A stretch of DNA of 64,000 bases from Blattabacterium cuenoti. Lineage in GTDB: Bacteria; Bacteroidota; Bacteroidia; Flavobacteriales; Blattabacteriaceae. Position 1 is the first letter of the stretch, and the number at the start of each line of letters is the position of its first letter. Made by a program: the position numbers and the translations under genes. Below, one piece after another: positions 1 through 64,000 of this stretch. The notes under the pieces are model-generated. The model saw only the letters and a program-made list of their open reading frames with translations, did not search any database and was not told the DNA's origin. The stretch lies in the NCBI RefSeq assembly GCF_014251375.1, contig NZ_CP059187.1, positions 248,001 through 312,000 on the forward strand, given 5' to 3'.

Positions 1-269
1 CCTTCTTGTATAGAAAAATAAGAAGTCAAAAAACGCATAGCAGTTCCAGCATGGTGAATATTGAATACATTAGATGTTTGAATGCTATTTAAACTTTTAT
101 TTAAAACTTCTGTATCCTGGCAATTGGAAAGATTTTCTATGTGAATATCATCGGGATAAATAGCTTTTAAAATTAAAAGACGATTCGAGATACTTTTAGA
201 TCCTGTTATAGATATGGCTCCACATAAATAATTTTTTTTTAGTTTCCGAATAGTAATGTAAGAAGACAT
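1..269 (-). CDS. aroA: 3-phosphoshikimate 1-carboxyvinyltransferase (EPSP synthase), N-terminal part
   Basis: The gene is cut by the left window edge; only about 89 N-terminal codons are present, starting from an ATG at 269. EPSP synthase joins shikimate-3-phosphate and PEP in the chorismate pathway. I translated this stretch by hand. It shows the shikimate-phosphate binding motif GSKSISNR at residues 23-30 and AGTAMRF at about 74-80, both hallmarks of the family. It lies 10 bp downstream of the mazG-like gene and probably belongs to the same minus-strand run as transketolase, whose product erythrose-4-phosphate feeds the same pathway. No frame break is visible in the part seen. Confidence 0.9.
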   Translation of the reverse strand, partial: MSSYITIRKLKKNYLCGAISITGSKSISNRLLILKAIYPDDIHIENLSNCQDTEVLNKSLNSIQTSNVFNIHHAGTAMRFLTSYFSIQE

Positions 270-279
270 ATTAATTAAT

Positions 280-615
280 TTATTTTAGTTTTTCATTATC
301 ATGGTGTCTTTTATGATCTCTTATTTTCTTTTTTTTTAGTTTTTTTTTAAAAGACTCTTCTAAATTAATTCCAGTTTGATTCGCCAAACAAATCAAAACA
401 AATAAGACATCCGATAATTCTTCACCAAGATTTTCATTGTTTTTGCAATTTTTTTTTGGAGATTGTTCTCCATAGTTTCTTGCAATAATTCTAGAAACTT
501 CACCTACTTCTTCAGATAAAAGAATAGTGTTAGTTAATACGTTAAAATAACGGATTCCATGGGTAAGAATCCAATCATGAACTAATTTTTGCAAATCTTT
601 TATTTCCAAATTCAA
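280..615 (-). CDS. MazG-type nucleotide pyrophosphohydrolase
   Basis: This 111-residue all-helical protein belongs to the single-domain MazG/NTP-PPase family, which hydrolyses (often damaged) nucleoside triphosphates to monophosphates and PPi. The metal-binding pattern is visible as E36-x2-E39 followed by E66-x2-D69, then a helix rich in Leu/Val. The C-terminus is Lys/His-rich. The only start available is TTG at 615, overlapping the transketolase stop as TTGA, so it looks translationally coupled to the gene before it. The substrate cannot be deduced from sequence. Confidence 0.82.
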   Translation of the reverse strand: MNLEIKDLQKLVHDWILTHGIRYFNVLTNTILLSEEVGEVSRIIARNYGEQSPKKNCKNNENLGEELSDVLFVLICLANQTGINLEESFKKKLKKKKIRDHKRHHDNEKLK

Positions 616-1595
616 TTATTATTATAGAGGTTTTTTTTTTTAAGTATTCTTTTTACATGATCTATGATTGATTCACGATCTATTTTATATTTACTTAATA
701 ATTCCATTGGTTTTCCACTTTCTCCAAAAGTATCGTTTACTGCTACTATACTTTGATAAATAGGATACTTTTTATTATTAGTAGTAATAATTCTAGAAAT
801 ACTTTCTCCTAATCCTCCTAAATAATTATGTTCCTCTGCAGTGACAACACATTTTGTTTTTTTAATAGAATTTAATATGGTTTTTTCATCTAATGGTTTT
901 ATTGTATGAATATTAATAACTTCACAATTAATTCCTTTTTTTTCGTATAATATTCTAGATGCTTCTAAAGATTCCCATACCAAATGGCCTGTGCTAATAA
1001 TAGTTACATCTTTTCCTTTTTTTAAAAGAATCGCTTTTCCAATTTCAAACTTTTGATTTTCTTCCGTAAAATTAACTACAGAAGGACGTCCAAAACGTAA
1101 ATAAACGGGACCAGAGTAATCAGCAATAGCTAAAGTTGCCGCATAAGTTTGATTGTAATCACAAGTGTTAATAACAGTCATTCCAGGCAACATTTTCATC
1201 ATTCCTATATCTTCCAAACTTTGATGTGTTGCTCCATCTTCACCTAAGGTTAACCCAGAATGAGAAGCACATATTTTTACATTTTTTCGTGAATAAGCTA
1301 TAGACTGACGGATTTGATCATATACGCGAGATGTAGCAAAATTTGCGAATGTTCCAGCAAAAGGAATATATTTTCCAATGCTAAGTCCAGATGCAATGCA
1401 CATCATATTAGCTTCTGCAATTCCAATCTGAAAAAATCGTTCAGGAAATTCTTTGGAAAATTTTTTCATAAATAATGAACTAGTCAAATCAGCACATAAT
1501 ACTACAATTTTTTTATTTTTTCTACCTAATAAAGTCAAAGCATTTCCGAATCCTGCTCTAGTTTCTTTTAATCCTTTATTTTCATATAGTTTCAT
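612..1595 (-). CDS. transketolase, C-terminal (pyrimidine-binding) subunit
   Basis: This 327-residue protein carries the pyrimidine and C-terminal domains of transketolase. The sequence IGIAEANM around residue 61 contains the glutamate that activates thiamine diphosphate, and SHSGLTLGEDGATHQ around 110-125 is the conserved substrate-side segment. Together with the adjacent N-terminal subunit it forms one enzyme that moves two-carbon units between sugar phosphates and makes erythrose-4-phosphate and ribose-5-phosphate precursors. The split into two genes is common in Bacteroidota and archaea. It lies 24 bp downstream of the partner and overlaps the next gene by 4 bp. Confidence 0.93.
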   Translation of the reverse strand: MKLYENKGLKETRAGFGNALTLLGRKNKKIVVLCADLTSSLFMKKFSKEFPERFFQIGIAEANMMCIASGLSIGKYIPFAGTFANFATSRVYDQIRQSIAYSRKNVKICASHSGLTLGEDGATHQSLEDIGMMKMLPGMTVINTCDYNQTYAATLAIADYSGPVYLRFGRPSVVNFTEENQKFEIGKAILLKKGKDVTIISTGHLVWESLEASRILYEKKGINCEVINIHTIKPLDEKTILNSIKKTKCVVTAEEHNYLGGLGESISRIITTNNKKYPIYQSIVAVNDTFGESGKPMELLSKYKIDRESIIDHVKRILKKKNLYNNN

Positions 1596-1619
1596 AATTC
1601 TTATTTTTTTTCTATGATA

Positions 1620-2477
1620 TCAGATTGGGTAATCTCCTAAAGGAGTTTTAGGGAGTTGAGAAAGTGCTTTTTCTAATTCCTCTTGATTAGGAGATTTTCC
1701 ATGCCATATATAATTTCCTTCCATAAAATCTACTCCATACCCCATTTTTGTATATAAAATAATTAAAACTGGTTTTTTTTTTCCAGTTTCATTTTTTGCT
1801 TTTTTTAAAATATTAATGACTTTTTCTATATTGTTTCCTCCTAATTCTTCTAAAACTATCCAATTAAAAGATTCAAATTTTTTTTTAAGATTTCCAAGAG
1901 AAAGAACTTGATCGGTAGGTCCATCTATTTGTACCCCATTATAATCTACAGTAGCTATATAATTATCTATATGATTTGCTCCTGCATATAAAACAGCTTC
2001 CCATATTTGCCCTTCATTTAATTCTCCATCTCCATGTAGGCTGTAAATCAATCTATTAAATTCTTTATTCAATCTTTTTGATATGGCCGCCCCAATTGCT
2101 ACTGACATTCCTTGACCTAAGGATCCAGAAGAGATTCGGATTCCGGGGAGTCCTCTATGTATGGAAGGATGCCCTTGTAAACGAGAATTTAGTTTTCTGA
2201 AAGTTGATAATTCTTTTACAGAAAAAAAACCCGAACGAGCTAACACACTATAATAAACAGGAGAGATATGACCATTTGACAGAAAAAAAAGATCTTCTCC
2301 TTCTCCATCCATAGTAAATTTTTTTGGATTAAAATACATGATTTCTTTATATAAAGCTACCAAGTATTCTGTGCATCCTAATGATCCACCAGGATGACCA
2401 GAATTTGCATTATTTACCATACGTAATATATCTCTTCTTACTTGAGAACATAAATCTTTTAAATCACGTATATTCAT
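1620..2477 (-). CDS. transketolase, N-terminal (thiamine diphosphate-binding) subunit
   Basis: This 285-residue protein is the PP domain of transketolase. GHPGGSLG starts at residue 27. The thiamine-diphosphate/Mg motif GDGELNEGQ lies at 149-157, with a downstream Asn in the VDYNG segment. It is the first gene of a minus-strand run and pairs with the C-terminal subunit immediately downstream. Start is the ATG at 2477. The 116-bp gap to smpB on the opposite strand must hold the promoters of both transcription units; I could not pick out a confident promoter. Confidence 0.93.
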   Translation of the reverse strand: MNIRDLKDLCSQVRRDILRMVNNANSGHPGGSLGCTEYLVALYKEIMYFNPKKFTMDGEGEDLFFLSNGHISPVYYSVLARSGFFSVKELSTFRKLNSRLQGHPSIHRGLPGIRISSGSLGQGMSVAIGAAISKRLNKEFNRLIYSLHGDGELNEGQIWEAVLYAGANHIDNYIATVDYNGVQIDGPTDQVLSLGNLKKKFESFNWIVLEELGGNNIEKVINILKKAKNETGKKKPVLIILYTKMGYGVDFMEGNYIWHGKSPNQEELEKALSQLPKTPLGDYPI

Positions 2478-2593
2478 ATATTTTTTTTTTGAATTTGTTT
2501 TTTTTAGTTTTTATACTGGATATTTTTTTCATATTTTTAATCATATGAATTTTTTGTTAATAAAAAATCAAAACACAAAAATAACAATTAATT

Positions 2594-3019
2594 ATGAGTA
2601 TCCTAAACAGAAAATCGAAATTCAAATATAATTTTTTAGATGAATATGTAGCTGGTATACAATTGCTTGGACATGAAGTTAAAGCTATAAGACAAAATCA
2701 AGCTAATATTACGGAAAGTTTTTGTCAGATAAAAAATGGAGAATTGTATTCCATTAACATGGATATCTCTGAATACAAATTTGGAACCAATTGGAATCAT
2801 CAAAGTAGAAGAGAAAGAAAATTATTATTAAATAAAAAAGAATTAAAAAGAATAGAAAAAAAATTAAAGGATCCAGGACTTACTGTGATTCCCACTAAAT
2901 TATTTATAAATAATAAAGGATATGTAAAATTAAAAATTGTTTTAGCGAAAGGAAAAAAAGTTTACGATAAACGTGAATATATAAGAAAAAAAGATATTTT
3001 TCGTGAATTAAATTCATGA
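2594..3019 (+). CDS. smpB: SsrA-binding protein SmpB
   Basis: SmpB, 141 residues, binds tmRNA and delivers it to stalled ribosomes in trans-translation. The beta-barrel core is recognisable: YNFLDEYVAGIQLLGHEVKAIR at 13-34, a stretch that fits SFCQIKNGELY, and the NWNHQSRRERKLLL segment. The C-terminal tail (KGKKVYDKREYIRKKDIFRE) contains the usual basic DKRE-type motif that becomes helical in the decoding centre. Length is slightly shorter than the common 150-160 residues because the tail is trimmed. The tmRNA gene itself is not in this window. Confidence 0.95.
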   Translation: MSILNRKSKFKYNFLDEYVAGIQLLGHEVKAIRQNQANITESFCQIKNGELYSINMDISEYKFGTNWNHQSRRERKLLLNKKELKRIEKKLKDPGLTVIPTKLFINNKGYVKLKIVLAKGKKVYDKREYIRKKDIFRELNS

Positions 3020-3100
3020 AATAATAAATTCACAAAAAAAAAGATCAGAAATAGAATTACTATTCTATATATTTGTTTATATTCAAACATTTTAAAGGAT

Positions 3101-4606
3101 ATGAAAAACGTAAATTTTTTTATTATTACTTTATTTGCTTTTTTTTCATTTGTTTTTTCTCAATCTCAATATTCTCAGAATAAATGGTCTATAAAAATAA
3201 GATCGCATGATGTTAATTATTATCCTATTATTAAATCTCCATTTAGGTATTTTTTTTATAAAAGAAATAATAGTCTCAATCCTTTTTTTTCAGATATAGA
3301 AATTGTACATCATCTCACTAAAAACATAGGTTTGTATGTTAATGGAACATTAGGAATGGTTGATAATAATAGATGGAAAATAATGGATTCTTTTTTTATA
3401 AAATTCAATCCTGGAATCAATCTTCATCTATTTCCTAAATATAGAATTGATCCTTATTTAATATTAGGTGGTGGATATCATCAATTTAACTATGAAAATA
3501 GCGCATTAAAAGTATCTGTTTCAGATTATTCATATTATTATAATTTAAATCAAAAACATTTTATTCTGTTAGATGGAGGAGTAGGAATGAATTTATGGGT
3601 TGTTTCTAATGTTGGGGTGAATCTTCAAAGTACTTACAATCATATTCTCACAACTCCTACTCCTTTTATTGCTGAAGCAAAAGAAGATTTTTTGAATTTT
3701 TGGGACCATTCTATGGGACTCGTATTTCGTTTTGGAAATAGTCATTCCAAAAAAAAAGAGAAAGGAATTTATTCTTCTGATTCTACAGTAGTAAAAGAAG
3801 AAGAAGAAAAAGAGAAAGGAGTTTCTTCTTCTGATTCTACAGTAGTAAAAGAAGAAAAAGAAAAAGAGAAAGGAGTTTCTTCTTCTGATTCTACAGTAGT
3901 AAAAGAAGAAGAAGAAAAAGAGAAAGGAGTTTCTTCTTCTGATTCTACAGTAGTAAAAGAAGAAGAAGAAAAAGAGAATAATCTTATTGAAGAGAATTCT
4001 GAAGAAGAAGAAAAGGATACAAATTGCTGTGAAGAGATTCTTGATCAAGATCAAGATCAAGATGGAATTTTAGATAAATATGATTTCTGTCCTGATCAAT
4101 TTGGATTAAAAAAATTTAATGGATGTCCTGATACAGATTCCGATAATATCCCTGATCATGAAGATAAGTGCCCGAAAAAATTTGGATTAAAAAAATTTAA
4201 TGGATGTCCTGATACTAGAACTACTAGAACTACTACTAGTAGAACTAGAAAAATAAGTTCTTCTAATAAATCTAATAAAAATATAATTTTAAAACCTATT
4301 TTATTTAAGTTTGGTCAACCGACATTATCTTCTCATTCAAGATCCATTATTAATGAAATTGCTGTAATTATGACAAAAAGGCTTCCTCATTCTAAATTTT
4401 ATATAAATGGATGTACAGATGATTCTGGTAAAAATTCTTTCAATAAAGCTTTATCCCTGAAAAGAGCTAAATGTGTATTTGAAGCTTTGAAATCCAAAGG
4501 GATTTCTCCTTATAGAATGAAAATAAGAGGATTGGTAAAATGTAAGAGTATAAAAAATGATAAAGGAAGACGTGTTGATATAGTTGTGATTCAAACTCCA
4601 AAGTAA
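3101..4606 (+). CDS. OmpA-family outer membrane protein with TSP3-like repeats and an internal tandem repeat
   Basis: This 501-residue envelope protein begins with a signal peptide (residues 1-20, hydrophobic and Phe-rich). An outer-membrane barrel-like region follows to about 215, with alternating aromatic strands and glycine turns. Residues 219-290 are four copies of an 18-residue acidic/basic repeat. Residues 314-371 hold Asp-rich TSP3-like calcium repeats, each ending in FNGCPDT. Residues about 397-501 form an OmpA peptidoglycan-binding domain, with D440 in GCTDDSG and the terminal GRRVDI. The usual GHTD is GCTD here. It probably tethers the outer membrane to peptidoglycan. An AAAGGA box lies just before the ATG. 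Confidence 0.88.
   Translation: MKNVNFFIITLFAFFSFVFSQSQYSQNKWSIKIRSHDVNYYPIIKSPFRYFFYKRNNSLNPFFSDIEIVHHLTKNIGLYVNGTLGMVDNNRWKIMDSFFIKFNPGINLHLFPKYRIDPYLILGGGYHQFNYENSALKVSVSDYSYYYNLNQKHFILLDGGVGMNLWVVSNVGVNLQSTYNHILTTPTPFIAEAKEDFLNFWDHSMGLVFRFGNSHSKKKEKGIYSSDSTVVKEEEEKEKGVSSSDSTVVKEEKEKEKGVSSSDSTVVKEEEEKEKGVSSSDSTVVKEEEEKENNLIEENSEEEEKDTNCCEEILDQDQDQDGILDKYDFCPDQFGLKKFNGCPDTDSDNIPDHEDKCPKKFGLKKFNGCPDTRTTRTTTSRTRKISSSNKSNKNIILKPILFKFGQPTLSSHSRSIINEIAVIMTKRLPHSKFYINGCTDDSGKNSFNKALSLKRAKCVFEALKSKGISPYRMKIRGLVKCKSIKNDKGRRVDIVVIQTPK
3755..3970 (+). repeat. four tandem copies of a 54-bp in-frame repeat inside the ompA-like gene
   Basis: Four head-to-tail units of exactly 54 bp (18 codons) run from 3755 to 3970, with six bases of a fifth unit following. 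The encoded unit is K-E-K-G, then V-S or I-Y, then SSDSTVV, then KEEEE or KEEKE. Copies 3 and 4 are identical by eye, copy 2 differs at one codon and copy 1 at two. Because the unit is a multiple of three, copy-number change would alter linker length without breaking the frame. Confidence 0.95.
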
Positions 4607-4607
4607 G

Positions 4608-4639
4608 AAAAAAACCTCTTGATCAAGAGGTTTTTTTTT
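4608..4639 (+). terminator. rho-independent terminator between ompA-like gene and tatC
   Basis: A perfect palindrome (arms AAAACCTCTTGA and TCAAGAGGTTTT, 4611-4634) is followed by a run of T. It is preceded by a run of A, so it can terminate transcription from both directions. It sits between two convergent genes and overlaps the last codons of tatC, whose stop is at 4623-4625. Confidence 0.85.
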
Positions 4640-5471
4640 CTTTTTTTTTTGTTTTAGAGTAGAATAGAGAGAAAGAAATAGAAATACTTAGTTGATAAAG
4701 AATCATCATAGGAATCAAAACAATTATTGTACTTAGAATATCTCCAGGAGTAATGGCAGAAGAAATAATTAACATGATAAAAAAAGCATGTTTTCTATAT
4801 TTTTTTAAAAAAGAATAAGATAACAATTCTATTTTCGTTAAAAAATAGATAAATATTGGAAATAAGAAAGTGATTCCCATAGATAATATAGAATGCATTA
4901 TCAATGAGATATAATCTGACAAATCAAATATATTCTTTGGAAATGAACTGATTCTAAAAGAATATCCAAAATGAATTAAAAATGGACATAATATAAAATA
5001 TCCGAAAAGAACTCCTAATAAAAAAAGTAAGGTAACCGTTGTAATAATTTGTCTAGAATATTTTTTTTCATTTTCAGAAAGTGCAGGTCTTATGAATTTC
5101 CAAAATTCGTAAAAAATATAAGGAAAAGACAAAATAATTCCTCCTATGAAACAAGTCCATATGTACATATTAAATTGACCGAATATTTTTCTATTTTGGA
5201 TTTCCAGTTTTTTTTTCAAAAAAGAAACGGTTTTTTTTTTGTAAAAAAAATTTTCTAGTTTCGAAAAAATTCGATACGTAATAAAATCTGTTTTTGCAGG
5301 ACCAAAAAGAATATCATCGAATACAATAGATTTATTGTTCATCAAAAAAATAGTCGCGATAATAATCGCGAATAGGCTATGAATCACATGAGTTCTTAAC
5401 TCTTCAATATGTTCCAAAAATGGCATTTCTTTTTTTTCATATTTTCTTATATTTTTACCTTTTCTTATCAA
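4623..5471 (-). CDS. tatC: Sec-independent protein translocase TatC
   Basis: TatC, 282 residues, is the core membrane subunit that recognises twin-arginine signal peptides. The N-terminal FLEHIEELR motif is diagnostic. Six hydrophobic segments follow, including the conserved FxFWKFIRPAL region (FYEFWKFIRPALSENE) on the second cytoplasmic loop. The long reading frame starts with TTG at 5471. An ATG at 5426 gives a protein starting MPFLEHIEEL. I kept the longer form because a lysine-rich leader before this motif is common in Flavobacteriia, but the start is uncertain. No tatA gene is visible nearby. Confidence 0.9.
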   Translation of the reverse strand: MIRKGKNIRKYEKKEMPFLEHIEELRTHVIHSLFAIIIATIFLMNNKSIVFDDILFGPAKTDFITYRIFSKLENFFYKKKTVSFLKKKLEIQNRKIFGQFNMYIWTCFIGGIILSFPYIFYEFWKFIRPALSENEKKYSRQIITTVTLLFLLGVLFGYFILCPFLIHFGYSFRISSFPKNIFDLSDYISLIMHSILSMGITFLFPIFIYFLTKIELLSYSFLKKYRKHAFFIMLIISSAITPGDILSTIIVLIPMMILYQLSISISFSLFYSKTKKKEKKTS

Positions 5472-5553
5472 GAGAAAATTGATATTCTTATATTCTTTAA
5501 CTTTAGATTATTAAGATAATGAAAAAAATAAACCCAAAAACAGGTTATATGAT

Positions 5554-6582
5554 ATGAAATGCGGAATTGTTGGGCTTCCAAATATCGGTAAATCAACACT
5601 TTTTAACCTACTTTCTAATTCTAATAAAGCTTTATCAGAAAATTTTCCTTTTTGTACCATAGAACCCAATTATGGAATTACAAATGTTCCAGATAAAAGA
5701 TTATATGAACTAAAGAAAATTATTAATCCAATGAAAGTAATTCCATACAAAATAAAAATTGTAGATATTGCTGGATTAATTAAAGGATCACATAAAGGAG
5801 ATGGATTAGGAAATAAATTTTTATCTCATATTCGGGAAACGAATGTCATTATTCATATGATCCGTTTTTTCGATGATGCAAGTGTTCTTCACATGGAGGG
5901 ATCTATAAATCCCATTCGTGATAAAGAGATTCTAGATTTAGAATTACAGTTAAAAGATTTTGAAACAATAGAAAAAATCTTGAAAAGAAATAAAAATATA
6001 AATAATAAATCTTCAATGTTATTGAAAAAAATTATTTCTTTTTTAGAAAAAGGAAAAAATATTAGAATGTTTCCATTTAAAAAAAATGAAAAAGAATACA
6101 TAAAAGATTTACATTTATTAACCGTAAAACCTGTTATTTATGTATGTAATGTAAAAAATGAAAATGAAAAAGAGAATCATTCTTCCATGATAAAAAAAAT
6201 AGGAGAAAAAGAAAAATCGAAGACAATAGTTTTATCACTAAAAAAAGAATCCAAAAAGAATTATTTTATTAACACAGAATCTGGAATTAATAAGTTGATA
6301 AAAGAAGCATACAAACTGTTGAATTTAAAAACTTTTTTTACAATAGGAAAAGAAGAAATTTGCGGATGGGCTATTCCAAATAACTATACCGCTTACCAAG
6401 CTTCTTCTATCATTCATACAGATTTCAAAAAAGGATTTCTTTTTGCAGAAGTAGTTCATTATAAAGATTTTATTCAACATGAATCTTTAGAAAAAGCGAA
6501 AAAGGAAGGTAAAATGTTTTTATCAGGAAAAAATTCTATCCTTCAAGATGGAGATATCATTCATTTCCGATTCAAAAAGTGA
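5554..6582 (+). CDS. ychF: ribosome-binding ATPase YchF (Obg family)
   Basis: YchF, 342 residues, is an Obg-type P-loop NTPase that prefers ATP and binds ribosomes. Visible features are the P-loop GLPNIGKST at 7-15, the G3 segment DIAGLIKGSHKGDGLG at about 72-87, a central coiled-coil insertion, and a C-terminal TGS domain from about 255 (FFTIGKEEICGWAI, then a final FRFKK). The family is usually about 363 residues; the shortening is in the central helical insertion. The stop abuts the convergent M42 peptidase gene. Confidence 0.94.
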   Translation: MKCGIVGLPNIGKSTLFNLLSNSNKALSENFPFCTIEPNYGITNVPDKRLYELKKIINPMKVIPYKIKIVDIAGLIKGSHKGDGLGNKFLSHIRETNVIIHMIRFFDDASVLHMEGSINPIRDKEILDLELQLKDFETIEKILKRNKNINNKSSMLLKKIISFLEKGKNIRMFPFKKNEKEYIKDLHLLTVKPVIYVCNVKNENEKENHSSMIKKIGEKEKSKTIVLSLKKESKKNYFINTESGINKLIKEAYKLLNLKTFFTIGKEEICGWAIPNNYTAYQASSIIHTDFKKGFLFAEVVHYKDFIQHESLEKAKKEGKMFLSGKNSILQDGDIIHFRFKK

Positions 6583-7671
6583 TCAATTTTTATTTTTACG
6601 TTTTGAGTTAATCTCTTTTAAAGTTTCAAAAATTAATTGTACAGTTTTCTCTACGTCTTTTTTGTGTACCATTTCTACTGTAGTGTGCATATATCTAAGA
6701 GGAATAGAAATTAAAGAGGATACAACTCCCTTATTTGAATAAGCAAAAGCATCTGCATCTGTTCCAGTAGATCTAGATGAAACTAAACGTTGAAAATATA
6801 TTTTTTTACTTTTAGCAGTATGTATAATAAGCTCTCTAAGGTCTTTTTGTATTGAAGGAGCATATACAATAACAGGTCCTTTTCCACATCTAATATCTCC
6901 TAGTACTTTTTTATCAACCATAGGAGTAGAAGTATCATGTGTGACATCCGTAACTATAACCATATTAGGTTTAATAGCATTAGAAATCATTTTAGCTCCT
7001 TTTAAACCAATTTCTTCTTGAACAGAATTCACAAAATACAAACCAAATTCAAAATTTTCTCTATATTTCTTTATCATTTTTGCCACTTCAGCAATTATAA
7101 ATCCACCTATTTTATTATCTAATGCTCTGCATACAAAATAATTTTTATTCATAAGAAAAAATTTATCAGGATAAGTAATCAGACAACCTACATGAACACC
7201 CATTTTTTCTACTTCTCTTTTATCAAAAGCTCCTATATCTACAAATATATTATCAATATTAGGTTTTTTTTCATCTGAAGATTTTCTTGTATGAATAGCT
7301 GGCCAACCAAAAACTCCATCTACATATCCATTTTCTGTATGGATAATGACTCGTTTAGATGGAGCTATCTGATGATCTGATCCTCCATTACGAGAGACAT
7401 AAATTATTCCATTTTCCGTGATATAATTCACATACCAAGAGATTTCATCAGCATGTGCTTCTATAATTAATTTATATGAAGAACTCGGATTTATGATTCC
7501 TACAACTGTTCCATATAAATCAGTTTCTATTTTTTCTACATAAGGACTGATGTATTTTTTCCACACTTCTTGTCCTTTATTTTCATCTCCTGCTGGAGAG
7601 AAAGTATTCAAATAGATTTCAAGAAATTTCATAGAAACTTCACTTATTGAATAAAAATTTTTTTCTTTCAT
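6583..7671 (-). CDS. M42-family glutamyl aminopeptidase/endoglucanase-like metallopeptidase
   Basis: This 362-residue protein matches M42 aminopeptidases (FrvX/CelM type), dinuclear-metal enzymes that trim peptides and form large tetrahedral assemblies. Putative metal ligands are H73 in EAHADE, the Asp of RALDNK near 190, the Glu pair of VQEEIG near 222, the Asp of TDVTHD near 248 and the His of YMHTTVE near 327. All are present, so the enzyme looks active. It follows dapF on the same strand after 18 bp. Its physiological substrate is unknown; peptide recycling is a reasonable guess. Confidence 0.88.
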   Translation of the reverse strand: MKEKNFYSISEVSMKFLEIYLNTFSPAGDENKGQEVWKKYISPYVEKIETDLYGTVVGIINPSSSYKLIIEAHADEISWYVNYITENGIIYVSRNGGSDHQIAPSKRVIIHTENGYVDGVFGWPAIHTRKSSDEKKPNIDNIFVDIGAFDKREVEKMGVHVGCLITYPDKFFLMNKNYFVCRALDNKIGGFIIAEVAKMIKKYRENFEFGLYFVNSVQEEIGLKGAKMISNAIKPNMVIVTDVTHDTSTPMVDKKVLGDIRCGKGPVIVYAPSIQKDLRELIIHTAKSKKIYFQRLVSSRSTGTDADAFAYSNKGVVSSLISIPLRYMHTTVEMVHKKDVEKTVQLIFETLKEINSKRKNKN

Positions 7672-7689
7672 ATTTTTTTATATTACAAA

Positions 7690-8523
7690 TCAAACAATGA
7701 TACATCCTTCAAATATAAATTGAACAGAACCAGTCAAATAAATTTCTTTATATTCATTCTGTATTTTTTTAAATGAAACCCATAATTTTCCTCCCAAAGT
7801 CTGTACTAAAAAAGAATTAGATATCCCGCTGCTACTACTATTAATATTTTTTTTAAACTGAATTCTCTCCATTTCATATGCTGCAATTACAGATGCTACA
7901 ACTCCAGTTCCACAGGATAAAGTTTCGTTTTCTACACCTCTTTCATAGGTTCTAACTTCTAAAGTATTAGAATTAAGTACTTTTACAAAATTAACATTTA
8001 CCCCACCTATTTTAGAATAATGCTTCTGAAATCGTATCATTCTACCTTTTTTGTAAACATCTATTTTTTTGATGTCTTTTTCTACAAAAAAAATATGATG
8101 TGGAGATCCTGTATTTAAAAAGACATGATTAGAATTAACTTTTATCATATTTTTATTTACATCAATTAATTTCAATGAAACTAAATCCTTATTTTGAATT
8201 ATTCCATAATGATATCCATCTACAGCTCTAAAATAGATTTCATTTCCTTTCGGAATTTTTAATTTCTTTGAAAAAGAAACGGCACAACGCCCCCCATTCC
8301 CACACATTGTACTTTCTTTTCCGTCAGAATTATAATACTTCATATAAAAATCACTTTTGGAATCATTTTGAATGAAAATGATTCCATCTGCGCCAATTCC
8401 AAAATGTCTATCACACAATTTTTTCATAAAGAAATGATTTTTTTCCTGTATTTTATTGTTTCGAATATCTATCAAAATGAAATCATTTCCAGTTCCTTGA
8501 AACTTTAAAAAATCTATTTTCAT
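7690..8523 (-). CDS. dapF: diaminopimelate epimerase
   Basis: DapF, 277 residues, converts LL- to meso-diaminopimelate, the precursor of lysine and of the peptidoglycan cross-link residue. The two catalytic cysteines are visible: C74 in CGNGGRC and C204 in LSCGTGV. The N-terminal GTGNDF at 10-15 is also typical. This agrees with the meso-DAP-type MurE in the same window. Start is ATG at 8523. The gene is divergent from the DegP-type protease gene. Confidence 0.95.
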   Translation of the reverse strand: MKIDFLKFQGTGNDFILIDIRNNKIQEKNHFFMKKLCDRHFGIGADGIIFIQNDSKSDFYMKYYNSDGKESTMCGNGGRCAVSFSKKLKIPKGNEIYFRAVDGYHYGIIQNKDLVSLKLIDVNKNMIKVNSNHVFLNTGSPHHIFFVEKDIKKIDVYKKGRMIRFQKHYSKIGGVNVNFVKVLNSNTLEVRTYERGVENETLSCGTGVVASVIAAYEMERIQFKKNINSSSSGISNSFLVQTLGGKLWVSFKKIQNEYKEIYLTGSVQFIFEGCIIV

Positions 8524-8651
8524 TTCATAATCTGAATAAGAAAAAAACGAAGTTACTATTATTTTTTTTTAAAAAAGTTGAATTTTAAAATTCATTAAAT
8601 TTTTATATATTTTTGTGCATACTGAAAAAAAACTTTTCATGTTCTATTATT

Positions 8652-10169
8652 ATGAAGAAAATAGTTTTTTATATTTTGATTAGCAGTATTATAAGTTCAT
8701 TGGGAAGTATCGCAGCATACAAAAAATATGCTAAATCCTTTCTTTCTCCTTCATATGAAGTTTATCCAAGGAAAAAACGGGCATCATCAGCATTAGTTGA
8801 TTCTTCAGGATTACCTGATTTTACTAGAGTAGTAGAAAAAACAATCCATGCAGTAGTCAATGTAAAAAATTACTCTAGAAATATTGGAGGAGTTGGAGGA
8901 AACAATAAATTAGATCCATTCGACTTTTTTTTTGGATTTCCTGATGATTTAGAAAAAGGAAGAATTCCTCAAAAAAACGATTTTATTGGTCTTCATGGAT
9001 CTGGAGTAATTATATCTCCTGATGGATACATTGTTACCAATAATCATGTTATTAAACATGCAGAAAAAATCGAGATTACTCTCAATGATCAAAGATCTTA
9101 TAGAGCAAAACTAATGGGAACAGATCCTAGCACTGATATAGCATTGTTAAAAATAAATGAAAAAAATTTACCCTTTATTTATTTTTCTGATTCTAATCAA
9201 GTAAAAGTAGGAGAATGGGTTTTGGCTATAGGAAATCCTTTTGATTTGAATTCCACTGTTACTGCTGGAATTATAAGTGCAAAAAACAGAAGTTTGGGAA
9301 TTTTAAGAGGAGAAAATCAAGCAGCTATAGAATCGTTTTTTCAAACGGATGCTGCAGTGAATCCTGGAAATAGTGGGGGTGCATTGGTAAACACAAATGG
9401 AGAATTAATTGGAATTAATACTGCTATCTCTTCAGTTACAGGAAATTTTATAGGATATAGTTTTGCCGCTCCTTCCAATTTAGTGGGAAAAGTAATACAA
9501 GATATAAAAAAATATGGAACTGTACAACGTGCCTTTTTAGGAGTCAAAGGAATGGATCTTTCTAAGTCTGAATATTTAAAAGCTTATAATCATAAAACGC
9601 ATACAAACATAAAACAGCAAAAAGGGTTCTTAATTGGAGAAGTTCTTCCTGGAAGCGGAGCTTATAATGCAGGAATTCAAAAAGGAGATATTATCAAAAG
9701 GATAGACGGAAAGTCAATACAAAACATTGCTGATTTATCATTTATAGTTGGCACAAAACATCCAGGAGATCAAATCAAAATAAATATTCTCCGTAATGGA
9801 AAAAGAAAAGATTTTAACGTAATTCTAAGAGATAGACAAGGAAGAAAAAAGATTATAAGAAAAGAAGATATGGATCCATCTGAATTACTAGGTGCAACTT
9901 TTGAATCTATTGAAAAAAAAAAGAGAAAATATTTAGGAATTGATTATGGAATTCGAGTCAAAGAAATAAAAAAATCGGGTCGTTTGAGTGGTATTGGAAT
10001 AGAAGAAGGAGATATTATCTTATCTCTCAATGGAGAAAAAATGGAAAAACCTAGCGATATAAATAGTGTATTACATAGTTTATTAATAAAAAAACATTCA
10101 GGAGATGTCCCCGTAAAATACATTAAAAAAAATGGTGAAGTTTATATAGTTCTATTTGAAATAGATTAG
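8652..10169 (+). CDS. periplasmic serine protease/chaperone, DegP/HtrA family
   Basis: This 505-residue Do-type protease degrades or refolds damaged envelope proteins. I chose the ATG at 8652 because it begins a clean signal peptide (MKKIVFYILISS); a TTG at 8613 in frame would add 13 unlikely residues. In the 8652 numbering the catalytic triad is H132 (NNHVI), D162 (STDIAL) and S241 (GNSGGAL). Two PDZ domains follow at about 270-375 and 400-505. The gene overlaps the convergent permease gene by 4 bp. Confidence 0.93.
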   Translation: MKKIVFYILISSIISSLGSIAAYKKYAKSFLSPSYEVYPRKKRASSALVDSSGLPDFTRVVEKTIHAVVNVKNYSRNIGGVGGNNKLDPFDFFFGFPDDLEKGRIPQKNDFIGLHGSGVIISPDGYIVTNNHVIKHAEKIEITLNDQRSYRAKLMGTDPSTDIALLKINEKNLPFIYFSDSNQVKVGEWVLAIGNPFDLNSTVTAGIISAKNRSLGILRGENQAAIESFFQTDAAVNPGNSGGALVNTNGELIGINTAISSVTGNFIGYSFAAPSNLVGKVIQDIKKYGTVQRAFLGVKGMDLSKSEYLKAYNHKTHTNIKQQKGFLIGEVLPGSGAYNAGIQKGDIIKRIDGKSIQNIADLSFIVGTKHPGDQIKINILRNGKRKDFNVILRDRQGRKKIIRKEDMDPSELLGATFESIEKKKRKYLGIDYGIRVKEIKKSGRLSGIGIEEGDIILSLNGEKMEKPSDINSVLHSLLIKKHSGDVPVKYIKKNGEVYIVLFEID

Positions 10170-11266
10170 AAATCTAAACTTCTGTTCCTGTTCCAATAAA
10201 GAAGAATTGTGATTATTCCAAAAATTCCATTCGGGATCCAAACAGATAAATAAGGAGGTAAATAATCTTTTGTGGAATAGACTTTCGTAAATTCTATGGA
10301 AAATAGATATAAAAAAGCTAAGATAATTCCAATTACTAGATTTTTTTCTATTCCTCCTTTTTTCTTTTTTGATGCAATAGATAATCCTAAAAGAGTAAAT
10401 ATAAAATTAGAAAAAGGTAAACTTATTCTTTGATAATATTCATTCAAATGAATATTTATATTTTTGGATCCTCTTTTTTTTTCTATTTCTATAAATTTTT
10501 TTAGTTCAGAACTGGTCATTGTTTCTGCTATATATTCTTCCGGTAAAAGCTCTTCTGGAGAGAGAAAAAAATTTTTATTCATATAAATTCCTCTAAAAAA
10601 TAGGTCTTTATTTTTTTTTATATAGGTTTCACTATAATCATATAATATATATATATGATTTTTTTTTGACCAAAATATATTTTTTGACTTTAAAATATAT
10701 GCCAGTTTCTTTCCATTAAATTTTTGATAAACAAATTCATCTCCTATATTTTTTTTTCTTGAAAAATTTCGAATAAAAATATATTCATTTTTAGATATTT
10801 GAGTACTGATCGTCTGATTGTTTTCATATTTATTCTTATATCTTGAACTTAACAAATATTGGTAATGGAATTTATTTTTCTTTTTGTTAGCTAAAGGTAA
10901 AAAAGAATGATTAATTGTAAAACTACTCATTCCTATAATGGAAGATGAGATCAAATAAGGGATGGTCATTCTTTTAAAACTAATTCCACTTCCTAGAATA
11001 GCAATAATTTCTGAATTATTTGTTAATCTTGACGTAAAAAAAATAACGGATAAAAAAACGGAAATGGGAGAAAAAGTATTGGCAAACCATATCGACCAAT
11101 ATGGATAATAACGGATTACAGCTTCTTTAATTGATCCTTGATTGTTTTCTAATCTGTGCATACGTTGAGTTATATCAATAACTACGGATAATATTTGACC
11201 TCCTATCAGAATAAATAGAAAGGTAACAAGAACATTAAGAATGATATAACGATCTAATATTTTCAT
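10166..11266 (-). CDS. LptF/LptG-family permease
   Basis: This 366-residue inner-membrane protein has the YjgP/YjgQ layout: three N-terminal membrane segments (residues about 8-30, 55-77 and 95-120), a large periplasmic domain (about 130-275) and three C-terminal segments. The opening ILDRYIIL and the second-segment FTSRLTNNSEI region are typical. LptF and LptG pair with LptB to extract lipopolysaccharide. I cannot tell F from G here and see only one copy in the window. It sits 3 bp after tgt on the same strand. Confidence 0.85.
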   Translation of the reverse strand: MKILDRYIILNVLVTFLFILIGGQILSVVIDITQRMHRLENNQGSIKEAVIRYYPYWSIWFANTFSPISVFLSVIFFTSRLTNNSEIIAILGSGISFKRMTIPYLISSSIIGMSSFTINHSFLPLANKKKNKFHYQYLLSSRYKNKYENNQTISTQISKNEYIFIRNFSRKKNIGDEFVYQKFNGKKLAYILKSKNIFWSKKNHIYILYDYSETYIKKNKDLFFRGIYMNKNFFLSPEELLPEEYIAETMTSSELKKFIEIEKKRGSKNINIHLNEYYQRISLPFSNFIFTLLGLSIASKKKKGGIEKNLVIGIILAFLYLFSIEFTKVYSTKDYLPPYLSVWIPNGIFGIITILLYWNRNRSLDF

Positions 11267-11269
11267 TTA

Positions 11270-12400
11270 TTATAAACGTTTTTTTAGAGAAGGAATGATT
11301 GATTTTTTCCAAGAAAAAAAAGTTTCTTTCAGAATATGATTCCTTGCTTTTTTCATTAAATTGAAATAAAAAGAAAGGTTATGTAAAGAAACTATTTGTT
11401 TTGCTAAATCTTCTCTGGAATAAAAGAGATGTCTGACATAAGATTTACTATATGATTTATCTACATAAGAATTTCCAAATTCATCTAAACAAGAAAAATC
11501 TTTTTCCCATTTTTTATTTTTAATATTAATTACCCCTCCCCATGTAAATAACATTCCGTGCCGTCCATTCCTTGTAGGAATAACGCAATCAAACATATCA
11601 ATTCCAAGTGCAATTCCTTCTAAAATTTCTTCAGGATTTCCGACTCCCATTAAATATCTTGGTTTTTCTTTAGGTAAAATATCTGTCACTATATCAATGA
11701 TGTCTTGTGTTCTTTTTTTTTCTTCTCCTAAACTTAATCCTCCTATTGCATTTCCTTCAGAATCTTTTAAGTCAGAAATTTCTTCCGCAGAATACTTTCT
11801 TAGATCAGGATAAATACTTCCTTGAACTATAGGAAAAAAATTTTGTTTATACCTATATTTTTCGGGATTCTTTTTTAAGAAAGAAGAACATTTTTTTAAC
11901 CAACTGTGTGTTTTTTTTAGAGATGATTTTGCATAACTATAACTGCAAGGAAAAGGGGGGCAATCGTCAAAAGCCAGAATCATATCTCCTCCTATAAACC
12001 GTTGGATTTTCATAGAGATTTCGGGAGATAAAAAATGAAAAGATCCATCTATAAGAGATTTAAACATCACTCCATCTTCCGTTATTTTATTCAACTTTTT
12101 CATAGAGTAAATTTGAAATCCACCACTATCTGTTAAAATAGATTCTTTCCAATTCATAAATGCATGAAGTCCTCCTGCATGATGTAATATTTCAATACCA
12201 GGACGAAAATATAAATGAAATGTATTTCCAAGAATGATCTTAAATCCTACATTATACAGTTCATGTTGGGGAATAGATTTTACACTTCCTTTTGAAGCTA
12301 CGGGCATAAAAACTGGAGTTTCTATTTTTCCATGATCTGTTTCTATTATTCCAGCTCTTGCTTTAGAGTAGTTATCTTTTTTTATTAAATAAAATTTCAT
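11270..12400 (-). CDS. tgt: queuine/preQ1 tRNA-ribosyltransferase (tRNA-guanine transglycosylase)
   Basis: Tgt, 376 residues, exchanges guanine-34 for a queuosine precursor in GUN-anticodon tRNAs. The catalytic aspartates are present: D91 in LTDSGGFQ and D271 in MFDCVIPTRNGRHG. The C-terminal zinc site is not the usual C-x-C-x2-C...H: the region reads DFSCLDEFGNSYVDKSYSK with only one cysteine (C304), although the final His (H340) remains. From memory, relatives in Bacteroidota share this loss, so it need not mean inactivity. It heads a minus-strand pair with the Lpt permease. Confidence 0.93.
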   Translation of the reverse strand: MKFYLIKKDNYSKARAGIIETDHGKIETPVFMPVASKGSVKSIPQHELYNVGFKIILGNTFHLYFRPGIEILHHAGGLHAFMNWKESILTDSGGFQIYSMKKLNKITEDGVMFKSLIDGSFHFLSPEISMKIQRFIGGDMILAFDDCPPFPCSYSYAKSSLKKTHSWLKKCSSFLKKNPEKYRYKQNFFPIVQGSIYPDLRKYSAEEISDLKDSEGNAIGGLSLGEEKKRTQDIIDIVTDILPKEKPRYLMGVGNPEEILEGIALGIDMFDCVIPTRNGRHGMLFTWGGVINIKNKKWEKDFSCLDEFGNSYVDKSYSKSYVRHLFYSREDLAKQIVSLHNLSFYFNLMKKARNHILKETFFSWKKSIIPSLKKRL

Positions 12401-12498
12401 TTTTTTTGTAAAAATTTAATCAAATGATTATAAAAAGTGATAAAGTATAATTTAGTACTCATACTCAAGAATCTATTAAAAAAAAAGAAACAAAAAAA

Positions 12499-13422
12499 AT
12501 GAATTTACAACATTATTTTTCCCACAATCCAGTTCTTTTAAAAGAAAGCATAGAGAATTTGATTACAGATCAGAATGGAATTTATGTAGATGTCACATTT
12601 GGTGGAGGTGGACACTCTTCTGCTCTTTTAAAAAAATTAGATAGAAAAGCGACTTTAATTGCTTTAGACAAGGATCAAGAAGCAATCAAAAAAAACCTTA
12701 TAAAGGATAAACGATTTCATTTATTTCACGAGAATTTTATTTACATTAAACGTATACTGAATCGCTATCATATTAAAAAAGTATCAGGAATATTAGCTGA
12801 TTTAGGAATTTCTTCTCATCAAATAGAGAATCCTATGAGAGGATTTTCTTATAGATTAAAGAACTGTATTTTGGATATGAGAATGAATCAAAATGATATT
12901 TATTCCGCTCAATATGTTTTGAATAAATATTCAAAAAATAAATTATTTCATATGTTTTCTGAATATGGCGAATTTAGAAACGCAAGAAGAATTGTTGAAA
13001 AAATATTAAAAAAACGTTTTAAACAACCTATTAAAACTACATCTGATTTAATGAATATTTTTTTTTTAAAAAAAGTATCTTTTGAAAAAAAAAGAAGATT
13101 CTTTGCAAGAATTTTCCAATCTATACGAATAGAAGTCAATAATGAAATAAATTTTTTAAAAGATTTCTTGATAGAATCTTCTAATCTCCTACTTCCAGGA
13201 GGAAGAATAGCAATGATTTCATATCATTCAGTAGAGGATAGGATCATAAAATATTTTTTTAAAACAGGAATTTTAAATCAAAGAAAAGGATATATCGTAA
13301 ATAAGAAAAATATGATTCCATTCAAAATGATACATAAAAAAGTCATCAGACCAAACCATTTAGAAATTAAAAATAATCCAAGATCTAGAAGTGCTGGGTT
13401 AAGAATTGCTGAAAAATTATAA
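12499..13422 (+). CDS. rsmH: 16S rRNA (cytosine(1402)-N(4))-methyltransferase
   Basis: RsmH (MraW), 307 residues, methylates C1402 of 16S rRNA with SAM. The N-terminal HNPVLLKESI, SAM loop DVTFGGGGHS at 31-40, ADLGISSHQ and the late SYHSVEDRIIK motif are all present. It is the first gene of the division and cell wall cluster. No mraZ lies upstream: the 98-bp gap to tgt holds only A/T-rich sequence. Confidence 0.95.
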   Translation: MNLQHYFSHNPVLLKESIENLITDQNGIYVDVTFGGGGHSSALLKKLDRKATLIALDKDQEAIKKNLIKDKRFHLFHENFIYIKRILNRYHIKKVSGILADLGISSHQIENPMRGFSYRLKNCILDMRMNQNDIYSAQYVLNKYSKNKLFHMFSEYGEFRNARRIVEKILKKRFKQPIKTTSDLMNIFFLKKVSFEKKRRFFARIFQSIRIEVNNEINFLKDFLIESSNLLLPGGRIAMISYHSVEDRIIKYFFKTGILNQRKGYIVNKKNMIPFKMIHKKVIRPNHLEIKNNPRSRSAGLRIAEKL

Positions 13423-13467
13423 ATTTTCTGTATGTAATTTTTTTAAAAAAATAAAAAAAATAAAAAA

Positions 13468-13806
13468 ATGAAAAGAAATTTTTCTATCAAAGAAATTCTG
13501 AAAGGAAAATTTTTAGTTGAAGAAAATGCATCTCGTAGTTGGAGTTTTATTATATTTCTTACGTTTCTTTCTTTAATAAGTATTACTAGTTCTCATATCA
13601 TGGACAGAAAAATAAAAAAGTTGACTCAGATGAGCGAAGAAATCAAAGAATTAAAATCTATATACGCAGATTTACATAGTCAATGTATGCAAATGCAATT
13701 AGCATCTGTTCTAAATAAATTAGTTAAGGGATTAAAACATTTAGAAGAACCTCCATATGAATTAATTTTAGAAGAAAAACAAAATAGGGATTTTAAAACA
13801 AAATGA
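13468..13806 (+). CDS. ftsL: FtsL-like cell division protein
   Basis: This 112-residue protein is a small bitopic membrane protein between rsmH and ftsI, the standard place of ftsL. It has a short basic N-terminus, one membrane segment at about 27-44 (FIIFLTFLSLISITSSHIM) and a periplasmic heptad-like helix rich in Lys/Leu/Glu, as expected for the FtsL-DivIC coiled coil. Sequence conservation in this family is poor, so the call rests mainly on position and topology. Confidence 0.78.
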   Translation: MKRNFSIKEILKGKFLVEENASRSWSFIIFLTFLSLISITSSHIMDRKIKKLTQMSEEIKELKSIYADLHSQCMQMQLASVLNKLVKGLKHLEEPPYELILEEKQNRDFKTK

Positions 13807-13816
13807 TGAAAGACAG

Positions 13817-15781
13817 ATGAAAGACAAAAGACATATTTTATTATATAAATCTTATTTAATTGGTTTTTTATTCATATGTATTGCAGTACGAATTATTTTC
13901 AACTTATTCCAGATTCAAAATACGTCAATAGATAAAAGATTTGTTATTAGAACCAATTTAATTAGGGCAAAACGTGGAAATATTTATGCTTCAGATAATA
14001 GTATTATAGCTATGTCTATCATAAAGTATGATATTTATATAGACTTTAGATCTATAAAAGAAAAATTATTTCAAGATAATATTTCTTTTTTATGTGATTC
14101 CTTGGAATGTTTATTGAGAAAACCAAAATCTTTTTTTTATGAAAGATTTCAATTCGAAAAGAAAAGGGGAAATAGATATTTCTTATTAGTAAAGAATTTG
14201 GATTATACACATTTAAAAAGATTACAAAGTTTTCCCATATTCAATCAAGGACAAATTCGAGGAGGTTTGATTACAGAAAAAAAAATATTCCGAATTCATA
14301 CATTCGAAAATGTAGGTGGAAAAAGAACATTAGGATATGATGATCATAGAGGAAAGGCAGGGTTGGAAGGAGCTTTTAGTAAATATCTTAAAGGAAAAAA
14401 TGGAATAAGATTAGAACAACGTATTAGTTATAAAATATGGAAACCATTAAATTCAGGAAATCAAGTAGATCCGGAAGATGGAAAAGATGTTTATTCTACT
14501 CTCGACATATCTTTGCAAGATGTAGCTTATCATGCATTACTTAAAGAATTATTCATTTCTCGTGCAGAACATGGATGTGTTATTCTCATGGATGTAAAAA
14601 GTGGAAAAATACCTGTCATGATTAATTTGGAAAAAACAAAAAAAAATACTTATGAAGATTTAAGAAACTTTGCTGTATGGGAAGGAAATGAGCCTGGATC
14701 TACTTTCAAGACTATGTCCCTTCTTGCAGCTTTAGAGGACAAAAAAATAGATGTCAACATGATTGTAAATACAGAAGGGGGAGTTTTTAAATTGAAAGGA
14801 AAAGAGATTCGAGACAGTCATTATAGAGGAGATAAAAAAATGAATCCAAAACAAATTTTAGAACGGTCCTCCAATGTAGGAATAGCAAAAATTATTTATG
14901 AACATTACGAAAAAAATCCAAAAGAATTTATGAAACATTTGTACAGATGGAAATTAAATAAAAAAATAGGAATAGATATTCCAGGAGAAAGTGATCCTTT
15001 TATCCCCAATCCTGGAAATAAAAATTGGAGCGAAATAACATTACCATGGATGACTTTTGGATATAACATCAAATTAACTCCTTTGCAAATACTCACTTTT
15101 TATAATGCTATCGCCAACAAAGGGAAAATGATAAAACCTCTTTTTATTAGAGAAATTAAATTCCATGGAAAAAGTATAAAAAAGTATACAAACCCTATAG
15201 TTATAAATCCTTCTATCGCAACAGAAACCTCTTTAAAAAAAGTTAGAAACATGTTAGAAGGAGTTGTAAAAAATGGAACAGCTAAAAAATATTATAATCC
15301 AGAGTATCCTTATGCAGGAAAAACTGGAACAACACAATTAAATTATTGGAAAAAAAGATTTTTAACAACAACTTACAATAGTTCTTTTGTAGGATATTTT
15401 CCTGCTAAAAATCCAAAATATTCCTGTATTGTTGTTATTTCAAAACCAGAAAAAGGATATTATGGAATAGAAGTTGCAGTTCCTGTATTCGATACAATAG
15501 CTAGATATATCTATACAAGAGAAAAAAAGAAAAACTTTTTCAAGACAAATAAATCGAATATTAATTTTATAAAAAAAATTAAGGAATCAAAACCCTATTT
15601 TCTTGACAAAGGAATTATGCCGAATCTCATTTCTGTTCCTGGAAAAGAAATTATTCCTATTTTAGAAAATAAAGGGTTCTCTATCAAATATAAAGGAATA
15701 GGAAAAGTTATTAGTCAGTCAGTAAAACCAGGAAATAAATTGAAAAGAAATCAAGTTATATCTCTTGAACTAGAAGAATGA
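13817..15781 (+). CDS. ftsI: division-specific transpeptidase (penicillin-binding protein 3) with PASTA domain
   Basis: This 654-residue class B PBP cross-links septal peptidoglycan. It has an N-terminal membrane anchor at about 11-32, a dimerisation domain, then the transpeptidase domain with S295-T-F-K, S351-S-N353 and K502-T-G-T. A single C-terminal PASTA domain (from about 598, MPNLISVPGKE) resembles the Spo VD-type architecture common in Bacteroidota. The gene begins 10 bp after ftsL and its stop overlaps murE as ATGA. Confidence 0.94.
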   Translation: MKDKRHILLYKSYLIGFLFICIAVRIIFNLFQIQNTSIDKRFVIRTNLIRAKRGNIYASDNSIIAMSIIKYDIYIDFRSIKEKLFQDNISFLCDSLECLLRKPKSFFYERFQFEKKRGNRYFLLVKNLDYTHLKRLQSFPIFNQGQIRGGLITEKKIFRIHTFENVGGKRTLGYDDHRGKAGLEGAFSKYLKGKNGIRLEQRISYKIWKPLNSGNQVDPEDGKDVYSTLDISLQDVAYHALLKELFISRAEHGCVILMDVKSGKIPVMINLEKTKKNTYEDLRNFAVWEGNEPGSTFKTMSLLAALEDKKIDVNMIVNTEGGVFKLKGKEIRDSHYRGDKKMNPKQILERSSNVGIAKIIYEHYEKNPKEFMKHLYRWKLNKKIGIDIPGESDPFIPNPGNKNWSEITLPWMTFGYNIKLTPLQILTFYNAIANKGKMIKPLFIREIKFHGKSIKKYTNPIVINPSIATETSLKKVRNMLEGVVKNGTAKKYYNPEYPYAGKTGTTQLNYWKKRFLTTTYNSSFVGYFPAKNPKYSCIVVISKPEKGYYGIEVAVPVFDTIARYIYTREKKKNFFKTNKSNINFIKKIKESKPYFLDKGIMPNLISVPGKEIIPILENKGFSIKYKGIGKVISQSVKPGNKLKRNQVISLELEE

Positions 15782-17271
15782 AAAAAATATTAAAACATAT
15801 TTTAAAAAAAATACATATCTCAAAAATAATAGGACAGACTTCAAAATTGATAGAAGGGATTTCTATGGATTCTAAAACAGTAAAAAAAAATATGATTTTT
15901 TTAGCCAGAAAAGGGAAAAAAATAGACGGCCATCAATTTATTATGGAGGCGATACAAAAAGGTGCAAATACTATAATTTGCGAAAAAATACACACCTCCC
16001 TTCCCCTTATTCATGATCATAAGGAAATAACTTATATAGTTGTTCCAAATTCAACGGATTCTTTAGGAATTCTTTCTTCTAATTTTTATGATAATCCTAC
16101 TAGAAAAATAAAATTAGTAGGAATTACTGGAACAAATGGAAAAACTTCTGTTGCTACTATCCTCCATCAATTGTTTTATGAAATGGGAGAAAAGTCTATT
16201 CTGATTTCTACCATGGGGATAAAAATTTTATTAGACGAATTTCCGACTATTCATACAACACCTGATATTATTGAAATTAATAAATATTTAAACCTTTCGA
16301 TACAAAAAAAATGTAAATATGCATTTATGGAAGTCAGTTCACATGGAATTCATCAAAAAAGAATTGATGGATTATTATTTTCAGGTGGAGTATTTACTAA
16401 TATAACACATGACCACTTAGATTATCATGAATCTTTTGAGAATTATTTATCAACTAAAAGATATTTTTTTTCAAATTTTTTGCATCAAGATGCTTTTGCT
16501 CTGATAAACTCAGATGATCAGAATTCACATAAAATCATAAAAAATATTTTGGCTAAAACCTATTCATATGGAATAAAGAAAAAAGCAGATTACAATATCA
16601 AAATTTTAGAAAGAAATGGGAATGGGAACAAGTTACTTATTAATAATGGGCAGGCTTTTTTAACCTGTTTAATAGGAGAATTTAATGTTTATAACTTATT
16701 AGCAAGTTACGTTACAGCTATCCTATTGGGGAAGAAAAAACATGAAATCTTGAAAAAGATAAAAAAAGTACAACCTATAAAAGGACGTTTCGAACAATTT
16801 TTATCTTATTCAGGGATACGGATAATTATTGATTACGCTCATAATCCAGGTGGATTAAAAACAGTTTTAAAGACTATTAAAAAAATGAAAAAAAAAGATG
16901 AAAAATTAATTTGCGTGATAGGGTGTGGAGGAAATAGAGATAGAGAAAAACGTTCTTTAATGGGGCGAATAGTTTATGAAACATGTGATAGATCTATTTT
17001 TACATCAGATAATCCTAGAGAAGAGGATCCAAATAAAATCTTAACAGAGATGAAAAAATTTCGATCCTATAAAAAAGAGTATTCTTCTTCTATTATAACT
17101 GTTATAAACAGAAAAAAAGCGATCGAAACAGCAATTCAAATTGCAAAAAAAAAAGATATTATTCTTATAGCGGGAAAAGGACATGAAAATTATCAGGAAA
17201 TTAAAGGAAAACGTTATTTTTTTGACGATATGAAAATCGTTAAAACATTATTATTAAATAATAATAAATAA
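15778..17271 (+). CDS. murE: UDP-MurNAc-tripeptide ligase, meso-diaminopimelate-adding
   Basis: MurE, 497 residues, adds the third stem-peptide residue in the cytoplasm. The ATP loop is GITGTNGKTS (about 115-124). The DNPR motif at 411-414 is the known signature of meso-DAP-specific MurE, consistent with dapF in the window. The C-terminal GKGHENYQ segment is also typical. Start ATG overlaps the ftsI stop by 4 bp, so the two are probably translationally coupled. Confidence 0.95.
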   Translation: MKKILKHILKKIHISKIIGQTSKLIEGISMDSKTVKKNMIFLARKGKKIDGHQFIMEAIQKGANTIICEKIHTSLPLIHDHKEITYIVVPNSTDSLGILSSNFYDNPTRKIKLVGITGTNGKTSVATILHQLFYEMGEKSILISTMGIKILLDEFPTIHTTPDIIEINKYLNLSIQKKCKYAFMEVSSHGIHQKRIDGLLFSGGVFTNITHDHLDYHESFENYLSTKRYFFSNFLHQDAFALINSDDQNSHKIIKNILAKTYSYGIKKKADYNIKILERNGNGNKLLINNGQAFLTCLIGEFNVYNLLASYVTAILLGKKKHEILKKIKKVQPIKGRFEQFLSYSGIRIIIDYAHNPGGLKTVLKTIKKMKKKDEKLICVIGCGGNRDREKRSLMGRIVYETCDRSIFTSDNPREEDPNKILTEMKKFRSYKKEYSSSIITVINRKKAIETAIQIAKKKDIILIAGKGHENYQEIKGKRYFFDDMKIVKTLLLNNNK

Positions 17272-17288
17272 ATACTTTTACATTTTTT

Positions 17289-18470
17289 ATGAAATTATTA
17301 TTTAATAATTCTATTTTTTTCAGATCAGTAATTGCTTTTTTTTTATCTATTTGCATGGCATTGGTTTTTCATAAAAAAATGATTTTATACCAGATAAAAA
17401 AAAAAAAAATAGGAGAAAAAATACGAGATATTGGACTAGTGGGGCAAAAAAAAAAAGAAGGGACTCCAACAATGGGTGGAATTATAATTATAATTTCATC
17501 ATTAATTCCTACATTTTTTCTTTCTGCATTGAAAAATGTATATGTGATGATTTTGATTGTGACTACCTTATATATGGGATGTATTGGTTTTATAGATGAT
17601 TATATAAAAATAAAATATAATAAAAATGGACTTCATGGGATTGGGAAAATATTGGGGCAAATAATTTTAGGAATCTTCATTGGAAGTACGATGTCTTTTC
17701 ATAAAAATGTTACTTTAAATCTAAAGAATAAAGATTATAATAATTCTAAGGAATCTATTCCAACTTATTTTTCACTGGAAAGAGAGCATGTTTTTAAAAC
17801 AACTCTTCCTATGATGAATCATAGGAATGAATTTGACTACGCTTATCTTTTAAAATGGTATAATCAAAAATGGGAAAAACATACGTGGATGATTTTTATT
17901 CCTATTGTGATTGGAATTACTGTATCTCTATCCAATGGGGCGAACCTTACTGATGGAATAGATGGGTTAACAGCTGGAATTTCTTCTATTATTCTTTTGA
18001 CATTATCCTTATTATCTTTTATTTCTAGTAATAAAAATTTATCTTTTTATCTTCATCTAATCTATATTCCTAACATAGGAGAAATATCCATATTCTCTTT
18101 TTCTTTTTTAGGTGCTTTGATTGGGTTTCTTTGGTATAATACGTATCCAGCGCAAATCTTTATGGGAGATACAGGAAGTTTAACTATAGGGGGAGTTATT
18201 TCTGCATTGGCTATTATTACTAGAAAAGAATTAATACTTCCTATTTTAGGTGGAATTTTTTTGATAGAAAATATTTCTGTCATAATACAGGTATTGTATT
18301 TTAAATATTCCAAAATAAAATATGGAATAGGAAAAAGGATTTTTCTAATGGCTCCTTTACATCATCATTTTCAAAAATTAGGATATCACGAAAGTAAAAT
18401 AGTCAATCGTTTTTTTATCATACAAATGATTTTATCTGTTGTAGTAGTATTGATGGTAATTGTTTTGTAA
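17289..18470 (+). CDS. mraY: phospho-N-acetylmuramoyl-pentapeptide-transferase
   Basis: MraY, 393 residues, makes lipid I by transferring phospho-MurNAc-pentapeptide to undecaprenyl phosphate in the inner membrane. About ten hydrophobic segments are present, with the Asp motifs DDYIK and NLTDGIDGL and the late APLHHHFQ histidine motif. The middle is enlarged by a hydrophilic loop (about 150-195) as in other Bacteroidota. A run of 14 A lies at 17396-17409 within codons 36-41, an obvious slippage site in an essential gene. Confidence 0.94.
   Translation: MKLLFNNSIFFRSVIAFFLSICMALVFHKKMILYQIKKKKIGEKIRDIGLVGQKKKEGTPTMGGIIIIISSLIPTFFLSALKNVYVMILIVTTLYMGCIGFIDDYIKIKYNKNGLHGIGKILGQIILGIFIGSTMSFHKNVTLNLKNKDYNNSKESIPTYFSLEREHVFKTTLPMMNHRNEFDYAYLLKWYNQKWEKHTWMIFIPIVIGITVSLSNGANLTDGIDGLTAGISSIILLTLSLLSFISSNKNLSFYLHLIYIPNIGEISIFSFSFLGALIGFLWYNTYPAQIFMGDTGSLTIGGVISALAIITRKELILPILGGIFLIENISVIIQVLYFKYSKIKYGIGKRIFLMAPLHHHFQKLGYHESKIVNRFFIIQMILSVVVVLMVIVL
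17396..17409 (+). repeat. 14-base poly(A) tract inside mraY
   Basis: Fourteen consecutive A residues encode part of the cytoplasmic Ile-Lys-Lys-Lys-Lys-Ile stretch near the N-terminus of MraY. It is the longest mononucleotide run I found in any coding region here. The frame is intact at this exact length. Confidence 0.9.
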
Positions 18471-18474
18471 CATA

Positions 18475-19860
18475 ATGGAAAGAAAATTAATAGTTGTATT
18501 GGGAGGAGGAGAAAGCGGAATTGGAGCTTCTTTATTAGCTAAAAAAAAGGGGTTTACTCCTTTTGTATCTGATTCTGGAATTATTCAAAATAAATACAAA
18601 AAAATTTTAATAGAAAATAAAATTCCTTTTGAAGAAAATGGACATACAGAAATATATAAAAAAGCTATCAAAGTAATAAAAAGCCCTGGAATTTCTAGAA
18701 AAAATTCATTGATAAATAAAATTAATTTTTTGAAAATTCCTATTATTTCTGAGTTAGAATTTGGAAAAAGTTATCTGAAAACTTCCTATATTATTGGAAT
18801 TACGGGGAGTAATGGAAAAACGACTACTAGTTTTATTGTTTACAAAATTCTTAAAAAAAAAGGAATTTTTGTAGGAATAGCAGGAAACATTGGACGGAGT
18901 TTTTCAAGAGAAGCACTAAAGAAAGAAAAAGATGTTTATGTATTAGAATTGAGTAGTTTTCAACTAGATGATGTATTCAATTTTCGTTCTAATATTGCAG
19001 TGTTATTAAATATTACAAGGGATCATTTAAATAGATACAATAATAATATTGAAGACTACATTTTTTCTAAATTTAAAATTGCAACTCTTCAAAAAAAAGA
19101 AGATTTTTTGATTTATAATTACGATGATCCTCTGATCAGAGAAGGATTAAAAAAGTATAAAATTCAATCCAGATGTATTCCATTTTCTATTAAAAAAGAA
19201 TTACGGTTAGGAACTTATCTCAAATGGAATAAAATATTTTTTAGAAAAGAAAATGAAGAAAAATACATTCTAAATGTGAAAAAAGTTCCTTTAATAGGAG
19301 ATCATAATCTTTATAATATTATGGCTTCAATCACCATATCAGAAATGGGATTATTAAAAGATATTCAAAAAAAAAAATCAATCATATCTACTACTATATT
19401 AAGATTAACAACTCTAGAACATAGAATGGAAAAAGTATTAAATATTAATGGAGTGCAATTTATAAATGATTCTAAAGCTACTAATGTGAATGCTGTCTTT
19501 TATGCTTTAAAAAGTATGATCTCTCCTGTAATATGGATTGCAGGAGGAAAAGATAAAGGAAATGATTATAGTGAACTTGTTCCATTGGTAAAAGAAAAAG
19601 TAAAAGCAATAATTTGTTTAGGAAAACAAAATGATAAATTTGTAAATTTTTTCAGAGATATTATTGACATTATAGTGGAAACAGAAAGTATTAAAAAAGC
19701 TGTTCGTATGGCTTATATTTTATCTCTTCATGGAGATAACATTCTTTTATCTCCAGCATGTTCTAGTTTCGATCTTTTTCAAGATTATAAAGAAAGAGGA
19801 AATAAATTTAAACAAGAAGTAAGAAACCTTTTCTATGAAAAAAAGAGATATTTTTTTTAA
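18475..19860 (+). CDS. murD: UDP-N-acetylmuramoylalanine-D-glutamate ligase
   Basis: MurD, 461 residues from the chosen ATG at 18475, adds D-glutamate to UDP-MurNAc-Ala. The start lies 4 bp after the mraY stop; a TTG at 18460 would overlap mraY and add five residues that do not resemble the family. Features are the N-terminal GGGESGIGAS nucleotide-type loop, the ATP loop GITGSNGKTTT near 107, the DHLNRY motif and GGKDKGNDY. The stop overlaps the ftsW start by 26 bp. Confidence 0.95.
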   Translation: MERKLIVVLGGGESGIGASLLAKKKGFTPFVSDSGIIQNKYKKILIENKIPFEENGHTEIYKKAIKVIKSPGISRKNSLINKINFLKIPIISELEFGKSYLKTSYIIGITGSNGKTTTSFIVYKILKKKGIFVGIAGNIGRSFSREALKKEKDVYVLELSSFQLDDVFNFRSNIAVLLNITRDHLNRYNNNIEDYIFSKFKIATLQKKEDFLIYNYDDPLIREGLKKYKIQSRCIPFSIKKELRLGTYLKWNKIFFRKENEEKYILNVKKVPLIGDHNLYNIMASITISEMGLLKDIQKKKSIISTTILRLTTLEHRMEKVLNINGVQFINDSKATNVNAVFYALKSMISPVIWIAGGKDKGNDYSELVPLVKEKVKAIICLGKQNDKFVNFFRDIIDIIVETESIKKAVRMAYILSLHGDNILLSPACSSFDLFQDYKERGNKFKQEVRNLFYEKKRYFF

Positions 19861-21076
19861 TAGATATATTAAAGGAGATAGATATTTATGGGCTTTTATC
19901 ACTTTATTAGCCTTATTTTCTTTTTTACCAGTTTACTCAGCAAGTACGAATTTAGTGACTCAATATGGAGGGACAAATACAGTATTCAGCTATTTATTCA
20001 AACATGCTCTTTTTTTGCTAGTTGGTTTTTGCATTCTTTTTTTGACTCAATTCATAGACTATAAATACTTTTATCGGATTTCCATACTATCAATTCCGAT
20101 AGTATTTATTCTACTTTTTTTTACTCTTAGTCAAAGAAAAGAAGTGGATGGAGTCAATGCTTCTCGTTGGTTGCATGTTCCTATTATTAATATATCTTTT
20201 CAAACTTCTAATATTGCTGGATTAGCTCTATTTATTTATTGCGCTAGATATTTATCTCAGAAAAAAAAAGAAAGAATAAGCTTTCTTAATTCTTTTTTTT
20301 CTTTGGTATTTCCTATATTTTTTATTATTGGACTTATTTTCCCAGCTAATGGATCTACAGCAGCGATTGTTTTTATTTCCGTTTTAATTTTGCTTTTTAT
20401 AGGAGGATATCCATTTACAGGGATTATAGGAATCTTACTAATGGGAATCATATCTGCAAGTGGATATATTTATTCTATGTTAAAATGGGGAGAAAAAAAA
20501 CCCATGAATAGAGTTTATACATGGAAAAGTCGTATAGAAAATTTTTTAGATCATAATTCTGAAGAAAATTATCAAATGAAACAATCTAAAACAGCTATTT
20601 TTTTGGGGAATAAATTGGGAAGAGGACCTGGAAAAAGTGTTTTGAAAGCCTTTCTTCCCCAATCTTCTTCAGATTTTATTTATGCTATTATTATAGAAGA
20701 ATATGGATCTGTAGGTGGAGTTCTTCTTTTGTTTACTTATATTCTAATTTTACTTAGAATTATGATCATCGCTACAAAAGTACAAAACTATTTTTGTACT
20801 TTATTGGTCCTTGCTGTAGGATTTCCGATTATAAATCAAGCACTCATTAATATGGGGATTACAGTTGGATTATTTCCTGTAACAGGTCAAACCTTACCTC
20901 TGATTAGTGCTGGAGGAACTTCTATGTGGGTAACTTTTTTTAGTTTTGGAATAATATTGAGTGTTAGTAGAATACTAGATAAAAAACATCCTGATAAGAA
21001 AAAAGATAGTCGTCGGAGTACGAAAAGAGTTACTACTCCACAAATAATTGAACATGAAAAAAAGATTATTAATTAA
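19835..21076 (+). CDS. ftsW: septal peptidoglycan polymerase FtsW (SEDS family)
   Basis: This 413-residue SEDS protein polymerises septal glycan strands together with the FtsI transpeptidase. About ten membrane segments are seen. Conserved signatures include the GRGPGKS motif, the acidic loop EEYGSVGG and the late GQTLPLISAGGTSMW segment. Position between murD and murG supports FtsW rather than RodA. The C-terminal tail is basic and hydrophilic. Confidence 0.93.
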   Translation: MKKRDIFFNRYIKGDRYLWAFITLLALFSFLPVYSASTNLVTQYGGTNTVFSYLFKHALFLLVGFCILFLTQFIDYKYFYRISILSIPIVFILLFFTLSQRKEVDGVNASRWLHVPIINISFQTSNIAGLALFIYCARYLSQKKKERISFLNSFFSLVFPIFFIIGLIFPANGSTAAIVFISVLILLFIGGYPFTGIIGILLMGIISASGYIYSMLKWGEKKPMNRVYTWKSRIENFLDHNSEENYQMKQSKTAIFLGNKLGRGPGKSVLKAFLPQSSSDFIYAIIIEEYGSVGGVLLLFTYILILLRIMIIATKVQNYFCTLLVLAVGFPIINQALINMGITVGLFPVTGQTLPLISAGGTSMWVTFFSFGIILSVSRILDKKHPDKKKDSRRSTKRVTTPQIIEHEKKIIN

Positions 21077-21096
21077 TTATTCTTATTCATGAAGAC

Positions 21097-22203
21097 ATGA
21101 AGAATATTTATCCTAGAATTATTATTGGAAGTGGGGGGACTGGAGGGCATATTTATACAGGAATAGCTATTGCAGATGAGCTAAAGAATCAGTTTCCAGA
21201 AACAGATATTTTGTTTATTGGATCTAAAAAAAACATGGAAATGCAAGAAATCCCTAAATTTGGATATCAAATAGAAAGTATTTGTATTTCAGGGGGGAAG
21301 AAAAAAATTTTTTCTATTTCAGTGTTTAATTTGTTTATAGATCTGATCTATAGCTGTTTTCTAGCAAATAAAATCATTAAAAAATTTTCACCAAATATAG
21401 TTATTGGAACAGGTGGATATGTGAGTTTTCCAACATTGTATGCAGCAAAAAGAAATAAAATTCCCATTCTTATTCAAGAACAAAATTCTTTTCCTGGATT
21501 AACCAATAGAATTTTTTCTAGTTATGCTAAAAAGATATGTCTTGCTTATGAAGAAGCCGAAAAATATTTTCCACCAAAAAAAACTATAATAACTGGAAAT
21601 CCAATTCGATCAGAAATATTACAATTACCTAGTAAAGAAGAAGCTTGTTTTCATTTGGGTTTAAAAATAGAAAAACCTATTATTTTATCTATAGGAGGGA
21701 GTCAAGGATCTAATAGTATTAATAATGCTTGGGTAAAAGGATTAAAACAACTGATCCATCTAGATATACAACTGATTTGGCAGTTAGGAAAAGTAGATAT
21801 TCATAGAATCAAAGAAAATAGTAGTATTTCTCATCATGCAAATTTTCTTTTAATGGAATTTATTAATAATATTACGATCTGTTATGCAGCAGCAGATATC
21901 ATTGTCTCTAGAGCTGGTGCTTTAACTATATCAGAGATCTGTTTAATAGGAAAACCATATATATTAATTCCTTTGCCTTGGGCATCAAATGATCACCAAA
22001 ATAAAAATGCTAAAATATTGGAAAATAAAGAAGCTGCTTTGATCATAAAAAATGAGGATCTAGATAAAAAATTAGTAGATTCTACCATTAAACTCCTAAA
22101 TAATCCTAGTATGAGAAAAAAAATGAGTAAAAATCTTTTACAATTAGGAAAACCGAAAGCAACAAACGATATTGTAAATGAAATTTTACAAATTATTTTA
22201 TGA
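21097..22203 (+). CDS. murG: UDP-GlcNAc:lipid I N-acetylglucosaminyltransferase
   Basis: MurG, 368 residues, converts lipid I to lipid II at the inner face of the membrane. The N-terminal glycine loop IIGSGGTGGHIY, the second loop TGGYVSFPTL, and the donor-binding SIGGSQGSNSINN and SRAGALTISEI segments are present and in the right order. Its TGA stop overlaps the murC ATG. Confidence 0.95.
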   Translation: MKNIYPRIIIGSGGTGGHIYTGIAIADELKNQFPETDILFIGSKKNMEMQEIPKFGYQIESICISGGKKKIFSISVFNLFIDLIYSCFLANKIIKKFSPNIVIGTGGYVSFPTLYAAKRNKIPILIQEQNSFPGLTNRIFSSYAKKICLAYEEAEKYFPPKKTIITGNPIRSEILQLPSKEEACFHLGLKIEKPIILSIGGSQGSNSINNAWVKGLKQLIHLDIQLIWQLGKVDIHRIKENSSISHHANFLLMEFINNITICYAAADIIVSRAGALTISEICLIGKPYILIPLPWASNDHQNKNAKILENKEAALIIKNEDLDKKLVDSTIKLLNNPSMRKKMSKNLLQLGKPKATNDIVNEILQIIL

Positions 22204-23597
22204 ATCTAGATACAATTGATTCTTTTTACTTTTTAGGAATAGGTGGAATGGGAATGAGTTCCTTAGCAAGATATTTTCATTCCATGGGCAAGACAGTTTA
22301 TGGATACGATAGATATCGAACACTTTTAACAAGAAAATTAGAAAAAGAGGGGATATCAATTAATTATCATGATAATACAGAAATATTGCCTCAATGGATT
22401 CATTCTAAAAAATGTTTAATTGTTTATACTCCAGCTATTCCAGACAATCATAACCAATGGATTTTTCTAAAGAAATATGGAAAAAATATAAAAAAACGCT
22501 CTCAAGTATTATCTTTAATTACAAAAGATAAAATTTGTATAGCTATAGGAGGAACACATGGAAAAACAACCACGGGGACTTTACTAGGACATATTTTATA
22601 TAGTTCTGGTAAAAATGTTACTGCTTTTTTGGGAGGAATATCTGAAAATTATCAATCGAATCTTATTTTGAATGGGACAGAAATATTTTTAGTAGAAGCG
22701 GATGAATTTGATCGTTCTTTTTTATATCTATCCCCAAACATAGCATGTATTACGTCTTTAGATAGAGACCATATAGATACTTATCCAAAAGAAGAATCCT
22801 TGAGAAAGGCTTACATAGAATTTTCAAATAGAATCAAAAATCCATATGAAAAAATATTTCTTTGCAAAGAAGAATCGAAATCGTTTTTTTCTAATAAAAA
22901 CGCTATCTATTATTCTGTAGAAGAAGAAAAAGCAAATTATTATTCAGATCATGTTTCTGTAAAAGAAAATAAATGGTATTTTGATTTTCATACTCCAACA
23001 GAAACATGGAAATCACTTCCCTTACCAATTCCAGGTATACATAATTTAAAAAATGTGACCGCTGCATTAGCTATATCAGATTATTTAAAAATAAATAATG
23101 AAGATGTTAGAAAGGCTTTATTTTTATTTAAGGGGATTCAAAGAAGGTTTTCTATTCATTATAAATCTATAAAAAAAATATATATAGACGATTATGCACA
23201 TCATCCTACAGAAATTAATTCCCTTATTACTACTGTGAAAAAATGTTTTCCAGGTAAAAAAATATTAGGAATTTTTCAACCACATTTATTTAGTAGAACG
23301 AAATATTTTGAAGTTGATTTTGCTAAAAGTTTAGAACAACTTGATCTTTTAATTTTATTAGATATTTATCCAGCTAGAGAATTTCCCATTGAAGGAATTA
23401 GTTCTAATAAATTATTAGAAAAGATAAAAATGAGTTCTAAAAAAAAAGAAGTCTCTACTTTTAATAAAATTTTAGAAAAAATTGAAAAAAAAAAATTTGA
23501 TATTCTTCTAACCATAGGCGCTGGGGATATTGATACTTTAATACGTCCTCTCAAAGAGTGGTTGTATCAACGATATGGAGAGATGAAAAAAAAATAA
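22200..23597 (+). CDS. murC: UDP-N-acetylmuramate-L-alanine ligase
   Basis: MurC, 465 residues, adds the first stem-peptide residue. Seen are the N-terminal GIGGMGMSSLA loop, the ATP loop GGTHGKTTTG (about 117-126), DDYAHHPTE and the C-terminal GAGDID at 440-445. The last 68 codons are repeated immediately downstream in a damaged second copy. This first copy keeps the functional C-terminal motif, so I take it as the working gene. It ends with ATG, nine A and TAA, a homopolymer that sets the stop. Confidence 0.94.
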   Translation: MNLDTIDSFYFLGIGGMGMSSLARYFHSMGKTVYGYDRYRTLLTRKLEKEGISINYHDNTEILPQWIHSKKCLIVYTPAIPDNHNQWIFLKKYGKNIKKRSQVLSLITKDKICIAIGGTHGKTTTGTLLGHILYSSGKNVTAFLGGISENYQSNLILNGTEIFLVEADEFDRSFLYLSPNIACITSLDRDHIDTYPKEESLRKAYIEFSNRIKNPYEKIFLCKEESKSFFSNKNAIYYSVEEEKANYYSDHVSVKENKWYFDFHTPTETWKSLPLPIPGIHNLKNVTAALAISDYLKINNEDVRKALFLFKGIQRRFSIHYKSIKKIYIDDYAHHPTEINSLITTVKKCFPGKKILGIFQPHLFSRTKYFEVDFAKSLEQLDLLILLDIYPAREFPIEGISSNKLLEKIKMSSKKKEVSTFNKILEKIEKKKFDILLTIGAGDIDTLIRPLKEWLYQRYGEMKKK

Positions 23598-23806
23598 GGA
23601 ATTAGTTCTAATAAATTATTAGAAAAGATAAAAATGAGTTCTAAAAAAAAAGAAGTCTCTACTTTTAATAAAATTTTAGAAAAAATTGAAAAAAAAATTC
23701 GATATTCTTCTCTAACCATAGGCCATAGCCGCGGGGGGGGAGGATTGATACTTTAATACGTCCTCTCAAAGAGTGGTTGTATCAACGATATGGAGAGATG
23801 AAAAAA
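23392..23806 (+). repeat. direct tandem duplication of the murC 3' end
   Basis: Bases 23392-23593 (end of murC) reappear from 23596 up to the ftsQ start, an offset of 204 bp at the left end and 215 bp at the right end. Apart from homopolymer length changes (A11 to A9, A9 to A8), a TC insertion and one scrambled G-rich patch (about 23720-23743), the copies look identical by eye. The junction is directly at the murC stop and shares only two or three bases (AA) with the other breakpoint. Confidence 0.93.
23598..23797 (+). pseudogene. degenerate second copy of the murC C-terminal coding sequence
   Basis: This 200-bp stretch between murC and ftsQ is the second copy of the murC tail. Reading in the murC frame it follows the original up to the poly(A) run, where two A are missing, so the frame shifts. 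The conserved GAGDID codons are replaced by an unrelated G-rich patch containing eight consecutive G, and the shifted frame then hits a stop. It cannot encode a MurC domain. It has no start of its own and no other gene is seen in it. Confidence 0.88.
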
Positions 23807-24520
23807 AATAAAGTAATATTTATTACTACTATTTTAGTATATATGATTTCTATGATATTCTTTTCTTATTTTTCTCAAAAAAGACATAGAAATAGAACTT
23901 TAAAAAAGTTAAAAATAGTCATTTTACCATTATTATCTAATGAGCATTTTGTAAATGAAAAATTTATTAAAAACATTCTCTTTTCTAAAAGAGAAAAAAA
24001 AATAGGTCAATTATATATATTAAGAATGGAGAAACAATTAAACGATTCCCCTTTTATAAAAAAATCTGAAGTATTTCTTGATGTAGATGGAACTCTAAAT
24101 ATTAAAATTTTGCAAAAAGAACCAATTTTAAGAATAAAAAATGGAAATAAAGAATATTATCTTACGAAAGATGCAGAAAGTTGTAAACTTTCTTCTTTCT
24201 ATTCATCAAAAGTTATTTTAGCAAAAGGATCTTTTTCAAAAGAAGAAAAAAAACATTTAGTTAGTTTAGTAAAGGAAATCAACTCTGATGAATTGTTGAA
24301 AGATCAAATTATTAGTATCAAGAAAACTGTTGCTAACTTATTTGTTTTAATTCCAAAAATAGGAAATCATAAAATTATATTAGGGGATCTAGAGGATTTT
24401 AAAAGTAAATTGAATAAATTAAAAGCTTTTTATAAGCAGTACTTAAATAAAGTAGATATTAATCAGTATCAAAGTATTGATTTACAATATAAGGACCAAG
24501 TAGTCGCTAAAAAAAGATAA
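23798..24520 (+). CDS. ftsQ: cell division protein FtsQ/DivIB
   Basis: This 240-residue bitopic protein lies between murC and ftsA, the usual position of ftsQ. It has a short basic N-terminus, one membrane segment (about 6-24, VIFITTILVYMISMIFFSYF) and a periplasmic part with a POTRA-like region (residues about 35-105, including the KSEVFLDVDGTLNIKILQKEP-type segment). I chose the ATG at 23798; an upstream TTG at 23777 would begin inside the duplicated murC tail. The ATG itself is the last murC-derived codon of that duplicate. Confidence 0.82.
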   Translation: MKKNKVIFITTILVYMISMIFFSYFSQKRHRNRTLKKLKIVILPLLSNEHFVNEKFIKNILFSKREKKIGQLYILRMEKQLNDSPFIKKSEVFLDVDGTLNIKILQKEPILRIKNGNKEYYLTKDAESCKLSSFYSSKVILAKGSFSKEEKKHLVSLVKEINSDELLKDQIISIKKTVANLFVLIPKIGNHKIILGDLEDFKSKLNKLKAFYKQYLNKVDINQYQSIDLQYKDQVVAKKR

Positions 24521-24524
24521 GTTT

Positions 24525-25892
24525 ATGGAATATCAAGATATAGCTATAGGTCTTGATGTGGGAACTACAAAGATTGTAGCTATGGTAGGAAGGAAAAATG
24601 AATATAATAAAATTGAAATTTTAGGTATTGGTAGATCTAAAAGTATAGGTGTACATAGAGGGGTAGTCAACAACATCACTCAAACAATAGAAGCCATTCG
24701 TGAAGCGGTATCAGAAGCGGAACATAGTTCAGGATTAAAAATAAAAGAAGTGTTTGTAGGAATTGCAGGACAACATATTAGAAGTCTACAACATAATGAT
24801 TATATCACAAGGTTAGATTTTGAAAATGTTATTAATCAAAAAGATATACAAAAGTTAATAGATCAAGTTCATAAACTTGTTATGCTTCCAGGAGAAGAAA
24901 TAATTCATGTACTTCCACAAGAATACAAAGTAGATAGTCAATCAGAAATAGTAGAACCTATAGGTATGTACGGAAGCCGTTTAGAGGCAAATTTTCATGT
25001 AGTAGTAGGACAAATTTCTTCTATTAGAAATATTGGAAGGTGTGTCAAAGCTGCAGGATTAAATTTGTCCGGAATGACTTTAGAACCTTTAGCTTCTGCA
25101 GAAGCTGTATTAAACATGGAAGAAAGGGAAGCAGGGGTGGCTTTAGTGGATATAGGAGGAGGGACTACGGATATTGCTATCTTTAAAGATAACATTATTA
25201 GACATACAGCAGTCATCCCTTTTGGGGGAAATGTAATCACTGAAAATATTAAAACAGATTGTTTAATTATAGAAAGACAAGCAGAATTACTAAAAATAAA
25301 ATTTGGATCTGCATGGCCAGGTGAAAATAAAGAAACAGAAATTGTTTGTATTCCTGGATTAAGAGGTCGAGATCCTAAGGAGATTTCTTTGAAATGCCTT
25401 TCCCAAATTATCCATACGAGAGTATGCGAAATTTTGGAACAAGTAAATATAGAGATTAAAAATTATGGCAATGAGGAACAAAGAAAACGACTTATAGCAG
25501 GATTAGTCATGACAGGAGGAGGATCTCAATTAAAACATATTCGTCCTTTAACAGAATATATGACTGGAATGGATGTCCGGGTAGGGTTTTCAAATGAGCA
25601 TATCGCAGGGGGGGAGAATGGGATGATAAGTAATCCAGAATATGCTACATCTATCGGGTTGGTAATAAAAGGATTAGAAGATAAAAAAATTTGTACAGAA
25701 ATGATCCCTAGATATGAAAAAACTACAGAGTTCTTTTCTATAAAGAATGAGAATAGTAGTAGATCTACTAATAAAGAAACATATGACGACTCTCAGAATG
25801 ATTTTAGAAAGAAAAAAACGAAAAAAAAATCTAAATCTTTTCTTGAAATTTGGGCAGATAAATTCCGTCAAATATTAAATGATACAGAATAA
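24525..25892 (+). CDS. ftsA: cell division protein FtsA
   Basis: FtsA, 455 residues, is the actin-like ATPase that anchors FtsZ to the membrane. Phosphate 1 motif IGLDVGTTKI lies at 7-16, phosphate 2 DIGGGTTDIA near 210-219 and the adenosine-binding VMTGGGSQLKH near 330. The C-terminus ends in a basic/aromatic helix (SFLEIWADKFRQIL) that should be the amphipathic membrane-targeting sequence. It begins 4 bp after ftsQ. Confidence 0.95.
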   Translation: MEYQDIAIGLDVGTTKIVAMVGRKNEYNKIEILGIGRSKSIGVHRGVVNNITQTIEAIREAVSEAEHSSGLKIKEVFVGIAGQHIRSLQHNDYITRLDFENVINQKDIQKLIDQVHKLVMLPGEEIIHVLPQEYKVDSQSEIVEPIGMYGSRLEANFHVVVGQISSIRNIGRCVKAAGLNLSGMTLEPLASAEAVLNMEEREAGVALVDIGGGTTDIAIFKDNIIRHTAVIPFGGNVITENIKTDCLIIERQAELLKIKFGSAWPGENKETEIVCIPGLRGRDPKEISLKCLSQIIHTRVCEILEQVNIEIKNYGNEEQRKRLIAGLVMTGGGSQLKHIRPLTEYMTGMDVRVGFSNEHIAGGENGMISNPEYATSIGLVIKGLEDKKICTEMIPRYEKTTEFFSIKNENSSRSTNKETYDDSQNDFRKKKTKKKSKSFLEIWADKFRQILNDTE

Positions 25893-25903
25893 TAAACAAT
25901 GAA

Positions 25904-27307
25904 ATGAAAAAAGAAAAAGAAGATTTAAAAAAAGAGAACGTTCAATTTGTATTTCCAAAAAATCGTTCAGCTGCAATCAAAGTAATTGGTGTAGGAGGAG
26001 GAGGAAGTAATGCTTTAAGCTATATGTTTGAACAAGGAATTACAGGTGTCGATTTTATAGCATGTAATACAGATGCGCAAGCTCTAAATAATAACCCAGT
26101 TCCTGTAAAAATTCAATTAGGAGCTTCTATTACAGAAGGATTAGGAGCGGGTGCAGATCCAGAAGTAGGAGAAAAAGCCGCTTTGGAAAGTTTAGAAGAA
26201 ATCAAAAGTATTTTAGATTCTAATACAAAAATGACATTTATCACAGCAGGAATGGGGGGGGGTACTGGAACAGGTGCAGCTCCAATTATTGCAGGAATTT
26301 CTAAAGAAAAAGGGATTCTTACTGTAGGAATTGTGACAATTCCATTTCATTTTGAAGGAAAAATGAGGTTACAACAAGCTCAAAAAGGGATAGAATCTCT
26401 CAGAAAAAATGTAGATTCTCTCATTGTAATTAATAATGATAAATTGAGAGAATTATATGGAAATCTTGGATTTAAAGCAGGATTTGCAAAAGCAGATGAA
26501 GTCCTTACCACAGCTGCGAAGGGGATAGCAGAAGTTATTACTCACCATTATAAACAGAACATAGATTTGAGAGATACTAGAACAGTTCTTAAAGAAAGTG
26601 GAACAGCTGTTATGGGTTCAGCAGTTTCTGTTGGAGAAAATAGAGCAAAAGAAGCAGTTGGACAAGCGTTGGATTCTCCATTACTGAATGATAATAAGAT
26701 TACAGGAGCAAAGAATGTTCTTTTGCTAATTGTTTCAGGAAAAATTGAGATAACAATAGATGAAATAGGAATTATAAGTGATTATATTCAAGCTGAAGCA
26801 GGAAACAATGCGAATATTATTATGGGGATAGGAGAAGATGAAAGTTTGGATGAAAGTATTTCAGTGACTATAGTAGCAACTGGATTTCCCACTGAAGTTC
26901 AGAGAGCTATTCATCACGAAGAAAAAAAAATATTTCATAGGTTAGAAGAACCTTATAAACAAAAATTAGCAAAAGTAGAAGGAATTCATTCTTATTCTCA
27001 ACCTATAGACTCTTTCACTCATTCTCAGAAAACACCAAAAAACACTAAAAGTGATTATTCGGGAAGTGTAGTTCCTAATAATAAGGGGGACTTGTCATCA
27101 AATCAAAAAAAAAATATATTTAATCAAGCGATTGAGAACACTTCCAGTATTTCAAAAGAAAAATATAAGAGGTATATGATGCTAGAAGATAATTTTGATC
27201 TTCCTATTTCTTACGAAGAAAGAAATAAACTCTTGAAAGAGAGAATGAAAAAATATAGTGAATCTCTATTAAAAAAAGAACCCAATAAAAATGAAGATGA
27301 TTTTTAA
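25904..27307 (+). CDS. ftsZ: cell division GTPase FtsZ
   Basis: FtsZ, 467 residues, is the tubulin-like GTPase that forms the division ring. The G-box GGGTGTGAAP lies near 117-126, the N-terminal GVGGGGSNAL near 28-37 and the synergy region NNDKLRELYG near 170. The core ends near 330 and is followed by a hydrophilic linker of about 130 residues rich in Ser/Lys/Asn, then a C-terminal stretch. It is the last gene of the cluster; no clear terminator is seen in the 75 bp before hisS. Confidence 0.96.
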   Translation: MKKEKEDLKKENVQFVFPKNRSAAIKVIGVGGGGSNALSYMFEQGITGVDFIACNTDAQALNNNPVPVKIQLGASITEGLGAGADPEVGEKAALESLEEIKSILDSNTKMTFITAGMGGGTGTGAAPIIAGISKEKGILTVGIVTIPFHFEGKMRLQQAQKGIESLRKNVDSLIVINNDKLRELYGNLGFKAGFAKADEVLTTAAKGIAEVITHHYKQNIDLRDTRTVLKESGTAVMGSAVSVGENRAKEAVGQALDSPLLNDNKITGAKNVLLLIVSGKIEITIDEIGIISDYIQAEAGNNANIIMGIGEDESLDESISVTIVATGFPTEVQRAIHHEEKKIFHRLEEPYKQKLAKVEGIHSYSQPIDSFTHSQKTPKNTKSDYSGSVVPNNKGDLSSNQKKNIFNQAIENTSSISKEKYKRYMMLEDNFDLPISYEERNKLLKERMKKYSESLLKKEPNKNEDDF

Positions 27308-27382
27308 CAAAATTATTTCTTAGATTTAAGGAGAATCAATTTACTTTACTTTTACTAGTTTTTTTTTTACGAATTACTTATT

Positions 27383-28810
27383 ATGAAATATTCTAGAATT
27401 CCAAAAGGAACCAGAGATTTTTCCTCAATAGAGATGAATAAACGAAACTATTTAATTAAAATTATTAGAAATTGCTTTGAACTTTTTGGGTACTATTCCA
27501 TAGAAACTCCGTCATTTGAAAATATTTCCACACTATTTGGAAAATATGGAGAAGAAGGAGAATATTTAATGTTTAAGTTACTTCATTCAGGAAATTTTTT
27601 AAAAAAAGGAATTTCAGATTTTTTGACTAAAAGAAAAAAAAATCAAGAAAATATTATTGATTTTACAAAAAATTTCACTGAAAAAATATCCAATAAAGCG
27701 CTTCGATATGATTTAACGGTTCCTTTTGTTCGGTATGTAGTTATGCATAGAAATGAAATTATTTTTCCTTTTAAAAGATATCAAATACAACCTGTATGGC
27801 GTGCAGATCAACCCCAAAAACAAAAAGGAAGATTTAGAGAATTTTATCAATGTGATGCGGATATAATAGGATATTCTTCTTTATCATTATGGCAAGAAAT
27901 TGAATTCATTCAACTTTGTGACGAAATTTTTACAAAATTAAAGTTTCCTATAACTATTAATATTAACCATAGAGATATTTTATGGGGGTTGTTAGAGATT
28001 TCTGGAATAGAAAATCATTTATGGAAAAATTTTACTACATCTTTAGATAAATGGAATAAAATAGGACGACATTCAGTAAAAAAAGAAATGCTTCGTAAAG
28101 GGATTTCATCGAAGTCTTTCGAAAAGATAGCATATTTTTTTGATATGAAAGAAAACTTTTCAAAAAAAAAGGAATCTTTAAACGTTGCTTTCAGATCCTC
28201 TAAAAGAGGAAAAAACGGAATAAAAGATCTTAGTTTTATTTTTCTAAAAATAAAGAATCTTTCTTTAAAGAGTACAACAAAATTGGAATGGAATCTTTCT
28301 CTAGCTAGAGGAATGAATTATTATACAGGAACAATATTTGAAATATTTCCAAATAATAATAAGTCTGAAAATTATTATTCCATTGGAGGTGGGGGAAGAT
28401 ATGATAACCTAGCTAGTTTATTTGGAATGAAAAACATTTCTGGAGTAGGAGTTTCTTTAGGTTTAGATAGAATTTATTTAGCTATGGAAAAAGAAAATTT
28501 ATTTCAAACTATCTCTAATTTTCCTTCAAAAGTATTGTTTATCAATTTCGGAGATGAAGAGGTTTTATATGCATATAAAATGATCAATTTTTTGAGAAAA
28601 AAAGGAATTTCTACTCAATTGTATCCTAACGCTGTGAAAATAAATAAACAATTTAAATATGCAAACGAGAATAACATTCCATTTACTATCAGTATAGGAA
28701 AAAATGAAATGGAAAAGAATAAAATACGAGTAAAGAATATAAAAAAAAGAATAGAAATAGAATACGACAACATAAATGATGTTGCAAATCAATTAATCAA
28801 AATTTATTGA
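27383..28810 (+). CDS. hisS: histidyl-tRNA synthetase
   Basis: HisRS, 475 residues, class II. Motif 1 is around IPKGTRDFSS and the following helix, motif 2 includes VWRADQPQKQKGRFREFYQCD, and the histidine-specific segments LARGMNYYTGTIFE and GGGGRYDNL are present. The C-terminal anticodon-binding domain (about 375-475) is complete. Its last 18 bp overlap the end of the convergent pnuC gene. The cognate tRNA-His is also in the window at 50748. Confidence 0.95.
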   Translation: MKYSRIPKGTRDFSSIEMNKRNYLIKIIRNCFELFGYYSIETPSFENISTLFGKYGEEGEYLMFKLLHSGNFLKKGISDFLTKRKKNQENIIDFTKNFTEKISNKALRYDLTVPFVRYVVMHRNEIIFPFKRYQIQPVWRADQPQKQKGRFREFYQCDADIIGYSSLSLWQEIEFIQLCDEIFTKLKFPITININHRDILWGLLEISGIENHLWKNFTTSLDKWNKIGRHSVKKEMLRKGISSKSFEKIAYFFDMKENFSKKKESLNVAFRSSKRGKNGIKDLSFIFLKIKNLSLKSTTKLEWNLSLARGMNYYTGTIFEIFPNNNKSENYYSIGGGGRYDNLASLFGMKNISGVGVSLGLDRIYLAMEKENLFQTISNFPSKVLFINFGDEEVLYAYKMINFLRKKGISTQLYPNAVKINKQFKYANENNIPFTISIGKNEMEKNKIRVKNIKKRIEIEYDNINDVANQLIKIY

Positions 28811-29362
28811 ATGAATAACTTTTTCCTTCCAAAGGACATAACCTTTTATAGCCAATCCTACAAGGAAAATAAATAAAATACCTGTTAATACGAGCCCTTT
28901 CAAAAAATAAATAGGAACGGAAATGATGTTTCCAATTATCCAAAAAATCCAACTTTCTACTTTTTTCATAGTCATTTGATACATTCCAGAGAAAAAAATA
29001 CCAGTTGTAAATACATCTATCCAATCAGAATTGGATTGTTGTAAGGAGCCATTAAAATAATAATAAACCATTATACTGAAAATGCAAGTAAATACAAAAA
29101 ATAAAGCCGTATAAAAATAATCTTTTTTATCTGAAAAAGTTATAGTATGATTTTTTCTTTTAAATTTCCATGTATACCAACCATACAAACTCATTCCTGT
29201 ATAAGATAGGTTAATAATAAAATCTCCATAAAGAGAAGTAATAAAAGTTATATAACTGTATATAATTGTACTTACTATTCCTATTGGATAAAACCATATC
29301 TTATTCTTTTTTGCAAAGATAACACTGAAAAGACTAAATGATGCTGCAAAAAATTCTAAAAT
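28793..29362 (-). CDS. pnuC: nicotinamide mononucleotide/riboside transporter PnuC-like, non-standard start
   Basis: The C-terminal two thirds (from ATG 29194) match PnuC: MSLYGWYTWK, then IENW-like VESWIFWIIGNIISVPIYF. I extended it upstream by hand: the same frame continues with LEFFAASFSLFSVIF, KIWFYPIGIVST and LYGDFIINL, all typical PnuC N-terminal segments, back to an in-frame stop at 29461. No ATG, GTG or TTG lies in that extension. An ATT at 29362, ten bases after AGGAG, would give 189 residues, the family's usual length. Either a rare start is used, or one T has been lost in a T5 run near 29412 (adding one T links an ATG at about 29422 to this frame). Seven membrane segments are expected. 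Confidence 0.7.
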   Translation of the reverse strand: MLEFFAASFSLFSVIFAKKNKIWFYPIGIVSTIIYSYITFITSLYGDFIINLSYTGMSLYGWYTWKFKRKNHTITFSDKKDYFYTALFFVFTCIFSIMVYYYFNGSLQQSNSDWIDVFTTGIFFSGMYQMTMKKVESWIFWIIGNIISVPIYFLKGLVLTGILFIFLVGLAIKGYVLWKEKVIHSINFD

Positions 29363-29454
29363 AGAGAATAAACTCCTGTTCCCTCTTATGATAAGAAAAA
29401 TATAAAAAGGAATGAATCCATTATTCCATATATGTGTGTTGTATGTATTTATTA

Positions 29455-30075
29455 TTATTTATCTATAATATAAACAAGGTAATGTTCATCTATTTTTCTA
29501 TAAAATGCAGAAAACTTCTTACTATATGATTTTTTTAGAATCCAGCATGAGATACAAGAATCCTTTTCTATGCAAAAAGGAGAAACTTTGTAGTGATCTA
29601 AAAAACTTGATGAAATACCTCCTTCTAATTTATATAAACTTTCTTTGATTCCCCATATGATATGAAGATATTCTTTTTCATGACTTGTATGAATAAAAAT
29701 AGATTCATCCTTTCTAAGGAATTTTTTTTTTAACTTAATTATTTTTTGATCTTTTCTGAATTTTTCTATATCTATCCCTATATGATAGGAGCTAATTGCT
29801 ATAGCTATTCTTTCAAAAGAGTGACTCAATGAAATATATTTTTCTTGAGGAAAAAGAAAAGGTTTTCTCTTTTCATTATAAAAAATATTCATAATTCCTA
29901 TAGCCCTTAGAGCATAACGAACTCCTAGAAATTCTCTCTTCCGTTTTTCTGATAGAGATAAAAAAAAACTTTTCTCTTTTTCAGAAAGAATTAATTGTTC
30001 CAAAAACATAGTTTCTATGTTCCCCCATTTAAAAACGATGATTTTAGTATGAAATTTCTTATTCAAGATGAACAT
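29455..30075 (-). CDS. 4'-phosphopantetheinyl transferase superfamily protein
   Basis: This 206-residue protein matches the Sfp/AcpT-type transferases, which attach phosphopantetheine from CoA to a carrier-protein serine. Visible motifs are KRKREFLGVRYALR (about 44-57), SLSHS, the metal-binding GIDIEKF (about 98-104) and WGIKESLYKLEGG (about 140-152). The likely partner is the fatty-acid acyl carrier protein, which fabI in this window also needs. Its stop lies just upstream of the pnuC frame. Confidence 0.87.
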   Translation of the reverse strand: MFILNKKFHTKIIVFKWGNIETMFLEQLILSEKEKSFFLSLSEKRKREFLGVRYALRAIGIMNIFYNEKRKPFLFPQEKYISLSHSFERIAIAISSYHIGIDIEKFRKDQKIIKLKKKFLRKDESIFIHTSHEKEYLHIIWGIKESLYKLEGGISSSFLDHYKVSPFCIEKDSCISCWILKKSYSKKFSAFYRKIDEHYLVYIIDK

Positions 30076-30252
30076 AAGTTATTTATTATTATTTATTTTT
30101 TCTTTCCTTTCATTCATAACAAAATAAAATAGAACAACATATGAATAATCATTTTAGATATTAAATCTAGTCATTTTTTTGTACTATTGTGAATGTGAAA
30201 ATAAATCTACATCTCATTACTTACTCATAGTATATCTGTTATAATCTTATGT

Positions 30253-31278
30253 ATGAAACAAAAAATTACAAAAGCATTAAAAAATGTTTTTATTAATAAT
30301 AAAAATATTATTGAATCAGGAATAGTCAAAAATATAGATTTCTTTCAGGAAGAAATCATAATCTCTATTAACTTATCTAATCCTACTATGCATGTAAAAA
30401 AGAAATTAGAAAAAGATATATACCAATCTATAAAAGATCAAAATTTACATTTTGAAGAAAAAAAAATTCGTCTAAAAATAGAAAAAAAATTAGATACTAC
30501 TAAAAAAATCAATGGAATAAAAAATATAATTGCAGTTGCCTCTGGAAAAGGAGGAGTAGGAAAATCCACAATAGCAACTAATATAGCAGTTTCTTTAGTG
30601 AATATGGGATTTCAGGTAGGATTGTTAGATGCAGACATTTATGGCCCTTCTATTCCTTTAATGTTCAATATAGGAGAAGATGTGATTTCATCATGTTTTT
30701 TCATAAAAAAGAATGGAAATCATCTGATAAATCCTATCATCCGTTATGGAGTGAAAATACTTTCTTTAGGTTTTTTTTCAAAACCTGGGGAAGCTATTGT
30801 TTGGAGAGGACCTATGGCAACTAAAGTTTTAAGACAATTTATCCATGAAACAAATTGGGATGGGTTAGATTTTTTAATTGTAGATTTACCACCAGGGACA
30901 GGGGATATTCATTTATCCCTTTTGCAAGAAATTCCATTAAAAGGAATTATCATTGTTAGCACTCCTCAAAAAATTGCCTTATCTGATGTCCAGAGAAGTG
31001 TAGGAATGTTTCGTATTCAATCTATTCATGTTCCAATACTTGGAATCATAGAAAATATGTCTTTTTTCATTACAGAAAAAGAAAAATACTATTTTTTTGG
31101 AAAAAATGGAGCAAAAAATTTTTCCAAAAAAATGAATATTTTTTTTCTCGGAGAAATCCCTATGTTACAAGACATTAGAAAATCTTCTGATTCAGGAATT
31201 CCTATTGTTTTAGAAAACGATCAGATAAAAAAAATTTTTGTAAAAATTACGAAAAATATAATGGATAAATTATCCTAA
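30253..31278 (+). CDS. Mrp/NBP35-family Fe-S cluster carrier ATPase
   Basis: This 341-residue protein has an N-terminal MIP18-type (DUF59) domain (about 1-85) and a ParA-like ATPase domain with the deviant Walker A GKGGVGKST (about 98-106), DADIYGPS and DLPPGTGD. The family delivers Fe-S clusters. The usual C-x2-C near the end of the ATPase domain is absent: ENMSFFITEKEKYYFFGKNG has no cysteine. From memory this absence is shared by relatives in Bacteroidota. It stands alone between divergent and convergent neighbours; the 177-bp upstream gap is A/T-rich. Confidence 0.9.
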   Translation: MKQKITKALKNVFINNKNIIESGIVKNIDFFQEEIIISINLSNPTMHVKKKLEKDIYQSIKDQNLHFEEKKIRLKIEKKLDTTKKINGIKNIIAVASGKGGVGKSTIATNIAVSLVNMGFQVGLLDADIYGPSIPLMFNIGEDVISSCFFIKKNGNHLINPIIRYGVKILSLGFFSKPGEAIVWRGPMATKVLRQFIHETNWDGLDFLIVDLPPGTGDIHLSLLQEIPLKGIIIVSTPQKIALSDVQRSVGMFRIQSIHVPILGIIENMSFFITEKEKYYFFGKNGAKNFSKKMNIFFLGEIPMLQDIRKSSDSGIPIVLENDQIKKIFVKITKNIMDKLS

Positions 31279-31320
31279 TTTTCTTAGTTTTAGTGAGTGA
31301 ATAATTAATTCTTGAATTCA

Positions 31321-32136
31321 TTAAAAACAGAGTTTTATAAATTCTTTTACAATTAATATTAAAATAGATATGGATTTTTCAGATTCTTGAAAAATGGAAT
31401 CAAAATAATAATCCTTTTTTTTTATATTAGATAATCCCCCCATCGTAATAATGGAGATAGAAAATACCCGTAAATTCATATATCTAGCTGCGATCACGTA
31501 TGAAATAATGTTATTCATTCCAACACAATCTCCCCCCATAGATCGGATCATTGCATATTCTGCAGGTGTTTTATAATTTGGATAGGGAAAAGCGACATAA
31601 ACCCCCTTTTGTATAATGATATTGTGATTCATAGCTATATTTTCTGCTATTTCAAGCATTTTTTTATCATATGTTTCTTCTTCTGTGATCCCAACGAAAA
31701 AACTATTCTTTTTTAGAAAAGAAGAATACTTATCTGGAAAAAAATTGATATGATCTTTAACCAACATGACGTCACCCATTTTGTAGTTTGGATTTACTCC
31801 TCCAGAAATATTGATTAAGATTAATTTATCAATTCCAATATTTTTACACACTACAATAGGAAAATAGGGGGGATCTTTTATTTTCTCCTCGTACTCGTAA
31901 GAGAAAAAAGGTTCTATTAAAAAAACAACTTTTTTTTCTTCTATCTCTCCAAATATAAGTTCTCCATATAAATTTGAAAAATTTGGAATTTCTTTGTAAG
32001 AAATACATATAGGTTTTTTAATTTCCTTGACAAGTTGATTAAACTGTATTCCTAATAATAGGATTCCAAAATCAGGTTTAGTTTTGTTAATTTTGTTTTG
32101 TATATATATTGTTGATTCTTCTAAAGTCATTGACAT
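31321..32136 (-). CDS. purine nucleoside phosphorylase-like protein with altered active site
   Basis: This 271-residue protein has the length and fold pattern of trimeric purine nucleoside phosphorylase: LILINISGGVNPNYKMGDVMLVKDHINF (about 105-132), GVYVAFPYPNYKTPAEYAMIRSMG (178-201), GMNN and VFSISIIT. Key positions differ. The phosphate loop GSGLG is G29-I-Q-F-N33, the phosphate-site Arg and His of GRxHxYEG are P76 and F78, the phosphate-binding Ser after M207 is Asn, and the purine-contacting Asn is M232. The Glu of PAEY (E193) and M207 remain. The frame is intact, so it may be a repurposed or decaying enzyme. It should not be assumed to phosphorolyse purine nucleosides. Confidence 0.75.
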   Translation of the reverse strand: MSMTLEESTIYIQNKINKTKPDFGILLLGIQFNQLVKEIKKPICISYKEIPNFSNLYGELIFGEIEEKKVVFLIEPFFSYEYEEKIKDPPYFPIVVCKNIGIDKLILINISGGVNPNYKMGDVMLVKDHINFFPDKYSSFLKKNSFFVGITEEETYDKKMLEIAENIAMNHNIIIQKGVYVAFPYPNYKTPAEYAMIRSMGGDCVGMNNIISYVIAARYMNLRVFSISIITMGGLSNIKKKDYYFDSIFQESEKSISILILIVKEFIKLCF

Positions 32137-32258
32137 AATTTTTTTATCTATATTATTGACGAGACATCCCCAAAAAAATTTGTTATTATTCCAAACCTAC
32201 AAAAATAAAAATTATAAGTAATAAGTAAATAAAGTAAGATAAGAAAGAGAGTTTTTTT

Positions 32259-33278
32259 TTATTGAATGACATTTACTTCTCTAGGTAAAAAAACACCTAA
32301 TTTTTTCTTTATGTCTTGAGTGATTTTTTCTGAAAAAGAATATATCTCTCTTCCAGTAGCCTTTCCATAGTTTACTAAAACTATGGGTTTTTTTTCATAA
32401 ACTCCTACATTTCCTACTTTTTTTCCTTTCCATCCTGCTAGTTCTAGCAACGAATTAGCAGATACTTTCACTTTCTTTTTAGAATAAGAATATCCAATCA
32501 CAGTTGGATATTGAGATTTCAATTTTTGAAAGTCAAAAATTTCTACTATAGGATTCATAAAAAAACTCCCTGCATTTCCAATTTTTCTTGGATCTGGTAA
32601 TTTTTTCTGTCTAATGTGAAGAATTGCCTGACTTAAATCATGAGGATTAGGTTTTTTAATATTCATATTTTCTAACTCCTTTCTGATTTCAATAGATGAT
32701 ATATTCAATTTGTGATATTTTTTTCTTAACAGAAAAAAGACAGATAAAATAAGGAATTTATTTCTGTATTTCTTAAAAAAAGAATGACGATATGTTAGTT
32801 GACATTTTTCACGTGTTAATTCTATAACTCTTTTATTATCAATTTCATATAATTCAACTTTCAATAAAGTATTCTTTATTTCTGTTCCATATGCTCCAAT
32901 GTTTTGAATCGGTGCAGCTCCAACTGTTCCCGGAATAAAAGATAAGTTCTCTAATCCACTGAATCCTTTTTTTATAGTCCAACTTACGAATTCATTCCAA
33001 TTTTCTCCCGCAGAAGCTTTCACTATAACTTGAGAATTGTTTTCTTGAATGATTTCTCTTCCTTTGATCCCTATTTTGATTATTAATCCTTTATAAAAAT
33101 TTTTTAAAAAAAGAATATTACTCCCATTTCCCAAAAAAAGTTTTGATATAAATGGATATTGACAAAAAGTTTCTTGGATTTCTTCTATACTTTTCACATT
33201 TACAAAATAATGGGCATAGACATTGATTCCAAATGTATTAAATTTTTTTAGAGGAAAATTTGTTTTAATATCTAACAT
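32259..33278 (-). CDS. murB: UDP-N-acetylenolpyruvoylglucosamine reductase
   Basis: MurB, 339 residues, is the FAD-dependent enzyme that completes UDP-MurNAc. FAD-domain signatures are FLGNGSNILF, FIPGTVGAAPIQNIGAYG and the catalytic-serine segment IGNAGSFFMNPIV. The C-terminal LLELAGWKGK is typical of type I MurB. It lies outside the main mur cluster, as often in Bacteroidota. The 122-bp gap upstream of the phosphorylase-like gene shows nothing distinctive. Confidence 0.95.
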   Translation of the reverse strand: MLDIKTNFPLKKFNTFGINVYAHYFVNVKSIEEIQETFCQYPFISKLFLGNGSNILFLKNFYKGLIIKIGIKGREIIQENNSQVIVKASAGENWNEFVSWTIKKGFSGLENLSFIPGTVGAAPIQNIGAYGTEIKNTLLKVELYEIDNKRVIELTREKCQLTYRHSFFKKYRNKFLILSVFFLLRKKYHKLNISSIEIRKELENMNIKKPNPHDLSQAILHIRQKKLPDPRKIGNAGSFFMNPIVEIFDFQKLKSQYPTVIGYSYSKKKVKVSANSLLELAGWKGKKVGNVGVYEKKPIVLVNYGKATGREIYSFSEKITQDIKKKLGVFLPREVNVIQ

Positions 33279-33370
33279 GTAGAAAAATATTTTTATAAAT
33301 CAACAATGACAATTTTGTACGTAAATATTGTATGATTAAATTTATCTATTATTATAAAATAAAATTCTTT

Positions 33371-33640
33371 ATGAAAAGAGTAGGAAGTTTTTTTGGAGGT
33401 GTCATCTTAGGAACAATTGCAGGGTTAGTTGTAGGAATTCTGTTATCTACAAAAAAAAAAAAGGAGTCTAAAATAAAAAATATACTAGGAAAAAAAACTG
33501 AAGAATTGAAAGAAAATTTGCAAGAAATAAGTCAAAAAATAGGAAAAAAAGTCCACCAAATAAAATCTGATTTTGAAAAAAAATGGAACAAAAATAAAAT
33601 AGATAAAATGGATCAAGTAGAAAATGAATTGGGGACTTAA
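33371..33640 (+). CDS. YtxH-domain small membrane protein
   Basis: This 89-residue protein (start at ATG 33371; an in-frame ATG at 33332 would add 13 residues of unlikely Tyr/Lys sequence) begins MKRVGSFFGGVILGTIAGLVVGIL, the glycine-rich membrane segment of YtxH proteins, followed by a long charged helix likely to form a coiled coil. A 12-base A run lies at 33451-33462. Function in Bacteroidota is not established. It is followed by a membrane protein that is its usual neighbour. Confidence 0.75.
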   Translation: MKRVGSFFGGVILGTIAGLVVGILLSTKKKKESKIKNILGKKTEELKENLQEISQKIGKKVHQIKSDFEKKWNKNKIDKMDQVENELGT

Positions 33641-33670
33641 TTCAGTGAGTTTATTTTATTTTTCTAATTA

Positions 33671-34015
33671 ATGTTGTTCTTCTTTATTTTTATTAAAAAT
33701 TTTTTCAATAGGAAGTTAGTATGTTTTAAAAATGAAGTCATGAAACTATTAATTTCCATCATGACAGAATTTTTTTTGAATTTTATTTTTCTTATATTTT
33801 TCATAATGATCTTTTTTTCAGGGAGTCTTTCTTTGTCGTTTTTTTTATCCTATTATTTTAATAATTATGTTTTAGGATTTGGAATCCTCACTCTTTTATA
33901 TCTTATTCTTTTCTTTTTTGTATTTTTTTTCTGTAAAAATGTTATCCGTATTTTTATCAAAAATTTATTTAACAAATCAATATTTAGAATTTTTGATAAA
34001 AAAAAACAAAAGTAA
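33671..34015 (+). CDS. phage holin-like/DUF-type membrane protein
   Basis: This 114-residue protein has two strongly hydrophobic segments (about 36-62 and 70-95) separated by a short FNNYVLG turn, a pattern seen in the 'putative holin III' family found beside YtxH genes in Flavobacteriia. The turn-plus-second-segment resembles those proteins, but residues are mostly Phe/Leu/Ile and the call is only moderately safe. The full-length start at 33671 keeps the pre-membrane helix seen in relatives. No phage genes are nearby, so lysis is not implied. Confidence 0.6.
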   Translation: MLFFFIFIKNFFNRKLVCFKNEVMKLLISIMTEFFLNFIFLIFFIMIFFSGSLSLSFFLSYYFNNYVLGFGILTLLYLILFFFVFFFCKNVIRIFIKNLFNKSIFRIFDKKKQK

Positions 34016-34032
34016 AAGTTTTCCCTCATGTC

Positions 34033-34788
34033 ATGAATAAATCAGAAGTTGTTTATGGAATTCATCCTTTGATAGAAGCAATTCAATCCAAAAAAACTAT
34101 CAGAAAACTATTTATTCAAAAAGGAAAAAAACAAAAGTCTAATGTATATAGGAAGTTAATCAATCTTTACCAAAAAAAAAATATTCCAATTCAAATTGTT
34201 CCAAAACAAAAGTTTCATCAATTAAAAAACAAAAATCATCAAGGAGTTTTTGGGATCCTATCCCCAGTAGTTACCTATCATATAGAAGATCTACTTCCTA
34301 TTTTCTATGAAAATAGAAAAAACCCACTATTGCTCATTTTAGATCGTATTACGGATGTAAGAAATTTTGGATCTATAATTCGTACGGCAGCATGTGTAGG
34401 AACAGATGCGATCATCATTCCAAGAAAAAATACCGCATTGATAGGATCTGATTCTATAAAAACTTCTTCAGGGGCTTTATTTAAAGTTCCAATATGTCAA
34501 GAAAAAAATATTCAAAAAACGATAGAATATTTAATTTCATACGGTTTAAAAATTGTTTCTGCTACAGAAGAAAAATCAAGTATATTATGGTATAATGTTG
34601 ATTTTTCAGGCCCTACTGCAATAATACTAGGAAATGAAGAAAATGGAATTTCCTCAAAATATTTAGAACTTTCTTCAGAAAAAGCAAAAATTCCATCATC
34701 AAAAATAAAAGGAGTTTCATCTTTAAATGTTTCTGTAGCTTGTGGGATCATTTTATATGAAGTCTTTAGACAAAGAACATCAACATAA
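34033..34788 (+). CDS. TrmH/RlmB-family rRNA 2'-O-ribose methyltransferase
   Basis: This 251-residue SPOUT methyltransferase has an N-terminal L30e-like substrate-binding domain (GIHPLIEAI near 10) and a C-terminal knotted domain with the three motifs LDRITDVRNFGSIIRTA (N at about 112), ILGNEENGIS and SLNVSVACGIILYE. The closest named family is RlmB, which methylates G2251 of 23S rRNA, but other TrmH-group enzymes look similar. It is convergent with pheS, 24 bp apart. Confidence 0.88.
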   Translation: MNKSEVVYGIHPLIEAIQSKKTIRKLFIQKGKKQKSNVYRKLINLYQKKNIPIQIVPKQKFHQLKNKNHQGVFGILSPVVTYHIEDLLPIFYENRKNPLLLILDRITDVRNFGSIIRTAACVGTDAIIIPRKNTALIGSDSIKTSSGALFKVPICQEKNIQKTIEYLISYGLKIVSATEEKSSILWYNVDFSGPTAIILGNEENGISSKYLELSSEKAKIPSSKIKGVSSLNVSVACGIILYEVFRQRTST

Positions 34789-34812
34789 CAAAAACAAACA
34801 CATAAAAAACAA

Positions 34813-35817
34813 CTAAAAATCATTTTTAAATTGTTTTAAAAAACAAATGTCATTTTCAAAATAAGTTCGAATATCATTAATTTTATAGATTAGGTGTGCA
34901 AGTCTCTCTATGCCCATTCCAAAAGCAAATCCTGAATAAATTTCTGAGTCAATGTTCACATTTTTCAAAACTTGTGGATCTATCATTCCACAACCCATTA
35001 TTTCTAACCATCCTGCGTTATAATCATCACAATATATATCCACTTCAGCACTAGGTTCTGTAAATGGAAAATACGAAGGACGAAATCGTATTTTTGCTTT
35101 TTCTCCAAAAAGAGAGTTTATTAAATATTGAATGATTTTTTTTAGATCTAAGAAGGATACTTTTTTATCTATATAAAATCCTTCTGCTTGGTGAAACATA
35201 AAATTTGAACGTGATGAAATTGTTTCATTTCTATATACTTTTCCTATGGATAAAACACGAAAAGGAGGATTATGTTTTTTCATATATCGTATTTGCACAG
35301 AGGACGTATGTGTCCGTAACAAAATGTCAGGATTTTTGTATAAAAAAAATGTATCCTGCATATCCCTAGATGGATGATCTATAGGGATATTTAGAGCTGT
35401 AAAATTATGCCAGTCATTTTCTATTTCGGGCCCCTCAACATAAGAAAAACCAATCATTTTTAAAATATCTAAAATCCTATTTTTTACAATAGATATGGGA
35501 TGTAGAGATCCTATTTCTATAGATTTTCCTGGAATTGTAGGATCGAATTTGTATTTGTAATGTTTTTCACCTTTTATGAAATTTTTTTTGTGAAAAATTT
35601 GTATTTTATCCTGAACATTTTTTTTTAACTCATTGAGAATTTTTCCAATATTTTTTCTTTTTTTATCTGGAATTTTTTTTAATTTTTTAAATAAAAAAGT
35701 TAAAATCCCTTTCTTCTTCCCAAGAAATTTAATTCTAAAAAATTCTAAATCTTCATATGTTTTAGCATGAAAACTCTTTATTTCCACTCTTATTTTTTCA
35801 ATTTCGTTTTTATCCAT
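34813..35817 (-). CDS. pheS: phenylalanyl-tRNA synthetase alpha subunit
   Basis: PheS, 334 residues from the ATG at 35817 (a TTG at 35829 would add four). The N-terminal coiled coil is followed by the class II core with [35 protein letters not shown] and the motif 3 [14 protein letters not shown]. It carries the catalytic site for phenylalanine; the beta subunit gene is not in this window. The conserved hypothetical gene lies 24 bp upstream on the same strand. Confidence 0.95.
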
Positions 35818-35841
35818 AAAACAATTCAATCAATAATTCAA

Positions 35842-36222
35842 TTATATCTCAAGTATTTTTTCATCACTCATATAACGAATGATAGCTTTTTTCAGAAAAA
35901 AAGATTGTTCTTCATTTTTTAAAAAAAATGGAAGATTTTTGATCAATAAATAATGAGGCCATCCTTCCCTATCTTTTCCAATAAAAACGTAATATCCAAA
36001 AGGTTCTAAAATTCTACAGATTGCAATATGCAAAATATTTATTTTATCTTCTCTATTCAAAAATCTATTTTTACCTTTGCCGAGTTCTTGAATTCCTATC
36101 AAGTAAATAATTCCAATGAGATCAATTTTTCCCTCTATGAAAAAATGATTTCGTATATATAAAATGACCTGATTCCAATTGAAATGAAATTGTTGTATTT
36201 GTATTATAAATTCTTTTTTCAT
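35842..36222 (-). CDS. conserved hypothetical protein of Flavobacteriia
   Basis: This 126-residue protein has no domain I can name. It looks soluble and mainly helical, with the conserved-looking stretch ILEPFGYYVFIGKDREGWPHYLLIKNLP at about 72-100 followed by an acidic helix. I recall similar proteins next to cvpA and pheS in free-living Flavobacteriia, so it seems to be a conserved lineage gene. It lies directly upstream of pheS and divergent from cvpA with only 17 bp between. Confidence 0.72.
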   Translation of the reverse strand: MKKEFIIQIQQFHFNWNQVILYIRNHFFIEGKIDLIGIIYLIGIQELGKGKNRFLNREDKINILHIAICRILEPFGYYVFIGKDREGWPHYLLIKNLPFFLKNEEQSFFLKKAIIRYMSDEKILEI

Positions 36223-36239
36223 TTTATTATTTATTAATT

Positions 36240-36776
36240 ATGATGGGCTCAGATATAATAATTATAATTATAGTTTTATATGGTGGATATAAAGGATTTC
36301 GAAAAGGTTTTCTTTCTCAGTTATTTTTATTTATGATATTTTTTATTCTGATATACAAAGGAATAGAGTTATTCCATTTTTCTTCAAATTTATTAATAAA
36401 AAAAGTTCATATAAAAAATGAAGAACCTTTTTTGACAATATATTCTCTCATAATATCGTTTTTGATTTTAGCTTTTATAGCTTTTGTAACAAAAAAAATC
36501 ATAAAATTTTTTTTAATCATTACATGGATAAATCCTATTGACAAATGGTTAGGGGGAATATTAGGAATGATAAAATATTTTTTTTACCTATCAATATGTC
36601 TTTTTTTTCTTAAAGAAGCAAATAAAAAAATAGATTTTATTCCTGGTCATTTTTTAAAAAATTCTTTTGAAAAAGAATTTCAATATCTTTTCTCTATCCA
36701 TCAGAAAGGACCACTCTTTTTTTTTAGGAAATTAGAAGAATTATACTTTTTATTTTCAAAAATCATAAAAAAATGA
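36240..36776 (+). CDS. CvpA-family membrane protein
   Basis: This 178-residue protein has four hydrophobic segments and the CvpA opening: DIIIIIIVLYGGYKGFRKGF at about 4-23, where GxxKGFRKGF is characteristic, plus the WINPIDKWLGGILGMIK segment near 98-114. CvpA is linked to colicin V export and to envelope stress in other bacteria; its direct role is unclear. It overlaps the following LuxE-like gene by ATGA, implying coupled translation. Confidence 0.82.
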   Translation: MMGSDIIIIIIVLYGGYKGFRKGFLSQLFLFMIFFILIYKGIELFHFSSNLLIKKVHIKNEEPFLTIYSLIISFLILAFIAFVTKKIIKFFLIITWINPIDKWLGGILGMIKYFFYLSICLFFLKEANKKIDFIPGHFLKNSFEKEFQYLFSIHQKGPLFFFRKLEELYFLFSKIIKK

Positions 36777-37759
36777 ATTTTAAAAAAAATATTTTTTCTA
36801 TAGACTCAAAAAAAGAATTTGAGTATTTAACTTTTAAGATATTTCATTATCAAATAAAAAATAACGAAATCTATAGAAATTATATTCGATTATTAAAAAT
36901 TGATCCATTTCGTATTAAGACGATTTCTGAAATTCCTTTTTTACCTATTTCCTTTTTTAAAACACATTGTATTTGGAGTAGTAAAAAAAAAAGTATCCCA
37001 GAAATTATTTTCAAGAGTACTGGGACTACAGGAATCAAAAGCAGGCATTACATAGCAGATTTATTAATCTATATTAATAGCATTTGTAAAGGATTTGAAT
37101 ACTTTTATGGATCAATAGAAACATTCAAATTTTTAGCATTGTTTCCAAATAATAGAAAAAATGATTCTTCCTTAATTTATATGATGAAATATTTGATACA
37201 AAAAACATATAAAAATGGAAGTCGTTTTCTTTCTTATAAAGATAGGATTTCTATGAAGGAAGAGAAAAAAAATATTTTAATTTTTGGACTCAGTTTTTCT
37301 TTATTAGATTTTATAGAAAAAAACAAAGATCCTATTATAGGATATGAGAAAGAAAAAAATATTATTATTATGGAAACAGGAGGAATGAAGGGGAAAAGAA
37401 AAGAAATAATTCGAGAAGAATTACACCATCTTTTAAAAAAAGGTTTTTGTGTAAAAAATATTCACTCGGAATATGGAATGACAGAATTGCTTTCTCAAGC
37501 ATATGCAAAAAAAAACGGAATTTTTAGATGTCCTCCTTGGATGAAAATATACATAAGAGATTCGGAAGATCCTCTTATCCATAGAGAAGAAAATAATAAT
37601 AAAATAGGCGGAATTGATATTATTGATTTATCAAATTATTTATCTTGTTCTTTTATTTCTACCAGTGATTTAGGAAAGAAAATCAATGATGAAGAATTTG
37701 AAGTGTTAGGAAGAATGGATTTTTCAGATATACGAGGATGTAATCTAATGAGTTTTTAA
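36773..37759 (+). CDS. LuxE-like acyl-protein synthetase/acyltransferase
   Basis: This 328-residue protein matches the LuxE family of the adenylate-forming superfamily. The phosphate-binding loop FKSTGTTGIKSRH lies at about 81-93, FLPISFFKTH at about 55-64 and HSEYGMTELLSQAY at about 222-235, which corresponds to the core acyl-adenylation motif. In luminous bacteria LuxE activates fatty acids; in Bacteroidota the role is unknown. It is coupled to cvpA and its last 15 bp overlap the convergent phosphate transporter gene. Confidence 0.78.
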   Translation: MNFKKNIFSIDSKKEFEYLTFKIFHYQIKNNEIYRNYIRLLKIDPFRIKTISEIPFLPISFFKTHCIWSSKKKSIPEIIFKSTGTTGIKSRHYIADLLIYINSICKGFEYFYGSIETFKFLALFPNNRKNDSSLIYMMKYLIQKTYKNGSRFLSYKDRISMKEEKKNILIFGLSFSLLDFIEKNKDPIIGYEKEKNIIIMETGGMKGKRKEIIREELHHLLKKGFCVKNIHSEYGMTELLSQAYAKKNGIFRCPPWMKIYIRDSEDPLIHREENNNKIGGIDIIDLSNYLSCSFISTSDLGKKINDEEFEVLGRMDFSDIRGCNLMSF

Positions 37760-40078
37760 TTCAAAAAAAAAGATAGAAAAAACGTCTTTTTTTGGATTAA
37801 AACTAGAACTAGAAGAATAACTATTGTATAGTACAATAATATCTTCTATATTTTCTGTAACCTTTTTTGATTGTAAAAGAATATCTAACATTAATAGAGT
37901 GTTTTTCGTCCCATATTTTTGATGAATGATTCCCATGACCTGTTGGTTGATTTGTTGCTCTATTTTTTTAAGAATTTTAATTTTTGTATGATTTTCATGT
38001 TTATGACTACTATATGTTCTATTTCTATTCTCATCTATTGTTATTTTTTTTATAATGTTAAAATGCTCAATCATAAGACGTTCAAGTATCATTAAATTTT
38101 TCTTTTGCTGATATTTTAAAGGCTTATGACTATTCATCATATGAAAGAAGGTTCTATTAGTAATAATCTCCGCAGATTCAATAATTTCTTTAGTTTTGTT
38201 ATAAATATGAATATAAAGGATTCCCGCATTTGGATCTCTGTTTCTCGTTTTTCTAATTATTCTAATTAAAGAATTATGTACAATCGAAAAATTTTCTTTT
38301 ACTTTTAAAAGAATTTTCTTGCTATTTTGGAATTTTTTTAACTTTCCTTGAGTAATTCCTTCTATGCTAGATTTATAAATATTTTCTACTGATTCAAGAA
38401 TTGGTTCTAAAAAAGAAGAAGTTTTTTTAAAAGTTTTTACTAGAGTCAAATCCTCTGTTTCTGTTTCAAAAATGTTTCTTTTATCTTCTTGCTTTATTTG
38501 ATGATAGCTTTTATAGCTTTTGTAAAAAACAAATCCAATTAAAACAAGAAAAAATAGAAGGGCCCATTCTTTTAAAAAATACAGAAAATAGGACGCCATT
38601 CCTGCCATGATAAAGGCTATTAATCCTGTTAAAAACCATCCTCTTATAACTTTTAAAACTCCTGACACTCTATAAACTGCACTTTCTCTATCCCAAGCTC
38701 TATCTGAAAGAGAAGTTCCCATAGAAACCATAAAAGTGACGAAAGTTGTAGATAAAGGAAGTTTTTGAACAGTTGCTATAGAGATTAATATACTAGATAT
38801 GGTTAAATTAGCAGATGCTCTAACTAAATCGAAAGCAATATTTTCATCTTCTTGTTTTTTATTTTGCTTAAAATTTTTTTCTATTCTAACTAAAAATCTT
38901 TTTGGAAATAATTTAAAAAAATTGTTTCCTAAATATAAAAAAAATCGAACAATTCCTCTAGAAAAAGAATTTGATAAAAATTTTTCAGTTCCTTCATTTT
39001 GTCTACTTAAATTAATTTCAGTACTGGTGATTTTTTTTGTTTTATTTGAAAACCAGAGAGTTAATATCATAATTATTCCTGAAAAAATCAAAAATAAAGA
39101 TGGAACCTGTACGTTACCAGATAAACTTTTCATATTGAATTTTTCCGCAAGTGGGCTTCCTGCTTCTTTCCATATATTATAAGATTGTATACTAGCTATA
39201 GGAATTCCTATAAAATTGACTAAATCATTTCCAGAAAACGCCATTGCCAATGAAAATGTTCCATATAATACTACAAATTTTAAGATATTATATCCTAAAG
39301 AAACAAATAGATTGGCTACAATAATCCATGTAAAAAATAATACAAATAAGAAAACAAAAAAATTATTATGAATCCATTTAATAAAATGTTGTATAAATAA
39401 GGAAAATTCTCCTGAAAAATTATCCAAAGTGAATCCTTGTAAGGTACTATGTAGTCCTTTTACAATAAGAAAATAAGTCATACTACTCAATGAAATAGCG
39501 GCCCATATCACTACATATTTCAATCTATTTTTATATTCAAAACTTAATAAAAATCGTATAAAATAGTGAAGAAAAGCGCCAGATGCAAAAGAAATTATAA
39601 TAGATAAAAAAATTCCTATACTGATTGTCAATGTTTTTTCTGCTTTAATATATTGACTTAAATGATGAATCGGTTCATCATTGTAATACATTTTTATCAT
39701 GGAAATACTAAATGCACCTCCTAATAAACAAAATACCATAGATACTGTTGTGGAAGTAGGCAATCCCAATGTGTTAAAAACATCCAATAAAATAATATCG
39801 GAGATCATAACAGATAAGAAAATGAAAATAAGATCAGAAAAATAAAAATAAGATGGATCAAAAACTCCTTTTCTTGCGACTTCCATCATTCCACTTGATA
39901 AAAAAGAACCCAATAAAATTCCTAAGCTAGAAAAAATCATGATAGTTTTTCTAGAAGCAACTTGAGATCCAATAGCGGAATTTAAAAAATTTACCGCATC
40001 ATTTATCAAGCCCACAATAAGATCGAAAATAGATAAAACAAAAAGGACCACTATAATTGAGGGATAAAAAAGTTTCAT
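37745..40078 (-). CDS. inorganic phosphate transporter (Pit/PHO4 family) with C-terminal PhoU-like region
   Basis: This 777-residue protein has the duplicated PHO4 signature: GLINDAVNFLNSAIGSQVAS near 23-42 and TVQKLPLSTTFVTFMVSMG with SDRAWD near 438-465. About ten to twelve membrane segments are seen in residues 1-535, probably using a cation gradient to import phosphate. Residues about 550-777 are soluble helices with repeated charged heptads resembling the DUF47/PhoU-like regulators that accompany Pit proteins. The length is typical for Bacteroidota. Confidence 0.87.
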   Translation of the reverse strand: MKLFYPSIIVVLFVLSIFDLIVGLINDAVNFLNSAIGSQVASRKTIMIFSSLGILLGSFLSSGMMEVARKGVFDPSYFYFSDLIFIFLSVMISDIILLDVFNTLGLPTSTTVSMVFCLLGGAFSISMIKMYYNDEPIHHLSQYIKAEKTLTISIGIFLSIIISFASGAFLHYFIRFLLSFEYKNRLKYVVIWAAISLSSMTYFLIVKGLHSTLQGFTLDNFSGEFSLFIQHFIKWIHNNFFVFLFVLFFTWIIVANLFVSLGYNILKFVVLYGTFSLAMAFSGNDLVNFIGIPIASIQSYNIWKEAGSPLAEKFNMKSLSGNVQVPSLFLIFSGIIMILTLWFSNKTKKITSTEINLSRQNEGTEKFLSNSFSRGIVRFFLYLGNNFFKLFPKRFLVRIEKNFKQNKKQEDENIAFDLVRASANLTISSILISIATVQKLPLSTTFVTFMVSMGTSLSDRAWDRESAVYRVSGVLKVIRGWFLTGLIAFIMAGMASYFLYFLKEWALLFFLVLIGFVFYKSYKSYHQIKQEDKRNIFETETEDLTLVKTFKKTSSFLEPILESVENIYKSSIEGITQGKLKKFQNSKKILLKVKENFSIVHNSLIRIIRKTRNRDPNAGILYIHIYNKTKEIIESAEIITNRTFFHMMNSHKPLKYQQKKNLMILERLMIEHFNIIKKITIDENRNRTYSSHKHENHTKIKILKKIEQQINQQVMGIIHQKYGTKNTLLMLDILLQSKKVTENIEDIIVLYNSYSSSSSFNPKKDVFSIFFFELKTH

Positions 40079-40155
40079 AACATAAAGAGGTCAGTATTTA
40101 TTATTAATTAATCAATTTCAACATTTTCAACATTTAGAAATTTTATTCTATGATC

Positions 40156-40746
40156 TTACAATTTTTTTAAAGATTCTTTTATGAGATTTTCTACAGAAAA
40201 TTCTGGATTTTTCTCTAAAATTTCATCCAAAACTTTATTGGACTCTTTAGGAGAAAAACCAAGTACGTTCAAAGCACTTAAAGCTTCTTTTTTTAGAGAA
40301 GGGAAGTTTTCTTTTTTAACAGAGTTGTCTTTTCCTGTTTTATGAGGAATTTTATCTTTAAGTTCAATTATAATTCTTTTCGCTGTTTTTATCCCAATTC
40401 CTTTAACTTTATGAAATGTTTCTATATCTTCTTTATATATGGATTTTTCTATTTCATATGGAGTTAAGGAAGACAATAAAATTATAGCAGAATTTGGCCC
40501 TATTCCGTTTACAGAAATTAAATAAGAAAATATTTTTCTCTCTATTTTATCAAAAAAACCATACAAAACATGTTGATTTTCTTTTATAAAAAGATAAGTA
40601 TATATATGTATTTTTTTTCCTTCTTTTTCGAATAAAGAAGAATAGGTATACGAAGATATATGAACATAATATCCTATACCATGACAATCTATTATTAAAT
40701 AAGATTGATTTTTTTCTATTAATTTTCCTCTTAAATGTGTTATCAC
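40156..40746 (-). CDS. ruvA: Holliday junction DNA helicase subunit RuvA
   Basis: RuvA, 196 residues, binds four-way junctions and recruits RuvB. I chose the GTG at 40746 because the protein then begins VITHLRGKLIEK, the family's usual start; the open frame continues upstream only through the end of der. Domain I is the N-terminal OB fold, domain II carries two helix-hairpin-helix motifs (NGIGPNSAIILLS and VKGIGIKTAKRIIIEL), and domain III begins near 147. RuvB is not in the window. It follows der by 34 bp. Confidence 0.92.
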   Translation of the reverse strand: MITHLRGKLIEKNQSYLIIDCHGIGYYVHISSYTYSSLFEKEGKKIHIYTYLFIKENQHVLYGFFDKIERKIFSYLISVNGIGPNSAIILLSSLTPYEIEKSIYKEDIETFHKVKGIGIKTAKRIIIELKDKIPHKTGKDNSVKKENFPSLKKEALSALNVLGFSPKESNKVLDEILEKNPEFSVENLIKESLKKL

Positions 40747-40780
40747 CGAAAAAAAGGATTTTTCATAAAAAATTATACAA

Positions 40781-42118
40781 TTATTTTTTTCTAAAAAAAA
40801 TTTGGATAGGAATTCCTCTGAAATCGAAGTGCCCCCGGAGTTTTTTTTCAATAAATCTTTTATAAGATTCTTTGATATACTGAGGAAAATTAGAAAAAAA
40901 AATAAATTTTGGCGTATATGTATGGAGTTGAGTACAATACTTTATGGTAATCAACTTTTTTTTTACAGAAGGTGGGGGAGTATTTCGCATAATAGGTAAC
41001 ATCACTCTGTTTAAGAGATTTGTTTTTAATCTATTTTTACGTATTTTAATAATTTGATAAGCTTTTGGAATAATCTTGTTTATTCCTGTTTTATTTTTAG
41101 CAGAAATAAAAAAAATAGGAACATTATCAAAGGGGGCAATCTTTTTTCGAATAAAAATTTCGTAATCTTTCTGTGCTTTAGTAGAATTTCTTAACAAATC
41201 CCATTTGTTCATAAGAATTATGATGCCTTTATAATTTCTTTCGACTAATCTAAAAAGATTCGTATCCTGTGCTTCCCATCCACGAACCGCGTCAACCATT
41301 AAAATACAAATATCTGTGTATTCAATTGTTTTTATCGTTTTCATAGTAGAATAAAATTCAAGACTTTCACTAATCTTTGATTTTTTTCTAACTCCCGGAG
41401 TATCAACTAAAATACATTTATATCCCCATTTTTTGTATAAAACTTCTAAACTATCTCTCGTGGTTCCAGAAATATTCGTTACAATATGATGGTTTCTTTC
41501 TAAAAAAGAGTTGATTAACGTAGATTTTCCTACATTTGGCCGACCGATAATAGAAAAATTTGGGATTTCCTCTTTTTCATCCATTCTAATTTTTTTTTTC
41601 ATTGTTTTGAAAATTTCTACTATTTTATCTAATAATTCACCAGTACCGCTTCCATTTTTAGCAGATATATAGTAGTAGTTTCGAAATCCTAATAGAAAAA
41701 AATCTGTATCGGAATACATGTATTTTCCATTATCTACTTTATTTACGACTAACAAAATAGTTTTTTGAAACTTTCTTAAAAGTAGAGAAATTTCTCTATC
41801 CGTATCTAAAATATCCGATTGTATATCTACTAAAAATAAAATGATATCCGATTCTTTAACAGAAATTAAAATTCTATTTTGAATTTCTGTTTCAATCAAA
41901 TTGTTCCTCCCTTTCTCTTTAGGAGAATATCCTCCTGTATCTACTATAGAAAACGGAATTCCATTCCATTCAGAATTTCCATAAATCCGATCTCTTGTTA
42001 CCCCGCTTGTTTCATGAAAAACAGCTTTTTTTCGTCCTACAATACGGTTAAATAGCGTAGATTTTCCTACATTTGGCCGACCGATAATAGAAACTATGTT
42101 GGAGCTACTCAGACTCAT
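40781..42118 (-). CDS. der: ribosome biogenesis GTPase Der (EngA)
   Basis: Der, 445 residues, has two GTPase domains and a C-terminal KH-like domain, and acts in 50S subunit assembly. P-loops are GRPNVGKST at 13-21 and again at about 192-200; the DTGG/DTPG switch motifs and NKVD/NKWD base motifs are seen in both. It is divergent from trmD and upstream of ruvA. Confidence 0.95.
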   Translation of the reverse strand: MSLSSSNIVSIIGRPNVGKSTLFNRIVGRKKAVFHETSGVTRDRIYGNSEWNGIPFSIVDTGGYSPKEKGRNNLIETEIQNRILISVKESDIILFLVDIQSDILDTDREISLLLRKFQKTILLVVNKVDNGKYMYSDTDFFLLGFRNYYYISAKNGSGTGELLDKIVEIFKTMKKKIRMDEKEEIPNFSIIGRPNVGKSTLINSFLERNHHIVTNISGTTRDSLEVLYKKWGYKCILVDTPGVRKKSKISESLEFYSTMKTIKTIEYTDICILMVDAVRGWEAQDTNLFRLVERNYKGIIILMNKWDLLRNSTKAQKDYEIFIRKKIAPFDNVPIFFISAKNKTGINKIIPKAYQIIKIRKNRLKTNLLNRVMLPIMRNTPPPSVKKKLITIKYCTQLHTYTPKFIFFSNFPQYIKESYKRFIEKKLRGHFDFRGIPIQIFFRKK

Positions 42119-42230
42119 ACTTACTCATTTTCAGAAAATTATTTATCTAAAGGTAGATTTTTTTTTCTTTGCATAGATTCTTAGTATTAGTAAAAGTTAT
42201 ATTATATATATATTCTGAATAAAATAAATC

Positions 42231-42899
42231 ATGCGTTTCGATATTGTTAGTGTTATTCCTGAAATTCTAAATGGCCCGTTCTCCAATTCTATTTTAAAAA
42301 AAGCTATAAATAAAGGATTAATTGAAATTAATGTTCATGATTTAAAAAAATATGGAATCGGAAAACGTAAAAAGGTGGATGATTCCCCTTATGGGGGTGG
42401 AGGGGGGATGGTCATTAGAATAGAACCTGTCTATCAGTGTTTTTCCAAACTTTTATCAGAGAGAAATTATGATGAGAAAATTTTTATGACTCCTGATGGA
42501 AAAGTCTTTTCACAAAAAGATGCTCATGAATTAACTCAAAAAAAAAATATTCTTATTCTTTGTGGACGTTACAAAGGAATTGATCAGAGAATTAGAGATC
42601 ACTTAATTTCCAAAGAAATATCTATTGGACATTATGTTTTATCTGGAGGAGAACTTGCGGCAGCTGTAATAGTAGAGTCGATAGCAAGACTATTACCAGG
42701 AGTTGTAAATAATATGGATTCTATTCTTACGGATTCTTTTCAAAAAACAACCCCTCCATCTCCTATTTATACTCGTCCAATGATCTATAAAGGCTGGAAA
42801 GTTCCAAAAATTCTTTTGTCTGGACATCATAAAAAAATAAAAGATTGGAAACATAAAAAATCCTTGCAGGAATTTAAGAAAACGTCAATAAAATATTGA
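42231..42899 (+). CDS. trmD: tRNA (guanine(37)-N(1))-methyltransferase
   Basis: TrmD, 222 residues, methylates G37 of tRNAs with SAM. The SPOUT knot segments DDSPYGGGGGMV, LCGRYKGIDQRI and IGHYVLSGGELAA are intact, as is the C-terminal half (PPSPIYTRPMIYKGWKVP). TrmD often sits with rpsP and rimM; here rpsP is about 5 kb away and rimM is not seen. Start is ATG at 42231. Confidence 0.95.
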   Translation: MRFDIVSVIPEILNGPFSNSILKKAINKGLIEINVHDLKKYGIGKRKKVDDSPYGGGGGMVIRIEPVYQCFSKLLSERNYDEKIFMTPDGKVFSQKDAHELTQKKNILILCGRYKGIDQRIRDHLISKEISIGHYVLSGGELAAAVIVESIARLLPGVVNNMDSILTDSFQKTTPPSPIYTRPMIYKGWKVPKILLSGHHKKIKDWKHKKSLQEFKKTSIKY

Positions 42900-42904
42900 T
42901 TCAT

Positions 42905-42929
42905 TTCAGTTCAACTGAACTGAATTTTT
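42905..42929 (+). terminator. rho-independent terminator after trmD
   Basis: A hairpin with arms TTCAGTTCA (42905-42913) and TGAACTGAA (42916-42924), nine base pairs with a tiny loop, is followed by five T. It begins a few bases after the trmD stop and overlaps the last codons of the convergent argH gene. Confidence 0.75.
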
Positions 42930-44278
42930 CCATAAACTAATCGTTCAATAACTTTATTAATTTTTTCAAAATCAAATTCTTTAATAACATTTTGCATCAT
43001 TTCTCTAATTTCTTGATTACACAAGTTCCCTATACTTCCTTCGTGAGAATGAGAAAAAACATTTTTTGTTAATGGGGCGAAACATCCTGTTTGGATATCC
43101 AATCCTACTTTTTTATAAGCTTCTCTAAAAGGGACCCCTTTTTTTACTAGTTTATTGACAGTTTCTACACTGAATAAATATTTATACTTCTCTTCTTTAA
43201 GAATATCATTTCTCACAATAATATTATTTAACATATACTGAAATATAGAAAAACAATTTTTTAATTCATCAAAAACAGGAAGAAATCTTTCTTTAATAAT
43301 TTGAAAATCTCTATGATATCCTGAACACAAATTGGAACAAATCAAAGAAATTTCATTTGGCAAGGAAGAAATTCTATTGCATTTTGCTCTTATGATCTCA
43401 AAAACATCTGGGTTTTTTTTATGAGGCATGATGCTAGATCCGGTAGTAAGATGGTCAGGAAAACTAATAAAATTGAAATTCTGATTTAAATACAAACAAA
43501 TATCTTGAGACATTTTACTCAAAGTTCTTGCTAAAGAAGAAAGTGATTCTGTGACTATTCTTTCCATTTTACCACGTCCCATTTGAGCATACACAACGTT
43601 ATAATTCAAATGGTCGAATCCTAATAATTCCGTGGTCATTTTACGATTTAAAGGAAAAGAGGATCCGTACCCTGCTGCTGATCCTAAAGGGTTTTTGTTG
43701 GTGATCCGATAAGCTGTACGAATTAATAACAGATCATCTATCAAACTTTCTGCATAAGCAGAGAACCAAAGTCCAAAAGAAGAAGGCATAGCTATTTGAT
43801 AATGAGTATAACCAGGAATTAATACATTTTTATATTGTTCACTTAATTTTAATAAGACATCAAAAAAAGAAGATACTATTAATACAATTTCCTTGATTTG
43901 TTCTCTAACAAAGAGTTTCAAATCTACTAATATTTGATCATTTCTAGATCTCCCACTGTGAATTTTTTTTCCTATTTCTCCTAAACGATCAGTTAATAAT
44001 AGTTCTATTTGAGAATGAATATCTTCTATTCCTTCATCTATTCTAAAATTTTTTGTTAAGATTTCGTTTATGTAAATATTTCGTAATTCTTTAATTAAAA
44101 TTTCTAAATCATTTTTATTTAATAATCCAATATTTTCTAACATAATCACATGTGCGATAGTTCCTATCACATCATGTGGAGCTAAAAGGAGATCTAATTC
44201 AGAATCCTTTCCTGAAGTAAAATATTCTATTTCTTTATTAATATTCTTAAAAAGATTATTTTTTTCCCAAATTTTCAC
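42911..44278 (-). CDS. argH: argininosuccinate lyase
   Basis: ArgH, 455 residues, splits argininosuccinate into arginine and fumarate, the last step of arginine synthesis. Signature GSSIMPHKKNPDVFEI (about 275-290) carries the flexible catalytic-serine loop, and HSGRSRNDQ (about 104-112) and GYTHYQIAMP are typical. The only usable start is GTG at 44278, just before MKIWEKNN-type sequence. The 168-bp divergent region to gyrB contains a perfect 12-bp inverted repeat. Confidence 0.94.
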   Translation of the reverse strand: MKIWEKNNLFKNINKEIEYFTSGKDSELDLLLAPHDVIGTIAHVIMLENIGLLNKNDLEILIKELRNIYINEILTKNFRIDEGIEDIHSQIELLLTDRLGEIGKKIHSGRSRNDQILVDLKLFVREQIKEIVLIVSSFFDVLLKLSEQYKNVLIPGYTHYQIAMPSSFGLWFSAYAESLIDDLLLIRTAYRITNKNPLGSAAGYGSSFPLNRKMTTELLGFDHLNYNVVYAQMGRGKMERIVTESLSSLARTLSKMSQDICLYLNQNFNFISFPDHLTTGSSIMPHKKNPDVFEIIRAKCNRISSLPNEISLICSNLCSGYHRDFQIIKERFLPVFDELKNCFSIFQYMLNNIIVRNDILKEEKYKYLFSVETVNKLVKKGVPFREAYKKVGLDIQTGCFAPLTKNVFSHSHEGSIGNLCNQEIREMMQNVIKEFDFEKINKVIERLVYGKIQFS

Positions 44279-44306
44279 GTGATAACATTTTTTATATTTT
44301 TTCTAT

Positions 44307-44364
44307 CTTAGTGAGAAAAAATTTTTTTATCTCTCTTGTCGTACGATTTTTATTTCTCACTAAG
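44307..44364. repeat. 12-bp perfect inverted repeat between argH and gyrB
   Basis: CTTAGTGAGAAA at 44307-44318 is the exact reverse complement of TTTCTCACTAAG at 44353-44364, with 34 bases between. The repeat lies in the divergent promoter region of argH and gyrB. It could be an operator, a transcript hairpin or a cruciform; no T-run follows, so it is not an ordinary terminator. Confidence 0.7.
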
Positions 44365-44446
44365 GGAAATGGGCGAGTTGGATATAAAACTATAAATTTT
44401 TATGGAAATAGTAAAAATTTCCTAAAAAAAATAAAATTCATGGATT

Positions 44447-46402
44447 ATGAATATAAAACATAATAAAAATACAGATTATACGGCAGATAGTATACAATCT
44501 CTAGAAGGAATTGAGCACATCAGACTGAGACCTTCTATGTATATTGGAGACGTAGGAATTAGAGGGTTGCATCATTTAGTCTTTGAAGTAATAGATAATT
44601 CCGTTGATGAAGCATTAGCAGGTTTTTGTAATAAAATATGGGTTAAGATTCATAAAGATGGATTTGTGACAGTATTAGATAATGGTCGGGGAATTCCAAT
44701 AGATCTTCATAAAAAAGAAGGCAAGTCAGCTCTTGAAGTGGTCATGACGAAAGTTGGTGCAGGTGGGAAATTTGATAAAAATTCCTATAAAGTTTCTGGA
44801 GGATTGCATGGAGTAGGAATTTCTTGTGTTAATGCTTTATCCAGTAATTTGATAGTTACAATCTATAGAAATGGAAAAATCTATCAGCAGGAATATTTTA
44901 AAGGAAAACCTCTTTATGAGGTTAAAAATTTAGGTGGTACCAATAATAATATGCAAGGAACAAAAATTCATTATCTAGCTGACAGCTCTATTTTTAGTTC
45001 TATTATATATAATTATGACATATTGTCTACACGTTTGAAAGAATTATCTTTTTTAAATAAAGGACTTCACTTATTTTTAAGTGACGAAAGAAATAATAAT
45101 TCTAAAAGAGAATATTTTTTTTCTAAAAATGGCTTGAAAGAATATCTTCCTATTCTGGATAAAAATCAAGAATCATTAACAAATGATATTTTTTTTACTA
45201 CTGAAGGAGAAAGAGAAAATATTTTTTTAGAAGTCGCTATGCGATATAATACTTCTTTAAAAGAAAGAATTTATTCTTATGTGAATAATATCAATACTTT
45301 CGAAGGGGGGACGCATCTTTCTGGATTTAGAAGAGCCTTAACTAGAACGTTTAAAAAATATGTAGAAGGATATGGGGTGTCTTTTTCCAATAAAGAGAAA
45401 ATAGAATTTACGGGAGATGATTTCAGAGAAGGAATTACAGCTATTCTCTCTGTTAGAGTTATGGATCCTCAATTTGAGGGACAAACTAAAACAAAATTAA
45501 GCAACTATGAAGTAGGAGGAATTGTAGAAAAAATTGTAGGGGAAAGATTAAACGCTTATTTAGAAGAACATCCTGTAGATAGAAAAAAAATTCTTGACAA
45601 GGTGATATTAGCGGCTAAAGCACGACAAGCGGCTAAAAAAGCCAGAGAATTAATACAAAAAAAGAATCCATTCAACAATAATAATTGTATTTTACCTGGA
45701 AAATTAGCAGATTGTTCTTTCAACAATCCAGAAACTTGTGAAATTTATTTGGTAGAAGGAGACTCTGCAGGTGGTACAGCTAAACAAGGTAGAGATAGAA
45801 ATTTTCAAGCTATTTTACCTTTACGAGGAAAAATACTAAACGTAGAAAAAGCAATACAGTATAAAATATTTGAAAATGAAGAAATAAGAAACATATTTAC
45901 TTCTTTAGGAGTTTCTATTGGAACAGAAGAAGATCAAAAAATTTTAAATGTAAAAAAACTGAGATACAATAAAATTATTATTATGACTGATGCTGATATA
46001 GATGGAAGTCATATTTCTACTTTGATTTTAACATTATTCTTTCGTTATATGAAACCTTTGATAGAACAAGGACATATCTATATTGCTACTCCTCCACTTT
46101 ATTTAATAAAAAAAAGAAATCACTCTCAATATGCTTGGAGTGATCAAGAAAGAGAAACCATTCTCAAAAAATTAGGAGGAAGAAAACATGTGAATATACA
46201 ACGTTATAAAGGATTAGGAGAAATGAATGCAGAACAACTTTGGGAAACTACTATGAATCCAAAAAAAAGAACTTTACGAAAAGTTCATATAGAAAACCAT
46301 TTGGAAGCCGATAAAATATTCTCCATTCTTATGGGGGATGAAGTCCCTCCACGTAGAAATTTCATAGAAACAAATGCAACATATGCAAAAATTGATGTTT
46401 AA
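44447..46402 (+). CDS. gyrB: DNA gyrase subunit B
   Basis: GyrB, 651 residues, is the ATPase half of gyrase that introduces negative supercoils. The GHKL ATPase motifs are visible (IDNSVDEALAG, LDNGRGIP, GGLHGVGISCVNALS), then the transducer, and the Toprim domain with VEGDSAGGTAKQGR and DADIDGSHI. The opening YTADSIQSLEG is typical of Bacteroidota GyrB, and the short form without the gamma-proteobacterial insertion is normal. ParE is the alternative but less likely. Confidence 0.92.
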   Translation: MNIKHNKNTDYTADSIQSLEGIEHIRLRPSMYIGDVGIRGLHHLVFEVIDNSVDEALAGFCNKIWVKIHKDGFVTVLDNGRGIPIDLHKKEGKSALEVVMTKVGAGGKFDKNSYKVSGGLHGVGISCVNALSSNLIVTIYRNGKIYQQEYFKGKPLYEVKNLGGTNNNMQGTKIHYLADSSIFSSIIYNYDILSTRLKELSFLNKGLHLFLSDERNNNSKREYFFSKNGLKEYLPILDKNQESLTNDIFFTTEGERENIFLEVAMRYNTSLKERIYSYVNNINTFEGGTHLSGFRRALTRTFKKYVEGYGVSFSNKEKIEFTGDDFREGITAILSVRVMDPQFEGQTKTKLSNYEVGGIVEKIVGERLNAYLEEHPVDRKKILDKVILAAKARQAAKKARELIQKKNPFNNNNCILPGKLADCSFNNPETCEIYLVEGDSAGGTAKQGRDRNFQAILPLRGKILNVEKAIQYKIFENEEIRNIFTSLGVSIGTEEDQKILNVKKLRYNKIIIMTDADIDGSHISTLILTLFFRYMKPLIEQGHIYIATPPLYLIKKRNHSQYAWSDQERETILKKLGGRKHVNIQRYKGLGEMNAEQLWETTMNPKKRTLRKVHIENHLEADKIFSILMGDEVPPRRNFIETNATYAKIDV

Positions 46403-46451
46403 TAAAATTAGTTTTAACTAACTTCTGTAAAAGTGTAAGATAGAAAATTTA

Positions 46452-47336
46452 ATGAATTATATTCAATCAATCCTATTAGGAATTATTGAAGGAATTACAG
46501 AGTTTTTTCCTATTTCTTCAACAGGACACATGATCATTGCCGCTTCTATAATGGGGATTTTGGAAAAAAAAATAACTAAATTATTTCTAGTAACTGTTCA
46601 GTTTGGAGCTGTTTTATCTGTATTTGTTTTATATAGGAAACAGTTTTTTTTTCAAAAATTGGATTTTTATCTAAAAATTTTAATAGCTAGTTTTCCCATA
46701 GGATTCTTTGGTTTATTACTAAGGAATCATAATTTGTTTTTAGAAAACATTCCAATAGTCGCCATATCCCTTCTGATCGGGGGGATAATTCTTCTAAAAG
46801 TAGAAAATTTTTATGAAAAAAAAACTCCTAATAATAGGAGTAGTCGGATCACTTATTCTAAAGCTTTCATAATTGGATTATGTCAATGTATGGCTCTTAT
46901 TCCAGGAGTATCTAGGAGTGCTGCAACGATAGTTGCTTGTATGTTACAAAATATTAATAGAAGAAAGTCTATTGAATTTTCTTTTTTTTTATCCGTCCCT
47001 GTTATTAGTATGGCAACATGTAAAAAATTATTTGACTCTTATTCTCAATTTTCTGATTTTCACTTTCCATTCTGGATTCCTAAATTTTATAGGTTTTTTA
47101 CAGGAAAACTTTTTTTGCAAGAAATCGGATTATTAGTTATTGGAAATCTAGTATCTTTTGTAACAGGAATGATAGCTATCAAATGTTTTATAACATATCT
47201 GAAAAAAAATAATTTTAAATTATTCGGATATTATAGAATAATTTTGGGGATTTTTTTTATCGTTATTCATTATTTGAACCCATTTGAAAAAAAAGATTTT
47301 TTAAAAATTTTTTCAGAATTTAGAAATGTAAAATGA
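46452..47336 (+). CDS. uppP: undecaprenyl-diphosphatase (BacA type)
   Basis: UppP, 294 residues, an inner-membrane phosphatase that recycles the undecaprenyl carrier for lipid II. The first catalytic motif is EGITEFFPISSTGHM at 13-27 (Glu-rich BacA motif) and the second is LIPGVSRSAATIVAC near 154-168. About eight hydrophobic segments are present. The family is usually about 265-275 residues; this one is slightly longer through a central loop. Confidence 0.93.
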   Translation: MNYIQSILLGIIEGITEFFPISSTGHMIIAASIMGILEKKITKLFLVTVQFGAVLSVFVLYRKQFFFQKLDFYLKILIASFPIGFFGLLLRNHNLFLENIPIVAISLLIGGIILLKVENFYEKKTPNNRSSRITYSKAFIIGLCQCMALIPGVSRSAATIVACMLQNINRRKSIEFSFFLSVPVISMATCKKLFDSYSQFSDFHFPFWIPKFYRFFTGKLFLQEIGLLVIGNLVSFVTGMIAIKCFITYLKKNNFKLFGYYRIILGIFFIVIHYLNPFEKKDFLKIFSEFRNVK

Positions 47337-47547
47337 TAGATAAATCGTGGGGGGACACTTCTTTTGAAACTTTAAAAAAATTCTTCAAAAATAAGTTTTT
47401 TTTTACAAAAATAGAAGTATTCATTGTTTTTTAGGGGTTTGTGTTCTTTAGATCCTTTTGCAATGCAAGAGGATATTTTTCTATTATTCTGAATAAGACT
47501 AAGGAACTAAAAGTTTCAAAGTAGATAAAGTAGATGGGGTGTTCATG
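47337..47547. other. 211-bp gap between convergent uppP and rpsP, no gene recognised
   Basis: No reading frame with family resemblance is seen on either strand. It contains a G-rich patch at 47350-47356, poly(T), and short frames ending quickly in stops. It is unusually long for a gap between gene 3' ends in this compact region. It may be gene debris or hold an untranslated RNA; I have no positive evidence for either. Confidence 0.5.
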
Positions 47548-47898
47548 TTATGATGGATGAACTTTATTATATTTTTTGTTCCATATTTGGAATTTCTTAT
47601 GTGCTTCTTCGTCAGTAAAAACACCTTTTTTCACTCCTTCTAATAAATGTTTTTTGAGTAATACGCCGTTTTTAGAAAAAATAGATTTTACCGTTTCTGT
47701 AGGTTGTGCCCCTTTCATCAACCATGAAACTGCATTTTGCATCTTTAATACTGTTGAAGGAGGATCCGTATGAGGATTATAAATTCCTAGTTTTTCTATA
47801 AATTTTCCGTCTCTTGGAGAACGAGAATCAGCGACAACTATATGATAAATAGGTTTATGTTTTTTACCAATTCTTTTTAAACGTATTTTAACAGACAT
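47548..47898 (-). CDS. rpsP: 30S ribosomal protein S16
   Basis: S16, 116 residues. The N-terminal core [36 protein letters not shown]-type sequence (residues 3-38) and IYNPHT are unmistakable. A C-terminal extension beyond the approximately 80-residue core (to about 116, ending [10 protein letters not shown]) is normal in Bacteroidota. No rimM or trmD follows on this strand. Confidence 0.96.
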
Positions 47899-48052
47899 AG
47901 TTTTGATTTTTAATCAAAATTATAGTTTTTTTATCATAAATATTCTTTTCCAAACAAAATACATCTATCTATCTGATTCTCTTTTATTCAAAAAAAATTA
48001 TTATAATGTTTTTGAAAAAAAATGGTATATTATATTTACATTTTTCATATTT

Positions 48053-48123
48053 AGACCCGTTGTGTAACGGTAGCACAGCAGATTTTGGTTCTGTTAGTTG
48101 GGGTTCGAGTCCCTACGGGTCTG
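48053..48123 (+). tRNA. tRNA-Gln (anticodon UUG)
   Basis: The acceptor arms AGACCCG (48053-48059) and CGGGTCT (48116-48122) pair over 7 bp with discriminator G. The anticodon stem GCAGA/TCTGT encloses the loop TTTTGGT with anticodon TTG, reading CAA/CAG. The T arm has GGTTCGAGTCC. CCA is not encoded. The following symporter start is 64 bp downstream. Confidence 0.93.
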
Positions 48124-48186
48124 TTGCTGTGTTTTTTTTTTATAAGAAAAAACATACTTTTTCTGAGATATGTTGAATTTTACAAA

Positions 48187-49590
48187 ATGAGTATTGGAAT
48201 GAAAGTAAAAAAAGAAAAGATTTTACTAATAGCATTTTTCAGTGTTTTAGTATATGTTTTTATACATTTATTGAAATCCTTTTTGGAATTGGATAAATTT
48301 ACTCTTTGCATATTAAGATATTTTGTCATATCTCTTTTTATGTTGTATGCTTTTCTGAAAAAGGACTTAACGACTTGGATTTTGTTATCCATCATTATAG
48401 GAATAGAAGTTGGAATAGATTTTCCAAAAATAGCTGTAGAACTGAGATTTTTGTCTCAAATTTTTTTGAGGATGATCAAAACAATTATAGCCCCAATTTT
48501 ATTTTCAACTTTAGTAGTTGGAATAGCAAGTCATTCAAATATTAAACAATTAGGAAGTATGGGATGGAAATCCCTTCTTTATTTCGAAATAGTTACAACT
48601 CTTGCATTATTTATTGGTCTTATTGCAATTAATGTCTCTCAAGCTGGAGTAGGAATTGTAATTCCATCAGGAATCACTGAACAACAATTGCCTAAAGTAG
48701 AAAGTAAAACGTGGCAGGAGACTATTCTTCATGTGTTTCCAGAAAATTTTATTAAATCAATATATCATGGAGATGTATTGCCTATTGTAGTGTTTTCCGT
48801 CATATTTGGAATCTCTATGGTTTTCTTGGATGAAAAAAAACGGACCCCGATATTACTCTTTGCAGAGAGTCTTTCTGAAATCATGTTTAAATTTACTAAG
48901 ATTATTATGTATTTTGCCCCTATAGGAGTAGGATCTGCTATTGCTTATACAGTGGGACATATGGGATTGGATATATTATATAATCTTTTTCAATTATTAT
49001 TAACACTTTATATAGCTTTATTTATTTTTTTGATGTTTGTTTTATTTCCCATTCTTTTATGGATCAAAGTTCCTTTAAGAGGGTTCATTAAAGCATTAAC
49101 TGAACCTGTATCACTAGCATTTGCGACTACAAGTTCAGAATCCGCTTTACCTCTTCTTATGGAAAATTTAGAAAAATTAGGTGTTCCAAGAAAAATTATT
49201 GCTTTTGTTATTCCTACAGGATATAGTTTTAATTTAGATGGAACGACTCTTTATCTCTCTTTAGCGACTGTATTTGTAGCACAAGCTTCTGGAATTCCTT
49301 TAAGTTTTGGTAAGCAAATAATTATAGGATTAACGTTAATTTTAACGAGTAAAGGTGTTGCGGGAGTTCCTAGAGCGTCTTTAGTCATTTTATTAGCAAC
49401 TGTTGCATCTTTTGGATTGCCTACTTGGCCTATTTTAGCGATTATAGGAATAGATGAATTAATGGATATGGCTAGAACAACCGTAAATGTTATAGGAAAT
49501 GGATTGGCGAGTTGTGTAATCGCTCGTTCAGAAGGAGAATTAGACGATAAAAAAATGTTAGATTATATAAAAAAACGTGATAAAGATTGA
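48187..49590 (+). CDS. dicarboxylate/amino acid:cation symporter (DAACS family, GltP-like)
   Basis: This 467-residue transporter imports acidic amino acids or C4 dicarboxylates with H+ or Na+. The serine-rich hairpin and transport motif ATTSSESALPLL, the TM7 segment SFNLDGTTLYLSLATVFVAQA and the late GVPRASLVILLATV are clear. I chose the ATG at 48187; an earlier in-frame GTG at 48085 lies inside the tRNA-Gln gene. Another ATG is at 48199. Substrate could be glutamate, aspartate or succinate-type acids and cannot be fixed from sequence. Confidence 0.9.
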   Translation: MSIGMKVKKEKILLIAFFSVLVYVFIHLLKSFLELDKFTLCILRYFVISLFMLYAFLKKDLTTWILLSIIIGIEVGIDFPKIAVELRFLSQIFLRMIKTIIAPILFSTLVVGIASHSNIKQLGSMGWKSLLYFEIVTTLALFIGLIAINVSQAGVGIVIPSGITEQQLPKVESKTWQETILHVFPENFIKSIYHGDVLPIVVFSVIFGISMVFLDEKKRTPILLFAESLSEIMFKFTKIIMYFAPIGVGSAIAYTVGHMGLDILYNLFQLLLTLYIALFIFLMFVLFPILLWIKVPLRGFIKALTEPVSLAFATTSSESALPLLMENLEKLGVPRKIIAFVIPTGYSFNLDGTTLYLSLATVFVAQASGIPLSFGKQIIIGLTLILTSKGVAGVPRASLVILLATVASFGLPTWPILAIIGIDELMDMARTTVNVIGNGLASCVIARSEGELDDKKMLDYIKKRDKD

Positions 49591-49618
49591 ATCTCGTTTT
49601 TAATTCATAATTTTTGTT

Positions 49619-50680
49619 TTGGATCAGTTTTTTTATTATAGGAAAAAGAAATATTCTATAAATTCAAATGGAGTCTTCACAAAAAAAAGTTTTTCCAATA
49701 TTGCTTTAATAAAATATTGGGGAAAACAAAAGAATAGAATTCAAATTCCATTGAATTCGTCTATCAGTTATTCCCTTGAAAACGTTTACACGGTAACACG
49801 ATTGATTTACCATCTTAAAGAAAAAAAAAGAAATTTCTCTGTAAGAGTTTTTCTTTCTGGAAAAGAAAAAACTAGTTTTATTCCAAAAATTTTAGAATTT
49901 TTTCATAGAATTTCATTTTATTGTTCTTATTTACGAGATTTTAATTTTGTTATAGAAACAGAAAATACTTTTCCACACAGTAGTGGAATTGCTTCTTCTG
50001 CTTCCTCTATGAGTTCTTTAGCTTTATGTATCATGGAAATAGAAAAAAAATTAGTTCCTTCTTTGAAGGAAGATTTTTTTTTTAAAAAAGCTTCTTTTTT
50101 AGCTAGATTAGGATCCGGTAGTGCTTGTAGATCTATTTATCCTGGACTTGTAGTTTGGGGGGGGCATAAATCTATAAAAGGAAGTAATAATCTTTATGCG
50201 ATCCCCTATCCCTATCAAGTACATCCCATTTTTACAAAAATGGGAGATACTATTTTAGTAATAGATGAAACCCCTAAACAAATATCTAGTTCAAAAGGAC
50301 ATCAATTAATGAATTGTAATCCCTATGCTAAAGAGAGATTTAAATGTGCTAATAAAAACATGGATAGACTAATCTCTATCCTAAAAAGAGGAGATTTACA
50401 AGATTTTGGAGAATTAATAGAACATGAAGCTTTGAGCCTTCATGCCATGATTATGACCTCATCCCCCTATTTTTTATGTATGAAACCAAATACACTGAAC
50501 GTTCTTGATAAAGTTTGGGATTTTAGAAAACAAAGCAGAAAAAACATTTATTTTACACTAGATGCAGGCGCCAACGTTCATCTTTTGTATCCTCTTCAAG
50601 AGAAAAAATTTATCATGAAATTGATCAATAACGATCTTTCTTCTTACTGTAAAAAAATTATAGAAAGTTTTTGTATTTAA
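49619..50680 (+). CDS. mvaD: diphosphomevalonate decarboxylase
   Basis: This 353-residue GHMP-family enzyme makes isopentenyl diphosphate from mevalonate diphosphate. Features are SNIALIKYWGKQ (about 26-37), the ATP loop PHSSGIASSASSMSSLAL (about 119-136), RLGSGSACRS (about 163-172) and the catalytic-Asp segment TLDAGANVHLLYP (about 315-327). No in-frame ATG precedes these motifs, so TTG at 49619 is the likely start. The protein shows isoprenoids come from the mevalonate pathway here and supply the undecaprenyl carrier. Confidence 0.91.
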   Translation: MDQFFYYRKKKYSINSNGVFTKKSFSNIALIKYWGKQKNRIQIPLNSSISYSLENVYTVTRLIYHLKEKKRNFSVRVFLSGKEKTSFIPKILEFFHRISFYCSYLRDFNFVIETENTFPHSSGIASSASSMSSLALCIMEIEKKLVPSLKEDFFFKKASFLARLGSGSACRSIYPGLVVWGGHKSIKGSNNLYAIPYPYQVHPIFTKMGDTILVIDETPKQISSSKGHQLMNCNPYAKERFKCANKNMDRLISILKRGDLQDFGELIEHEALSLHAMIMTSSPYFLCMKPNTLNVLDKVWDFRKQSRKNIYFTLDAGANVHLLYPLQEKKFIMKLINNDLSSYCKKIIESFCI

Positions 50681-50715
50681 TATGTAAAATCATTAATTTT
50701 TATTAATTTTAGAAG

Positions 50716-50731
50716 AATGATCATGATCATT
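50716..50731. repeat. 16-bp perfect palindrome upstream of tRNA-His
   Basis: The sequence AATGATCATGATCATT is its own reverse complement. It lies 35 bp after the mvaD stop and 16 bp before tRNA-His. No T-run follows, so it is a weak terminator candidate; a protein-binding site is possible. Confidence 0.6.
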
Positions 50732-50747
50732 TACGATCAAAATGAAT

Positions 50748-50823
50748 GGTGGGTGTAGCTCAGTTGGGTTAGAGCATCAGATTGTGGTTCTGAGGGTCGC
50801 CGGTTCGAATCCGGTCGTCCACC
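50748..50823 (+). tRNA. tRNA-His (anticodon GUG)
   Basis: Acceptor arms GTGGGTG (50749-50755) and CGTCCAC (50816-50822) pair over 7 bp with one or two wobbles; the extra G at 50748 pairs with C at 50823, the G-1:C73 identity pair of tRNA-His encoded in DNA. The anticodon loop TTGTGGT gives GTG. The T arm is GCCGGTTCGAATCCGGT. CCA is not fully encoded. It ends 5 bp before the stop of the convergent aminotransferase gene. Confidence 0.95.
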
Positions 50824-50828
50824 CAAAA

Positions 50829-52022
50829 TTATTTTTTTAATGCTTGTTTGATTCTTGTAAAAGCCTTTATTATTTGATCCTCTGTGGAAGCATAAGAAAT
50901 ACGTAAACTTTCATTATCCCCAAAAGCGCTTCCGCTAACAGTAGCAACTTGAGCTTTTACAAGTAAAAATTCAGATAGTTCATCGGAATTATGAATCTTT
51001 TCTCCATTAAATTTCTTACCAAAAAGCTCTGATACATTTGGAAAAACATAAAACGCCCCATCTGGTTGATAGACTTGAAAACCAGGAATTTCTTTCATCA
51101 TATCCAAAACTAAATTTCTTCTTTTTTTAAATTCCTGTATCATATATTCAATTTTATTTGGTAAAGCTTGTAATGCAGAAATAGCAGCACGTTGTGCAAT
51201 AGAATTCGCACAAGATGTTGTTTGTCCCTGTATTTTCTCACAAGACTTTGCAATCCATTCTGGTGCACCAACATATCCAATTCTCCATCCAGTCATAGAA
51301 AAAGCTTTAGATAATCCGTTAAGTGTAATAACTTGATGATGTAGATCAGGAAATACACCTATACTGGTATGTTTTACAGAGTAACAAATGTGTTCATAAA
51401 TCTCATCAGAAAGAATGATTATTTCTGAATGTTTCTTAAAAACTTCTACTAAATTTTCTAATTCTTCATAGGAATAAACACTTCCTGTAGGATTGCTGGG
51501 AGTACTAAAAATAAATAATTTTGTTTTATTTGTAATAGCTTTTTCTAATTGTTTCGGATTAATTTTAAAATTTTTTTCCATAGTTGTTGGGATGATGATA
51601 GGAGAAGCTTCACACAATTTTACCATTTGATAATAACTCACCCAATATGGAGCGGGAATAATGACTTCATCATCTCTATTAAGTAAAGATAAAAGAACAT
51701 TGATAATAGATTGTTTTCCACCAGTAGAAACAATAATTTGAGACGTTGAATATTTCAATCCATTATCACGTAAGAACTTTTTACAGATTATTTCTCTAAG
51801 TTCTAAGTATCCAGATACAGGAGTGTAATAATGATATCCTTCATCAATAGCCTTTTTTGCAGCTTCTAAAATAAAATCAGGGGGTAAAAAGTTTGGTTCT
51901 CCCAAACTTAAGTTAATAATGTCGTATCCTTTTTTTTTTAATTCTCTAGCTTTCCCAGACATTGCTAAAGTTTGCGAATAAGATATATTTTGTAAACGAC
52001 TGGATAAGAATCTATTTTTCAT
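50829..52022 (-). CDS. class I pyridoxal-phosphate aminotransferase, aspartate type
   Basis: This 397-residue aminotransferase resembles AspC/AAT enzymes of the Igamma group. The PLP lysine is in LNGLSKAFSMTGWRIGY near 230-246; other signatures are SLGEPNF, YSTPSNPTG-type STPSNPTGSVYS and the late FPNVSEL and SLRISYAST. It probably makes aspartate and can serve aromatic amino acids or the DAP pathway too. Substrate breadth cannot be read from sequence alone. Confidence 0.88.
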   Translation of the reverse strand: MKNRFLSSRLQNISYSQTLAMSGKARELKKKGYDIINLSLGEPNFLPPDFILEAAKKAIDEGYHYYTPVSGYLELREIICKKFLRDNGLKYSTSQIIVSTGGKQSIINVLLSLLNRDDEVIIPAPYWVSYYQMVKLCEASPIIIPTTMEKNFKINPKQLEKAITNKTKLFIFSTPSNPTGSVYSYEELENLVEVFKKHSEIIILSDEIYEHICYSVKHTSIGVFPDLHHQVITLNGLSKAFSMTGWRIGYVGAPEWIAKSCEKIQGQTTSCANSIAQRAAISALQALPNKIEYMIQEFKKRRNLVLDMMKEIPGFQVYQPDGAFYVFPNVSELFGKKFNGEKIHNSDELSEFLLVKAQVATVSGSAFGDNESLRISYASTEDQIIKAFTRIKQALKK

Positions 52023-52119
52023 AGAGAGAAAAGATTTGAAATGATTACAAATCTAAATAAATAAATTTGATCGGATTATATATTTATCTTGACTTATTTG
52101 GATACAAAATTTTATAATC

Positions 52120-52740
52120 ATGGAATTGGTACAAAAATATTTTCCATATCTATCAGATAAACAAATTGATCAATTATCATCTTTAAAAGAATTATACGCA
52201 TACTGGAATGCTTATGTAAATATTATTTCTAAAAAAACATTTTCCGATTTTTATCAAAAACATGTTCTTTTTTGTTTAGGAATCGCTAAAGTATTTTCTT
52301 TTTTTACTGGATCACGTGTTATGGACTTGGGGACTGGAGGGGGATTTCCAGGGATTCCTCTATCCATAGTTTTTCCTCAAGCAGAATTTATATTAGTTGA
52401 TTCTATTAGTAAAAAAATAAAAGTTGTAGAAAAAATTATAAAAAGTTTGCATTTAAAAAATGCACATGCTATTTGTATACGTGCAGAAAAATTAGAAAAT
52501 AGATTTGATTTTTTTGTGAGTAGAGCTGTCGCAAAAACATCAAAAATACATAATTGGATAAAAAATAAATATAGATATAAATCTAACTCAAAAATTCAAA
52601 ATGGATCCTTATATTTAAAAGGAGGAGAACTTTCTAAAGAATTAAAAGAATTTCCTCATGCTATACAATACCCTCTGTATGATTTCTTTCAAGAACCATT
52701 TTTTATCACAAAAAAAGTGATTTGGATTTCAAATCTATAA
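52120..52740 (+). CDS. rsmG: 16S rRNA (guanine(527)-N(7))-methyltransferase
   Basis: RsmG (GidB), 206 residues, methylates G527 of 16S rRNA. The SAM loop DLGTGGGFPGIPLSI (about 69-83) is intact, as are LVDSISKKIKVV and FDFFVSRAVA. It stands divergent from the aminotransferase gene and is followed at 30 bp by the amidohydrolase gene, with which it may share a transcript. Confidence 0.94.
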   Translation: MELVQKYFPYLSDKQIDQLSSLKELYAYWNAYVNIISKKTFSDFYQKHVLFCLGIAKVFSFFTGSRVMDLGTGGGFPGIPLSIVFPQAEFILVDSISKKIKVVEKIIKSLHLKNAHAICIRAEKLENRFDFFVSRAVAKTSKIHNWIKNKYRYKSNSKIQNGSLYLKGGELSKELKEFPHAIQYPLYDFFQEPFFITKKVIWISNL

Positions 52741-52770
52741 AATTAATTATCTGTATAAAAACAAATCAAT

Positions 52771-53745
52771 ATGAACCCTAAAAAAATTTTTATAGAAAAA
52801 ATAAAACAAAAAGGAGGATGGGTAAATGCTCATGCTCATTTAGATAGAGCTTATACTTTAACAAAAAAAAATTTTCAATATTCTTACTCTTCTCTTGAAA
52901 AAAAATGGTATTTGGTTGATGAAATGAAACGTTTAGCGACAGAAGAAGACATTTATATTCGTATGGAAAAAGCTTTGGAATACTTCTTAAAACAAGGAAC
53001 ACAAGCTTTGTGTACTTTTATTGATGTGGATGAAATTATAGAAGACAGAGCCTTAAAAGCTGCCAAAAAGTTGATAAAAAATTATGGAAATTCTATACAA
53101 ATTCGTTTTGCTAATCAAGTACTTAAAGGAGTATTGGAGAAAAAATCCAAGTATTGGTTTGATCAATCAATAGAATTTGTGGATATTGTTGGAGGATTAC
53201 CCGCTAAAGATTCTGGTAGAGAAGACGAACATCTTGATATTTTACTGAAGACAGCTAAAAAAAATGGGAAATTAGTACATGTTCATGTAGATCAATTTAA
53301 TACTAGTGAAGAAAAAGAAACTGAAAAACTCGCAAAAAAAACAATTGAATATGGAATGCAAGGGAAAGTAGTGGCTATTCATAGTATTTCTTTAGCAGCG
53401 CATACTCTAAAATATCGTTATAAAATATACAAATTAATGAAAGAAGCGAATTTAATGGTAATATCTTGCCCTATTGCTTGGATTGATCACACTAGAAGTG
53501 AACGGTTAACCCCTACTCATAATTCTATCACTCCAGTAGATGAAATGGTTCCTGAAGGAATCACAGTTGCTTTTGGAACAGATAATATCTGTGATATATA
53601 CAAACCTTTTTCTGATGGAAATCTTTGGATAGAATTACGTGTGATGTTAGAAGCTTGTCATTATTATGACATAGATCATTTGGTTCAAATTGCTACAGAA
53701 AACGGTTTAAGAGTATTAGGATTAGAAAAAAAAAAGGGCAAGTAA
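52771..53745 (+). CDS. amidohydrolase-superfamily protein, cytosine deaminase-like
   Basis: This 324-residue protein belongs to the amidohydrolase superfamily with a TIM-barrel metal site. Putative ligands are H21 and H23 (NAHAHLD), H172 (HVHVDQ), H204 (AIHSIS) and D271 (GTDNICD). Arrangement is closest to the CodA/AtzC group. The catalytic Glu that in cytosine deaminase follows the third His by three residues is Gln (Q175), so I would not call it a cytosine deaminase. A role in nitrogen salvage is speculation. It is convergent with lysS, ending 1 bp before its stop. Confidence 0.78.
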   Translation: MNPKKIFIEKIKQKGGWVNAHAHLDRAYTLTKKNFQYSYSSLEKKWYLVDEMKRLATEEDIYIRMEKALEYFLKQGTQALCTFIDVDEIIEDRALKAAKKLIKNYGNSIQIRFANQVLKGVLEKKSKYWFDQSIEFVDIVGGLPAKDSGREDEHLDILLKTAKKNGKLVHVHVDQFNTSEEKETEKLAKKTIEYGMQGKVVAIHSISLAAHTLKYRYKIYKLMKEANLMVISCPIAWIDHTRSERLTPTHNSITPVDEMVPEGITVAFGTDNICDIYKPFSDGNLWIELRVMLEACHYYDIDHLVQIATENGLRVLGLEKKKGK

Positions 53746-53746
53746 A

Positions 53747-55240
53747 TTATTTTTTTGGTTCGGGACGCATTTGAGGAAAAAATAATACTTCTTGAATAGA
53801 ATTTTGTTTTGTAAGTAACATTACCAGTCTGTCTACTCCAATTCCAATTCCTGCAGTGGGAGGCATTCCAAATTCCAAAGCACGTATAAAATCTTTATCA
53901 AGAAACATAGATTCATCTTTATTTTTTTCAGAAAATTTGATTTGTTCTCGAAAACGGGCCAGTTGGTCTATGGGATCATTAAGTTCTGAATAAGAATTAG
54001 CAATTTCTTGTCCATTAATAATAAGTTCAAAACGTTCTGACAAATTTTTTTTCCGTCTATGTCTTTTAGTTAAAGGACTCATTTCTAAAGGAAAATCGAT
54101 AATAAATGTCGGATTGATGTAATGTTTTTCGCATTTTTCTTCAAAAATAGTTTCAATCAATTTTGCTTTACTCATTTTTGAGTTTTCCTCTATTTGCAAT
54201 TTGTTGCAAACTTTTCTTAATTCATCCTCTTCCATCTCTTTCAGATCAAATCCAGTATGTTTTTTAATAGCGTCCAATATGGGGATTCTTGGAAATGATT
54301 TTTGAAAACTAATATTAATGTCTTTTTTTTTTTGCACTTTATTGGAAATACACTTGATCAATTCTTCTGTCAATTTCATCATCCAATAATAATCTTTATA
54401 AGCTACATAAAGTTCTAAAACAGTAAATTCAGGATTATGAATTTTATCCATTCCTTCATTTCTGAAATTTTTAGAAAATTCATAGACACCGTGAAATCCA
54501 CCAATGATAAGTCTTTTTAAATACAGTTCATTAGCAATACGTAAATACAATGGAATTCCAAGTGAATTATGATAGGTTACAAAAGGACGAGCGACAGCTC
54601 CTCCAGGAATGGATTGTAAAGTAGGAGTATCCACTTCTATATATCCTTTTTTATCTAGAAAGTTTCTCATTTCCCGTATGATACAAGTTCTTTTAAAAAA
54701 AATTTCTTTAACCTGATCATTCACAATAAGATCGACATAACGCATACGATAACGTTGTTCCGGATTGGAAAAAGCATCATGTATTTTTTTCTTCTGATCC
54801 ACTTTAACTTGTGGCAATGGACGCAAAGATTTAGATAGTAAAGTTAATTTCTGAACATGAATTGTCATTTCATCCATTTTTGTTTTAAATAAAAATCCTT
54901 TTACTCCAATAATATCTCCTATATCTAGAAGTTTTTTTAAAAAAATGTCGTAAGAATCCTCCTTACCCATTTTTTCTGAGTCAAAGTTATTTTTAGTAAA
55001 ATAAATTTGTATCCGACCTGTATGATCTTTAATCTCTCCAAAAGAAGCTTTTCCTAAAATCCGTAAACGGATTAAGCGTCCTGCAATACTTATTGTTTCT
55101 TTTTCGACAAATTTTTTTTGTATACTAACAATAGTAGTTGTAATGCAATATTCTTCTGATGGATAAGGGTTGATCCCTAATAATTTGAGTCTCTCTAATT
55201 TTTTTCTACGTATAATTTGTTGTTCTGATAAATGAAGCAT
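53747..55240 (-). CDS. lysS: lysyl-tRNA synthetase, class II
   Basis: LysRS, 497 residues. The N-terminal OB fold (about 45-150) binds the anticodon. Motif 2 is FRNEGMDKIHNPEFT near 262-276 and motif 3 is GMPPTAGIGIGVDRLVMLL near 455-473. It is somewhat enlarged by an insert of about 20 residues near 320-345. Bacteroidota versions often carry a longer C-terminal domain; this one is close to the minimal length. Confidence 0.95.
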   Translation of the reverse strand: MLHLSEQQIIRRKKLERLKLLGINPYPSEEYCITTTIVSIQKKFVEKETISIAGRLIRLRILGKASFGEIKDHTGRIQIYFTKNNFDSEKMGKEDSYDIFLKKLLDIGDIIGVKGFLFKTKMDEMTIHVQKLTLLSKSLRPLPQVKVDQKKKIHDAFSNPEQRYRMRYVDLIVNDQVKEIFFKRTCIIREMRNFLDKKGYIEVDTPTLQSIPGGAVARPFVTYHNSLGIPLYLRIANELYLKRLIIGGFHGVYEFSKNFRNEGMDKIHNPEFTVLELYVAYKDYYWMMKLTEELIKCISNKVQKKKDINISFQKSFPRIPILDAIKKHTGFDLKEMEEDELRKVCNKLQIEENSKMSKAKLIETIFEEKCEKHYINPTFIIDFPLEMSPLTKRHRRKKNLSERFELIINGQEIANSYSELNDPIDQLARFREQIKFSEKNKDESMFLDKDFIRALEFGMPPTAGIGIGVDRLVMLLTKQNSIQEVLFFPQMRPEPKK

Positions 55241-55353
55241 AGAAATATCCTTGAATTTTTCATGAAGAAAACCGCTTTTTACGAAAGGTACATTTGTTTT
55301 TTTTATTATATTAAATTTTTAAAAAATTTCAATCTAATAAAAAATAAAAAATT

Positions 55354-56046
55354 ATGAAAAAAAAAATCCTATTCGAGGATTTAGGAAAAAAAGGATATCA
55401 AGAAACTTGGGATTATCAGAAAATTTTATTTGATGATCTCATACAAAAAAAAAAAAATAAATTTTCTAAAAAAAATATTCAAGGATATTTGCTATTTGTA
55501 GAACATCCTCATGTATATACTATAGGAAAAAATGGAAAACATAAACATTTATTAGTATCATCAGATTTTTTAAAAAAAATAAACGCATCATTTTATCAAA
55601 CAGATAGAGGAGGAGATATCACTTACCATGGACCGGGACAGTTAGTAGGATATCCTATTTTAAATATGGATTTTTTTTTTACTGATATTCATAAATATCT
55701 ACGTTTTTTAGAAGAAGTTATTATTCATTTTTTACTTAAAAATTATGGAATAAAAGGAGAAAGAGAAGAAGGAAAAACGGGAGTTTGGTTAAAAGAAAAT
55801 GGAAAATCAAAAAAAATATGTGCAATAGGAATTAGAATAAGCCGTTGGGTTACAATGCATGGATTTGCTCTAAATGTGAACACCGATTTACGGTATTTTA
55901 ATTACATCATTCCTTGTGGAATTGATAATCAAGAAGTGACTTCCTTAAAAAAGGAATTAAAAAAAAAGAATCCTCTTTCCCTTTCAGGGGTAAAACTTTT
56001 AGTAAAAAAATCTTTTCAAGAAATTTTTCATGTAGAATTTATTTAA
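55354..56046 (+). CDS. lipB: octanoyltransferase LipB
   Basis: LipB, 230 residues, moves octanoyl groups from ACP to lipoyl domains. RGGDITYHGPGQLVGYPIL (about 86-104) contains the invariant HGPGQ, followed by KICAIGIRISRWVTMHGFALNVN and the catalytic Cys in IIPCGI near 189, with K in the KICAIG segment. A run of 12 A lies at 55445-55456. It overlaps the convergent mtaB gene by 4 bp. LipA is not in the window. Confidence 0.94.
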   Translation: MKKKILFEDLGKKGYQETWDYQKILFDDLIQKKKNKFSKKNIQGYLLFVEHPHVYTIGKNGKHKHLLVSSDFLKKINASFYQTDRGGDITYHGPGQLVGYPILNMDFFFTDIHKYLRFLEEVIIHFLLKNYGIKGEREEGKTGVWLKENGKSKKICAIGIRISRWVTMHGFALNVNTDLRYFNYIIPCGIDNQEVTSLKKELKKKNPLSLSGVKLLVKKSFQEIFHVEFI

Positions 56047-57401
56047 ACAAAAACAGATTGAGCAATCATAATCCCATCTTTCTCATCTATTTTTTTTAGA
56101 ATAACATCTTGTAATGTATTTCTAAATGTTGAAATAAAAGAAATTTTTGTTCTAATATAATTTTCTGTATATCCATACAAATACTCGTTATTTGAATAAT
56201 TATTTTCAAATAAAACAGTTTTTATTGTATGAATTTGTTTCTCACAAAAAGAACGGTATTTTTTTATTGAAAGAATCTTGAGTGTTTTATTTCGTTTTTT
56301 CTGTATTTTTTTAGAGATGTTTTCCTGTTGTATAAGAATGGATTTTGTATTGGGTCTCTGTGAATAAGTAAATATGTGTAAAGATGAAATATCTAGTTTT
56401 TTCAAAAAATGATAAGTCTCTAAAAAATGTTTGTGTGTTTCCCCAGGAAATCCAACAATAATATCTGCCCCAATATAAGCATCTGGTATTAAGTCGCGTA
56501 TTTTTTTCACTTTTTCTTGATAAAGTTCCTTTCTATAACGTCTTTGCATTTTTCCCAATATCTCGTTACTTCCAGACTGTAAAGGAATATGAAAATGAGG
56601 TACGAAATGTTTACTTTTTGATAAAAATTCAATACACTCATTTTTTAACAAATTAGGTTCTATTGAAGACAAACGGATTCTTACCATTTCTTCTATTTGA
56701 TCTATTTCCTGGATTAAATCAAAAAAGGTATATGTATGACGTTCATTCTTAGGAAATATTTTTTTTCCATAGTCCCCAATGTTGACTCCTGTTAACACGA
56801 TTTCTTTGACTCCTTTTTTTAAAAGGAATCTGATATTTTTCAATATATTTTCTATACTCTCAGAACGAGAAGGCCCTCTAGACATAGGAATGACACAATA
56901 ACTACACTTGTAATCACATCCATCCTGGATTTTCAAAAAAGAACGAGTTCTCCTATTATTAGGATTAGAAGAATTAGAAAAAGAATACGATGAGAAATAA
57001 GAACATGTTTTTTTTGAAAAAAAAATTTTTGCAGGAAAATTTTTTTTGGATAAATCGACTTGATTAAGATAATCTATTATATGGAATTTTTCTTCAGAAC
57101 CTAACACGAGATCTACCCCACTTATATAAGAGATTTCTTTAGGATGAAGTTGGACATAACATCCTACTGCGATAATAAAAGCTTTTTCGTTTTTTCTCAT
57201 AGCATAACGGACTATCCTCTTAAATTCAGTATCTGAATTCTTTGTTACACTACAACTATTTATTACATAAATATCTGCAAAACTTTTGAAAGAAACATGT
57301 TCATAATTGAAATTAGAAAATTTCCTTGCAATGGAAGAGGTTTCTGCGTAATTCAGTTTACAACCAATTGTATAAAATGCAATTTTTTTTTTAAAAAACA
57401 T
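56043..57401 (-). CDS. mtaB: tRNA (N6-threonylcarbamoyladenosine(37)-C2)-methylthiotransferase, MtaB-type
   Basis: This 452-residue radical-SAM methylthiotransferase modifies A37 of tRNAs that read ANN codons. The UPF0004 domain cysteines are C14, C50 and C81; the radical SAM cluster is C162-x3-C166-x2-C169. GADIIVGFPGET is also typical. MiaB and RimO have the same domain order, but the IGCKLNYAE and ENYIRTKI features fit MtaB best. It lies 24 bp downstream of the peroxiredoxin gene. Confidence 0.85.
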   Translation of the reverse strand: MFFKKKIAFYTIGCKLNYAETSSIARKFSNFNYEHVSFKSFADIYVINSCSVTKNSDTEFKRIVRYAMRKNEKAFIIAVGCYVQLHPKEISYISGVDLVLGSEEKFHIIDYLNQVDLSKKNFPAKIFFSKKTCSYFSSYSFSNSSNPNNRRTRSFLKIQDGCDYKCSYCVIPMSRGPSRSESIENILKNIRFLLKKGVKEIVLTGVNIGDYGKKIFPKNERHTYTFFDLIQEIDQIEEMVRIRLSSIEPNLLKNECIEFLSKSKHFVPHFHIPLQSGSNEILGKMQRRYRKELYQEKVKKIRDLIPDAYIGADIIVGFPGETHKHFLETYHFLKKLDISSLHIFTYSQRPNTKSILIQQENISKKIQKKRNKTLKILSIKKYRSFCEKQIHTIKTVLFENNYSNNEYLYGYTENYIRTKISFISTFRNTLQDVILKKIDEKDGIMIAQSVFV

Positions 57402-57425
57402 AAAATATCCGCAGATTAATAATCA

Positions 57426-58058
57426 CTATTCGGATGAAAAATAATCTATAATTCCACTATGAGTAGCTTTTATAGCACGTTTTCCTTGGGTCCAATTTGC
57501 GGGACAAACTTCTCCTTCCTTTTCATAATACTGTAGTGCATCTATCATACGAATTGCTTCATTGACATTTCTACCTAAAGGAAAATCATTAATTAAAAGA
57601 TGTCTTACAATTCCTTCTTGATCTATTAAAAACAATCCTCTATAAGCAATAAGTTCTCCCGTTGCTTTTACATTATTATTGCAGCAAATCCAATCTCCAG
57701 ATAAAACTCCATAATTATGGGAAATGGTTTTATTGACATCAGAAACAATAGGATAAGTCACCCCAGATATCCCCCCTTTTTTTTTGGGAATTTGTAACCA
57801 AGTCCAATGAGATTGTTCCGTATCTGTAGAGATAGCAATAATTTGTACATTTCTTGATTCGAATTCCTTTATTTTTTCTTGAAATGCATATATTTCTGTA
57901 GGGCAAACAAAAGTAAAATCTTTAGGATAGAAGAAAAGTAAAACATATTTTTTACCCCTAAATTGTTCTAAAGTAAAATTATGTACAATATCTTTTCCAT
58001 TTAATACAGCACTAGATGTAAAACTAGGCGCTTTTTTTGCAATTAATGTCTGATTCAT
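57426..58058 (-). CDS. 2-Cys peroxiredoxin (AhpC/TSA family)
   Basis: This 210-residue peroxidase removes hydroperoxides using a thiol partner. The peroxidatic cysteine is C52 in FTFVCPTEIYAF and the resolving cysteine C185 in GEVCPANW. Two additional cysteines C125-C126 occur in the GDWICCNNN insertion. Thioredoxin or AhpF-type partners are not seen nearby. Confidence 0.93.
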   Translation of the reverse strand: MNQTLIAKKAPSFTSSAVLNGKDIVHNFTLEQFRGKKYVLLFFYPKDFTFVCPTEIYAFQEKIKEFESRNVQIIAISTDTEQSHWTWLQIPKKKGGISGVTYPIVSDVNKTISHNYGVLSGDWICCNNNVKATGELIAYRGLFLIDQEGIVRHLLINDFPLGRNVNEAIRMIDALQYYEKEGEVCPANWTQGKRAIKATHSGIIDYFSSE

Positions 58059-58160
58059 TTTTCGCTATTTTGTATACACGAATTTACCAAAATTCTTTAA
58101 AAAGAAAAAAATAATAAGGCTCTTTTCTTTTCAGATATCTTGATCTTCATTTATGTATGT

Positions 58161-58186
58161 ATGGTATGTATGGATGGTATGTATGG
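58161..58186. repeat. two tandem copies of a 13-bp unit downstream of dnaG
   Basis: The unit ATGGTATGTATGG occurs twice back to back (58161-58173 and 58174-58186), embedded in a longer TATG/GGAT-rich stretch from 58152 to 58200. It is in the 133-bp gap between the peroxiredoxin start and the dnaG stop. Confidence 0.85.
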
Positions 58187-58191
58187 ATGGA

Positions 58192-60123
58192 TCATACATA
58201 TCTATGTAATTTTTTATTAAGTTCATTTTTTAAATTTGTTAAATGCATTATTTTTTTTATTAAATTCTTCTTCTGATTCTTATGATTAGGATCATCGGCT
58301 TCTATATTTTGAAAACGCATAATTTCTTTTTGAATCGATTTCAATATCGATTGTAATTTATATCTCAATAACATTTCAGTGAGAGATTTTTCTATATTTT
58401 TATCTTCTGAAGTGACTTCAATCCCTTTTTTTTCCCATTCGGATAGAGAATAACAGAACTTTTTATATTGTTTAAAATTTTTCAATTTTCCTATTTGATT
58501 TTTTTTCTTGCAAATCTTATCAAATAATTTTTGATTAGAATACAAAGAAAAACGTAAATTTTCGCATTTAAAAGTATGCAATATTTTTTCAAGTACTGTA
58601 GTCGTTTCGTGTTCGCCTTTTTTTATTATTTGATCTCCATGATTAAAAATAAACTGAATCAACTTTTCTTCCAGAATAAGATTTTGATTTGAATCTGTGA
58701 TTATTTTCTTGTTCTTCTTGTTCAAAAAAGAAGAATAAATAATACTCTTTCTTTTTTTTTTACTCTTTATTCGTTCTAATTCAGAAATTAGAACTTCCTG
58801 ACGAAGTTCTAATACTCTGGAAGCTTCTTGTAAAAATAATTCCTTTTGAAGAATATTGGAAATTTTCAAAATACTATTCAAAATATTCACAACTAAAAAT
58901 GATTTTCCAATTGGATCATTTTGGTGTAAAAGATCATATACTTTTTTTTTGAAAGAGATAAAATTATAACTATTTTTTTCTAAAAAATATTTCCATTGAG
59001 AATGAGAATGAGAAGAGGAATATTTTTTTGCTAGAGAATCTGGATCTTCTCCATTAGAAAAAAATAATATCCTAGGATTCATTTCTTGTTCCAGAAACAT
59101 ATTTATTCCTCTTAAAGAAGCTTGAATTCCAGATTTATCTCCATCATAAAATAAAACAATCGTTTTTGTAAATTTTTTGATCAAGAGAATTTGATCAATC
59201 GTAAGGGCTGTTCCAGAAGAGGAAACAACATTTTTGATTCCAGATTGATGTAAAGAAATAACATCTGTATATCCTTCTACTAAATAACAAAAATTTTCTT
59301 TTAAAATAGCAGTTTTGGCTTGGAATAATCCATATAAAATTTTGCTCTTTTGAAAGAGATTGCTTTCAGATGAATTTAAATATTTTATTCTAGGAGCACT
59401 ACTACTAGTAGTAGAACAACTACTACTAATAATAGTTCTTCCACCAAATCCTATAACCATTCCTGATAAATCATGTATTGGAAATATTACACGATTACGA
59501 AAACAGTCAAAATAATTTTTCGATTTTTCCTTAAAAACAGTAATACCAGATTTTTTTAAATCACCTATTTTGAATCCTTTTTTTAAAGCTTTTTCTGTAA
59601 GAAAACTCCAAGAAGAAGGAGCATAACCTAATTCAAATTCATGAATTATTTTCATATTAAATCCTCTTTCTTTTATCAAATATCTCAATCCCTTTTCTTT
59701 TCCTTCTTTTGTGAACCATAGTTGTTTAATAAAAAAACGTTTTGCATAATCTTGTATTAGTTGTAAATTTTTTTCATAATACATTTTTTTTACACTCCTT
59801 CTATTATCATCTGTTTCATTTTTTTCATCTTCTTCATAAAGAATATCTATCTCATATTTTTTAGCTAAATAATGTAATGACTCTACATAAGTAAAATGTT
59901 CATGTTCCATAAGAAAGGTAATGATATTTCCTCCTTTTCCAGAACTAAAATCTTTCCATATTTTTTTTGTAGGAGAAACTATAAGAGAAGGCGTTTTTTC
60001 ATCCGAAAATGGACTAAGACCTCTATAATTTATTCCACTTTTCTTTAAGGAAACAAAATCTCCTATAACTTCTTCTATACAAGAAATAGAAAATATTCTT
60101 TCTATAGTTTTTTTAGAAATCAT
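58192..60123 (-). CDS. dnaG: DNA primase DnaG
   Basis: DnaG, 643 residues from the ATG at 60123 (a TTG at 60138 would add five). The N-terminal domain keeps the zinc-finger scaffold but not its ligands: the usual Cys, His, Cys, Cys are S37, S40, D58 and S61 in SPFSDEKTPS and DFSSGKGG. I recall the same in other Bacteroidota. Toprim catalytic motifs VEGYTDVISLH and FYDGDKSGIQA are intact. The C-terminal third is a low-complexity helicase-binding region. It primes Okazaki fragments. Confidence 0.93.
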   Translation of the reverse strand: MISKKTIERIFSISCIEEVIGDFVSLKKSGINYRGLSPFSDEKTPSLIVSPTKKIWKDFSSGKGGNIITFLMEHEHFTYVESLHYLAKKYEIDILYEEDEKNETDDNRRSVKKMYYEKNLQLIQDYAKRFFIKQLWFTKEGKEKGLRYLIKERGFNMKIIHEFELGYAPSSWSFLTEKALKKGFKIGDLKKSGITVFKEKSKNYFDCFRNRVIFPIHDLSGMVIGFGGRTIISSSCSTTSSSAPRIKYLNSSESNLFQKSKILYGLFQAKTAILKENFCYLVEGYTDVISLHQSGIKNVVSSSGTALTIDQILLIKKFTKTIVLFYDGDKSGIQASLRGINMFLEQEMNPRILFFSNGEDPDSLAKKYSSSHSHSQWKYFLEKNSYNFISFKKKVYDLLHQNDPIGKSFLVVNILNSILKISNILQKELFLQEASRVLELRQEVLISELERIKSKKKRKSIIYSSFLNKKNKKIITDSNQNLILEEKLIQFIFNHGDQIIKKGEHETTTVLEKILHTFKCENLRFSLYSNQKLFDKICKKKNQIGKLKNFKQYKKFCYSLSEWEKKGIEVTSEDKNIEKSLTEMLLRYKLQSILKSIQKEIMRFQNIEADDPNHKNQKKNLIKKIMHLTNLKNELNKKLHRYV

Positions 60124-60141
60124 GATGAGATTAATCAATTA

Positions 60142-60804
60142 TTATTTATTTTCAAATGAGGATTTCATTTTATGAATAATTTTTTTTGGATTAGAATTAG
60201 AAAAAATGGTAGTTCCTGCTACCAATATATCTGCGCCATTTTTGAATAATAAAGAAGCGTTTTCTAAATTCACACCTCCATCTACTTCTATCAATGCAGA
60301 AGAATCTTTTTTTAAGATTAAATCTTTAGTATCTTTTAACTTTTGATAAGTTTGACTAATAAACTTTTGCCCGCTAAACCCAGGATTTACGCTCATTATC
60401 AAAACAAAATCTATATCTTTAATGATATCTTTCAAAAGAATAACTGGAGTATGTGGATTAACTGCTACTCCTACTTTCATTCCATATTTTTTAATAGAAA
60501 AAATAGTTCTATTTAAGTGAATACAAGCTTCGTAATGAATATGTAAATGATCCGCTCCACATTCTTTAAATTGTTCTATGTATAGTTCTGGGTGTAGTAT
60601 CATTAAATGGACATCCATTGGTTTGGAGGCATATTTTTTTACATATTTTGTAAACAATGCTCCAAAAGAAATATTAGAAACAAAAGAAGAGTCCATAATA
60701 TCAATATGAAACCAGTCCGATTCACTTTCATTTAACATTTCTATTTCTCTATATAAAAAAGCTAAATCTGCTGAAAGTAAAGATGGAGCTATAATTTTTT
60801 TCAT
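60142..60804 (-). CDS. rpe: ribulose-phosphate 3-epimerase
   Basis: Rpe, 220 residues, interconverts ribulose-5-phosphate and xylulose-5-phosphate, which transketolase uses. TIM-barrel signatures are PSLLSADLA (7-15), HIDIMDSSF, MDVHLMI, SVNPGFSGQKF and VDGGVN (about 175-180). It lies 18 bp upstream of dnaG and 20 bp downstream of fabI. Confidence 0.95.
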   Translation of the reverse strand: MKKIIAPSLLSADLAFLYREIEMLNESESDWFHIDIMDSSFVSNISFGALFTKYVKKYASKPMDVHLMILHPELYIEQFKECGADHLHIHYEACIHLNRTIFSIKKYGMKVGVAVNPHTPVILLKDIIKDIDFVLIMSVNPGFSGQKFISQTYQKLKDTKDLILKKDSSALIEVDGGVNLENASLLFKNGADILVAGTTIFSNSNPKKIIHKMKSSFENK

Positions 60805-60824
60805 CTTTTCATATTATATGAGAA

Positions 60825-61625
60825 TTATGAAATAATATTTTCGCTAATTCCTGTATTAGAAAAACCTCCATCATGATATAGATTTTGCATCGTTACTTTT
60901 CTTGTAAAATCGGAAAAAAGTGTAACAATGTAGTTTGCACAATCTTGTGGAGAAGCGTTTCCTAAAGGAGATATTTTTTCAGAAAAAAGAAAAAACTGGT
61001 TGAACCCTTTAATTGACTTTGCTGCTTTTGTCATACTAGGAGATTGTGAAACAGTATTTACTCTTACCTTTTTTTTAACTCCCCAATGATATCCAAAATT
61101 TCTGGTAATACTTTCCAAATAAGCTTTATAATCTGACATGTCCCCATAATTTGGAAAAATTCTTTGAGAAGCTATGTATGTCAATGCTACAATAGATCCC
61201 CATTTATTCATGGCGTTTTTATTCCAAGCAACTTGCATGATTTTATGATAAGATACCGCAGAGATTTCCCATCCTTTTCTCAAGAATTCATAATTCAGAG
61301 AGGTATAATGGATTCCTTTTCTAATATTGATAGACATAGCAATAGAATGTAAGATAAAATCTATCCCACCACCAAAATGCTCCAATGTTTTATCAAAGAG
61401 AATATTAAGATCTATAACAGAAGTCGCATCAGACGGGATTATCATAGATTCTGTTTTGTCAGATAATTCATAAATTTTCCCCATTCTTAAGGAGGCAGGA
61501 GTATTTGTTAAGACAAAAGACGCTTTTTCCTCATAAGCACGTTCTGCTACTTTCCAAGCAATAGAATTTTCATCTAAAGCACCAAATATAATTCCTTTTT
61601 TTCCCTTCAATAGATTGTAAGACAT
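60825..61625 (-). CDS. fabI: enoyl-[acyl-carrier-protein] reductase (NADH)
   Basis: FabI, 266 residues, an SDR enzyme that performs the last reduction of fatty-acid elongation. The NAD loop KGIIFGALDENSIAWKVA, ALTYIASQRIFPNYGDMSDYKAYLE (with the FabI-type Tyr and Lys) and VNTVSQSPSMT are present. The C-terminal LYHDGGFSNTGIS is typical of Bacteroidota FabI. Confidence 0.95.
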   Translation of the reverse strand: MSYNLLKGKKGIIFGALDENSIAWKVAERAYEEKASFVLTNTPASLRMGKIYELSDKTESMIIPSDATSVIDLNILFDKTLEHFGGGIDFILHSIAMSINIRKGIHYTSLNYEFLRKGWEISAVSYHKIMQVAWNKNAMNKWGSIVALTYIASQRIFPNYGDMSDYKAYLESITRNFGYHWGVKKKVRVNTVSQSPSMTKAAKSIKGFNQFFLFSEKISPLGNASPQDCANYIVTLFSDFTRKVTMQNLYHDGGFSNTGISENIIS

Positions 61626-61641
61626 ACATACTTTTTTTTAA

Positions 61642-62898
61642 TCACAGATTAAAAATCTCCTTTATAATAGGTAAATAGTCCAGTTTTTCCCATGTAAAAA
61701 GTTCTACTTCTTGTTCTTTTTTATTTCCTTTTATATCAGAAAAAGACTTCCAGACTTTTCTTGTTTTCTTTCCCATATGTCCATAAACAGCAGTTTCTTC
61801 ATACATTGGATTACGTAATTTTAATCTTTTTTCTATAGCATAAGGTCGGAGATCAAAAATCTTTTTTATATTCACTACAATTTCTTCATCTAGAAAATTT
61901 CTATGGGATGTCCCATAAGTATTCACAAAAATTCCTATGGGTTCAGATATGCCCACGGCATAAGATATTTGTATCAATAATTCATCTGCAATTCCTGCAG
62001 CAACAAGATTCTTTGCGATATGTCTAGCGGCATAAGCTCCAGATCTATCCACTTTAGAAGAATCTTTTCCAGAAAAAGCCCCCCCTCCGTGTGACCCTCT
62101 TCCTCCATAAGTATCTACAATAATTTTCCTACCAGTGACACCGGTATCTCCATGAGGGCCTCCAATTACAAATTGACCAGTAGAATTTATGTAATATTTT
62201 GTTTGATCTGTGAACAATTTTTTGATTTGCTTAGATACGATATTTCTCTTTAACCTTGGAATCAAGATATTTCTAATATCGTGAATAATCCGTTCATGCA
62301 TTTTTTCTTTTGTATCAAATTCATCATGTTGAGTTGAAATGACTATAGAGTGAATATGAATAGGAATATTTTTATCAGAATACTTTAAAGTAACTTGTGA
62401 TTTTGCATCTGGACGTAAATAAGTCATTTTTTCTCCTTCATTTCGTATAGAGGAAAGTTCCCTTAATAGATCATGTGACATTTCTAATGTTAAAGGCATG
62501 TAATTTTTTGTTTCATTAACTGCATAACCAAAAATAATACCCTGATCTCCAGCTCCTTGATCGTATTTTTTAGAATTTTTAATTCCTTTGAATAGATCCA
62601 TAGACTGTTCTTGAATAGAAGAAAGAACTCCACAAGAATCTGCATTGAATCTATATTCATTTTTAGTATACCCAATCTTTCTAAGTATCCCACGTGCAAT
62701 TTTCTGTACATTCACCCAAATTTTAGAATTCACTTCTCCCGCCAATACAATTTGACCAGTAGTCACTAAAGTTTCTATAGCTACTTTCGCTTCTGGATCA
62801 TATGCCAAAAAATGATCTAATATCGCGTCCGATATTTGATCAGAAATTTTATCAGGATGTCCCTCTGAAACAGATTCGCTAGTAAATAAATAAGACAT
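61642..62898 (-). CDS. metK: S-adenosylmethionine synthetase
   Basis: MetK, 418 residues, makes SAM from methionine and ATP; SAM feeds the many methyltransferases in this window. The N-terminal ESVSEGHPDKISDQISDA, GAGDQGIIFGYA and GGAFSGKDSSKVDRS motifs are intact. No SAM riboswitch-like structure was found in the 65-bp gap before it. Confidence 0.96.
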   Translation of the reverse strand: MSYLFTSESVSEGHPDKISDQISDAILDHFLAYDPEAKVAIETLVTTGQIVLAGEVNSKIWVNVQKIARGILRKIGYTKNEYRFNADSCGVLSSIQEQSMDLFKGIKNSKKYDQGAGDQGIIFGYAVNETKNYMPLTLEMSHDLLRELSSIRNEGEKMTYLRPDAKSQVTLKYSDKNIPIHIHSIVISTQHDEFDTKEKMHERIIHDIRNILIPRLKRNIVSKQIKKLFTDQTKYYINSTGQFVIGGPHGDTGVTGRKIIVDTYGGRGSHGGGAFSGKDSSKVDRSGAYAARHIAKNLVAAGIADELLIQISYAVGISEPIGIFVNTYGTSHRNFLDEEIVVNIKKIFDLRPYAIEKRLKLRNPMYEETAVYGHMGKKTRKVWKSFSDIKGNKKEQEVELFTWEKLDYLPIIKEIFNL

Positions 62899-62963
62899 TT
62901 TTCCCTTTTATGACTAGATTATGAAATCTATTGTTGTTTTCTTGAGTAGATCCTCTTCGACAT

Positions 62964-64000
62964 TTACATTCTGTTTTGAATCTTAATGGATTCTTTATGC
63001 AACAGTTTGAAAACTCCTTTAAGGAGTTCCTCAGAAAGTCCTAAATTTTTTCCTAATTTTATAGATTTATTCATAATCTCTACCCATCTATTTGGTTGTA
63101 ATATAGATACATCCGATCCCTTTTTTAAGGTTCCTAATTGCTTTGAAATTTTCATTCTTTCTGCTAAAAGAGCAATTATGTTTTCATCTAGTTCATCAAT
63201 GAATATTCTTAAAGAATCTAAATTTTTTTGAATTTGATTGTTTTCAGATTTAGATTCCTTAGATTTAGAAGAATCTATCAATTGTTTTAATAATTCTAAA
63301 AGTTTTTCAGGAGTGATCTGTTGTTGAGAATCACTCCAAGCTTTATCAGGATTACAATGACATTCTATCATTAATCCATCATATTTAAAGTGATAAGCTA
63401 TTTTTGAAATAGAAAAAATTCCTTCCTTATTTCCACAAATATGTGAAGGATCACATATTACAGGAATTCTAGGAAAAAAACTCCTAAATTTTGACAAAAG
63501 ATTCCAATTTGGTTGATTCCTGTATTTAGATGCTTGATATGTATAAAAACCACGATGAATCACTCCTAATTTTCTAACTCCTTTTTTAAATAAACGTTCT
63601 AAAGCTCCTATCCATAATTCTATATCAGGATGTATAGGATTTTTCACTAAAATAACTTTATCCTTTTTTCCTTCTAGAGAATCCGCAATTTCTTGAACAA
63701 TAAAAGGACTAGATGTGCTTCTCGCTCCTATCCAAAGAACATCTATATCAAAAGATAATGCAAGTTTAACATGTTCTGAATTAGCTATTTCAGTAGCTGT
63801 CATCAATCCCGTTTTTCTTTTTACATTCTTTAACCATTGAAGTCCTTTTTTTCCAACTCCTTCAAAATTATTCGGTTTTGTCCTAGGTTTCCAAATCCCT
63901 GCTCTAAATACTTGTACATATGCAGGATCCAATCTTTGAGCAGTTTCTATTACTTGCTCTTCACTTTCGGCACTACAAGGGCCGGAAATAGTGAAAGGGG
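62964..64000 (-). CDS. DAHP synthase-chorismate mutase fusion, 5' end truncated by window edge
   Basis: The reading frame runs off the right edge without reaching its start. From the edge it reads PFTISGPCSAESEEQ (the DAHP synthase active-site segment), then FRAGIWKPRTKPNNFEG, and the KDO8P/DAHPS domain ends near the RNQPNWNLL, CDPSHICGN and IECHCNPDKAWSDSQQQ motifs. A linker follows and a C-terminal AroQ-type chorismate mutase domain (LDSLRIFIDELDENIIALLAERM, from about 235 residues before the stop). It catalyses the first step of the shikimate pathway and the committing step to phenylalanine and tyrosine, and lies 65 bp upstream of metK. Confidence 0.93.
   Translation of the reverse strand, partial: PFTISGPCSAESEEQVIETAQRLDPAYVQVFRAGIWKPRTKPNNFEGVGKKGLQWLKNVKRKTGLMTATEIANSEHVKLALSFDIDVLWIGARSTSSPFIVQEIADSLEGKKDKVILVKNPIHPDIELWIGALERLFKKGVRKLGVIHRGFYTYQASKYRNQPNWNLLSKFRSFFPRIPVICDPSHICGNKEGIFSISKIAYHFKYDGLMIECHCNPDKAWSDSQQQITPEKLLELLKQLIDSSKSKESKSENNQIQKNLDSLRIFIDELDENIIALLAERMKISKQLGTLKKGSDVSILQPNRWVEIMNKSIKLGKNLGLSEELLKGVFKLLHKESIKIQNRM

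Follow-up and report, generated by a model that had tools for sequence, protein, structure and literature searches.

In the genome of the cockroach symbiont Blattabacterium cuenoti, assembled as one contig of 639,840 bp, the 3' end of murC is followed by a second copy of itself that runs into the gene at the ftsQ position, and this raises the question of whether the second murC tail is part of the chromosome or a product of the assembly. A false tandem duplication in the assembly is here considered more likely than a biological novelty, with a probability of about 0.55. The features concerned lie in the window, i.e., the whole stretch of 64,000 nucleotides that was analysed (C1:248001-312000 of this genome, G000):

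22200 to 23597, plus strand: murC, 465 aa, ending in YGEMKKK and a stop, with its last codons past the ancestral stop (open reading frame; NCBIfam TIGR01082).
23392 to 23595, plus strand: copy 1 of the repeat, the murC 3' end (sequence comparison).
23596 to 23811, plus strand: copy 2 of the repeat, with no reading frame open throughout (sequence comparison).
23596 to 23597, plus strand: junction, AA common to both parents (sequence).
23689 to 23745 (approximate), plus strand: scrambled, GC-rich centre of copy 2 (comparison of the copies).
23798 to 24520, plus strand: gene at the ftsQ position, 240 aa, with its start, ATG and eight A, in the end of copy 2 (synteny: between murC and an ftsA-like gene).

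The murC product scored 360.8 bits against NCBIfam TIGR01082 (cut-off 335.1) and is 86% identical to the murC protein of Blattabacterium cuenoti strain EUPOLsin (NZ_CP059203.1, 639,415 bp). The product at the ftsQ position matched no profile in Pfam or NCBIfam, and its name rests on synteny. The repeat itself is clear. The 204 bp at 23392-23595 recur from 23596 to about 23811, before ftsQ, and a self-BLASTN search of the window aligned 23392-23602 with 23596-23817 over 224 columns at 90.2% identity (E=1e-81), so that the repeat is not due to chance. The copies lie head-to-tail at an offset of 204 bp with a defined junction, TAAGGAATTAG (23595-23604), in which AA is common to both parents. These results bear out the first-pass annotation, which described about 205 bp of the murC end as repeated directly after the murC stop and about two bases as shared at the junction. 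Its statement that the second copy is mostly identical holds for the outer parts, i.e., the first ~93 bp (102 bp if the register is followed on into the A run) and the final ~65 bp, and fails for the centre at about 23689-23745, where there are several indels and substitutions, and for the poly-A run after the last ATG, which has nine A in copy 1 and eight in copy 2. Copy 2 was also said to run up to the ftsQ start; it does reach ftsQ, and the ftsQ ATG at 23798 lies inside its end.

The centre reads AAAAAAAAAAATTTGATATTCTTCTAACCATAGGCGCTGGGGATATTG in copy 1 and AAAAAAAAATTCGATATTCTTCTCTAACCATAGGCCATAGCCGCGGGGGGGGAGGATTG in copy 2. Compared with copy 1, this part of copy 2 lacks two A, contains an additional CT and a partial doubling (CATAGGC CATAGCC), carries GCGGGGGGGGAGG in place of GCTGGGGATA, and is 11 bp longer overall. 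This GC-rich and insertion-rich patch stands in a window of 27.5% GC, with perfect identity on either side. The differences between the copies are not spread as ordinary mutation predicts: six difference events fall within about 41 of the 204 bp (p ~0.002 for random placement, a rough guide only, since the test was applied to a clustering already noticed and to approximate positions). The error-like sequence is confined to copy 2. A genuine recent tandem duplication, arising by illegitimate recombination or replication slippage at ~2 bp of microhomology, is a serious possibility that falls short of even odds, and in that case the scrambled centre would have arisen by a genuine complex mutation or would reflect a locally wrong consensus, the repeat being difficult to assemble. 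Against it, the changes in copy 2 are all gathered in a single GC-rich patch, which is not the pattern of AT-biased decay. Poly-G was rejected as proof of error, as the genome has about 18 separate runs of at least 8 G/C.

No function was found for copy 2. A role as additional coding sequence was rejected, no frame being open through the copy, and as an RNA or regulatory element it has no Rfam match. The murC-ftsQ spacer folds better than shuffled sequences (z -3.6 over 203 nt; z -2.2 for the patch), a signal that was given no weight, since none of the relatives has the sequence that bears the patch and there is thus no basis for comparing conservation.

The nearest relatives at the locus are genomes G024 (90% nucleotide identity) and G026 (88%). 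A second copy between murC and ftsQ was found in 0 of 48 genomes of the genus, from other species, which counts against a genuine duplication, although it is also what a recent event would predict. The ftsQ start lies -20 to +16 bp from the murC stop in 45 relatives with an assignable ftsQ (L067 and L070, with no open ftsQ, and L071, where the scan took the next gene downstream, being left out), and at +200 in the window. In most relatives murC ends directly before ftsQ with TATGGATAA or TATGGATAG. Over the stretch corresponding to the centre G024 differs from copy 1 by many substitutions, and the two copies, if real, would therefore have separated long after the split from G024. A three-way scan for private divergence counts copy 2 as one insertion; elsewhere in the window, at about 47356-47470, the genome lacks, or has diverged over, a stretch of roughly 280 or more aligned columns that G024 and G026 have in common. 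Downstream of murC no open ftsQ was found in L067 and L070, ftsQ is unrecognised in L071, and it is short in L066 (140 aa) and L069 (109 aa), which suggests that ftsQ is lost or decaying in these reduced-genome strains.

The quality of the assembly was assessed in a sample of 424 of the 640 kb, made up of the window and eighteen 20-kb stretches. Two runs of N were found, both at tandem repeats: 10 N at C1:489810-489819, inside an array of 84-bp period (L086:9606-10036 = G000:C1:489606-490036), and 46 N at C1:524032-524077, immediately after a repeat whose period is 72 bp (L096:13873-14077 = G000:C1:523873-524077). As short runs at tandem repeats these are probably unclosed scaffold gaps; they could instead represent deliberate masking, a point against a false duplication. 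No N separates copies 1 and 2; the N gaps lie elsewhere in the assembly. A generally poor assembly is not supported, as few frames in the window are broken relative to G024 and G026, and this otherwise clean window is itself a point against a false duplication.

Long perfect tandem repeats should be unstable where recA is present. As recA was found in the genome, a perfect tandem repeat of ~100 bp is expected to be prone to loss, and this, together with the failure to find a further two-copy repeat of similar size in the 424-kb sample, supports a false duplication. A genuine duplication can draw on real arrays in the clade, i.e., 54 bp x4 in the window and 60 bp x ~38 in G024; against this, the known arrays consist of short units in many copies, not of a single 204-bp doubling. 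The array in the window lies in frame in a gene for an OmpA-family protein (3101-4606), and that of G024 is also in an OmpA-family gene (L072:2114-5662, 1182 aa), with nearly identical copies of the unit KKEENTTSTTTLSSPLDLKE. A further array, at L082:7389-7682 (G000:C1:127389-127682), has about four copies of 72 bp at 96% identity in one open frame, with the unit FENENLKDFSNG present twice.

A genuine duplication finds its strongest support in the murC stop, where two more features are needed:

23580 to 23582, plus strand: GAG in place of the murC stop, which is TAG in the nearest relative, G024, and TAA in most others (comparison with relatives).
23583 to 23597, plus strand: ATG, nine A and TAA, the end of copy 1 and the present murC stop (sequence).

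The change from stop to GAG is repeated in copy 2 at 23795-23797. In both copies the ancestral TATGGA-TAG/TAA reads TATGGA-GAG followed by ATG, and the murC frame runs in frame into the ftsQ ATG (TATGGA GAG ATG). The end of copy 1 (ATG A9 TAA) then supplies the murC stop at 465 aa, and the end of copy 2 (ATG A8 TAAAG) the ftsQ start. As the ancestral stop is lost in both, a locus with a single copy fuses murC to ftsQ or misframes ftsQ: with eight A a continuous MurC-FtsQ frame of 701 aa is computed, and with nine A murC stops and the ftsQ ATG is out of frame. Two copies would restore separate genes, copy 1 keeping murC with a new stop (A9-TAA) and copy 2 being a dead spacer with the ftsQ start in it, and the symbiont population may be mixed for such a duplication. 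Each gene is complete when two copies are present, and each looks constrained relative to G024 (dN/dS ~0.19 for murC and ~0.29 for ftsQ). The usable murC stop at the end of copy 1 and the usable ftsQ start in copy 2 speak against a false duplication, as does the lack of an in-frame fusion among the relatives examined.

A further reading, which is doubtful, is that with one copy only the symbiont has lost the murC stop and has either the 701-aa MurC-FtsQ frame (8 A) or a separate MurC with ftsQ out of frame (9 A), with poly-A slippage possibly setting the ratio of fused to free protein. The N-terminus of FtsQ-type proteins stays in the cytoplasm, and a MurC-FtsQ fusion is therefore topologically possible. 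An in-frame fusion was seen in no relative examined. In L015, L030, L031, L054, L057, and L058 murC continues beyond its normal end and shares 11-14 bp with the start of ftsQ, in another frame; this overrun in several Blattabacterium genomes is a recurrent stop shift. It is very improbable that two population variants of the locus (one with 8 A and one with 9 A, or differing otherwise) were placed in series by the assembly and not as alternatives. The poly-A length does differ between the copies, and slippage-prone poly-A tracts are found in endosymbionts (PMC3017870); the scrambled patch, however, leaves copy 2 with no open murC frame, unlike a viable variant.

What favours a false duplication is that the centre of copy 2 looks like error, that no relative has this copy and that the same assembly contains gaps. 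The true locus would most likely have a single murC tail, followed at once by ftsQ. Two sequences that overlap, either the ends of contigs or one such end and a piece used to fill a gap, would have been joined end to end, the merge failing because one of them had a corrupted centre. The joining step is what we infer; the repeat, the scrambled centre, the absence in relatives and the other gaps are observed. The 2-bp common junction also fits illegitimate recombination and is counted against a false duplication. The first-pass annotation had offered both a recent or live duplication and unmerged contigs; the second is now favoured and the first keeps a sizeable probability, and neither the scrambled patch nor the loss of the ancestral murC stop in both copies had entered that interpretation.

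Until reads are checked, neither duplication nor regulation should be argued from the murC-ftsQ spacer of this assembly. Should the duplication be false, copy 2 would have no role. The corrected locus would then be worth attention because, with the murC stop lost, two cell-envelope genes would be joined in a natural read-through (8 A) or set in conflict of frame by the poly-A run (9 A).

The head-to-tail order, the ~2 bp common at the junction and the identical outer parts resemble a duplication by illegitimate recombination or slippage, whereas the scrambled GC-rich centre in one copy does not. In vertebrate genomes, sequencing errors and gaps filled wrongly are documented as causes of false duplications (PMC9516828), and the homotype class shares with the present case near-identical adjacent copies, of which one is error-rich, in an assembly with other gaps; those were diagnosed by read depth in vertebrate assemblies, whereas the present case is judged from the assembled sequence. 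In Blochmannia, poly-A slippage occurs in endosymbiont genes and the frameshifts are possibly corrected by transcriptional slippage (PMC3017870). This likeness, drawn here purely from the genome sequence, is relevant only if the murC tail duplication is false, in which case the single-copy locus would similarly have a run of 8-9 A where the murC and ftsQ frames meet.
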